The notes under the pieces are model-generated. The model had not been told where the DNA came from and searched no databases. It was given only the letters and a program-made list of their open reading frames with translations. A program made the position numbers and the translations under genes. Positions 1 to 37,337 of a DNA stretch of 37,337 nt are shown here, piece after piece. Source of the DNA: Ignavibacteria bacterium (GTDB taxonomy: Bacteria > Bacteroidota > Ignavibacteria > Ignavibacteriales > SURF-24); NCBI GenBank assembly GCA_025612375.1, contig JAAXKN010000041.1:1-37337 (forward strand), written 5' to 3'. Every line of letters starts with the position of its first letter. Position 1 is the first letter of the stretch.

Positions 1-77
1 GGCTATTCAGGTCGGGGGCTATTCAGGTCGGGGGCTATTCAGGTCGGGGGCTATTCAGGTCGGGGGCTATTCAGGTC
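1..77. repeat. 16-bp tandem repeat array (left of IS)
   Basis: Four perfect copies of the 16-bp unit GGCTATTCAGGTCGGG (1-16, 17-32, 33-48, 49-64) are followed by a partial fifth copy that stops where the insertion sequence begins. The array starts at the window edge, so its true length is unknown. The period is not a multiple of three and no reading frame uses it. Related but decayed 15-bp units continue on the other side of the insertion sequence. The perfect identity of the left copies suggests recent expansion or an assembly collapse at a contig end. Confidence 0.9.
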
Positions 78-1569
78 CTACGGTGACCCTAGTTTTTGTA
101 GATGAAATAGTGCCCTGAAATCATATATTGAAATAAAGGTATGATAAGGGGGCTTGACATGGAACATCAGTATTACAGGGACAGGCGTATAGGTGAGCAT
201 TTTGATCTATTGCTGGATAGAATAAAGGAAAATGAAAGCATCAGCATCAGGAAGATCAGTAAAAGTAGGAGTGAGCAGAGGCAGTTCTACAGGCTTTTGG
301 CAAGCCCTAAGTTTACAGAAGATAAAATAGTAAGGCAGTTCTCGGATGAATGCAAAGAAAGAGTAACTGAGGGCAGCCATATACTGGCCATTCATGATAC
401 GTCGGTAATGTGCTACCGGCAGTATTCAGGAAGAATAAAAGCTCAGACGGGCTTAGGACCCACAGGAAACATGAGCATAGGGTTTTACCTGCACCCCGTC
501 CTTGCCATAAGAGCAGAAGATGAAAACCTTCTTGGGTTTTCTTACATATACAGGTGGATAAAGACAGGTACGGATGATGAAAGAAAGACGAAGAGGAAGA
601 AAAGAGCCCAGAGGGACATAGAGGATAAAGAGACATACAAGTGGATCCTCTCGGCAGAAAGAAGCAAGAGTGTGTTCTCCAGGGCCTCCATGGTGACATT
701 TATAGCAGACCGTGAGAGTGAGTTTTATGAATACTGGGCCACTGTGCCGGATGAAAAGACTCACGTAATAAGTCGTTCAAATCATGACAGGTGGATAGAA
801 GAATCCGACGAAGGACTCTTTGGCTATCTCTCCGGGCAAAGCCTTAGTGGTGAATATACTATTACCGTTAATGACCTGATATATCATCAGGAGGTTAAAA
901 GGCAGGCAAGAATAGAGCTGAGATTTGCAGAGGTAACCATAATAAGGCCCAACATTGCAGCTTTATACAGAAGAGGCTATCCGGACAAAATAAAGCTCCG
1001 GGCAATAGAGGCAAGGGAGACTGATGACTCAGTGCCTGAGGCAGGCCACAGGGTCCTCTGGAGGATTATGACAACACACAGTATTGAAGATTTCTCTAAG
1101 GCCATGCAGATAGTAGAATGGTATACGAAAAGATGGTACATTGAACAGTTATTCCGCACATTAAAGAAAAAGGGGTTCGACTGTGAGGACAGCCTGCTCG
1201 GGACAGGAGAAGCTTTGAGGAAACTTGCACTCTCGGCACTCGATTCGGCAATGAAGGTAATGCTTCTCATCCTGGCCCGAGGTGGCAAGAGTCAGCAGAA
1301 GGCAGAGAATACATTCGATAAAGATGAACTTGATTGTCTTGAAGTCCTGAACAAAGAATATGAAGGACATATAGAAAGCCAGAAGAATCCCTACATAAAG
1401 CGCACAATCCCATGGGTCTCCTGGATCATAGGAAGAATGGGAGGCTGGAAGGGTACAAAATCAGAAAGACCGGCTGGCCCTATTACCATGTATACCGGTC
1501 TTGATAAGTTTAATAAAATTATGATCGGATGGAGATTAAAAAATCTCCAGAAACTGGGGTCACCGTAGG
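77..1569 (+). mobile_element. IS4-family (Tn5/IS50-like) insertion sequence
   Basis: A single transposase gene is bounded by inverted repeats: left end CCTACGGTGACCCTAG (77-92), right end CTGGGGTCACCGTAGG (1554-1569). They match over the outer 13 bp, which read CCTACGGTGACCC. The element is about 1.49 kb, a usual size for the family. The same 13 bases, GGCTATTCAGGTC, flank both sides (65-77 and 1569-1581, each sharing one terminal base with the IS). This could be the target duplication, since IS4 members often make 9-13 bp, but the target is itself a tandem repeat carrying that sequence, so the duplication cannot be proved. Intact ORF and ends suggest recent activity. Confidence 0.85.
159..1568 (+). 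CDS. IS4-family transposase, Tn5-like DDE enzyme
   Basis: This is a 469-residue cut-and-paste transposase. The catalytic triad is visible: Asp in IHDTS (about residue 80), Asp in IADRES (about 184) and Glu in WYIEQ (about 329). The Glu lies in the IS4 signature Y-(2)-R-(3)-E-(6)-K, seen as Y322, R325, E329, K336. Spacing and total length are close to Tn5 transposase (476 residues; D97, D188, E326). The DRES and EYW residues after the second Asp also resemble Tn5. The ATG at 159 is chosen because AAGGGGG lies six bases before it; an in-frame ATG at 141 has its purine run too close. The TAG stop (1566-1568) lies inside the right inverted repeat. No frameshift or internal stop was seen, so it is probably functional. 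Confidence 0.92.
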   Translation: MEHQYYRDRRIGEHFDLLLDRIKENESISIRKISKSRSEQRQFYRLLASPKFTEDKIVRQFSDECKERVTEGSHILAIHDTSVMCYRQYSGRIKAQTGLGPTGNMSIGFYLHPVLAIRAEDENLLGFSYIYRWIKTGTDDERKTKRKKRAQRDIEDKETYKWILSAERSKSVFSRASMVTFIADRESEFYEYWATVPDEKTHVISRSNHDRWIEESDEGLFGYLSGQSLSGEYTITVNDLIYHQEVKRQARIELRFAEVTIIRPNIAALYRRGYPDKIKLRAIEARETDDSVPEAGHRVLWRIMTTHSIEDFSKAMQIVEWYTKRWYIEQLFRTLKKKGFDCEDSLLGTGEALRKLALSALDSAMKVMLLILARGGKSQQKAENTFDKDELDCLEVLNKEYEGHIESQKNPYIKRTIPWVSWIIGRMGGWKGTKSERPAGPITMYTGLDKFNKIMIGWRLKNLQKLGSP

Positions 1570-1625
1570 GCTATTCAGGTCGGGGCTAGTCAGGCCGGGG
1601 CTAGTCAGGCAGTGGCAATTCAGGG
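1570..1625. repeat. Degenerate 15-bp tandem repeats (right of IS)
   Basis: Three 15-bp units follow the insertion sequence: CTATTCAGGTCGGGG (1571-1585), CTAGTCAGGCCGGGG (1586-1600) and CTAGTCAGGCAGTGG (1601-1615), then a partial CAATTCAGGG. They are clearly related to the 16-bp units at 1-77 but differ in period by one G and diverge progressively away from the IS. This looks like the decayed edge of the same array. Confidence 0.8.
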
Positions 1626-1627
1626 AT

Positions 1628-1677
1628 AAAAAAAAATGCCGCCTGTAAATAATTACGGGCGGCATTTTTATTTTTTA
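1628..1677 (-). terminator. Intrinsic terminator of exbB-exbD
   Basis: A GC-rich stem (ATGCCGCC paired with GGCGGCAT) has a long inner extension around ATAATTA. On the minus strand it is followed by a run of nine T, and it sits just after the exbD stop. A T-rich tract also follows on the plus strand, so it may work in both directions and insulate the IS side. Confidence 0.85.
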
Positions 1678-1685
1678 GGATAATT

Positions 1686-2093
1686 TTATTCTTCTTTTTT
1701 AGATGTGGCTATAAGGAACTTGGTTGCTCCCGCCCTTTTCAAGACGTCCATTACCTGAACGAAATATCCGTGGAGTGAATTTTTATCGGCCTTAATTACA
1801 ACCTCTTTATTGCTCATATTGAGAAATGAGGTTTCGGCCGCAATCTTAAGCTCTCCCAAGGAGACCATCTTGTTGTTGAAGTAGATCTCGTTCCTGTCGT
1901 TTAAGTAAACCTCCATGCTTTTTTCGCCCGTGGATTCACTTGTTACGGCATCAGGAAGCTTCACCTTTAAGGCGCCTGTTACAAGGAAGGGGCTCGTGAT
2001 CATAAATATGAGCAGGAGTACCAGAACGACGTCTGTAAAAGGAGTTATATTAATTTCATTAAATTCTTTTTCATCTATCTTGTAGCGACGCAT
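1686..2093 (-). CDS. exbD: ExbD/TolR-family biopolymer transport protein
   Basis: This is a 135-residue inner-membrane protein with a short cytoplasmic N-terminus, one membrane helix (about residues 19-43) and a periplasmic domain. The family's essential membrane Asp is present as D21 in the segment INITPFTDVV, the proton-carrying residue in ExbD and TolR. With ExbB it should form a proton-driven motor that energises an outer-membrane partner. The start overlaps the end of exbB by 23 bp, implying translational coupling. No tonB, tolA or receptor gene is adjacent, so whether it serves Ton or Tol functions cannot be decided here. Confidence 0.9.
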   Translation of the reverse strand: MRRYKIDEKEFNEINITPFTDVVLVLLLIFMITSPFLVTGALKVKLPDAVTSESTGEKSMEVYLNDRNEIYFNNKMVSLGELKIAAETSFLNMSNKEVVIKADKNSLHGYFVQVMDVLKRAGATKFLIATSKKEE

Positions 2094-2754
2094 TCTTCAC
2101 TTCCCTTTCATTTTTCCTGAGAGCATAAACCAGGTCGTGTACTGCTTCTTCAAAAGTAGGCATGCTGGATTTAATTTTTCTCATGAAGTAGTTATAGAAC
2201 ATGACTGCAGGTACAGCAACCAATAGACCTGCCGCTGTTGATACAAGTGCTTCTGCAATACCTGCCATAACGTTCAGGTATCCTGAAGCTTCATTTAATG
2301 CCAGAGCCTCAAATGACCTGATGATACCGATTACGGTACCGAACAGACCGATAAAAGGAGAAATACTGCCGAGCGTTGCGAGTATGCCCAGGCCTTTTTC
2401 AGCCTTAATTATTTCCTTATCCAGTTTGGCAAAAGAGCGTTCAAGCAGGATTTCTTCGGGCATAGAGGTATGTTCAAGAATGTACTTATATACCGGAGCC
2501 AGAGGGGTTTTAATGTTAAAGAACAGCCAGTTCCAGCTGTAAGCCTTGCAGTAGAACAGGGCTTCCTTTTTGTCGCCCGCCTGAAGGCTTGCGTTGATCT
2601 TGGCCTTAAAGTCTTCAATAACCTTATCTGTAATTCCCTTTAAGAGGACGGCCTTTTCAATTACGACTTTCAATGATAAAACAGAGCAGAGCACTAATAC
2701 TAATACAGTATAACCACCCTTTGATAAGAGATCCAGCAATGAATTATAAAGCAT
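2071..2754 (-). CDS. exbB: MotA/TolQ/ExbB proton channel family protein
   Basis: This is a 227-residue inner-membrane protein. A first helix lies near residues 13-35, a cytoplasmic loop holds the middle, and two helices occupy about 125-150 and 165-190. The second half carries the typical LATLGSISPFIGLFGTVIGI and EALVSTAAGLLVAVPAV blocks of TolQ/ExbB. These helices surround the ExbD dimer and form the proton path. An AAGGA ribosome site lies about seven bases before the ATG. It is the first gene of a two-gene operon read toward exbD. The name follows family similarity; tolQ is an equally fair label. Confidence 0.88.
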   Translation of the reverse strand: MLYNSLLDLLSKGGYTVLVLVLCSVLSLKVVIEKAVLLKGITDKVIEDFKAKINASLQAGDKKEALFYCKAYSWNWLFFNIKTPLAPVYKYILEHTSMPEEILLERSFAKLDKEIIKAEKGLGILATLGSISPFIGLFGTVIGIIRSFEALALNEASGYLNVMAGIAEALVSTAAGLLVAVPAVMFYNYFMRKIKSSMPTFEEAVHDLVYALRKNEREVKNASLQDR

Positions 2755-3044
2755 TTTGCATCCTTTTTAATTAAACAATAATCAATCTGTAGGGGAATCA
2801 ATTCTGAAGGAGCAGATCAGCCAGGGTATCCCGTATGAATGCGGTAACAATACTCTGGATAACCAGCTGCCCATAGAAATTAAAACATGCACAGAACTAA
2901 AATAAGCATCAGCACAAATATAATAAAATAACTTAATTATTCTGCCCCTTTTAACGAGGCAATTTGGGGAATATTAAGGGCATAATTTCGGTATTATACC
3001 GGAAGAAGGAGATATTGTTCCATTTTGGAGGGAAATATGGGGTA
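2755..3044. other. Intergenic region upstream of exbB
   Basis: No convincing gene was found. On the minus strand the motif TATATTTG (plus 2915-2922) matches the -7 element of Bacteroidota promoters (TAnnTTTG) about 160 bases before exbB, but no TTTG lies at the expected upstream distance, so the promoter call is weak. The rest is AT-rich with scattered A tracts. Confidence 0.35.
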
Positions 3045-3078
3045 ACAAAAAACCCTCATTTTCAGAGGGTTCTTTGTT
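3045..3078 (-). terminator. Intrinsic terminator of the TPR gene
   Basis: The stem AACCCTC/GAGGGTT (3051-3071, loop ATTTTCA) is followed on the minus strand by a T run. It lies just after the stop of the TPR-protein gene, matching termination of that transcript. Confidence 0.8.
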
Positions 3079-3103
3079 AATGTTCAGTAGAAAGCCTTAT
3101 ATT

Positions 3104-4276
3104 TTACTTTTTAGCCGGGGCCTGACCTTTTTCAGCGTTAATACGGGTAATATAAGACTGGCTGGCCTTTTTGTATGTTGCGTCCTGTGAGGCAGCCTTA
3201 AAGCTGTCAAGAGCCTTTGCCTTTTCGCCCTTTTCGTAGTTAACAACGCCTGTATAGAAAGATATTGCTCCGGCGGTAACAGTCTTTTTATTCTTGTCGG
3301 CATTCTGAAGAGCTGTCAGTGCATCATTGTACTGTTTCCTATCGATATATGCTTTTGCAAGGCCGAGGTAAGCCTGATCGGAATTTGTGGCATCGGCAGC
3401 TTTTTTGAATGTTTCAATTGCCTTGTCGTACTTCCTGTCTTTTATATACTGGTTGCCGAGTACGAGGTAAGTTCTTGTAATACCTTCCTGAATACCGGTT
3501 TTAAGATTTTCGTTGTTAGTAACAGTAAGAGCCTTTTCATAATTCTTAAGGGCGCCTTCATAATCCTTTTTTGATGTCATGATTCCGCCGAGTGCAATGT
3601 AGGCCGGGGCTAATGAATCGTTTACAGCCAATGCCTGGTTGAAGGCTTTAATTGCATCGTCGTTTTTATCCTGTCTCGACAGGGCTATACCCTTCTGATA
3701 GTAGCTTTTGTAGTCTTTAGGATCGATTGCGAGAGCCTGGTCGTAGCTTTTAACAGCTTCATCGAACTTATTTGCCTTCTGGAGTTCATTTCCCTTGTTA
3801 TAGAATTCAATTGCCTGGTTCTGCTGCGCAAAGGCAATTCCAGATTCGGCATCGGACTTCATTTTTGGGGTGCTGGTCGTGGCGGCAACTTTTTTGTAGT
3901 AATAAATTGCCTCGTCGTAGTTCTTAAGGGCCAGGTCCGCATTTGCCAGGGCATAAAGTGACTGTTCGTATGTACTGTCAATAGCGATACTGGAAAGGAA
4001 ATTAGTTCTGGCATCCTGGAGGTTACCGGATTTCAATAAAGCCTGACCTTTCAGGAAGTATGTACGATAGTCCTTGGCAACCTGAAGGCTGGAGTCCAGG
4101 CTGGTAATTGCCTCCGGGTAATTGCCGGCTTTCATATTCTCAACCGCTTTGTTGTAGTACTTTGCCGCCTGAGGATCCATGCTCTGCTGTCCTGCTTTTG
4201 TTGTATCCTGCTGTGCATAGGCGGAAATTGAGAAAATGAATAGGATATTTAAAACGAATAGAACTTTCTTCATCAT
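3104..4276 (-). CDS. Secreted tetratricopeptide repeat protein
   Basis: This 390-residue protein has a signal peptide (basic start, hydrophobic core, cleavage after AYA near residue 22) and then about eight TPR units. Repeated hallmarks include AVENMKAGNYPEAI, YNKGNELQKANKFDEAV, YQKGIALSRQDKNDDAI and YLGLAKAYIDRKQYNDAL. The C-terminus is lysine-rich. TPR arrays bind partner proteins; this one should act in the periplasm, and its partner is not evident. Two ATG codons are adjacent (4276 and 4273); the second is better spaced from the AAGG site. No enzymatic domain is visible. It stands alone, with its own terminator and more than 500 bases of upstream spacer. Confidence 0.85.
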   Translation of the reverse strand: MMKKVLFVLNILFIFSISAYAQQDTTKAGQQSMDPQAAKYYNKAVENMKAGNYPEAITSLDSSLQVAKDYRTYFLKGQALLKSGNLQDARTNFLSSIAIDSTYEQSLYALANADLALKNYDEAIYYYKKVAATTSTPKMKSDAESGIAFAQQNQAIEFYNKGNELQKANKFDEAVKSYDQALAIDPKDYKSYYQKGIALSRQDKNDDAIKAFNQALAVNDSLAPAYIALGGIMTSKKDYEGALKNYEKALTVTNNENLKTGIQEGITRTYLVLGNQYIKDRKYDKAIETFKKAADATNSDQAYLGLAKAYIDRKQYNDALTALQNADKNKKTVTAGAISFYTGVVNYEKGEKAKALDSFKAASQDATYKKASQSYITRINAEKGQAPAKK

Positions 4277-4517
4277 AGCCTTCTCTTTTTTATTGGTTAA
4301 TGGTTAATTAATGCGGAAAGCAGATAAACCCTCACGCTAATTATTAGTGATTAAAAAAAGTACAAAATCAAAAAAAAGCATTTGGTATCAGCAAGATAAA
4401 TTCCGGAAACAGAAAAATCAATAATAAATTGAATCTTCAAAAATGAGCCGGCTGAAGTCCTGGAAAAGATATATTTCAGCCTTAAAAAGAGTTCTTGCGG
4501 AGAGGACACTTACCCGA

Positions 4518-4706
4518 TTATAAACCGTACTCAGTTTCCTGCAGCTGTGTCTTTACATGGCGGCAATTACTAACCCCGGGCAGCAATAAAAGTGCTGCAT
4601 AAACATCTTTTCTACATGTGGGGCATCCCTCCGGAAAAATGAAACTAAAACTACCCCGAAAAGCGATTTGGAAAAATAATTCTTGCTTACAAAACCAAAA
4701 TAACAT
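4518..4706 (-). pseudogene. Possible heavy-metal-associated (HMA) domain remnant
   Basis: This 62-codon frame contains GCPTCRKDVYAALLLLPGV, which follows the HMA metal-binding pattern CxxC-xxx-V-xx-AL-xx-LPGV of copper chaperones and P-type ATPase N-domains. The preceding FSFIFPE could be the first strand. The frame stops soon after, too early for a full 65-70-residue HMA fold in phase, and no ribosome site precedes the ATG. It may be a decayed copper-chaperone gene, a very short real protein or a chance match; no metal genes are nearby. Confidence 0.25.
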
Positions 4707-4814
4707 TTTACAGGAGCGAAATCAATAGTTTCAGCCCAGTTTACTTAGCATAAAAGCAGCAAGGGAACAGGTAATAATCTATTATTTAACATAATCCATA
4801 CTTATAAAAGGCAA

Positions 4815-4845
4815 AAAAAAAGCGGCCTTTAGGCCGCTTTTAGAA
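4815..4845 (-). terminator. Intrinsic terminator of the M13 peptidase gene
   Basis: The stem AAAGCGGCC/GGCCGCTTT with loop TTTA is followed on the minus strand by a long T run. It sits 16 bases beyond the peptidase stop codon. Confidence 0.9.
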
Positions 4846-4860
4846 AAACAATAGTTAAGC

Positions 4861-6921
4861 TTACCAGATTTTCACCCTTACATTTTCAGGCCTGTACATC
4901 GGATCGCCCGGTTTAACCTTAAATGCTTCCAGGAATTCAGGGATGTTGCTTAAAGGTCCGATAACCCTGTACTGCCCCGGTGAGTGGGGATCTGTTTTAA
5001 TGCGGTTCATTAAAGACTCCCTGCGTATTGAATTTTTCCAGACCTGTGCATAGGAAAGGAAGAAGCGCTGGGTGGGTGTAAAGCCGCCAATTGACTTACC
5101 GATCTTAAATTCACTGGTTTTCTTGAAAGCAGTAAAGGCCACATTAAGTCCGCCAAGGTCCGCAATATTTTCGCCCTGCGTGAGGGCGCCGTTAATGTGC
5201 ATGGAATCTACAGGGAAATAGCTATTGAATTGGTCTACGATAAGCTTTGCCCTGTCGTTAAATTTAGTCCCGTCTTCTTTTGTCCACCATTCCTTAATAT
5301 TGCCCTGGGCGTCAAACTGGCGACCTTCGTCATCAAAGCCGTGAGTTACTTCGTGTCCTATTACAACACCCATAGCGCCGTAGTTTACAGCGTCATCGGC
5401 ATTGACGTCGTAGAACGGGGGCTGGAGGATTGCAGCCGGAAATACGATCTCATTCATAAGAGGGTTATAGTAGGCGTTGACGGTCTGAGGCGTCATTTCC
5501 CACTCGGTTCTATCGACCGGTTTACCGATCTTTGCAAGCTGCCTTTGCAGTTCAAATTGTGAGGCGCGGATGACATTTTTAAGGTAAGAATCCCTCTTTA
5601 TTTCGAGATTTGAATAATCCTTCCATTTATCAGGGTATCCGATCTTAACGCTGAATGCGGCAAGTTTTTTCAATGCCTGCTCTTTTGTCTCACTGCTCAT
5701 CCAGTCCACATTCTTAATTCTTTCGCCCATGGCATCCAGGAGTGTGCGGACGATCTTTGTTGCGCGCTCTTTTGCCTTTGGTGAGAAGGTTTCCTTAACA
5801 TAAAGCTGTCCTAAAGCCTCGCCAAAATAGCCGTCAATTGCCAGCATTACTCTTTTCCACCTTGGCTGCATAGCCTTCAGGCCGTTTAAGAATTTGCCGT
5901 CAAAGTCGAAGCTTTCTTCAACAAAACTGTTATTGAGGTATCCTGCGGCATGGCTTATAAGGTGCCATTTGAGGTAAGTTTTCCAGTCGTTTACAGAATG
6001 TTCCTTTACAATCCGGCTAAGGCCTTTGAAGAATTCAGGCTGCGCCACGTTCATGTCTTCAGGCTTATTCCAGCCCAGTGTCTTAAAATAAAGGCTCCAG
6101 TTAATTTCGGGGGACATATCGATGAGTCCTGTAACTGAAACTTTATTGTATGTTTTATTCGGGTCTCTCATTTCGACCCTGTCCATTGAAACCCTGGCAA
6201 GCTCAGTTTCAATATTCATTACAGCTTCGGCTGCCTTTTTGGCATCTTCCTGGCTGTAGCCTAAAAGGGAGAACATCTTCTGAATATGTTCCGGGTATTT
6301 AGCCCTTATTTCCTTAGAGCGGCTGTCGTCCTTGAGGTAATAGTCGCGGTCGGGGAGCCCCAGTCCCGACTGTCCCAGCTGTGCGATAACCATGCTGCTG
6401 TTCTTGGCGTCAGCGCCGGCATAGAAATCGAACAGGGCAGAAACGCCGTAGGAGTGGAGTTTTGCAATTTCCTCATTGAGGCCTTTGAGGTCACTTACGG
6501 CATCAATTTCCCTCAGGTAAGGCTGAAGGGCTTCAGTTCCCTCTTTTTCAATTTTTACGGTATCCATACCTGCGCTGTAGAAGTCCCCTATTTTCTGTTT
6601 CAGGGATCCCTGAGGAGCCTTTTTATCGGCCGCAGAGGATTCGAGGATTTTTTTCAAAATCTTAAAGTTACTTTCGGCCAGCACTTCAAAGCTGCCCCAG
6701 CGGCCGTAGGCATCGGGTATGGGGTTATTTTTTATCCATTCACCCACTGCATACTGGTAAAAATCCACTGCCGGGCTGGTCTTTTTATCTATTGTTGAAA
6801 GATCCAGGCCCTTCGAGCTGGAAGGTTTACTGCCGCTTTCCGCGTGTACGTTTGGTGCACTCATTATCAGTCCTAAAATTAAAAGAGTACCAAGATTCAG
6901 TATTTTTGTTAAATTCCGCAC
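4861..6921 (-). CDS. M13-family (neprilysin/PepO-like) zinc endopeptidase, exported
   Basis: This is a full-length M13 metallopeptidase of 686 residues. The zinc site is HEVTH (about residues 523-527) with the third ligand Glu in ENIADLGG (about 584). The substrate-binding NAYYNP block lies about 35 residues before the zinc motif, and the C-terminus ends with the usual PMYRPENVRVKIW. The N-terminal PAVDFYQYAVGEWIKNNPIP block is also typical. The start is set at GTG (6919-6921) because AAGGAG lies nine bases upstream and the protein then opens with a clean signal peptide cleaved after VHA. A longer frame would need a TTG at 6960 with no ribosome site. It probably degrades peptides in the periplasm or on the surface, and it is monocistronic. 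Confidence 0.92.
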   Translation of the reverse strand: MRNLTKILNLGTLLILGLIMSAPNVHAESGSKPSSSKGLDLSTIDKKTSPAVDFYQYAVGEWIKNNPIPDAYGRWGSFEVLAESNFKILKKILESSAADKKAPQGSLKQKIGDFYSAGMDTVKIEKEGTEALQPYLREIDAVSDLKGLNEEIAKLHSYGVSALFDFYAGADAKNSSMVIAQLGQSGLGLPDRDYYLKDDSRSKEIRAKYPEHIQKMFSLLGYSQEDAKKAAEAVMNIETELARVSMDRVEMRDPNKTYNKVSVTGLIDMSPEINWSLYFKTLGWNKPEDMNVAQPEFFKGLSRIVKEHSVNDWKTYLKWHLISHAAGYLNNSFVEESFDFDGKFLNGLKAMQPRWKRVMLAIDGYFGEALGQLYVKETFSPKAKERATKIVRTLLDAMGERIKNVDWMSSETKEQALKKLAAFSVKIGYPDKWKDYSNLEIKRDSYLKNVIRASQFELQRQLAKIGKPVDRTEWEMTPQTVNAYYNPLMNEIVFPAAILQPPFYDVNADDAVNYGAMGVVIGHEVTHGFDDEGRQFDAQGNIKEWWTKEDGTKFNDRAKLIVDQFNSYFPVDSMHINGALTQGENIADLGGLNVAFTAFKKTSEFKIGKSIGGFTPTQRFFLSYAQVWKNSIRRESLMNRIKTDPHSPGQYRVIGPLSNIPEFLEAFKVKPGDPMYRPENVRVKIW

Positions 6922-7129
6922 CCTTATTGTCTCCTTATGGTTATTAATAGTTCCGGGCAAATATTCTTAGCGGAACAAATTTAATCAATTAGTATTAAAA
7001 GATATACGATCATGTATCCTAAAGACTACAACCGGGGGCAAATAGTTCCCGAAAAGCCCCAAAATCCGCAAAAATTTTCTGGCATAATCCTTGGCTTTTC
7101 TTCTTCCTGTAAACCAAAGGAGCAGTTCG

Positions 7130-7753
7130 ATGCGATATAAGATCTTGTTTTTTTTATTATTTCTGCCTGTACTATCGTTTGCACAGCTGAAGAGCTTCTC
7201 ATTTAAGCTGGGTGTATATACGCCCTATGACCTGAAGACAGGCGTGATGTACGGCATGGATTACGGAATCATTGTCAACGAGCATGTAACGTTCCTCTTA
7301 GGGGCCGATTTATATTATAAAGACATTACAAATGAGAGTTACTTATCAACCAGTGAGAAGCTGGGTGTAAAGATCGGCTCGGGCCAGAGGATGAACGAGT
7401 GGACGGCGTGGCATCTTCCTCTTACAGGTAAAGTAAGGGTTGAATTTCCCCTTCAGGACAGCAAGTTGTTTCCGTATGTTGTTGCAGGTTTAGGTTACGG
7501 AGTAACGCATATTTCATACGGTATGTACAGCAGCTATTCGGAAAAGCCTGATGAAAGCACGCTTACATATTACGGAGGCGTCTGGCAGCTAGGAGGCGGA
7601 ATAATGTATAATCTGAATAAGAATGCGGACCTCATATTCGAAATAATGCAGAATTCGGCAAATTTTGAAAAAGATGAAGGCTACAACTACTTTTCAACGC
7701 TGAACTCCTCGGGAGTAGTTTTCCGTGCAGGAATTCATTTTGTGTTTTTCTAG
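7130..7753 (+). CDS. Outer-membrane beta-barrel domain protein
   Basis: This is a 207-residue exported protein. A signal peptide (MRYKILFF, ending SFA before Q) precedes short alternating hydrophobic strands rich in Gly and Tyr, including KLGVYTPYD, YVVAGLGYGVTH, VWQLGGGIMYN and a final FRAGIHFVFF. A terminal aromatic strand is typical of small barrels assembled by BamA. The ATG at 7130 is preferred over an in-frame ATG at 7091 because AAGGAG lies seven bases before it and the signal peptide then starts the protein. Function is unknown; it resembles the general 'outer membrane beta-barrel' class, not a recognised porin. It ends two bases from a convergent gene. Confidence 0.75.
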   Translation: MRYKILFFLLFLPVLSFAQLKSFSFKLGVYTPYDLKTGVMYGMDYGIIVNEHVTFLLGADLYYKDITNESYLSTSEKLGVKIGSGQRMNEWTAWHLPLTGKVRVEFPLQDSKLFPYVVAGLGYGVTHISYGMYSSYSEKPDESTLTYYGGVWQLGGGIMYNLNKNADLIFEIMQNSANFEKDEGYNYFSTLNSSGVVFRAGIHFVFF

Positions 7754-7755
7754 AG

Positions 7756-8646
7756 CTACATTCTTATTGTAAAGACGGTTTCAACGAAGAGGTCCTTGTA
7801 CTCCAGAATGAATTTCTCAAGGTTTTCCATTGATCCCAGCTGAAGAGTGTCAATTATGGCCGGGTCAAGCTCCATATCCTTATCCCAGTAAACGTTTGCG
7901 ATCTGGAGCTTTTGTGTCATATAGTCAGCCAGGTGCACAACGGATGCAAGGACGCTTCTTGAGCCTATTTCGCCGGGAGAATGGTGGTGATTAAGTGTTT
8001 CGCACAGGACAACGGGCAGGTTCCACTTTTCAGCCAGGAATTTTCCCATATCCTGGTGTGTCAGGCCGAGCGTATCGAGCTCTGCTGTGTGAAATGACTC
8101 CCCTTCAGTAGAAACCCTTCGGAATATCTCTTCAAACTGAGCGTGCATGTACTTGTGCATAAGCTGTATTCCAAGCTCATGCAGCATTCCGGCAACAAAG
8201 GCGTCGCTTCCAAGATCCATATGCCCGAGGTTCTGTGAAATTCCCTTGGCGGCAGAACCTACCACCATAGAATGGAGCCAGAACTCCTCGTGGTTAAAAC
8301 ACTTGTCTGTGGAGGATCTAATGGATTCAGCCAGTGAAAGAGCTGAGACGATATCCTGAATTTCCTTATAACCGAGCACAATAATTGCGAATTCCAGTGA
8401 GGTAACTTTTCTCTGAAGCCCGTAGAGTGGAGAATTTGCCACTGAGAGTATCTTGGCTGTCAGCCCCTGGTCCTTACCTATAAGCCTTGCCAGGCCGCTG
8501 GTTGTTGGCGCAGGCGACTGCAGGAACTTTGTAACTTCAAACATCATTTTAGGAATGAGCGGCAGGTTTTTAATATTGCCCAGGAGCTTTTCAGTCTGAA
8601 TTCTTTTGGATGCCCTGTCAGCGGTTTGAAAATTTATATTATCCAT
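7756..8646 (-). CDS. HDOD-domain signalling protein
   Basis: This 296-residue cytoplasmic protein is almost entirely one HDOD domain (residues about 20-220). Visible signatures are LPLIPKMMFEVTKFLQSP, LARLIGKDQGLTAKILSVANSPLYG, the LEFAIIVLGYKEIQDIV helix and AFVAGMLHELG. HDOD proteins are HD-domain relatives that usually lack hydrolase activity and act as scaffolds in stress, motility or c-di-GMP signalling. Here the canonical HD pair reads HE (AGMLHELG), consistent with a non-catalytic role. No receiver, EAL or GGDEF domain is attached, so its input must come from a partner. It is monocistronic with a good upstream promoter candidate. Confidence 0.85.
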   Translation of the reverse strand: MDNINFQTADRASKRIQTEKLLGNIKNLPLIPKMMFEVTKFLQSPAPTTSGLARLIGKDQGLTAKILSVANSPLYGLQRKVTSLEFAIIVLGYKEIQDIVSALSLAESIRSSTDKCFNHEEFWLHSMVVGSAAKGISQNLGHMDLGSDAFVAGMLHELGIQLMHKYMHAQFEEIFRRVSTEGESFHTAELDTLGLTHQDMGKFLAEKWNLPVVLCETLNHHHSPGEIGSRSVLASVVHLADYMTQKLQIANVYWDKDMELDPAIIDTLQLGSMENLEKFILEYKDLFVETVFTIRM

Positions 8647-8689
8647 TTCACCAGCTTCAAATTAAAGTAAAAGACAAATTACAATTGCA

Positions 8690-8719
8690 CAAATATAAAG
8701 AACTCCTTTTATTTCAAAA
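8690..8719 (-). promoter_or_regulatory. Bacteroidota-type promoter of the HDOD gene
   Basis: On the minus strand TTTTG (plus 8715-8719) is followed after 17 bases by TATATTTG (plus 8690-8697). The second box matches the TAnnTTTG -7 element exactly. The spacer is about two bases shorter than the usual 19-21. It lies roughly 45 bases before the HDOD start, a sensible distance. Confidence 0.5.
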
Positions 8720-8898
8720 ACAGTTTTCATAAAAAACTGCTTCCAGGAGACATTTGTAAAATTCCGGGAACTATGCAGTATTATCGTATTTAAAATCCAA
8801 AATTATAGATGTGGATAATATTTCGGAAGTTATGTAGTATATTAAATTAAGTCAGTTTTAAGCTTTTTGTTTTTCATTAACAGAATAAAAGAGGGAAT

Positions 8899-10245
8899 AT
8901 GATAAAGAGGCTGGTCATAATTGCGGTGCTTTTTATCTCCTGTTCGGCATTTTTACAGGCACAGGAAGTAAAAATAGATTTTACGGAGTATGACCTTGAT
9001 AACGGCCTGCACGTAATACTGCACCAGGATAACACGACACCGATAGTTGCAATAACCGTCACATATCACGTCGGTTCAAAAAATGAGAAGCCCGACCGCA
9101 CGGGCTTTGCGCATTTTTTTGAGCATCTGATGTTTGAGGGCTCAGATAACATAAAGCGGGGCGAATACTTCCAGTACATTCAGAACGCCGGCGGGGACGC
9201 AAACGCATACACGTCATTTGACCAGACGGTTTATCACGAGGTGCTCCCTTCAAACCAGATTGAGCTGGGCCTGTGGCTGGAATCGGAACGGATGCTGCAC
9301 CTTAAGATTGACAGCACGGGAGTTGAAACGCAAAGAGGCGTTGTTAAGGAGGAAAGAAAAGAGCGCCTTGAAAACCGTCCCTACGGATCCATTATGGAAC
9401 AGACATTTGCCCATGCATATAAGGTTCACCCTTACAAATGGGTGCCAATAGGATCGGTTCAGTATATCGATCAGGCGACTCTGGCCGAATTCAGGGATTT
9501 TTATAAAACGTTCTATGTGCCGAACAATGCAGTCTTGTCTATTGCAGGGGACTTCAGCATTGATAAAATGAAAGACCTGGTAAAGAAATATTTTGCAGAG
9601 ATACCAAAAGGGACAAAACCCATTTACCGCCCCAGTGCAGTGGAACCGGAGCAGAAAAAAGAGGCGGCTGATACGGTTTATGACAACATACAGCTCCCGG
9701 CAGTTGTGAAGGCCTTCCACATTCCGGCACAGGGAACAGACGACTACTATGCAATAGACATGCTTACAACGCTCCTTTCCTCGGGACAGAGTTCACGTTT
9801 CTATAAAGAGCTTGTGGACAAAGAGCAGAAGGCGCTTTATACCGGCTCATTCCCCTTTTCACTTGAGGACCCGGGATTGTTCTTAGTTTATTCCATTTCA
9901 AATATGAATGTAAACGTTAAGGACCTGGACAGCTCGATTGACAGGGAAATAACGAAGGTCCAGAATGAGCTGATAAGTGAGCATGAGTTCCAGAAGCTTA
10001 GGAATCAGGTTGAAGACGATTTTGTAAAGAGTAAGAACACGGACCTTGGAATTGCAACGAGCCTTGCAGACTATTACCTGTTCTACAAAGGGAACACAGA
10101 CCTCATAAATACAGAACTCGAGCGCTATATGAAAGTAACACGTGAAGACATAAAAAGAGTGGCAGATAAGTACCTGACGAAAAACAATGAGACGCTGCTT
10201 TATTACCTGCCGAAGCCGTTAGAATCAAATGGGGAGGGAAAATAA
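8899..10245 (+). CDS. M16-family zinc peptidase, catalytic subunit
   Basis: This 448-residue exported protein has a signal peptide (about residues 1-22, cleaved near LQA-QE) and two insulinase-type half domains. The inverted zinc motif HFFEH (residues 72-76) and the downstream Glu in VVKEERKE (about 151-152) give the complete HxxEH...E site of M16. The context GFAHFFEHLMFEGS is canonical for pitrilysin/processing-peptidase relatives. The next gene, one base downstream, encodes a non-catalytic M16 protein, so the two probably form a heterodimeric peptidase of the bacterial M16B type that degrades peptides in a closed chamber. A Cys in the signal peptide (FISC) does not form a good lipobox. Confidence 0.92.
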   Translation: MIKRLVIIAVLFISCSAFLQAQEVKIDFTEYDLDNGLHVILHQDNTTPIVAITVTYHVGSKNEKPDRTGFAHFFEHLMFEGSDNIKRGEYFQYIQNAGGDANAYTSFDQTVYHEVLPSNQIELGLWLESERMLHLKIDSTGVETQRGVVKEERKERLENRPYGSIMEQTFAHAYKVHPYKWVPIGSVQYIDQATLAEFRDFYKTFYVPNNAVLSIAGDFSIDKMKDLVKKYFAEIPKGTKPIYRPSAVEPEQKKEAADTVYDNIQLPAVVKAFHIPAQGTDDYYAIDMLTTLLSSGQSSRFYKELVDKEQKALYTGSFPFSLEDPGLFLVYSISNMNVNVKDLDSSIDREITKVQNELISEHEFQKLRNQVEDDFVKSKNTDLGIATSLADYYLFYKGNTDLINTELERYMKVTREDIKRVADKYLTKNNETLLYYLPKPLESNGEGK

Positions 10246-10246
10246 A

Positions 10247-12322
10247 ATGAAAAAAGCATCAGTTGTATTCCTTTTACTTTTCTTAACATCGTCTCCCCTT
10301 TTTCCGCAGCTTGACAGGCGCACATCGCCCCCTCCGGGACCCGCGCCTGAGATAAAGCTTTCGGATTATGAGAGCTTTGAGCTTAAAAACGGGCTTAAGG
10401 TTTTTGTCGTGGAAAACCACAAGCTTCCCGTTGTATCCTTCTCTCTTGTAGTTGACCGCGATCCTATACTTGAAGGCGACAGCGCAGGATACGTTGCCAT
10501 GGCAGGGGACCTATTAAGAACAGGGACGAAAACAAAGACTAAAGACGAGATAGACGAGGCGATAGATTTCATCGGGGCCTCACTTTCAACTTCGTCCACC
10601 GGTGTTTCAGCCTCAACGCTTACAAGCCACATGAACCAGCTCCTGGATATTATGTCGGACATAGTTATAAATCCCTTGTTTAAGCAGGAGGAGCTGGATA
10701 AAATAAAAAAACAGGCGCTTTCCGAACTTGCCTCATCAAAGGATGAGCCGGAGACAATTGCAGGGCGCATTGAACAGAAGCTCTATTACGGGAAAGATCA
10801 CCCTTATTCAGAATTTGAGACTGAAGAATCCGTAGGAAAAGTAACGCTTCAGATGTGCAGGAATTATTATAATTCTTTCTTTAAGCCTAACATAGCCTAT
10901 CTTGCAGTTGTGGGTGATGTGACAAAAAAAGAAATTGAGCCCGTTATAGAAAAATACTTCGGCCAGTGGCAGAAAGGTGAAGTAAAACATTTTACCTATC
11001 CGGTGCCGAAAGCTCCTTCAAATAACGTTGTTGCAGTTTCAGACCGCCCGAACTCCGTGCAGTCAACAATAAGAATAGGATACCCAATCGATCTGAAAGT
11101 AGGCGGCCCCGATGCCATAAAGGCGGGGCTGGCAAATACAATTTTAGGCGGAGGTGAGTTCAGGCTTTTTAAGAACCTGAGGGAGGCTCATGCATATACT
11201 TACGGCGCCTATTCCAGGCTCTCAAGTGACAAGCTGGCCGGAAATTTCACGGCCTATACCGAAGTAAAAAGCGCCGTAACAGACAGCGCCGTTTACGAAA
11301 TACTAAATGAAATGAGAAAAATGAGGCAGGAAAAGCCCGATGAAAAAGAGCTTCAGACAGCAAAGAACTATTTAAGCGGTAATTTTGCAATTGCGCTTGA
11401 AAAGCCCTCAACTATTGCCAGCTTTGCAATTAATATTGCAAAATACAACCTCCCCAGGGATTACTATAAAAACTATCTCAAGAATGTGCAGGCGGTCTCA
11501 GCACAGGATGTATTCGATATGTCGAATAAGTACATACACCCTGAAAATGCATATATCATTGCAGTGGGTAACGCCCAGGAGATTGCAGGCAAGCTGAAAA
11601 GGTTCAGCCCTTCGGGTAAGGTTACTTCATACGACGTTTACGCACAGGAGCTGGATACAACGGCTAAAAAGCTTCCTGAAGGAGTTTCTGCCCGCACGGT
11701 GCTGGATAACTACATAGCACAGATAGGGGGAAAAGATAATCTCCTTAAGGTACAGGACAGAACGACTGAAATGACCGGCAAAGTCCAGGGCGTTGAAGTC
11801 AACATTACAATTTACCAGAAGCAGCCCGATAAGCTCCTTCAGGAGATAAAGGCCGGCAGCATGACGCAGTCAATTATTTTTGATGGGAAAAAAGGTTTTA
11901 GCGTAACTCCTGCCGGGAAAAAAGAGATCACGGGACAAAACCTGGACGACTTAAGGCAGGAAGCAACGCTTAACCTTCTATTAAATCCCGGGAAATACGG
12001 CATTACTTCAAAGCTCTCAGGAATTGAAAAAGTTGAGGGGAAAGACGCCTACAGGATTGAGCTCCAGGCAGGCACGGGGAAAAAGTGGACCGAATATTAT
12101 GACGTCACCTCAGGACTTAAGCTAAGGCAGATAAAACCAATTCAGGCACCCATGGGACAGGCGACGCAGACCGTAGATTTCAGCGACTACAGGGACGTTG
12201 AAGGGGTAAAGTACCCATTCCGCCTTAAGCAGACCCTGGGAAGCCAGCAGATGGAAATGCAGGTAACTTCATTAAAAGTAAATAATAACTTAAAAGATAG
12301 TATATTTGAAGTGCAGAAATAA
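10247..12322 (+). CDS. Non-catalytic M16-family protein with extra C-terminal domain
   Basis: This is a 691-residue exported protein. Residues about 35-450 are two M16 half domains, but the zinc motif is lost: at the place of H, E and H in HxxEH there are Ala, Gly and Asp (GYVAMAGD, about 81-88). The second half keeps the Arg/Tyr region (NLREAHAYTYGAYS, R about 312) found in substrate-binding M16 subunits. Residues about 470-691 are an added beta-rich domain resembling LolA/LppX-like lipid-binding folds; that fold call is inference from the strand pattern and the DYRDVEGVKYPFRLKQ segment. The ATG at 10247 is chosen over 10229 because GGGAGG lies upstream and a signal peptide begins there. It is one base after the catalytic partner, hence an operon. 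Confidence 0.88.
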   Translation: MKKASVVFLLLFLTSSPLFPQLDRRTSPPPGPAPEIKLSDYESFELKNGLKVFVVENHKLPVVSFSLVVDRDPILEGDSAGYVAMAGDLLRTGTKTKTKDEIDEAIDFIGASLSTSSTGVSASTLTSHMNQLLDIMSDIVINPLFKQEELDKIKKQALSELASSKDEPETIAGRIEQKLYYGKDHPYSEFETEESVGKVTLQMCRNYYNSFFKPNIAYLAVVGDVTKKEIEPVIEKYFGQWQKGEVKHFTYPVPKAPSNNVVAVSDRPNSVQSTIRIGYPIDLKVGGPDAIKAGLANTILGGGEFRLFKNLREAHAYTYGAYSRLSSDKLAGNFTAYTEVKSAVTDSAVYEILNEMRKMRQEKPDEKELQTAKNYLSGNFAIALEKPSTIASFAINIAKYNLPRDYYKNYLKNVQAVSAQDVFDMSNKYIHPENAYIIAVGNAQEIAGKLKRFSPSGKVTSYDVYAQELDTTAKKLPEGVSARTVLDNYIAQIGGKDNLLKVQDRTTEMTGKVQGVEVNITIYQKQPDKLLQEIKAGSMTQSIIFDGKKGFSVTPAGKKEITGQNLDDLRQEATLNLLLNPGKYGITSKLSGIEKVEGKDAYRIELQAGTGKKWTEYYDVTSGLKLRQIKPIQAPMGQATQTVDFSDYRDVEGVKYPFRLKQTLGSQQMEMQVTSLKVNNNLKDSIFEVQK

Positions 12323-12349
12323 AATTTTTCAAAAATATTACATTAACTA

Positions 12350-12964
12350 ATGGGAAACAGGAAATATTCGGTTATAGTTTTTGATCTCGGCAATGTGCTC
12401 ATTCCTTTCGATTACAGTATAATGATGAAAAGGCTCGATTTAGTTGAGGAAGGTTTAGGCAAAAAGTTCATGGATCATTATAAGGCAAATTATCATATTC
12501 ACAGGCAGTTTGAACGCGGGAAACTGACAAACGATGAGTTTATAGAAATAATGCTCAAAAGCTGCAACGGCAGCCTTGACCGCGAGACCTTCTGCAGGTA
12601 TTATTCGGAAATTTTCAGGCTGAACAATGACGTTGTCGCTCTTATTCCTGAATTAAAGAAGAAATACAAGGTGGTTCTTCTTTCAAACACAAACGACATA
12701 CACAGGCAGTACGGATATAAACAATACGAGTTCCTGAAGCATTTTGACAAGCTTATCTTGTCGCACGAGGTTAAAGCTGTAAAGCCGGAGCCTGAGATAT
12801 ATAAGGCGGTTGAAGCTTTTACGCAGGTACCCGCGGAGGAACATATTTTTGTTGACGATGTATTAGAATATGTGGAGGGTGCTAAGAAAATGGGCTGGGA
12901 TGCGGTTCAGTTTACTTCTTACGGCCAGCTTGTTGAGGATTTTAAGGCCAGGGGAATTCTTTAA
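12350..12964 (+). CDS. HAD-superfamily phosphatase (YihX-like)
   Basis: This 204-residue cytoplasmic hydrolase shows all four HAD motifs. Motif I is VFDLGNVL, where the second acidic residue is replaced by Asn as in YihX-type subfamily IA members. Motif II is VVLLSNTND, motif III is the Lys in KAVKPEPEIY, and motif IV is IFVDDVLE. A helical cap lies between motifs I and II. YihX-like enzymes act on sugar phosphates, but the substrate here is not predictable. It follows the M16 pair after 27 bases with no terminator between, so it may be cotranscribed. No clear ribosome site precedes the ATG. Confidence 0.87.
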   Translation: MGNRKYSVIVFDLGNVLIPFDYSIMMKRLDLVEEGLGKKFMDHYKANYHIHRQFERGKLTNDEFIEIMLKSCNGSLDRETFCRYYSEIFRLNNDVVALIPELKKKYKVVLLSNTNDIHRQYGYKQYEFLKHFDKLILSHEVKAVKPEPEIYKAVEAFTQVPAEEHIFVDDVLEYVEGAKKMGWDAVQFTSYGQLVEDFKARGIL

Positions 12965-13114
12965 ATTCCCCAAATAGTGCTATATCTTTTTTGATTTTTA
13001 ATTTTTAATTTGTCTCGTCTTTTTCGGTAATTAATAGATTTTGAAAAAGAATAGCACCCATACGCTTTTTTTTTCAGGAGTGCCTAAAGGTTATATTTTA
13101 ATACCAGGGAACTT

Positions 13115-14137
13115 ATGAAAGCTCGTAAGCTTAAAAGCCGCGTTATACTCCATTTTTTATGTGGAATTCTGCTATTAGTTATTGCCGCCATAAACTTTAA
13201 CTGCCTGGAAAATTCAGGCCATGCAGGCAGCAAGACTTCTGAAAGGCCTGAGGATCAGGATAGAGAAACCTCAGGCAAAGAAGCCGCACACGACTATCAA
13301 GCCACAGATAATGCAGCACTGAAGGATACCGTCTTAAGATACAGAATGGACAGGGCTATACATTATGTTCCCTACCTTGTAAAAGGACGTGCCCCTCTTT
13401 CAAAACTGGATTCAATTTATGGATCTGAGGGCGCAAAGCTTATACTTGCCTTAAACCGCCTGGATGAGGCAAGCATCAGGCGCGCAGATACGCTTGTTGT
13501 GCCCGACACTTTGGCAAATCTTTTATCCTACTGCCCCTATCCTTACGTAATTGAACAGGCACGCGAGGTTCCAAAGCTTTTACTTATATCAAGACGCATA
13601 CAGGCTTTTGCGGCCTATGAAAACGGCGTACTTGTAAAATGGGGCCCCACGAGCACGGGAAGGAAAGCCAAACCTACGCCCGAAGGGCTTTTCAGCGCAA
13701 ACTGGAAATCGAGAAAGACCACCAGCACAATTGACAGCTCATGGATACTTCCCTACTACTTTAATTTTCAGAACAGGGAAGGCGTTGCCCTGCACCAGTT
13801 CTCGATGCCGGGCTATCCTGCAAGCCACGCATGCGTAAGGCTTCTTGAAGCTGACGCCAAGTGGCTTTACTACTGGGCCGAACAGTGGATACTTTCAGAT
13901 GAAGGGAAAGTTGAGGCCTACGGAACGCCGATTATTGTTTTTGACGAATACCGCTTCGGCAAAAGAAAACCCTGGAAAAATCTGCTTGAAAACCCGGATG
14001 CCATAAATGTGACGGATAATGAAATTCAGGCACTGATGGATAAATACATGCCCACGATTAAAGAAAGGGTTGAAAAAAGGAAAGAGGTCCTGATGGCCAG
14101 GAAGGATAAGGAAACCCAGGACCTAGAGCAGCACTGA
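13115..14137 (+). CDS. L,D-transpeptidase (YkuD family) with LysM-like segment
   Basis: This 340-residue envelope enzyme has a membrane or uncleaved signal segment (about residues 9-30). A Ser/Glu-rich linker and a LysM-like stretch follow (about 95-131: LSKLDSIYG to RADTLVVP), then a YkuD domain (about 152-275). The catalytic motif is SHACVRL with Cys about 240, preceded by the conserved His of HQFSMPG (about 227). The canonical form is SHGCVR; Ala for Gly is a rarer variant. Such enzymes make 3-3 peptidoglycan crosslinks or attach proteins to the wall. A charged coiled tail (about 300-340) follows. It is not linked to a known substrate gene. Confidence 0.83.
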   Translation: MKARKLKSRVILHFLCGILLLVIAAINFNCLENSGHAGSKTSERPEDQDRETSGKEAAHDYQATDNAALKDTVLRYRMDRAIHYVPYLVKGRAPLSKLDSIYGSEGAKLILALNRLDEASIRRADTLVVPDTLANLLSYCPYPYVIEQAREVPKLLLISRRIQAFAAYENGVLVKWGPTSTGRKAKPTPEGLFSANWKSRKTTSTIDSSWILPYYFNFQNREGVALHQFSMPGYPASHACVRLLEADAKWLYYWAEQWILSDEGKVEAYGTPIIVFDEYRFGKRKPWKNLLENPDAINVTDNEIQALMDKYMPTIKERVEKRKEVLMARKDKETQDLEQH

Positions 14138-14206
14138 AATTAAGGACGCTCACAGTTTTCACTGCTGCACATTATGTTCAGAACTTACAACAAGTTCGGG
14201 ATATAT

Positions 14207-15880
14207 ATGAAGCTTCTATATTGTTTAACACTATTATTCCTAATTATCATGCAGACATCCGACATAGCACAACAGCAGCAAAAAGCCTTCATTAACGGCA
14301 AAGTTTACACCGTTAATGAAAAGCAGCCTTATGCAGAGGCTGTAATTACGCGCAACAACAGAATCTTTTTTGCAGGTTCTACAGAAGAGGCAAAGCATTT
14401 CATTACGCCGGAAACCGAAGTAATTGACCTTAAAGGAAAACTAATGCTGCCGGGCTTTATTGATAACCACGTGCATTTTATTAGCGGCGGCTTCTACAAG
14501 CTTGGGGTCGATTTAAGGCATGCTAAGTCAACCGATCAGTTTAAGACCATGCTTAAGGATTACGTTTCCACCAACGGCGGAAGATGGGTTACAGGCGGCG
14601 ACTGGGATCATGAGGCATGGGAGAAAAATGACCTGCCGGTAAAAGAATGGATAGACAGTTTTACGCCCAATACACCCGTTCTTGTCAGCCGCTTTGACGG
14701 CCATATGGCCCTTGCAAACTCATACGCATTAAAGCTAGCCGGAATTACAAAGGACACGCCAAGCCCCGAGGGAGGTCTGATTGTAAAAGACAAGGCTACG
14801 GGTGAACCCACAGGGATATTAAAAGACAACGCAATGAGCCTTGTGTTTGCCGTTATTCCGGAACCGGGAGAAGAAGAGTATGACAGGGCGCTGAAAGCAG
14901 CACTAAATGAAGCAAAGAAAAACGGGTTTACCTCCGTCCAGGATATAACTTACTCCAATGACCTTAAGACATACCAGAAGTTTGAAAAAGAAGGCAGCCT
15001 TACCTGCCGCATTTATACCAGGCTTCCGATTGCAGACTGCGACAACCTGATTGGTTCAGGAATAAGATATAATTTCGGCAGTGAAAAGCTTAAGATCGGC
15101 TCTCTGAAGGCTTTTGCCGACGGCTCTCTTGGAAGTTCAACGGCGCTTTTCTTTGAGCCATACGCCCAGGACACTTCCACGACCGGGCTTGCGATGGACT
15201 ATGTAACTGACGGAAGGCTTAAAAGCTGGGCCCTTAAGTCGGACAAGGCAGGCCTTCAGCTCTCAATCCATGCAATAGGCGACAAGGCAAACAGCCTTAT
15301 ACTTGACATTTTTGAGGAAGTTGTAAAGGCTAATCCCAAATGGGACAGGCGTTTCAGGATTGAGCACGCACAGCACGTAAGGCCCGAGGACGTAAAGCGC
15401 TTTAAGGAGATGAACGTTATTGCCTCAGTGCAGCCTTATCACTTAATTGATGACGGGTGCTGGGCTGAGAAAAGAATAGGCAAAGAAAGGCTAAGGAACA
15501 CCTATCCCTTCAGTTCTTTCATTAATAATGGCGTAAAGGTATGTTTTGGCAGCGACTGGAGTGTAGCTCCCCTGGATCCCATAATGGGAATTTATGCTGC
15601 CGTTACAAGAAGCACTCTTGACGGAAAGCATCCCGAAGGATGGATTCCGGAAGAAAAGATTTCAGTTGAAGAGGCAATTAAGTGCTACACCATTAACAAC
15701 GCCTATGCATCGTTTGAGGAGGATATAAAAGGCTCAATTGAGGCTGGAAAACTAGCAGACCTGGTGGTCTTAAGTGAAGACATTCTCTCGGTTGACCCGG
15801 CAAAAATTAAAGACGTTAAAGTTGATATGACAATCTTTGACGGGGACATAATTTATAAAGCATCCGGCACGGAAAAATAA
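14207..15880 (+). CDS. Exported amidohydrolase family 3 protein (YtcJ-like)
   Basis: This protein of about 557 residues belongs to the metal-dependent amidohydrolase superfamily. The first metal motif is HVH in GFIDNHVHFISGG. Later blocks include the SIHAIGD and RIEHAQHV histidines and the GSDWSVAPLDPIMG aspartate segment, typical of the YtcJ/NfdA group. Members hydrolyse formyl or cyclic amide bonds, and the substrate is unknown for most. The N-terminus looks like a signal peptide (MKLLYCLTLLFLIIM, cleavage near IAQ). An upstream in-frame ATG at 14174 would add 11 residues; neither start has a strong ribosome site. It ends three bases from the convergent reductase gene with no evident terminator. 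Confidence 0.85.
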   Translation: MKLLYCLTLLFLIIMQTSDIAQQQQKAFINGKVYTVNEKQPYAEAVITRNNRIFFAGSTEEAKHFITPETEVIDLKGKLMLPGFIDNHVHFISGGFYKLGVDLRHAKSTDQFKTMLKDYVSTNGGRWVTGGDWDHEAWEKNDLPVKEWIDSFTPNTPVLVSRFDGHMALANSYALKLAGITKDTPSPEGGLIVKDKATGEPTGILKDNAMSLVFAVIPEPGEEEYDRALKAALNEAKKNGFTSVQDITYSNDLKTYQKFEKEGSLTCRIYTRLPIADCDNLIGSGIRYNFGSEKLKIGSLKAFADGSLGSSTALFFEPYAQDTSTTGLAMDYVTDGRLKSWALKSDKAGLQLSIHAIGDKANSLILDIFEEVVKANPKWDRRFRIEHAQHVRPEDVKRFKEMNVIASVQPYHLIDDGCWAEKRIGKERLRNTYPFSSFINNGVKVCFGSDWSVAPLDPIMGIYAAVTRSTLDGKHPEGWIPEEKISVEEAIKCYTINNAYASFEEDIKGSIEAGKLADLVVLSEDILSVDPAKIKDVKVDMTIFDGDIIYKASGTEK

Positions 15881-15883
15881 AAA

Positions 15884-16948
15884 TCAGTCAAAAGGAGCGG
15901 TGGCGTCGTAATCTATTACGATGTCATCGCTTAACGGGAACCCCACGCAGGTAAGGCAGTAGCTTTGCTTTATCTCTTCTTCTGTAAGGGCGGTCTGGTC
16001 TACCAGGTTAACCTTTCCCGAAATCATCTTTGCTCGGCAGCTTGAGCACTGCCCCACGCGGCAGGAATTTGGCAGTTCAAGTCCCTGTTCCAGTGCGGCA
16101 TCCAGAATACTATCCCCCGGGTTTACGGTAATAATGTGCTCTTTGCCCTGGAAAATAATTGTCACCTTTCTTGGTTTTATCTCCTCATCCGGCACGTCCT
16201 CGTTTTCCTGTATGCTTACCGAAAAGTACTCGGTGTGTGTTCTTTTGGGATCGATATTTTCCTGTGCCAGGGCGCTGAGGACGCTGATTATCATTCCGTT
16301 GGGACCGCATATATAAAAGTGGGCCTCATTTGATGGGTTATGTTCCTTCAGAAGCCCGAGGAAGAGCTCCTTTGTAATTCTCCCCTTCCGGCCAAGCCAT
16401 TCACTATCAGGCTGGCTTAAGACGTGGATGACCTTAAGCCTTCCGGCATAAAACCGTTCCAGGTATTCAAGATCTTTTCTGAATATGATCGAGTTAACAT
16501 TCCGGTTGCCGTAGAATAGTGTAACCCTGCTTTCTGATTCGGTAATGAGCGTTGATTTTAGAATGGACATAAGAGGTGAAATGCCGCTTCCGGCTCCTAC
16601 AAGAACGAGCTCATGTTTTTTCTCAGGGGACACTTCAACTACAAAGCGTCCAAGGGGCGGAAATGCTTTAAGAGTGTCGCCTACCTTAATATTATCCACA
16701 AAATAATTTGTAGCGTGCCCTTCCAGAGTTTTTTTAATTGTAATACCTATATGGGGCTCTTCTGCAATTGAAGTTGAAATTGAATAACTGCGGCGGATCT
16801 CCTCGCCATTAAACAAAAAGCAGAGGGTTAGAAACTGCCCGGGAATAAAATTTATCACATTTCCCGATTGCTCACGGAAGATGAATGTCTTTGCCTCATC
16901 AGTTTCCTGGATAACGTCAGTTACCTTCAGCGTTATATAGCTTTCCAT
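15884..16948 (-). CDS. PaaE-like flavin/2Fe-2S oxidoreductase
   Basis: This is a 354-residue cytoplasmic electron-transfer protein in three parts. An FAD domain has the RRSYSIS motif. A ferredoxin-NADP reductase-type NAD(P) domain has GAGSGISPLMSILK and the CGPNGM motif. A C-terminal plant-type 2Fe-2S domain has the cluster ligands C-x4-C-x2-C...C in SCRVGQCSSCRAK and SYCLTCVG. This layout matches PaaE, the reductase of phenylacetyl-CoA epoxidase, and related monooxygenase reductases. No oxygenase genes are nearby, so its redox partner is unknown. The start at 16948 (MESYITLKV) fits the family; an in-frame ATG at 17014 would add an atypical hydrophobic leader. Confidence 0.88.
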   Translation of the reverse strand: MESYITLKVTDVIQETDEAKTFIFREQSGNVINFIPGQFLTLCFLFNGEEIRRSYSISTSIAEEPHIGITIKKTLEGHATNYFVDNIKVGDTLKAFPPLGRFVVEVSPEKKHELVLVGAGSGISPLMSILKSTLITESESRVTLFYGNRNVNSIIFRKDLEYLERFYAGRLKVIHVLSQPDSEWLGRKGRITKELFLGLLKEHNPSNEAHFYICGPNGMIISVLSALAQENIDPKRTHTEYFSVSIQENEDVPDEEIKPRKVTIIFQGKEHIITVNPGDSILDAALEQGLELPNSCRVGQCSSCRAKMISGKVNLVDQTALTEEEIKQSYCLTCVGFPLSDDIVIDYDATAPFD

Positions 16949-17054
16949 CTTTAGTTGCGGCACCTTTCGATAAAAATTCAATATTATAAAAGATAATAAT
17001 ATCTCCTGAAGCATGAAAGGCTTTAAGACAAATGGCGTACAATAATAGCACCCT

Positions 17055-17068
17055 GGCTAATATTAGCC
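17055..17068. promoter_or_regulatory. Perfect 14-bp palindrome, possible operator
   Basis: GGCTAATATTAGCC is fully self-complementary. It lies about 107 bases before the reductase start on the minus strand and about 220 bases before the HTH frame on the plus strand. Size and position suit binding of a dimeric regulator, but no regulator is identified. Confidence 0.35.
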
Positions 17069-17231
17069 CCGGGAAAGGAACTTTTTCTTTCAATTATTCC
17101 TTATGGCATTAATATTATTTTAGCCCTATAAACTTTTCGGAATATTGAAATAAATCCGGGATTTCGAACAAAATCGCATAAAAGAGCATTTTTATCTTAT
17201 TTAGAGGCTTTGGAACTGTTTAAAAAAAGAA

Positions 17232-17261
17232 CTGCCGTGGAAGAGGGCACAACCACGGCAG
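17232..17261 (+). promoter_or_regulatory. Strong hairpin before the HTH frame and nadA
   Basis: A perfect 9-bp stem CTGCCGTGG/CCACGGCAG encloses a 12-base loop. No T run follows, so it is not a standard terminator. It ends 16 bases before the AGGAGG ribosome site of the downstream small frame and could be an mRNA stability or regulatory element. It does not match the NAD-I riboswitch layout that I know. Confidence 0.45.
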
Positions 17262-17284
17262 ATAGTTTGTCATTTAAAGGAGGG

Positions 17285-17533
17285 ATGAGAAACTATGTTT
17301 ATTCTTCCACTGCTTCACAGCAGTATCTAACATATAACAAAGCTTGTGCCATAATGGGAGTACGTTTTTCGTATAGGAAAGTAGATGAAGGAATACTCAT
17401 AATTCCGATTTTAAGAAAATGGGTTTTCTATGATTCCCGAACCTTGGAAAACGATTCAGGCATAAAAATTTTATTTATACTAAATATGGTAGTGTCCTAT
17501 AAAAAAATTTTCGTTAATTTCGTATGCTATTAA
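17285..17533 (+). CDS. Small excisionase/MerR-like HTH protein, possibly degenerate
   Basis: This 82-codon frame is preceded by AGGAGG. Residues about 14-59 follow the HTH_17 (excisionase-type) pattern: YLTYNKACAIMGV, then YRKVDEGIL, then RKWVFYDSRTLE. Normal members read LTxxEAAxxLGVSRSTVYRLxxEGxL...GRRWRF...LE. Two residues appear to be missing in the recognition-helix turn, and the tail after residue 60 is hydrophobic and unlike the family, so it may be a decayed gene. The ribosome site is only one base from this ATG; an ATG at 17295 in another frame would encode just 11 residues. It ends 24 bases before nadA, so it could be cotranscribed with it. Confidence 0.4.
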   Translation: MRNYVYSSTASQQYLTYNKACAIMGVRFSYRKVDEGILIIPILRKWVFYDSRTLENDSGIKILFILNMVVSYKKIFVNFVCY

Positions 17534-17557
17534 AAAATAATATAAAAAGGGTTTTAC

Positions 17558-18505
17558 ATGGCCGATCAGGGATTAGGTCTGACAATAGATCTTGAAAGTG
17601 AGATCATAAAACTTAAAAAAGAGTTAAATGCGGTTATTCTGGCGCATTATTATCAGGAGTCGGAAATTCAGGACATGGCAGATTACATTGGCGACAGTCT
17701 GGAGCTGGCAAGAAGGGCAAAAGAGACCAAAGCCGACGTAATTGTTTTTGCGGGTGTGCATTTTATGGCAGAGACGGCAAAGATATTAAATCCTGAGAAA
17801 CTTGTACTGCTGCCTGACCTGGAAGCCGGGTGTTCGCTTGCAGAAAGCTGTCCGGCGGAGAAGTTCAGAAAATTCCGTGAAGAGCATCCGGATCACGTGG
17901 CAATTACATATATAAACTGCACGGCCGAGGTCAAGGCTTTAAGCGACATTATCTGCACCTCGAGCAACGCTGAAAAGATAATAAGGCAGATTCCGGAAGA
18001 CAAGCCGATATTGTTTTCGCCCGACAAGAACCTTGGGCGTTATCTTGCAAAGAAGACCGGGCGCAACATGCTCCTATGGGACGGCAGCTGCATAGTGCAC
18101 GAAACCTTCAGTGAAAGAAAGATAATTGATCTTAAGGTAAGGCATCCCAAAGCCAAAGTAATTGCGCATCCGGAATGTGAGGACGTAATACTGCGTCATG
18201 CCGATTACATAGGCTCAACGAGCAAATTGCTTAAGTTTGTGCAGGAAGATGAAGCCAAAACATTCATCATAGCAACAGAGCCCGGTATAATACATCAGAT
18301 GGAGAAGGCTGCTCCGGGCAAAGAATACATTCCGGCCCCGGGAGAAGAAAATTCCTGCTCGTGCAACAACTGTCCGCATATGAAGAAAAACACGATGGAA
18401 AAGCTTTATCTCTGCATGAAGAACTTAAATCCCAGGATAGAGATGGAAGAGTCTCTGAGGCTTAGAGCCTTAAATCCAATTGACAAGATGCTTGAGATGA
18501 GCTGA
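17558..18505 (+). CDS. nadA: Quinolinate synthase A
   Basis: This is a complete 315-residue NadA. It condenses iminoaspartate with dihydroxyacetone phosphate to quinolinate in de novo NAD synthesis, using a 4Fe-4S cluster in the cytoplasm. The three cluster cysteines are visible: C92 in [12 protein letters not shown]178 in WDGSCIVHE and C269 in the CNNCPHM motif near the C-terminus. The N-terminal block [22 protein letters not shown] is highly conserved. No nadB or nadC lies in the window. A strong terminator follows at 18526. Confidence 0.97.
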
Positions 18506-18525
18506 AATTATTATAATTCATTTTT

Positions 18526-18560
18526 AAAAGGCCGGTTCCAATTGGAGCCGGCCTTTTTTA
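18526..18560 (+). terminator. Intrinsic terminator of nadA
   Basis: The stem AAAGGCCGG/CCGGCCTTT has an inner TTCC-AATT-GGA extension and is followed by a T run. It may also serve the convergent giant gene on the other strand, because A residues precede it. Confidence 0.9.
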
Positions 18561-18589
18561 TGTATACCAGGAGGAGTGCAGAACATGAC

Positions 18590-21500
18590 TCATTTCATGA
18601 GAAGGAGTTTCTTCACATCCATAAATCTCTTTCCGCTTTCTTCCAGAGTCTCAATCCTGTAGAGATAAACACCCGCTGAAATGTCCTGAGCGTTGAATGT
18701 CACGGTGTTCATACCTGAATGCCTGAACTCATTTACCAGAACCGCGACTTCCTTTCCAAGCGAGTTGAATATTGTAAGTTTTACGCGAGAGTCACTTTTC
18801 AGGTAATACTTAATTACTGTACTCGGATTAAATGGATTTGGATAGTTCTGGAAGAGCTTGTAGTCTGAAGGAATAAGCAAGCCGGCTTCTACGGCCGAGA
18901 GTGTATTTGTTATTGTGAATTCATTACTGAAGCTTACAACTGAATCTGCTGTAAATGCGCTTACTTTGTATGTGTAGGTTATATTTACCTTTATTGTTGA
19001 ATCCACAAATACCGTATTGTTACGGTCCACTTTCCCCAGCAGGTCATAAATGCCCGTAGAATTCAGGTCGCCTTCTTTCCTGAAAATAAAGAATCCGCTT
19101 TCATTATCAGAGCTGTCGCTCCAGAAGAGCCTTACCTTTCCGTATTCAGCTTTAGCTATGAGATTGCAGGGAGCCTTAACGGGCTGCTTCTCTGTCTTAA
19201 AGGCGGCTGCATCAGAGAACTTGCCGAATCCAGCACAGTTACCGGCTCTTACTCTCCAGTAGTAGCACGTGTTGTAGCCCAAGGGTCCCACCTGTTTGCA
19301 GGCGGCTGTTACGGTTTCATCTATAACAAGTATCTTGAAACATCTATCCGTGGAGACCTGAACGTTATAGTTTGTTACATTCCGGACTGCCTGCCATTTC
19401 AATACAGGATTTATTGCTGCAGGCCCGCACTGATCGACAGGGCTAATGAGAACAGGGGCAATAGGAACGGAATTAAACTCAACAGTTACATTCCTGCCTG
19501 AAGTCATCTTTATCATCGCAGGGTTACTGCAAGTGCCTGCAAGATCCCCGCCCCAGGAGACAAAGACATTTCCTTCTGATGGGACAGCCTGAAGCTTTAC
19601 AACTTCATTGATATCGAACTGTCCCTCATACGGAAGCGTCTTCAGCTCTTCATTTACCCTTACCTGTCCTGTGCCTAAACCTTTTGAGATGATTGTGAGC
19701 TTATACTGAATGATACTGAATGAGGCAGTCAGCGACATATTTGAGTCAACTTTAATACTAAGAGGATTATCCTTTCCCTTAATACTTCCGCTCCAGCCGT
19801 CAAAGACGCTTCCCTGGAAAGGAATTACGTTTACAGTAACTTCAGTACCGGTGATATATACTTTTTCGAATGGAAGCTGGACTGCTGCGCCGTTTACCAT
19901 AACACGCCCTGAACCGGAGCCGGTTGGATGGATTTTAAGTGTAAACTGATTAAGCATAAACTCAGCTTTCACATTTTTATCCTGATCCATAGTAAAGTTT
20001 ACAGGATTGCCTGTTCCCGCGGCAGCTCCGCTCCAGCCCGTGAAGGCACTCTTTGCACCCGGTACTGCTTCGAGCCTGACTACGCTTCCGTGAGGGCATG
20101 AAACTGAGAATGGGAGAACTCTCAGTGTGTCGTTTACCTTAATCTCACCGGATCCTGTCCCGGTACTTTCAAGAACCATCAGGCTGCGCTTTAGAAGTGT
20201 AAAGCCGGCGCTTACACTGACATCGGAGGTCATGGTTATATTAACAGGGTTTACACTGCCTGTAAGGCCGCCTCCCCAACCAGTAAAACAGCTTGTGGCA
20301 GCATCCGGAACAGCCTCAAGCTTAACTACAGATCCATGGCTGAAGGATGCTGTGTAAGGAAGGGTTCTTACTGTGTCGTTCACCTTAACCAGACCCGATC
20401 CGGTACCGGTGCTCTTTAAGACCATTAGGCTCCTGCCAAGAAGAGTAAATCCGGCCCTCAGAGTCTTATCTGAATTCATCGTTATACTGACTGGATTAGC
20501 TGCGCCTGAAAGGTCGCCCTCCCATCCCGTAAAGCTGCTGGTGGATGCATCCGCTGAGGCCTCAAGTTTAACTATTGTTCCATGCGGATATGAAGCCGAG
20601 TATGGCAGGGTTCTTAAGGTATCATTTACCTTAACCTGGCCTGAACCTGTACCCGTGCTTTCTATTACTACAAGGCTGCGCTTGAGGAGTGTGAATGCAG
20701 CATTGACAGTCTTGTTTGAGTTCATAGTAAGGTTTACAGGATTATTCGTACCAGAGAGGTCCCCGCCCCAGCCTGTAAAGCTGCTTGTTGCGGCTTCAGG
20801 CACTGCCTCAAGCTTAACCACAGTCCCGTGAGAATATGAAGCTGAGTATGGAAGTGTCCTGACGGTATCGTTTACTTTAATTTCTCCCGAACCTGTCCCT
20901 GTATTCTCGAGAACCATAAGACTTCTGTTAATGAGGCTGAACTCAACTGTCGCATTCATATTGCCATTCATTTTGATGCTGCCCGGATTAGCAGTACCCG
21001 AAAGGGCTCCTCCCCAGACAGTGAAGCTGCTGGTTGATGCCTCAGGCACAGCCTCCAGACTTACGACCACATTATGGGCAAAAGATCCTTCATACGGCAA
21101 AGTGTAAGTAGTACCGTTAACTTTGACCTGGCCGGAGCCCGTCCCCGTTTTTGAAATCGAAAGTGTCCTCTGAAGGAGAGTAAATTCAGCACTTACGCTC
21201 TTATCCCCGTCCATAGTAATAGCTGCCGGATTTGTTGTCCCTGTCAGGGCTCCATTCCATCCCGTAAAGCTGCTTGAAGATGGGTCTGCCACAGCCTGCA
21301 GTTTTACTACTTTGCCGTGAGGGTAAAAATGCTGGTAAGGAAGAGTTCTTACCGTATCATCTACTCTTATTTCTCCAGTGCCGGTTCCTGTATTCTCAAT
21401 TACCATGAGCTTGCGGTTAAGTAATGTAAATTCCGCCCTTAAGCTCTTGTCCTGATCCATAGTAATATTCACAGGGTTAGTTGTGCCTGTAATGCTTCCG

Positions 21501-24160
21501 CTCCAGGCTGTAAAGCTGCTTGTAGATCCGTCTGCAACAGCTTCAAGCTTTACTACGCTCCCGTGCGGATATGACGCTGAGTAAGGCAGTATGCGTAATG
21601 TATCATTTACTTTGACCGCTCCTGATCCGGTACCGGTATTCTCAAGGACCATGAGGCTTCTGCTTAGAAGAGTGAAGCCCGTTGTCACATTCTTATCACT
21701 ATTCATAGCGATACTGGCAGTATTGCCGGTTCCGGAGAGGGCGCCTCCCCATGCTGCAAAGCTGCTGGTTGCTGCATCCGGAGCGGCTTCCAGATTTACA
21801 ACCGTGTTATGTGCAAATGATCCCGTGTATGGCAGGTCGTAAAGGGTGCCGTTCACCTTCACCCGTCCAGCGCCTGTTCCCGTCTTTGTAATTGTAAGTG
21901 TCCTCTGAAGAAGTGTGAAAGCTGCGCTAAGGCTCTTGTCCCCGTCCATAGTAAGAGTTACGGGATTTGTTGTACCCGTAATAGCTCCGCTCCATCCTGT
22001 AAAGCTGCTGGATAACGGGTCTGCCACTGCCTGCAGTTTTACCACAGTGCCATGAGAGAAATAATGCTCGTAAGGAAGTACCCTAACGGTATCATTCACC
22101 TTCACCTCTCCTGATCCGCCACCAGTATTCTCAAGCACCATAAGCTGACGGCTAAGAAGTGAAAACTCAGCTGTTACGCTCTTGCTGCCGTTCATAGTGA
22201 TGGTTGTTGGGTTTGTTGAACCTGAGAGACCCCCTCCCCAGGCAGTAAAGCTGCTTGTTGAGGCATCAGGCGCCGCCTCCAGGTTTACTACTGTATTATG
22301 CGCAAAAGATCCTGTATATGGCAGAGAGTAAAGAGAACCATTTACCTTAACCTGCCCTGACCCTGCACCCAGCTTAGTGATTGCAAGTGTCCTTTGAAGG
22401 AGGGTGAATTCAGCACCTACGCTCTTATCTCCATCCATAGTAATAGCTGCCGGATTTGTCGTCCCCGACAGGGCTCCATTCCATCCAGTAAAGCTGCTGG
22501 ATGATGGGTCTGCAACAGCCTCCAGCTTGACTACTTTACCGTGGGAGTAAAAATGCTGGTAAGGAAGTGTTCTTACTGTGTCATCTACTTTTATTGCTCC
22601 CGATCCGGTACCCGTATTTTCAAGGACCATTAACTGACGGTTAAGAAGAGTAAACTCTGCTCTAAGGCTCTTATCACCATCCATTGTAATATTTAGCGGA
22701 TTGGCAGTTCCTGTTGAGGCCCCGCTCCATCCGGTAAAGCTGCTTGTAGCGGCATCAGGCACCGCCTCCAGGTTCACTACCGTATTATGGGCAAAAGATC
22801 CTTCATAGGGCAGGGTGTGGAGAGTGCCGTTTACCTTTACCTGTCCCGAGCCTGTGCCAGTTTTTGAAATAGAAAGTGTTCTGGGTATGAGAGTAAAGTC
22901 GGCCGAGAGAGCCTTGTCATTATCCATGGTAATGTTAATAGAACTGGAAGTACTCGTAACAGCTCCGCTCCAGCCTGTAAAACTAGTCGATGAGGCTTCA
23001 GGTGCGGCTTGAACCGTAATAGTCTGACCGGCATTGAATTTCCCTGAATAAGGAACAGTCACTTTTACACCCATGACATATATATATCCGGTGCCTGTAC
23101 CTGTCTGTTGAATTGTTAGTGTCCTTTGAAGGAGTGTAAACTCTGCCGATGTTGTTTTATCCCCGTTCATGGTTACCGATGTTGAGGCTGGTGAGCCTGC
23201 AAGGTCACCTGACCACCCGGTTAAGCTGCTTGCTGCACCATCAGGCACTGCCTCTATGTTTACTGATGTCCCATGGGGATATGACTGTACGAAGGGAAAG
23301 GTTGAGACCCCGGTCCCGTTTACCTTCACAGTTCCTGAACCCGTGCCCGTGCTCTGGCTGATCGTGAGTGTTCTCTGTAGAAGGTCAATTCCTGCTTTAA
23401 TATTTTTATTACTACTCAATGTAATGCTGGTTGGATTTGTGGTACCTGATAAGTCGCCGCTCCAGCCGGTAAAACTGCTGGTAGCAGCATCAGGGACAGC
23501 TTCCAGATTCAGAACTGTGTTGATTACAAAAGACCCTGTGTAAGGAAGGTCATAGATAGTGCTGTTCACCTTTACCTGTCCTGCACCGGTTCCAAGTTTT
23601 GTTATTGTGATGCTCCTTAGTGGAGTAAATTCAGCTGTTATATTTTTATTGCCATTCATCGTGATGGTTGTGGGACTAGTTGTGCCCGAGAGGTCACCTC
23701 CCCAGCCGGTAAAGGTATTTGTTCCGGAAGCAGGAAACGCCTCAAGAGTTACGACTGTATTATGATAAAAAGTTCCCGTGTAGGGCAGGGAGAAAAGAGT
23801 ACTATTTACTTTCACCTGCCCCGATTCCGTTCCTGCCTTAGTAATCTTAAGCGTCCTAGAAATAAGAGTAAATGAAGCCATTACACTCTTATTTCCACTC
23901 AGTTTGAATGTGATTGGATTGGTGCTGCCTGAGAGATCGCCAAACCAGCCTGCAAAAGTGCTGGCCCCCGGTGTCGGAACAGCTTGTAAGGTTACGTTTA
24001 CATTGTTATCAAATGTTCCGGAATAAGGAAGGTCATAAGTAATGTCGTTTACAATCACCTGACCTGTTCCGTTTCCTGTCTTTGTGATGGTAAGTGTAGC
24101 TGCCTGAATGGTAATCTGGGCGAGGAATAATAGCACCAGAAAAAGGAGTAACTTCTTCAT
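18590..24160 (-). CDS. Giant secreted protein: 19 InlB-type repeats, two FnIII-like domains, type IX sorting domain
   Basis: This 1856-residue surface or secreted protein has a signal peptide (residues 1-20, MKKLLLFL..., cleaved near IQA). I count 19 tandem repeats of about 81-82 residues (about 21-1563) of the divergent InlB B-repeat type. Each carries a TGxGxxxVN start, an LPY turn, an FTGWSGxxxGTxNP core and an MDGDKSxxAEFTLL end. Two fibronectin-III-like domains follow (about 1564-1760), the first with several Cys. The C-terminal 95 residues form a type IX (Por) secretion sorting domain with LFQNYPNPFNPST and AGVYLYRIE. Such proteins are moved by T9SS and usually anchored on the surface, often as adhesins or enzymes; no enzymatic domain is seen here. 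Secretion genes are not in the window. Confidence 0.9.
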   Translation of the reverse strand: MKKLLLFLVLLFLAQITIQAATLTITKTGNGTGQVIVNDITYDLPYSGTFDNNVNVTLQAVPTPGASTFAGWFGDLSGSTNPITFKLSGNKSVMASFTLISRTLKITKAGTESGQVKVNSTLFSLPYTGTFYHNTVVTLEAFPASGTNTFTGWGGDLSGTTSPTTITMNGNKNITAEFTPLRSITITKLGTGAGQVKVNSTIYDLPYTGSFVINTVLNLEAVPDAATSSFTGWSGDLSGTTNPTSITLSSNKNIKAGIDLLQRTLTISQSTGTGSGTVKVNGTGVSTFPFVQSYPHGTSVNIEAVPDGAASSLTGWSGDLAGSPASTSVTMNGDKTTSAEFTLLQRTLTIQQTGTGTGYIYVMGVKVTVPYSGKFNAGQTITVQAAPEASSTSFTGWSGAVTSTSSSINITMDNDKALSADFTLIPRTLSISKTGTGSGQVKVNGTLHTLPYEGSFAHNTVVNLEAVPDAATSSFTGWSGASTGTANPLNITMDGDKSLRAEFTLLNRQLMVLENTGTGSGAIKVDDTVRTLPYQHFYSHGKVVKLEAVADPSSSSFTGWNGALSGTTNPAAITMDGDKSVGAEFTLLQRTLAITKLGAGSGQVKVNGSLYSLPYTGSFAHNTVVNLEAAPDASTSSFTAWGGGLSGSTNPTTITMNGSKSVTAEFSLLSRQLMVLENTGGGSGEVKVNDTVRVLPYEHYFSHGTVVKLQAVADPLSSSFTGWSGAITGTTNPVTLTMDGDKSLSAAFTLLQRTLTITKTGTGAGRVKVNGTLYDLPYTGSFAHNTVVNLEAAPDAATSSFAAWGGALSGTGNTASIAMNSDKNVTTGFTLLSRSLMVLENTGTGSGAVKVNDTLRILPYSASYPHGSVVKLEAVADGSTSSFTAWSGSITGTTNPVNITMDQDKSLRAEFTLLNRKLMVIENTGTGTGEIRVDDTVRTLPYQHFYPHGKVVKLQAVADPSSSSFTGWNGALTGTTNPAAITMDGDKSVSAEFTLLQRTLSISKTGTGSGQVKVNGTTYTLPYEGSFAHNVVVSLEAVPEASTSSFTVWGGALSGTANPGSIKMNGNMNATVEFSLINRSLMVLENTGTGSGEIKVNDTVRTLPYSASYSHGTVVKLEAVPEAATSSFTGWGGDLSGTNNPVNLTMNSNKTVNAAFTLLKRSLVVIESTGTGSGQVKVNDTLRTLPYSASYPHGTIVKLEASADASTSSFTGWEGDLSGAANPVSITMNSDKTLRAGFTLLGRSLMVLKSTGTGSGLVKVNDTVRTLPYTASFSHGSVVKLEAVPDAATSCFTGWGGGLTGSVNPVNITMTSDVSVSAGFTLLKRSLMVLESTGTGSGEIKVNDTLRVLPFSVSCPHGSVVRLEAVPGAKSAFTGWSGAAAGTGNPVNFTMDQDKNVKAEFMLNQFTLKIHPTGSGSGRVMVNGAAVQLPFEKVYITGTEVTVNVIPFQGSVFDGWSGSIKGKDNPLSIKVDSNMSLTASFSIIQYKLTIISKGLGTGQVRVNEELKTLPYEGQFDINEVVKLQAVPSEGNVFVSWGGDLAGTCSNPAMIKMTSGRNVTVEFNSVPIAPVLISPVDQCGPAAINPVLKWQAVRNVTNYNVQVSTDRCFKILVIDETVTAACKQVGPLGYNTCYYWRVRAGNCAGFGKFSDAAAFKTEKQPVKAPCNLIAKAEYGKVRLFWSDSSDNESGFFIFRKEGDLNSTGIYDLLGKVDRNNTVFVDSTIKVNITYTYKVSAFTADSVVSFSNEFTITNTLSAVEAGLLIPSDYKLFQNYPNPFNPSTVIKYYLKSDSRVKLTIFNSLGKEVAVLVNEFRHSGMNTVTFNAQDISAGVYLYRIETLEESGKRFMDVKKLLLMK
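19471..24100 (-). repeat. Coding tandem repeats, 19 units of about 243/246 bp, two subtypes
   Basis: Units fall into two types. Type A (81 residues) begins RTLTITKTGTGSG with GSFAHNTVVNLEA. Type B (82 residues) begins RSLMVLENTGTGSG with SHGxVVKLEAVAD. In order from the N-terminus, units 1-3 are A-like and 4-5 are divergent. Units 6-11 alternate A-B-A-B-A-B, 12 is B, 13 is A, 14-17 are B and 18-19 are diverged end units. Units 7 and 12 are almost identical, pointing to internal segmental duplication. The array is a likely site of recombination and assembly error. Confidence 0.85.
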
Positions 24161-24656
24161 TTTGACCTCTGATAATAATTGTTGTCTTCGCGTGATTCAT
24201 AAGTTGCTTAGTTTCATCTATATGTGTCTTCATCATGACAAATTATTTCCGGTCACGTGCGCGTTGAATGACTTATTTCCATTTCTCTGCAGAAGGTCAG
24301 GCTGTAAGTATCCCCAGACGGGGTTATTCTCATGAATACCGGCGTTCGGCCAGTTATCCATTTTGCGGCTTATATAATTAAATTATCCGAATTCATAATA
24401 CATTCAAAAAGATGATGCTGTGATTTTTTTAATTGTGACCGGGGTCACTATCTTTTATTGAGTAAGTACTTATGGGGATATTTATTTTTGACCATGCATC
24501 TTTGGCGGGGATTATTTACCTTGGGAAAAACCTGCAACTCGCGGGAACACTATTCAGTTTAATTTGTTGAAAAGATAATTGAAATTAAGAGAGCATGTAT
24601 ATGATGTAATGTTACTGTGTAAATTTTTGATTGTATGTTTTATTTGGGAGTGAAAT
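24161..24656. other. Divergent intergenic region, giant protein / small membrane protein
   Basis: About 500 bases hold no credible gene. The region should contain the promoters of both flanking genes. An exact palindrome and a -7-like box are listed separately. A short GAGG ribosome site lies just before the giant gene's ATG. Confidence 0.5.
24434..24490 (+). promoter_or_regulatory. CRP/FNR-like palindrome with downstream promoter candidate
   Basis: TGTGACCGGGGTCACT (24434-24449) fits TGTGA-N6-TCACA with one mismatch and also reads TGAC-N4-GTCA, as in CRP/FNR-superfamily sites. TATTTTTG (24483-24490) matches the TAnnTTTG -7 box, with ATTG 22 bases before it. The palindrome would then be centred near -55, where activators of this family often bind. 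The downstream gene starts about 160 bases later, a long leader. Confidence 0.35.
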
Positions 24657-24659
24657 ATG

Positions 24660-25019
24660 ATGCTGGAGAAATTAAGAAACAGTACCTTTGTTTTTGTTCT
24701 GATTTCAGTTTTGCTTGGGGCAATGGCGGGATTTGTTGACATCATAGCTTCAGAAGTTCAGTCATCGGCGCTTCTTATAATTATTTCCACCTGTTTTCTT
24801 GGTTTTATCCAGCCTAAGAATGCATGGCTTTCGGCTTTGATTATCGGCAGCAGCATACTGGCGGCACACCTTATCAGTCCATTCTGGGGACTTTATCCCG
24901 ATTATCCTGTAGAGCCGAGCGTTTGGGCTACAACAATAGCTCTTATTCCGGCATTCATAGGGGCTTACATAGGCGCCGGGGCCGGCTGGGCTCTTACGGG
25001 CACAAGAAGCAAAGCCTGA
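24660..25019 (+). CDS. Small membrane protein of unknown function
   Basis: This 119-residue protein is hydrophobic and has about four membrane helices: residues about 9-28, 36-52, 56-75 and 90-112. The last helix is Gly/Ala-rich (FIGAYIGAGAGWAL). No family is recognised. The layout resembles small conserved four-helix membrane proteins of unknown role. A GGGAGTG ribosome site lies before the start, and tandem ATG codons at 24657 and 24660 are both possible. The stop codon lies inside the shared terminator stem. It is monocistronic and convergent to ppk1. Confidence 0.6.
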   Translation: MLEKLRNSTFVFVLISVLLGAMAGFVDIIASEVQSSALLIIISTCFLGFIQPKNAWLSALIIGSSILAAHLISPFWGLYPDYPVEPSVWATTIALIPAFIGAYIGAGAGWALTGTRSKA

Positions 25020-25040
25020 GAATATCTTCAGGCTTTCTTT
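25011..25040. terminator. Bidirectional terminator between membrane protein gene and ppk1
   Basis: AAAGCCTGA (25011-25019) pairs perfectly with TCAGGCTTT (25028-25036), followed by T-rich sequence on the plus strand and preceded by A residues for the minus strand. The left arm contains the TGA stop of the membrane-protein gene. Confidence 0.75.
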
Positions 25041-27162
25041 AGAGCTTCTGCTTGATCTTTTTCCTGTTTTCCTTAACGGAGTAATTCATCAGCCATTCCT
25101 GGGAATTGATCCTCTTTGCGCCCTCGGGCACTTCAGGTGTTATATACTTGCCATTAGGCATTAAAATGCGACCTTTAACATTATCCTTAAGGGAAATGTT
25201 AAGAAGCGTTTTAATCAGGTACTGCCTTAAGGATTCATCTTCCAGAGGGAAGGCTATTTCAACTCTTCTGTACAGGTTACGGGGCATCAGGTCGGCGCTG
25301 CTTAAATAGATCTCCTCGCTGCCGTTGTTGTATAAATAATATACCCTGCTGTGTTCAAGGTAGCGCCCAACGATGCTTACAACCCTTATGTTCTCGCTTA
25401 ATCCCGGCACATTCGGCACAAGGCAGCATATGCCGCGGACGATAAGGTCCACCTTTACGCCGCAGTTTGAGGCCTCATATAAAGCAGAAATAAGTATAGG
25501 GTCTACAAGTGAGTTAAGCTTGAAGATAATATGCCCTTTGCCGCCCGCCTTTACGTTTTCAATTTCGCGCCCTATAAGGCGCAGGAATTTCTCTTTCATA
25601 TTGATGGGGGCAACGAAAAGCTTTCTGAAATCCTTCTGGCTGGAATATCCCGTAAGATAGTTAAATACATCGGAAACATCGGCGCATAAATCCTCGTTTG
25701 CAGTAAAAAGTCCAAGATCGGTATAGATCTTTGCTGTTACCGAATTGTAGTTTCCCGTGCCCAGGTGAACGTAGCGCTTTACGCCGTCGGATTCCTTACG
25801 GACAACAAGCGTCATCTTTGCATGGGTCTTAAGTCCCACGAGGCCGTAGACAACATGGACGCCCACTTTTTCAAGCTCGCGTGCCCAGTAAATGTTGTTT
25901 TCCTCATCGAACCTTGCCTTAAGCTCAACCAGTACGGCCACCTGCTTACCCATTTCGGCAGCCTCAATAAGGCATTTTACAACCGGCGAATTGGCCCCCA
26001 CGCGGTAGAGCGTCTGCTTTATAGTCAGCACTTCGGGATCGCGCGAGGCGGCCTTGATGAAATCTATAACAGGGCTGAATGAGTGATAAGGATGATGGAT
26101 CAGGATATCCTTCTGCTTAATGAGGTTAAATATATTTTCCTCTTCCTCAAAGACCGCGGGTACAACAGGGTACTGCGGCTTTTCCTTCAGGCTGTGTAAT
26201 GGAAGGTCATAAAGAGCGATAATGTCGCTCATTCCAAGCGGCCCGTCAATAACGTGGACGTCTTCTTTTGTTATCTGCAGGTTTTCCGTTAAAGTCTCCT
26301 GCATAAACTCGGGCATAGTAGATTCAACCTCAAGGCGCACAACTGTGCCGAATCTCCTCTGGCGTATGTTTTCCTCGATTACCTGCAGGAGGTCGTCGGC
26401 CTCATCCTCCTGGAGTTCAATATCGGTATCCCTGGTAATTCTGAAGCGGTGGGCCTCAAGAATTTCCATTCCGGGGAAAAGCAGGTGCAGGTTGTTTTTA
26501 ATAAGGTCGCCCAGCCATATAAACTTTGTACTAACGTGAGAATTTGTTTTTTTCTCGGGATTTATAATTTCATCTATCTGCATGAGGCGCGGCAGAATGC
26601 TTGGCACCTTAACGCGCGCAAAATCCTTTTCGCCGTTAGGCTTTCTTACAAGCACGGCAAGGCTCAGGCTCAGGTTTGAGATATATGGAAACGGCCGCCC
26701 GGGGTCGAAAGCAAGAGGAGTCAGAACCGGGTAAATCTCTTTTTTAAAGTACTCGTTTAAGAGCTTCTGTTCCTTGGGCGAAAGGTCGTTTATGTCGGCA
26801 ATAACTATATTATATTTTTTCAGCGATGGCACAATTTCGTTAAGCCACAGGTCGCGTGCAGTCTTAAGCATCGGCTGAATTTCTTTTTCTATTTTTCTAA
26901 GCTGCTGTAAGGGTGTAAGGCCGTCTATTGTAGGTTCAATTACCTTTGCCTCAACCTGCTCCTTCAGGCCTGAAATTCTGATCATATAGAATTCATCGAG
27001 GTTGGAGCTGAAGATGGAAAGAAACTTTACCTTTTCCAGTAGTGGAAGGTGGGGGTTTAAGGCCTCTTCAAGAACCCTCCTGTTGAACTCAACCCAGCTT
27101 AAGTCCCTGTTAAAGAAATTTCTCGGGTTATTATACTTCTTAAGTAACTCTTTAGACTGCAT
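25039..27162 (-). CDS. ppk1: Polyphosphate kinase 1
   Basis: This is a full-length 707-residue PPK1, which reversibly polymerises the gamma phosphate of ATP into polyphosphate. Domains run in family order: an N-terminal helical domain with FFNRDLSWVEFNRRVLEEA and NLDEFYMIR, a head domain, and two phospholipase-D-like catalytic domains. The autophosphorylated His is H447 in GLKTHAKMTLVVR, and the second conserved His is H604 in YLEHSRVYY. The HPYHSF and TLYRVG blocks are intact. No ppx lies beside it. Polyphosphate supports stress survival and phosphate storage. Confidence 0.97.
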   Translation of the reverse strand: MQSKELLKKYNNPRNFFNRDLSWVEFNRRVLEEALNPHLPLLEKVKFLSIFSSNLDEFYMIRISGLKEQVEAKVIEPTIDGLTPLQQLRKIEKEIQPMLKTARDLWLNEIVPSLKKYNIVIADINDLSPKEQKLLNEYFKKEIYPVLTPLAFDPGRPFPYISNLSLSLAVLVRKPNGEKDFARVKVPSILPRLMQIDEIINPEKKTNSHVSTKFIWLGDLIKNNLHLLFPGMEILEAHRFRITRDTDIELQEDEADDLLQVIEENIRQRRFGTVVRLEVESTMPEFMQETLTENLQITKEDVHVIDGPLGMSDIIALYDLPLHSLKEKPQYPVVPAVFEEEENIFNLIKQKDILIHHPYHSFSPVIDFIKAASRDPEVLTIKQTLYRVGANSPVVKCLIEAAEMGKQVAVLVELKARFDEENNIYWARELEKVGVHVVYGLVGLKTHAKMTLVVRKESDGVKRYVHLGTGNYNSVTAKIYTDLGLFTANEDLCADVSDVFNYLTGYSSQKDFRKLFVAPINMKEKFLRLIGREIENVKAGGKGHIIFKLNSLVDPILISALYEASNCGVKVDLIVRGICCLVPNVPGLSENIRVVSIVGRYLEHSRVYYLYNNGSEEIYLSSADLMPRNLYRRVEIAFPLEDESLRQYLIKTLLNISLKDNVKGRILMPNGKYITPEVPEGAKRINSQEWLMNYSVKENRKKIKQKL

Positions 27163-27230
27163 TACACTAATACGTTTAGATATAATAAAATATAGTTAAT
27201 TTTCTTTCGTTTTGCGCAGAGATACGGTCT

Positions 27231-27740
27231 CTACCTGCTCTTCTCGGTTTTTCTTGCCGAAGAAAAGCTTTCAAGGTCATATGATATAAAGTTATCGGGC
27301 TTTTCAAGCCTTCTTATGCTGACACCAGCATCTGAAAAAAACTTTTCTGCAAGTGTATCATGATAATCGGAAAAAATCACAATTTCCTTAATCCTGGCCG
27401 CAATAAGCGCCTTGGCGCAGTTTGTGCACGGCATATTGGTAACATAAGCCGTTGCGCCTGTTGTACTGATGCCGTGCGTGGAGCACTGCAGTATGGCGTT
27501 CATTTCGCCATGGATAGTACGTATGCAGTGGTTATCCACCACGAGGCAGCCCGCATCTTCGCAGTGTTCGCCGCCGGGAATGGAGCCGTTATAGCCTGTT
27601 GAAAGGATCTGCTTATCCCTCACGAGCACGCAGCCGCAGTGCATTCTGGGGCAGGTGGAGCGTTCTGAAACGAGCATTGCAAGCTTCAGGAAATAGGTAT
27701 CCCATGATGGCCTGTGATTATGGTTATGATTTTCGCTCAT
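27231..27740 (-). CDS. dCMP/cytidine deaminase family protein (ComEB-like)
   Basis: This is a 169-residue zinc deaminase. The zinc and catalytic residues are HGE (H77, E79) and PCTNC (C105, C108), the standard HxE...PCxxC site. The N-terminal WDTYFLKLAMLVSERSTCPRM block and the CGCVLVRD strand are characteristic of deoxycytidylate deaminases, which convert dCMP to dUMP for dTTP supply. Extra Cys/His residues (EHCEDAGC, DNHC) may form the structural zinc site seen in this subgroup. The extreme N-terminus is His/Asn-rich (NHNHNH). It lies 68 bases upstream of ppk1 on the same strand, so cotranscription is possible. Confidence 0.88.
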   Translation of the reverse strand: MSENHNHNHRPSWDTYFLKLAMLVSERSTCPRMHCGCVLVRDKQILSTGYNGSIPGGEHCEDAGCLVVDNHCIRTIHGEMNAILQCSTHGISTTGATAYVTNMPCTNCAKALIAARIKEIVIFSDYHDTLAEKFFSDAGVSIRRLEKPDNFISYDLESFSSARKTEKSR

Positions 27741-27873
27741 ATATGATATCCGTTTCGACGTTAAAAATGTAATAAATTAATAAAATGGTGTTTCGAAATA
27801 TAGTGCAGTATAAGGAGAAAGTAAAAGGAGTAAAACACCAGCAGATTAAGCTTCTATGTTTAGGGGAGGATCC

Positions 27874-27938
27874 ATCCTCCTCCGGAGGATAAGAGATGTC
27901 AGGAAGTGGTTCCTGACATCTCTATCTGACATCTCTAT
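27874..27938. repeat. Hairpin and direct-repeat cluster
   Basis: There are two hairpins in a row. ATCCTCC/GGAGGAT (27874-27890) has a 3-base loop. AGAGATGTCAGGAA pairs with TTCCTGACATCTCT over 14 bp (27892-27923) with the 4-base loop GTGG. The right arm then continues as a 13-bp tandem repeat, CTGACATCTCTAT at 27913-27925 and 27926-27938, with a further partial CTGAC. No T run follows, so this is not a classic terminator. It lies downstream of the beta-lactamase-fold gene and upstream of the deaminase gene. Confidence 0.8.
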
Positions 27939-27959
27939 TCTGACCTCCCAGAACTACCT

Positions 27960-29072
27960 TTAGTTTCCGGCCGCCGTCGGGCTGCCTTCAATTGCCGTAA
28001 CAACTGCGTCAGCTACATTGGAGCGTACAGGTCCAACGTTTGCCTTATCGTCGGGATAAACCCTGTTTGTAAGGACAATAACAAAAATCTTGCGTTCGGG
28101 ATCCATCCATGCGCTTGTGCCGGTGTAGCCTGTGTGCCCGAATGAGCTGCCGGAGAAGAGCTTGCCGGCTGAAGAATACCCGGTTAAAGATTTTGTATCC
28201 CATCCAAGAGCGCGTGAGCTTGCAGCGGAGTAGCGGGTAGTGAACTTCTTAACTGTTTCTTCCTTGAAATAGCGTTTGCCCTGATAGACTCCGTCGCCTA
28301 AAAGTATCTGGCAAATTTTTGCAAGGTCACCTGGGGTTGAGAAGAGTCCCGCATTGCCTGAAAGCCCCTGGAGCCCTCTTGCCAAAGGATCGTGCACAAT
28401 TCCCTGTGTGGTGTCGCTTGTAGGCAGGCAGTCTTTTTTGTATTCATCAGAAGGAGTAAACATTGTGCGGGTCATTCCGAGAGGATCCGTAAAGTTCTCC
28501 TTATAGTACTTAAACATAGGCATGCCTGTAACTGCCTCGATTACCCTCATAGTGCTTACGAAGTTTAGGCAGCTGTAAACTGTGTTTGAATCTGTCTTAT
28601 AAGCAAACTGGAGGCTAAAGATCTTGTTAAAGATATCTTTTGGTGTTTCTCCCTGTTTGGGTGAATAATAAGCAGGAAGCCCGCTATTGTGAAGAAGAAG
28701 GTTTCTGACCTTAACATCCCCTTTGCCGCTCTGAGCAAAACCGGGGACGAAGTCCTTTACCGGTTTTTCAATGTCAATTTTGCCTTCGTCGACGAGCTTC
28801 ATCATGCAGGTAGTTGTAGCAAATACCTTTGTGCATGAAGCCATATCGAACATCGACTGGAGGTCCACGCTTTTGGAATTAGAGTCGTAAGTAAAGTGCC
28901 CGTAGGCTTTCTGGTAAAGAATTTTGTCGGGTGTACCGACTATGACTGCAGCACCCGGGGTGATGTGCTTTTTGATTGCGTTTTCGATTATTGAATCCAC
29001 AGCAGAGAACTGCTGTGCGAAGAGGGATGTAGATACGAAAAGGACAAACAGTAACAAAGTAACTTTTTTCAT
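27960..29072 (-). CDS. Serine beta-lactamase-fold (class C/esterase-like) protein, exported
   Basis: This is a 370-residue exported member of the beta-lactamase/penicillin-binding superfamily. The catalytic SxxK is SCTK in FDMASCTKVFATT, and the motif near YSCLNF supplies the Tyr of YxN/YxS. The third motif is HTG in GHTGYTGTSAW, replacing KTG as in many esterases and EstB-like enzymes. These replacements argue for a peptidase or esterase role rather than antibiotic resistance. The start at 29072 (MKKVTLLLF) gives a clear signal peptide cleaved after LFA, with AAGG upstream; a longer frame from 29135 runs into the neighbour's terminator. It is monocistronic. Confidence 0.85.
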   Translation of the reverse strand: MKKVTLLLFVLFVSTSLFAQQFSAVDSIIENAIKKHITPGAAVIVGTPDKILYQKAYGHFTYDSNSKSVDLQSMFDMASCTKVFATTTCMMKLVDEGKIDIEKPVKDFVPGFAQSGKGDVKVRNLLLHNSGLPAYYSPKQGETPKDIFNKIFSLQFAYKTDSNTVYSCLNFVSTMRVIEAVTGMPMFKYYKENFTDPLGMTRTMFTPSDEYKKDCLPTSDTTQGIVHDPLARGLQGLSGNAGLFSTPGDLAKICQILLGDGVYQGKRYFKEETVKKFTTRYSAASSRALGWDTKSLTGYSSAGKLFSGSSFGHTGYTGTSAWMDPERKIFVIVLTNRVYPDDKANVGPVRSNVADAVVTAIEGSPTAAGN

Positions 29073-29104
29073 GACGGCATACCTTATATAATGATTCCAC
29101 AAAA

Positions 29105-29148
29105 AAATAAAAAAAGCCGGGTTAGTTTTCAACATACCCGGCTTTGCA
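29105..29148 (-). terminator. Intrinsic terminator of the RsbRD-like gene
   Basis: AAAGCCGGGT/ACCCGGCTTT (29113-29122 and 29136-29145) with a 13-base loop is followed on the minus strand by a long T-rich run. It lies about 20 bases beyond the stop of the upstream gene and before the beta-lactamase-fold gene. Confidence 0.9.
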
Positions 29149-29165
29149 TAGAAATAAAAATTAAA

Positions 29166-29690
29166 TTACTTTATGTCTTTAACAAACCAGTGGGCAAAAG
29201 AATCGGCCACCTTATCGAAGAAGCCGCTTTTCTTGAAGATTTCATGCTCCTCCATATGGGCGCTTTCGTAGCCGGTTGAAATAAAATAGATCATTTTATC
29301 ATAGAACGAATCTATTCTTCTGAAGAATTCGAGGGCACGGTACATATCGATAGCGTCGTTAATGATGCCCTGGCTTCTTATATACTTCCAGAGTTCCACT
29401 TTTGAAAGCGAGGTGGCATAGAGCACTTCACTTAATTTAATGCCTTCGTGTGCTCTTGCCCTTCCAAGTTTCATGTAGTGTTCGGCTATCTCTCTGAAGG
29501 CTGTTTCCTCCTGCGGGAGCCAGGCACTCAGGCGCCTGTAGACGTCGAATACCTTGAAGTGGAGGTCATCATCAGAAAGACTTTTATAGCCCGGTGTAAG
29601 AGGGTTATTTTTAACTTCCCTGATCCAGTTCCGGGTTAGCAACTCGGCATGAGTTTCGATAAGCGCAATGAACTTATCATGCAGCAGCAT
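29166..29690 (-). CDS. Helical RsbRD N-terminal-like protein
   Basis: This 174-residue, mostly alpha-helical cytoplasmic protein has no signal peptide. The pattern THAELLTRNWIREV...LSAWLPQEETAFREIAEHYMKLGRARAHEGIKLSEVLYATSLSKVELWKYI resembles the RsbRD N-terminal sensor domain, which precedes STAS or kinase domains in stress signalling. Here it stands alone with no output domain. The assignment is from pattern memory and is only moderately sure. A good AGGAGGG ribosome site precedes the ATG. It follows the lipoprotein gene by 31 bases on the same strand and is probably cotranscribed. Confidence 0.55.
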   Translation of the reverse strand: MLLHDKFIALIETHAELLTRNWIREVKNNPLTPGYKSLSDDDLHFKVFDVYRRLSAWLPQEETAFREIAEHYMKLGRARAHEGIKLSEVLYATSLSKVELWKYIRSQGIINDAIDMYRALEFFRRIDSFYDKMIYFISTGYESAHMEEHEIFKKSGFFDKVADSFAHWFVKDIK

Positions 29691-29721
29691 CTCATCACCC
29701 TCCTTTGTGTTAAATCATAAT

Positions 29722-30150
29722 CTATTTAGTCAGATCAAACTCCTTGTCAGTTTTGACCTCCCTGCCCGAAAGGAGATCCCTGACGTTGAAGATCACTTTA
29801 TACCTGCCCGTGGTAAAAGTGGAATCAAACTCCATTTGTGCTTCGACCGGGAGGTCTAAGAATTCCTCCTGCTGGTTCTCGTCGATAGTATCGGCGGCAA
29901 ATGAGTTCAGGGTTTTGCCCTGAGGAGTAACCAGGTCGATTGAGTAAGCCAGTTTTGCCTTATGGGTTTTATCCTGTACATCCTCGCTAAACCCTTTGAC
30001 CCGTACAGTGGCAGTAACTTCCCAGCCATCGGGTGCGTTCATGGCAATGGCCTCGGGGCTGAAGGCCTCGAGCTTGCGGCCGCCGTCCCTGCCGCATGAG
30101 CTAAGAGTGACTGCTAAAGATAATATAAAAAAAAGAGCAATCTTTTTCAT
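29722..30150 (-). CDS. Predicted lipoprotein of unknown function
   Basis: This 142-residue protein has a signal peptide ending in the lipobox LSSC (lipidated Cys about residue 19). The mature part has alternating strands (EVTATVRVKGF, KLAYSIDLVT, RYKVIFNVRDL), suggesting a small immunoglobulin-like beta fold. No family is recognised. It is first in a likely two-gene unit with the RsbRD-like gene. Because the two act in different compartments, a direct interaction is not implied. Confidence 0.6.
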   Translation of the reverse strand: MKKIALFFILSLAVTLSSCGRDGGRKLEAFSPEAIAMNAPDGWEVTATVRVKGFSEDVQDKTHKAKLAYSIDLVTPQGKTLNSFAADTIDENQQEEFLDLPVEAQMEFDSTFTTGRYKVIFNVRDLLSGREVKTDKEFDLTK

Positions 30151-30171
30151 GTAGTATTCCTATAATATAAT

Positions 30172-30212
30172 AAAGAGCGGCCAAAAAACTGTGGGGCCGC
30201 TCTTTTCCCAAA
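30172..30212 (-). terminator. Intrinsic terminator of DUF1015-serC
   Basis: AAAGAGCGGCC (30172-30182) pairs with GGCCGCTCTTT (30195-30205) over 11 bp, loop about 12 bases. On the minus strand it is followed by TTATTATATTATA-type AT-rich sequence, weaker than a pure T run. It lies just after the serC stop. Confidence 0.75.
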
Positions 30213-30222
30213 AAAGAACTAA

Positions 30223-31308
30223 TTAGTTTCTTGACTTAAAGTCTTTCATAAACTGGACGAGGTCTGCAACTCCCTGTTTCGGGAAAGCGTTGTAGATTGA
30301 AGCCCTGAGGCCGCCAACGGAGCGGTGCCCCTTAAGACCTGAGAACCCGGCTTTGGAAGTCTCTTCGATCAGTTTCTTTTCGAGCTCTTCGCTCGGCAGG
30401 CGGAAGGTAACGTTCATAAGTGAACGGCTGTCCTTCTGTGCCGTCGGGCGGTAGAAGCCGTCGCTTTCATCCATATAGTCGTAAAGGAGGCCGGCCTTCT
30501 CGCAGTTTAACTTGTACATAGATTCGAGTCCGCCGTTCTTAATGAGCCACTTTGTAACCAGATCAATTATATAGATACCGAAAGTAGTAGGGGTATTATA
30601 CATCGAACCGTTTTCGGCGTGGATCTTATAGTTAAGATATGTATGGAGGCTGTCGGAGCTTCTTTCGAGCATATCTTTACGGATAATAACAACTGTAACG
30701 CCCGAGGGGCCGAGGTTTTTCTGAGCGCCTGCATAAATAAGGGCGTACTTGCTAACGTCAATTTTCTTGTGCATGAAGTCTGAAGAAGCGTCGCACACAA
30801 GGGGGACATTGCCAACTTCAGGTTCTTTCTTCCATTCTGTTCCATAAATTGTATTATTGGAAGTGAAGTGGACGTATGAGGCATCGGGGTCGAGCTTCAG
30901 TTCTTCCTGTTTAGGTATTCTTGTAAAGTTTTCGCCTTCAGTTGAAGCTGCAACGTTAACCGTACCTACTCTTTTAGCTTCCTTAATAGCCTTTTTTGCC
31001 CATACGCCGGTACTTATATAGTCGGCCTTATTCTTCGGGGGCATAAGGTTCAGAGGAACCATTGAGAACTGCAGCGTAGCGCCGCCCTGGAGGAAAAGTA
31101 TCTGGTAATTATCATCTATGCCGAGCAGTGTTCTTAAACCCTGGTCGGCTCCAAGTATTATTTCATCGAATTTTTTGGAGCGGTGGCTGATCTCGAGTAT
31201 AGACATGCCAACGCCGGGGAGCATAAAGAGGTCTTTCTGTGCCTCGAGCAGGACTTCTTCCGGAAGAACGGCCGGGCCTGCGCTAAAGTTATAAATTCTT
31301 TTTTCCAT
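30223..31308 (-). CDS. serC: Phosphoserine aminotransferase
   Basis: This is a complete 361-residue class V PLP aminotransferase that converts 3-phosphohydroxypyruvate and glutamate to phosphoserine in serine synthesis. The N-terminus YNFSAGPAVLPEEVL is diagnostic, the PLP lysine is K197 in YAGAQKNLGPSGV, and GGATLQFSMVPLNL carries phosphate-binding residues. The C-terminal HRSVGGLRASIYNA block is intact. An AAGGAAGG ribosome site precedes the ATG. It follows a DUF1015 gene by 32 bases, a pairing seen in many bacteria. Confidence 0.97.
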   Translation of the reverse strand: MEKRIYNFSAGPAVLPEEVLLEAQKDLFMLPGVGMSILEISHRSKKFDEIILGADQGLRTLLGIDDNYQILFLQGGATLQFSMVPLNLMPPKNKADYISTGVWAKKAIKEAKRVGTVNVAASTEGENFTRIPKQEELKLDPDASYVHFTSNNTIYGTEWKKEPEVGNVPLVCDASSDFMHKKIDVSKYALIYAGAQKNLGPSGVTVVIIRKDMLERSSDSLHTYLNYKIHAENGSMYNTPTTFGIYIIDLVTKWLIKNGGLESMYKLNCEKAGLLYDYMDESDGFYRPTAQKDSRSLMNVTFRLPSEELEKKLIEETSKAGFSGLKGHRSVGGLRASIYNAFPKQGVADLVQFMKDFKSRN

Positions 31309-31340
31309 TTGAGCCTTCCTTTTTTTGTTAAAATTTTCTG

Positions 31341-32573
31341 TTATATTAAATGCACCAACAGCCCGTCTCTTAATTTCGGTTCAAACCAGGTAGATTTAGG
31401 AGGCATAATTTCGCCGGCATCCGAAATATTCATCAGGTCCTGCACAGAAACAGGGTATAAAGAGAATGCAACGGCTGCGCGGCCTGAGTTCACTAGTTTT
31501 TCCAGTTCTGAGGTTCCCCTGATGCCGCCGATAAAATCGATCCTCTTGTTTGTACGGGGGTCATCGATTCCGAGGACGGGGTTCAGGAGGTAGCTCTGAA
31601 GGATACTCACGTCCAGGTTTTCGCCCACGCTAGCTGAGGGTTTAATTGTATCGTTAGGCTTTAAGAGATACCACTTGCCGTCTATATACATTGAAAAAGA
31701 TCTTTTTTCAGGGGGTTCAGGGCGGCCTGATTCTTCGGCTGTAAAATGCTCCCGAAGCTTATTAAAGAATTCTTCTTTTGACAGCCCGTTCAGGTCCGCA
31801 ACAGCCCTGTTATAAGGCATAATCTTAAGCTCTTCGGCCGGGAAAAGCACAGCCAGGAAGTAGTTATATTCTTCAGAGCCTGTATGGCCGGGATTTTTTT
31901 CCTTTTTCACGTTCCGGGCTCTTGCCGCGCTGGCTGCACGGTGGTGGCCGTCGGCTATATATAAATTCTTAACTTTTGATATTTCTTCTGCAACCTGGCC
32001 GGCATATTCATCGGGCATGATCCAGACTGTATGCTTAATTCCGTCGGGAGCCGTAAAGTCGTATACCGGGCTTGTCTGCATGGTTTTACTGACCAGATTG
32101 TTTACTGCTTCAACGCCCCTGCAGGTTAAGAAGACCGGGCCTGTCTGAGCCTCCGTAGTGACGATATGTTTTGTCCTGTCGTCTTCCTTATCCTTTCTGG
32201 TCTTTTCATGCTTTAATATAACATTATTGTCGTAATCATCAACGGAAAACGTTGCAGCAATACCCGTCTGTTCCTGGCTACCCATAACGAGCTTATATAC
32301 ATAGAGGTGGGGTTTTTCGTCAGTAACAAGGGGTGCCTGGCTTTTAATTTTCTGGAGGTTTTCCTTAGCCTTGAGGTAGACTTCATCCGAGTAGGGATTG
32401 ACATCTTTGCCGAGTTCGATCTCAGCTCTTGTAATTCTGAGATAGCTAAAAGGAAAGTCCTGAGCCATGAGGGCAGCCTCATCGCGGTTAACCACGTCGT
32501 ATGGGACGCTGGCTACAAGGTGTGCCACATTTTCCTTTGGTCTTAAAGCCTTAAAGGGTCTGATGACAGCCAT
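31341..32573 (-). CDS. DUF1015 family protein
   Basis: This 410-residue cytoplasmic protein is a clear DUF1015 member. It shows the N-terminal IRPFKALRP and SVPYDVV blocks, the central ILKHEKTRKDKEDDRTKHI segment, the LYIADGHHRAASA motif and the C-terminal NKRIDFIGG. The biochemical role is not established. Its regular linkage to serC/serA suggests a role around serine or phosphoserine metabolism, and the conserved GHHR and HE residues suggest catalysis; both are inference. A GGAG ribosome site precedes the ATG, and it is first in the operon. Confidence 0.9.
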   Translation of the reverse strand: MAVIRPFKALRPKENVAHLVASVPYDVVNRDEAALMAQDFPFSYLRITRAEIELGKDVNPYSDEVYLKAKENLQKIKSQAPLVTDEKPHLYVYKLVMGSQEQTGIAATFSVDDYDNNVILKHEKTRKDKEDDRTKHIVTTEAQTGPVFLTCRGVEAVNNLVSKTMQTSPVYDFTAPDGIKHTVWIMPDEYAGQVAEEISKVKNLYIADGHHRAASAARARNVKKEKNPGHTGSEEYNYFLAVLFPAEELKIMPYNRAVADLNGLSKEEFFNKLREHFTAEESGRPEPPEKRSFSMYIDGKWYLLKPNDTIKPSASVGENLDVSILQSYLLNPVLGIDDPRTNKRIDFIGGIRGTSELEKLVNSGRAAVAFSLYPVSVQDLMNISDAGEIMPPKSTWFEPKLRDGLLVHLI

Positions 32574-32688
32574 AAATTCTCCGGTTAAAATATGAAAGAA
32601 ATTTATTGGTTTAAAGATGCCGAAATTATATAAAAAACTCCATAGTTTACCATTTGAATTAAATTATTATTTCCCTTAAGGCACCTCT

Positions 32689-33633
32689 TTATTTTTTCTG
32701 GAGGTGTAGAGTATTACGTTCCCAGAAGACGCCGCCGGTAAAGCCCTGGATGTTTTTATTTTCATCGGCCAAGAGGAGGCGCTTTTCAGCCAGGAGGCAG
32801 TATTCCTCATTCTGCTCGATGCCCAGGTACCTGCGTCCCAGTTTTTTTGCCGTTACGGATGTAGTGCCGCTTCCCAAGAACGGGTCCAGCACAAAATCGT
32901 CCTCGTTTGTAGAGGCAAGAATAATTTTTGCCAGGAGCTTCTCGCTTTTCTGAGTAGGGTGGTCCGTATTTTCGGGCATGGACCAGAACGGGATAGTTAT
33001 GTCAGTCCATATATTGGAGGGGTGTGTATCCCTGTAGTTGCCGGAGTGTGTTTTCTCCCAGTCCTTTGGGCTGCCGTTTTCGGTATAAGGGGCAATTACC
33101 CTGCGCCGAAGTTTAACGTTATCTATATTAAAAATATAACTACTACCCATGGTGCAGAACCAGATATCCTCGCTGGAATTTTTCCAGTTAGCCTTAGCGC
33201 CGCGCCCCTTTTCCCTTTCCCAGGTAATGCGGTTGCGGACGGTAAAGTGGCGTGAGGCAGCCTCAAAGATTGAAGCCGAGGTAAACCAGTCGCCGCAAAT
33301 ATATATTGAAGCCGAGGGTTTAAGCATATGCTTAAGAGAGCAGAGTATTTCATCGAGCCATCCGGTATAGTCGGTAACCCTCTGGCGGCTGAACTTCCAG
33401 CCGTTAAAGTCCTTTGCGAGGTTATAAGGGGGATCGAGGAAGAGGAGGTCGGCAAAACCTGAGGGTAAAACCCTGGTCCATTCCATGCAGCTTCCGTTAA
33501 TAATGCCCACAGGAGCCTCAGGCAAAGGCGAAGCCGGGAGCTGACGGATGAGTTTTTGCCTGTAGATTTCCTTTTCCTCACTGGAAAGGATGACGGTTTT
33601 ATTTTTCTCTGATCTTACTTTTTCTTCTGTCAT
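32689..33633 (-). CDS. DNA adenine/cytosine-N4 methyltransferase, beta class, solitary
   Basis: This is a 314-residue site-specific DNA methyltransferase. Motif IV is DPPY (D67-Y70) near the N-terminus. A target-recognition region lies about 95-225, and the cofactor motif FxGxG (F252, G254, G256, in VLDPFLGSGTT) comes last, followed by YLGIEQNEEY. This order defines the beta class of N6-adenine or N4-cytosine enzymes. DPPY with HPTQKSEKLL leans toward N6-adenine, but specificity cannot be read. No restriction endonuclease, helicase or vsr gene is adjacent, so it is an orphan. Confidence 0.9.
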   Translation of the reverse strand: MTEEKVRSEKNKTVILSSEEKEIYRQKLIRQLPASPLPEAPVGIINGSCMEWTRVLPSGFADLLFLDPPYNLAKDFNGWKFSRQRVTDYTGWLDEILCSLKHMLKPSASIYICGDWFTSASIFEAASRHFTVRNRITWEREKGRGAKANWKNSSEDIWFCTMGSSYIFNIDNVKLRRRVIAPYTENGSPKDWEKTHSGNYRDTHPSNIWTDITIPFWSMPENTDHPTQKSEKLLAKIILASTNEDDFVLDPFLGSGTTSVTAKKLGRRYLGIEQNEEYCLLAEKRLLLADENKNIQGFTGGVFWERNTLHLQKK

Positions 33634-33707
33634 TGCGTAAAGTGAAATAATTGAGAATTATAAAATAGCTTATAGACTTATTACAATCAAATGCTCAATG
33701 GCGGAAG

Positions 33708-33739
33708 GTTCAAGGTTCGAAGTTCAAGGTTCGAAGTTC
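33708..33739. repeat. 14-bp tandem repeat with internal palindrome
   Basis: GTTCAAGGTTCGAA occurs at 33708-33721 and 33722-33735, followed by a partial GTTC. Each copy ends in the palindrome TTCGAA. The repeat lies between the divergent methyltransferase and TSUP genes, where a regulator might bind, but it may equally be a short slippage repeat. Confidence 0.75.
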
Positions 33740-33830
33740 TTCGGAAAGACAGGTTTGGTAATAGGCAGTAGAACTGTTATTTTGGGATTAGTTAAAATTT
33801 TAATTATCCCTCATTGTTGAATAATTAAAC

Positions 33831-34556
33831 ATGGCCGTGGATTATACAGTTTTAGCGCTGATTATGATTGTGTTCATTGGAGCATTTACGCAAGGCCTTA
33901 CGGGATTTGGGTTTGCGCTTATAAGTGTGCCATTACTATCCCTTATCATGGATGTAAAGGCGGCCATTCCGCTGGGGGCTTTGTGCGGATTAGTAATTAA
34001 TATACTCCTTTTTCTTAAATATAAGAATCATATCATTTTCCGGGAAATTGCGCCGCTGGCAGCAGGAGCGTTCCTGGGTATACCTACAGGCGCAATTTTA
34101 CTGCGCGAAGCCCACCCCGGAATCATAAAAATAATTCTGGCCCTTGTAATTCTAGCGTTTGCCCTCTTCTCCCTTTTGGGAAGGGTAAGGACGAAAGAAA
34201 TTAGAGCAAATTGGGGCTATTTTTATGGCATTATGGCAGGAATTTTAGGAGGGGCATTTAATACCAACGGTCCCCCGGTGCTGATCTACTCATACCTGAA
34301 GGGCTGGGACAAGAATAAAATGAAAGCCTCACTCATTGGTTTTTTCACTTTTACCTCTGTAGTAATAGTTTCATCGCATGCAGCCGCGGGTTTAATTACT
34401 AAAGATATTCTGGTACAGTTCTTGTATTTATTACCGGTAATTGCGGCGGGAATTGTCTATGGAAATCATCTTTTCAGCAGAATTTCCGCGAAAATATACA
34501 ATAAAGTGATAATCTACTCATTAATAGTAATATCATTATTATTGATGTTTAAATAG
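33831..34556 (+). CDS. TSUP (TauE/SafE) family membrane transporter
   Basis: This 241-residue inner-membrane protein has about eight helices in two related halves. Each half opens with the family motif: FIGAFTQGLTGFGFALISVPLL (residues about 15-36) and YGIMAGILGGAFNTNGPPVLIY (about 130-151). TSUP members export sulfite or other sulfonates and organosulfur anions; the substrate is not predictable. The gene lacks a clear ribosome site. It is followed after 44 bases by a ferredoxin gene on the same strand. Confidence 0.88.
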   Translation: MAVDYTVLALIMIVFIGAFTQGLTGFGFALISVPLLSLIMDVKAAIPLGALCGLVINILLFLKYKNHIIFREIAPLAAGAFLGIPTGAILLREAHPGIIKIILALVILAFALFSLLGRVRTKEIRANWGYFYGIMAGILGGAFNTNGPPVLIYSYLKGWDKNKMKASLIGFFTFTSVVIVSSHAAAGLITKDILVQFLYLLPVIAAGIVYGNHLFSRISAKIYNKVIIYSLIVISLLLMFK

Positions 34557-34600
34557 ATTTTTCTAAAAATTAAAAATTATTTATAAAATCGGGAGAAAAA

Positions 34601-34819
34601 ATGGTAATTACAGACGAATGCATCAGCTGTGCAGCCTGCGTAGAAGAATGTGAAAAAGGCGCTATTCACAATGCCGGCGAAAGCTATACATATAACGGCG
34701 AAGAAAAAGCTGCACTTTCAGAAGATCATACTTTTATTGCACCTGAATTGTGCCAGGACTGCGGCGATTGCCAAGATGTTTGTGCCGTTGAGGCAATTCA
34801 AGGCGAAATAAAAGCATAA
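34601..34819 (+). CDS. 2[4Fe-4S] ferredoxin
   Basis: This is a 72-residue soluble ferredoxin with two cluster-binding sets. The first is C-x2-C-x2-C-x3-C in CISCAACVEECEKG; the second is the same spacing in CQDCGDCQDVCAVEAI. Each set donates its fourth Cys to the other cluster as usual. The common Pro after the fourth Cys is replaced by Glu or Ala. It carries low-potential electrons in the cytoplasm for anaerobic redox enzymes. A GGGAG ribosome site precedes the ATG, and a strong terminator follows. Confidence 0.95.
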   Translation: MVITDECISCAACVEECEKGAIHNAGESYTYNGEEKAALSEDHTFIAPELCQDCGDCQDVCAVEAIQGEIKA

Positions 34820-34842
34820 TTATCAGCATTACGCTATATAGA

Positions 34843-34878
34843 GAAAAAGCCTCCTTTTAAGGGAGGCTTTTTCGTTTT
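34843..34878. terminator. Bidirectional terminator between ferredoxin and thioredoxin genes
   Basis: AAAAAGCCTCC/GGAGGCTTTTT (34844-34854 and 34862-34872) is a perfect 11-bp stem with a 7-base loop. The A and T tracts at the stem base let it act on both strands for the two convergent genes. Confidence 0.93.
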
Positions 34879-34893
34879 AGGGCCAAATATTTA

Positions 34894-35232
34894 TTAACTT
34901 ACTTTTTCAAGGTAAGGATTAAGTTTCTTTACAAGATGCTGTTTGGGTACGGCTCCGATTACAGAATCGACCATGCGGCCGTTTCTGAAGATGCCCAGAG
35001 TAGGGATGCTCATTATGCCGTAGCGTGAAGCAACGCCGTAGTTTTCATCCGTATTTACCTTTACAACCTTAAGCTTTCCCTGAAGCTCGCCTGCAAGTTC
35101 ATCCACTACAGGGGCTATCATGCGGCAGGGCCCGCACCAGGGTGCCCAGAAATCGACCAAAACGGGAGTCTGGGCTGAAAGTACCTCATTATCAAAATTC
35201 TTATCCGTTCCAACCACAATATTATTATTCAT
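34894..35232 (-). CDS. trxA: Thioredoxin
   Basis: This is a 112-residue cytoplasmic thioredoxin. The active site is [10 protein letters not shown] with C33 and C36, and the cis-Pro is in SIPTLGIF. Buried Asp (VDFWAPW) and the NPYLEKV C-terminal helix are as in the family. It reduces protein disulfides and is recycled by thioredoxin reductase, which is not in the window. It is monocistronic and convergent with the ferredoxin gene. Confidence 0.96.
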
Positions 35233-35342
35233 ATTATTCCCTAATTGTTTTTCATGCTTATTTGATGCAAATTATATTAAAAAGATTCAACAGATTAAGC
35301 TGGTAACATAAACTCATTGATGCGCTTAGGATGGAGAAAACG

Positions 35343-35735
35343 ATGAAACAGATGCTGTTTTTGCTGTTATTGCCCTCACTGTTTTTTGCGCAGAGCACCA
35401 CAGAGGAGAACCTTGAGAAAGCCTTTCAGAACGCCAAAAAAGGGGTTTACTGGGCGTTATCTAATATTCCCGTAAAGAAAAATTCAGTAAGCAACGATCT
35501 TATTGCAGACGACAAGCTTGTAGCCTCGGTGAGGCTGGAGAAGGAAATTTTCGGAATTAAGATCGAATCGACTGGGCTGTTTGAGACCACCGAAATAAAG
35601 GTTAAGATCTTTAAGTCAACTGACAAGCTCATAGAGGAAGGCTACCTGAGGCCTGACACGTCAGCGACAAAGCCGCAGGCAGCCGAAGTTAAAAAGTCAT
35701 TAAAGGGCAGGAAAAACCGGAAGCAGTCCAACTAG
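35343..35735 (+). CDS. Small exported protein of unknown function
   Basis: This 130-residue protein has a signal peptide (MKQMLFLLLLPSLFFAQ, cleavage after FFA). A helical segment (ENLEKAFQNAKKGVYWALSNI) and a strand-rich middle (LVASVRLEKEIFGIKIES, TTEIKVKIFK) follow, and the tail is strongly basic (KSLKGRKNRKQ). No family is recognised. The start at 35343 is preferred over 35331 because GGAG lies six bases upstream and the signal peptide begins there. It is divergent from thioredoxin. Confidence 0.6.
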   Translation: MKQMLFLLLLPSLFFAQSTTEENLEKAFQNAKKGVYWALSNIPVKKNSVSNDLIADDKLVASVRLEKEIFGIKIESTGLFETTEIKVKIFKSTDKLIEEGYLRPDTSATKPQAAEVKKSLKGRKNRKQSN

Positions 35736-35750
35736 CCCCTTGGGGAAAAA

Positions 35751-36506
35751 TCAGGGATTAAGGATCCTGACAACTTCACTATGTATTGAAGGCGCAGCAG
35801 CAATAATGCTGTGGCCCTGGACGGGGTCGTTGCCCTGGTAATCTGTAATTACGCCTCCCGCCCCGCGGACAACGGGTATTAAAGCCATAGAATCCCAGAC
35901 GGACATTTCGGGATCTATCATAATATCGGCAAAGCCGGTTGAGACGAGATAGTATCCGAAGCAGTCGCCCCAGTTGCGGTAGAGTTTCACCTTGTGCATG
36001 AGGCGTTCGAATGCCTGGAGGTTCTGGTATTTTTCAATATGGAGGTGGTCCGTAGTAAGGAGAACGGCCTGAGAGAGGCTTTTACATTCACGGACTTTAA
36101 CCCTGCGGCCATTAAGTTCAGAGGTTGAGTTATCCCCTATGAGGAATTCATTGAGTATGGGCTGGTTAATGACGCCAAGCAGGGGCTGGCCATTTTTCAT
36201 AAGGGCGATAAGGGTTCCGAAGGTAGTAGTTCCGCAGATAAAGCTTTTGGTGCCGTCTATGGGGTCGAGGACCCACTGGTAGTCGGCGTCCACGTTATGG
36301 CTTCCGAATTCCTCGCCGAGTATGCCGTGTTCGGGGAATTCGCGCATAATCATTTCGCGCATTACTTCTTCGGCCTTTTTATCGGCAATAGTTACGGGTG
36401 AGAGGTCACTCTTGGATTCAATTTTTATTTCGGTGCGGAAGTAACCGCGAATAATTTCGGCGCTTTTACCGGCCAGGAGTTTAGCAAATTTCTTTAAGTC
36501 TTCCAT
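35751..36506 (-). CDS. hisN: Inositol-monophosphatase family, histidinol-phosphatase-like
   Basis: This is a 251-residue Mg-dependent phosphatase of the IMPase fold. Metal ligands are visible: E65/E66 in GILGEEFG, the D81-P-I-D84-G-T motif, and D205 in SVWDSMAL. The sequence DPIDGTKSFICGTTTFGTLIAL and the later NWGDCFGY block are typical of the HisN group, which removes phosphate from histidinol phosphate. Related enzymes act on inositol phosphates or PAP, so the substrate is likely but not certain. No other his genes lie in the window. It is monocistronic. Confidence 0.82.
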   Translation of the reverse strand: MEDLKKFAKLLAGKSAEIIRGYFRTEIKIESKSDLSPVTIADKKAEEVMREMIMREFPEHGILGEEFGSHNVDADYQWVLDPIDGTKSFICGTTTFGTLIALMKNGQPLLGVINQPILNEFLIGDNSTSELNGRRVKVRECKSLSQAVLLTTDHLHIEKYQNLQAFERLMHKVKLYRNWGDCFGYYLVSTGFADIMIDPEMSVWDSMALIPVVRGAGGVITDYQGNDPVQGHSIIAAAPSIHSEVVRILNP

Positions 36507-36615
36507 AAAACAGGTTAAGGTTTAGGTTCAGGGGTAAAATACCCGAATAATTATATTTAAATTTACAGAAGAAAGAATTAAGTTATGCAATTATTTTAAG
36601 AAAGACTGGCAGGAA

Positions 36616-36945
36616 ATGAGGACGATAATATTACTGGCTATTTCTAATATATTTATGACATTTGCCTGGTACGGGCACTTAAAGTTCCGTGACAAGCCTT
36701 TAATTATAGTAATTGCGGCGAGCTGGGGCATTGCGTTACTGGAGTACATTTTTCAGGTGCCTGCAAACAGGATAGGATACGGGCAGTTTAACGCGGCACA
36801 GCTTAAGACGATACAGGAAGTAATAACGCTTGTAGTGTTCAGTGTATTTTCAGTATTATACTTAAAGGAAGACTTCAGGTGGAATTACGCGGTAGGTTTC
36901 GGCTTGATAGCATTAGCGGTATTTTTTATATTTAAGAAATGGTGA
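36616..36945 (+). CDS. DUF486 (DMT-like) small membrane protein
   Basis: This 109-residue inner-membrane protein has four helices, roughly residues 3-20, 27-46, 66-84 and 88-106. It matches DUF486 by the FMTFAWYGHLK start, the ALLEYIFQVPANRIGYGQFNAAQLKTIQEVITL centre and the FSVLYLKE segment. The family is related to drug/metabolite transporters by fold, and its function is unknown. An AGGAA ribosome site lies close before the ATG. It precedes the tRNA gene with its own promoter between. Confidence 0.9.
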   Translation: MRTIILLAISNIFMTFAWYGHLKFRDKPLIIVIAASWGIALLEYIFQVPANRIGYGQFNAAQLKTIQEVITLVVFSVFSVLYLKEDFRWNYAVGFGLIALAVFFIFKKW

Positions 36946-36972
36946 AAAAATAAGGGACACGCATTAATTTCT

Positions 36973-37003
36973 TTTGCAAAAAGTAAAAGATTTCATATAT
37001 TTG
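36973..37003 (+). promoter_or_regulatory. Bacteroidota-type promoter of tRNA-Ser
   Basis: TTTG (36973-36976) is followed after exactly 19 bases by TATATTTG (36996-37003). This matches the -33 TTTG / -7 TAnnTTTG consensus of the Bacteroidota primary sigma factor. Transcription would start about 6-8 bases later, some 10 bases before the tRNA. Confidence 0.75.
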
Positions 37004-37020
37004 AGACTCGAAATATTTTT

Positions 37021-37107
37021 GGAGAGATGGCAGAGTGGTTGAATGCGGCGGTCTTGAAAACCGTTAAGGATGCAAGTCCTTCCGGGGTTCGAATCCCTGT
37101 CTCTCCG
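37021..37107 (+). tRNA. tRNA-Ser(UGA)
   Basis: This is an 87-base class II tRNA. The acceptor GGAGAGA (37021-37027) pairs with TCTCTCC (37100-37106), with discriminator G at 37107. The anticodon stem GCGGT/ACCGT holds the loop CTTGAAA, giving anticodon TGA for the serine codon TCA. A long variable arm AAGGA...TCCTT and the T loop GTTCGAATC are present. The CCA end is not encoded (the DNA reads CAC). Confidence 0.97.
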
Positions 37108-37117
37108 CACCTAAAAC

Positions 37118-37166
37118 ATAAACCCCTAAGACAGCGAATAAAAACCGTTTTCGGGGTTTTGTTGTT
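37118..37166 (+). terminator. Probable terminator after tRNA-Ser
   Basis: AAACCCC (37120-37126) can pair with GGGGTTT (37153-37159), followed by a T-rich stretch. The loop of 26 bases is long and includes the small palindrome AAAACCGTTTT, so efficiency is uncertain. Confidence 0.45.
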
Positions 37167-37217
37167 TTAAAGGGGTCTGTCTGGACGGCAAAATTGGCCC
37201 TTTTTGATGTGTCTTAG

Positions 37218-37337
37218 TCACTTTTTGGTCACTCCGAATTTAATCATTTTTGCAAATTTAGCTGAATTAGGTAGTTTCGACCTGTCACCGGGTAGAGGGG
37301 TTATCCAATTGACAACCCCACCCCCACAGAACCAGGC
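37218..37337 (-). CDS. Open frame running off the right edge, unknown
   Basis: On the minus strand an open frame of 39 codons enters from beyond the window and ends at TGA (37218-37220). Its last residues are KFGVTKK. No domain is recognisable. Position just 3' of a tRNA gene would suit the C-terminus of an integrase, but the residues seen carry no recombinase motif, so this is only a possibility. Confidence 0.2.
   Translation of the reverse strand, partial: AWFCGGGVVNWITPLPGDRSKLPNSAKFAKMIKFGVTKK

Follow-up and report, generated by a model that had tools for sequence, protein, structure and literature searches.

An M16B peptidase gene pair of the Ignavibacteriales whose inactive subunit carries an extension of predicted LolA fold

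Two adjacent genes within the window (the whole stretch of 37,337 nucleotides that was analysed) were shown, as judged from domain homology and motifs, to code for one active and one dead M16B peptidase subunit, that is to say putative complementary halves of one catalytic site, and the dead subunit continues into a C-terminal domain which is predicted to possess the LolA/LolB fold. The explanation best suited to these findings, to which a probability of roughly 0.4 was assigned, is a periplasmic M16B heterodimer whose LolA-fold cup would bind a hydrophobic envelope ligand and couple it to the peptidase chamber, whereby ligand binding would be the primary function and the peptidase an add-on. 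The features of the locus are as follows:

7756 to 8646, minus strand: divergent HDOD gene (Pfam, neighbourhood)
8899 to 10245, plus strand: gene 1, active M16B peptidase subunit of 448 amino acids, leader peptide by eye (Pfam, PDB relatives, HFFEH)
9112 to 9126, plus strand: HFFEH zinc/catalytic motif, residues 72-76 of gene 1 (32/32 aligned orthologues)
9349 to 9354, plus strand: Glu151-Glu152 of gene 1, distal zinc ligand region of M16 (invariant in 32/32 active subunits)
10247 to 12322, plus strand: gene 2 of 691 amino acids, dead M16B subunit continued by a predicted LolA-fold domain (Pfam, fold matches)
10496 to 10510, plus strand: lost metal site of gene 2, with Ala84, Gly87 and Asp88 where HFFEH has His, Glu and His (alignment)
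11180 to 11203, plus strand: Arg312 and Tyr319 of gene 2, the substrate-side Arg/Tyr pair from the dead subunit (alignment)
11657 to 12322, plus strand: predicted LolA-fold extension, residues 471-691 of gene 2, 221 amino acids (AlphaFold, Foldseek, VIA-align)
12350 to 12964, plus strand: HAD-family phosphatase-like gene, 27 bases downstream of gene 2 (Pfam, neighbourhood)

For gene 2, the ATG at 10247 was preferred over the start at 10229 given by the open reading frame program, as it fits the 691-residue numbering, lies one base past the gene 1 stop and is the point at which a hydrophobic leader begins. The HAD gene is the neighbour retained at loci without the M16 pair, and in the same family (loci L050 and L051) the divergent HDOD gene bounds the locus on its other side.

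Active and dead M16B subunits

Both M16 domains, PF00675 (Peptidase_M16) and PF05193 (M16_C), were identified above cut-off in gene 1 and likewise in gene 2. The closest PDB relatives of gene 1 are 5euf, 4nnz and 3amj_C, while the dead half of gene 2 has 3amj_B as its top match by fold as well as by sequence (E 2.3e-32, TM to target 0.90). The original prediction of an HFFEH motif in the first gene, of Ala, Gly and Asp at the corresponding positions of the second and of a substrate-side Arg/Tyr region kept in the latter was borne out at each of these positions: among aligned orthologues HxxEH is found in 32 of 32 active and 0 of 31 dead subunits, and Arg312/Tyr319 is invariant in all 31 dead subunits and found in none of the 32 active ones. 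Besides gene 2 itself, the aligned dead set consists of 30 full-length orthologues from the order (here and in all counts below, Ignavibacteriales) with 43-81% identity to gene 2. HxxEH is furthermore absent from 64 of 64 fused genes, one of which (L068) is without that region. The invariance of the Arg/Tyr pair across the 31 rows, together with a dN/dS of 0.05-0.07 (three pairs), ruled out decay of a duplicate as the origin of the dead half. Complementary motifs, adjacent genes and joint absence from genomes (see below) likewise uphold the pairing of a dead with an active subunit as it had been proposed.

Comparable pairs have been described: SPH2681/SPH2682 of Sphingomonas sp. A1 (PDB 3amj) and TTHA1264/TTHA1265 consist of an active HXXEH subunit and an inactive partner as well, but unlike gene 2 they possess no C-terminal LolA-fold domain. 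The best 50 fold matches of the whole gene 2 chain, whose model reached a pTM of 0.63, were all M16-type chains of 398-496 residues. Literature searches for a fusion of this kind listed a single paper, PMC6016940 (unread), besides two unrelated ones and four on M16 in Flavobacterium (unread), and the architecture may be catalogued in domain-architecture databases.

Leaders were assessed by eye for both genes. Of the order's fused genes, 34 have the N-terminus preserved, and none of these carries a lipobox-like leader; elsewhere, 3 of 29 fit a loose pattern. A lipid anchor on gene 2 was hence ruled out, and membrane tethering, which had been suggested for the protease, is not supported for this protein. 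The gene 1 leader contains FISC, which fits the loose lipobox-like pattern; the same holds for two further leaders among the order's 35 active-gene frames and for 3 of 29 from elsewhere. Judging by this leader the gene 1 subunit may be membrane-tethered.

Fold and hallmarks of the extension

The beta-rich addition, anticipated at about 220 residues, comprises residues 471-691, and its AlphaFold model (pLDDT 93.2) shows 13 predicted strands with N-terminal helices. The predicted model aligned with the LolA-type protein 3bk5 of V. parahaemolyticus with Z 17.3 over 199 residues, with LolA3 of P. gingivalis (9tp6) with Z 16.2 over 197 residues (Foldseek E 8.6e-10), with NE2245 (3buu) with Z 15.3 and with P. 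gingivalis LolB with Z 13.7. Weaker matches were RseB and MucB (Z 7.1-7.3), and VioE and ependymin-related proteins were also among the fold matches. A half-barrel sheet, N-terminal helices and a LolA-type match across most of the domain are all present in the model, so that the designation LolA-like holds at the level of the predicted fold; a fold unrelated to LolA, which had been named as refuting it, was not seen. LolA3, 3bk5 and 3buu, which share the fold at Z 15.3-17.3, differ in being chains of 224-240 residues with no peptidase part and are 13-15% identical to the extension over the aligned part.

At sequence level, the PF17131 (LolA_like) score of the window protein is 15.4 bits and that of its domain 18.2 bits, both under the curated cut-off of 30, and 14 of 47 extension domains match this family with E up to 0.01. 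The genome's own PF17131 protein aligns with roughly the final 100 positions of the profile built from the extension; searched against PDB sequences, this profile gave nothing significant (best E 0.16; Borrelia LolA 0.76). The LolA arginine of the beta2-beta3 loop, which was located from the strands of the model, would correspond to extension position 56 between the conserved Lys55 and Pro57, where Arg occurs in 0 of 47 rows. The protruding beta3-beta4 loop of LolB with its exposed hydrophobic residue is replaced in the model by a two-residue turn (67-68) with Gly67 in 38, Val68 in 18 and Leu at either position in none of the 47 rows. With neither the LolA arginine nor a LolB-type loop being present, canonical Lol carriage is unlikely. 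According to the available part of PMC13103446, P. gingivalis LolA3 likewise has neither the arginine of LolA nor the leucine of LolB. In the strand-alternation hydropathy of the extension, a lipid cavity and ordinary packing look alike.

Fused and stand-alone forms

Altogether 64 fused genes were seen, with the active gene directly upstream in 63. The fused architecture was further identified in 29 of 40 additional loci (38 outside the order and two within it, L136 and L137, neither of them fused), a figure which is no frequency, as these loci were hand-picked from search matches with high scores and long frames favoured; the outgroup sample is thereby biased toward fused genes. In all 29 pairs of these loci the HFFEH of the partner gene is intact. 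The nine best matches outside the order in one search all lie in long frames (694-774 amino acids), and each of the eight that were retrieved is a fusion; in a second search, whose genome set overlaps with that of the first, the top-scoring match from beyond the class (G411) stands alone. Recurrence in other loci and the 43-81% identical orthologues within the order ruled out that the fusion is a chance event or a local one.

Within the order, 15 of 59 genomes have the extension as a separate protein, with a leader-like N-terminus and at the same locus as the fusion, the same HAD gene following just downstream in 14 of the 15. An orthologue of the active subunit is missing from all 15. Joint absence was also found in a search in which all 24 genomes that had no fusion were without a gene 1 orthologue (none above 42% identity among the matches listed), while all 12 fused genomes, the window's own counted, gave a gene 1 match at 59% identity or more. 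The careful tree of the extension requires at least five forced state changes between fused and stand-alone; a quick tree of 87 rows needs five and forces three changes for 14 stand-alone rows. The direction of change is fixed by neither tree: no single branch of the careful tree separates off its 11 outgroup rows, which leaves the root insecure and, with it, the reading of loss over gain. From the row sets, the following fused loci of the order were omitted as split, truncated or near-duplicate: L018, L066 and L067 from A1, the same three and L068 from A2, and L018, L036 and L068 from A3. L001, L038 and L040 duplicate loci that were included anyway, and L039, cut by a contig end, was excluded from the trees.

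The stand-alone extension gave a dN/dS of 0.096 (dS 1.16) in the one unsaturated pair of two. Two loci, from two other families, have the extension domain attached to an M1 peptidase that carries HEFGH. The stand-alone forms ruled out, as the whole story, that the extension exists solely to serve this M16 chamber, and its presence without the M16 pair in 15 genomes argues that it need not do so. Considering these genomes and the repeated state changes, the LolA-fold module appears to be useful without this peptidase and probably fulfils a function in its own right. A pure substrate-selector role, as originally raised, is likewise counted against, as the extension occurs alone at the very locus from which the orthologous M16 pair is absent.

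Models for the function of the fusion

The preferred model assumes that the two subunits would assemble into a heterodimeric peptidasome of the periplasm comparable to SPH2681/SPH2682, as their homology suggests, and that the cup would bind an acylated or otherwise hydrophobic envelope ligand, be it a lipoprotein, a lipopeptide or a lipid. Coupling could then mean that the cup presents the attached peptide for degradation or that it reports ligand binding to the protease. Since this locus is repeatedly found to harbour the cup but no protease, the cup would serve first of all to bind a ligand, a function separable from proteolysis, and it is the peptidase that would have been added to this pathway, not the reverse. 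Support comes from Pfam and PDB homology, complementary motifs, the adjacency in 63 of 64 cases and joint absence, and from the LolA-type fold, the stand-alone form, the state changes, the dN/dS and the joining to M1. Counted against it were the missing LolA/LolB hallmarks, the 15 genomes with the extension but no M16 pair, the sub-cut-off PF17131 score and the pTM, as well as the three changes of the quick tree, the direction that is not fixed and the other roles of LolA-fold proteins (GerS, VioE, ependymin-related).

LolA-fold modules controlling an enzyme or a cleavage event are represented by GerS and RseB/MucB, which differ from gene 2 in being separate proteins acting in trans. By analogy with GerS, which has a LolA-like fold and is an allosteric activator of the amidase CwlD (PMC8496864, as far as available), the extension might stabilise or activate the heterodimer and bind no lipid, a possibility in keeping with its lack of both LolA and LolB hallmarks but considered improbable, at about one chance in five, as stand-alone forms exist in the 15 genomes without either orthologous M16 gene and the genome's remaining M16 genes manage without any such extension. 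Slightly less probable is that the domain senses an off-pathway lipid and thereby gates the M16 chamber, much as MucB/RseB act on MucA/RseA cleavage: the cavity of MucB senses lipid A, which releases MucA to AlgW (PMC7400510, in the part available), and both regulators are among the fold matches, but far weaker ones than the LolA-type carriers; moreover, Pfam revealed no anti-sigma factor in the eight genes examined, which comprise the pair and its surroundings, and the stand-alone form has no adjoining M16 gene to gate. That the domain works as a hitherto unrecognised Lol-type carrier for lipoproteins or lipids, the M16 parts being a dispensable passenger of the same pathway, would accord with the leader-bearing stand-alone copies at one locus, the purifying selection in one pair and, by analogy, the viability of F. 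johnsoniae without its five known LolA/LolB, for which the available part of PMC11885536 proposes an alternative pathway, but is rather unlikely, as the fusion is widespread, a passenger would not retain HFFEH intact in 29 of 29 partners and neither the LolA arginine nor the LolB loop is present.

Returning to the periplasmic heterodimer with a ligand-binding cup, a far-reaching and quite speculative extension of it would see the fusion as a widespread Bacteroidota machine for lipoprotein quality control, in which an as yet unlisted Lol-fold carrier would capture mis-sorted lipoproteins or their acylated fragments and feed the attached peptidase, while stand-alone derivatives would be carriers that had lost proofreading and might contribute to the LolA/LolB-independent sorting implied by the F. 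johnsoniae quintuple mutant. The term M16 has 0 occurrences in the main text of the F. johnsoniae (PMC11885536) and P. gingivalis LolB (PMC13103446) papers. The module is easily overlooked, being attached to a protease and under the Pfam cut-off, and would be a further Lol-fold module, in many Bacteroidota genomes, beyond the five LolA/LolB counted in F. johnsoniae in the available part of PMC11885536. The series of fused, stand-alone and absent forms at one locus renders the division of labour between the putative lipid-binding cup and the protease directly testable.

Division of the active site within the M16 pair

In the window, an active M16B subunit is followed by a dead partner to which an extension (also termed the cup) is fused within the same gene:

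8899-10245, +, gene 1, active M16B peptidase subunit
10247-12322, +, gene 2, dead M16B partner with the extension (residues 471-691)

Both proteins possess both M16 domains (Pfam), followed in gene 2 by 221 additional residues, and the gene 2 start (ATG 10247) lies one base past the gene 1 stop. The original prediction that gene 1 keeps HFFEH was borne out by the alignment, in which the Ala, Gly and Asp reported for gene 2 at the His/Glu/His positions were exactly recovered. When 32 gene-1 and 31 gene-2 orthologues were jointly aligned, HxxEH was found in 32/32 active versus 0/31 dead subunits, and the substrate-side Arg and Tyr, which the dead partner had been proposed to retain, were both present in 31/31 dead versus 0/32 active subunits. 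This R/Y pair was described in a review to help complete the M16 site (PMC12731061). Because HxxEH and R/Y are split between the subunits, a homodimer of either protein would, judged by these motifs, not be able to form a complete catalytic site. By Foldseek, the dead part is structurally closest to 3amj, a Sphingomonas heterodimer, and there to its inactive chain (E 2.3e-32, TM to target 0.90). M16B membership holds on every testable point, and the anatomy of pair and extension is firm.

Membrane tethering, as suggested earlier, was not supported for gene 2, as no lipobox was seen in any of the order's (Ignavibacteriales) 34 fused genes retaining an N-terminus. In the gene 1 leader (8899-8965), which may or may not be that of a lipoprotein, FISC matches a loose lipobox pattern and precedes further hydrophobic residues and an AQ junction, with a second possible cleavage site after FISC. 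This match is common to gene 1 of the window and its same-genus relative (L009); the loose pattern occurs in 3/35 active-gene frames of the order, the window's included, and in 3/29 elsewhere.

Fold of the extension

The extension was modelled with AlphaFold from an alignment of 47 extension domains (mean pLDDT 93.2, pTM 0.88), and the proposed LolA-like nature of these approximately 220 residues was supported by fold search of the predicted model (Foldseek, VIA-align), where LolA-type matches span most of the domain. Among the matches are 3bk5 (Z 17.3, 199 residues, 4.0 A), the DUF1329 protein 4z48 (16.5), P. gingivalis LolA3 (16.2), NE2245 (15.3) and P. gingivalis LolB (13.7); Z was lower for 1iwl (LolA, 10.6) and 1iwm (LolB, 10.7). 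The sequence link is weak, with 15-18 bits versus the Pfam LolA_like cut-off of 30, and 14/47 domains match this family at E up to 0.01. A conserved Lys-x-Pro-Asn/Asp-Lys motif locates to the predicted beta2-beta3 loop (K55 45/47, P57 46/47, K59 44/47), the LolA-hallmark Arg between its Lys and Pro being present in 0/47 rows; a LolB loop was not found, the beta3-beta4 turn being too short for one. As structural matches are strong and both features are absent, the extension is predicted to adopt a LolA fold devoid of the canonical carrier-pair hallmarks. It shares this with P. gingivalis LolA3, for which the absence of the LolA arginine and the LolB feature was likewise reported (PMC13103446).

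Distribution of fused and stand-alone forms

The order was surveyed in 59 genomes, 58 relatives plus that of the window: 35 possess the fusion, 15 a stand-alone extension and nine distant relatives only or nothing. At E up to 0.001, the extension profile matches 137/197 class and 163/296 phylum genomes, overlapping draws whose counts include stand-alone paralogues and order genomes. Of 40 further loci, hand-chosen and in the wider outgroup leaning to long frames, 29 hold a dead-M16 fusion, always next to an upstream HFFEH gene; overall, the active gene lies no more than 400 bases upstream in 63/64 fused genes, and the remaining one (L068) is cut by a contig end. A literature search, domain databases being outside its reach, returned no paper describing an M16-LolA-fold fusion. 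In one genome (G033) the active subunit is split over two frames (L018:3562-4892, -, also inside L144) next to an open fused dead subunit, reflecting either early decay or an assembly error.

The 15 stand-alone proteins carry a leader-like N-terminal sequence, as judged by eye, and their loci share flanking genes with the fused loci, which in the window are:

12350-12964, +, HAD gene
7756-8646, -, HDOD gene

The HAD gene lies just downstream in 14/15 stand-alone loci (12 adjacent, one of them partial at a contig end, and two with one intervening gene; exception L061) and was seen in 14/35 fused loci of the order, most of which were covered with only 1.5 kb of flank. Where comparison was possible, the far flank agrees as well, with the HDOD gene shared, inside the window's family, by the window, L050 and L051, and, in another family, a DUF5686 gene shared by fused L145 and stand-alone L059, L055, L058 and L052. 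The neighbourhood is peptidase-rich, with an M13 peptidase close to the pair (4861-6960, -); some related loci also have an M49 peptidase gene, located downstream of HAD. The window further encodes a 1856-residue protein (18590-24160, -) in which InlB-type repeats were matched 16 times and which carries a sorting tail for Por secretion (type IX).

A gene 1 orthologue is absent from 24/24 genomes without the fusion, no listed match exceeding 42% identity, and the 12 fused genomes of the same search gave matches of at least 59%. This joint presence or absence is good indirect evidence that the two M16 genes work together. In the careful tree of the extension, seven changes are required to explain the stand-alone state (5-95% range 6-7 over 200 bootstrap trees), at least five being forced by starred branches; a larger quick tree, holding 14 of the 15 stand-alone rows, requires five, three of them forced. 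As the best-scoring matches outside the order are fused (8/8 fetched of the nine best class matches), repeated loss of the protease is the simpler reading, though the root is not firm and the wider outgroup choice favours long frames. Extension dN/dS was 0.096 for stand-alone forms (dS 1.16, the one unsaturated pair of two) and 0.03-0.07 in three fused pairs. Given this low value and the recurrence of the stand-alone form, the cup appears to be under selection without the M16 pair. As a caveat, genomes without the fusion keep paralogous M16 genes whose products might still be partners of a free cup.

A possible cup-coupled peptidase

Lipoprotein carriers are among the known LolA-fold proteins. 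The cup may bind an acylated or hydrophobic envelope ligand, ligand binding then being the broader need, and in the fusion this ligand-binding cup would be coupled to the peptidase chamber, with control possibly running in either direction. This mechanism is the reading which best joins the facts and is a reasoned guess, with a probability of about 0.4. As related cases, LolA-fold MucB was described as a lipid sensor releasing its partner for proteolysis (PMC7400510) and GerS as a LolA-fold activator of an amidase (PMC8496864); M16 chambers were reported to restrict substrate size and to prefer unfolded, cleavable regions (PMC12731061). In F. johnsoniae, a strain deleted for five LolA/LolB proteins was viable and correctly placed a surface lipoprotein reporter, and an alternative route was proposed (PMC11885536); "M16" does not occur in the main text of that study. 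If this species has it, the extension family would be a further Lol-fold protein to consider for its sorting question.

The same domain was found joined to other proteins, among them M1-family metallopeptidases of two Bacteroidota families, whose rows cluster on the quick tree.

Further proteins carrying the LolA-fold domain
L112:2412-5027, -, M1 peptidase, domain at C-terminus, intact HEFGH
L115:2250-4922, -, M1 peptidase, domain at C-terminus, intact HEFGH
L134:4180-7500, +, sortilin-like protein, domain at N-terminus
L130:2427-4313, -, reaction-centre cytochrome c-like protein, domain at C-terminus

That the domain is also joined to another metallopeptidase, unrelated to M16, suggests that the cup is a general partner of envelope proteolysis. 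In the window's own genome (G000) the extension profile has a single match, and the further M16 genes (contigs C1, C6, C13 and C33), mostly adjacent pairs and one of double length, carry no LolA-fold domain. At a site separate from its canonical LolA (G000:C5, L141), this genome encodes a PF17131 LolA-like protein (G000:C43:31152-31703, L142), whose gene comes immediately after a permease-like one, judged by eye to be of the FtsX/LolE type.
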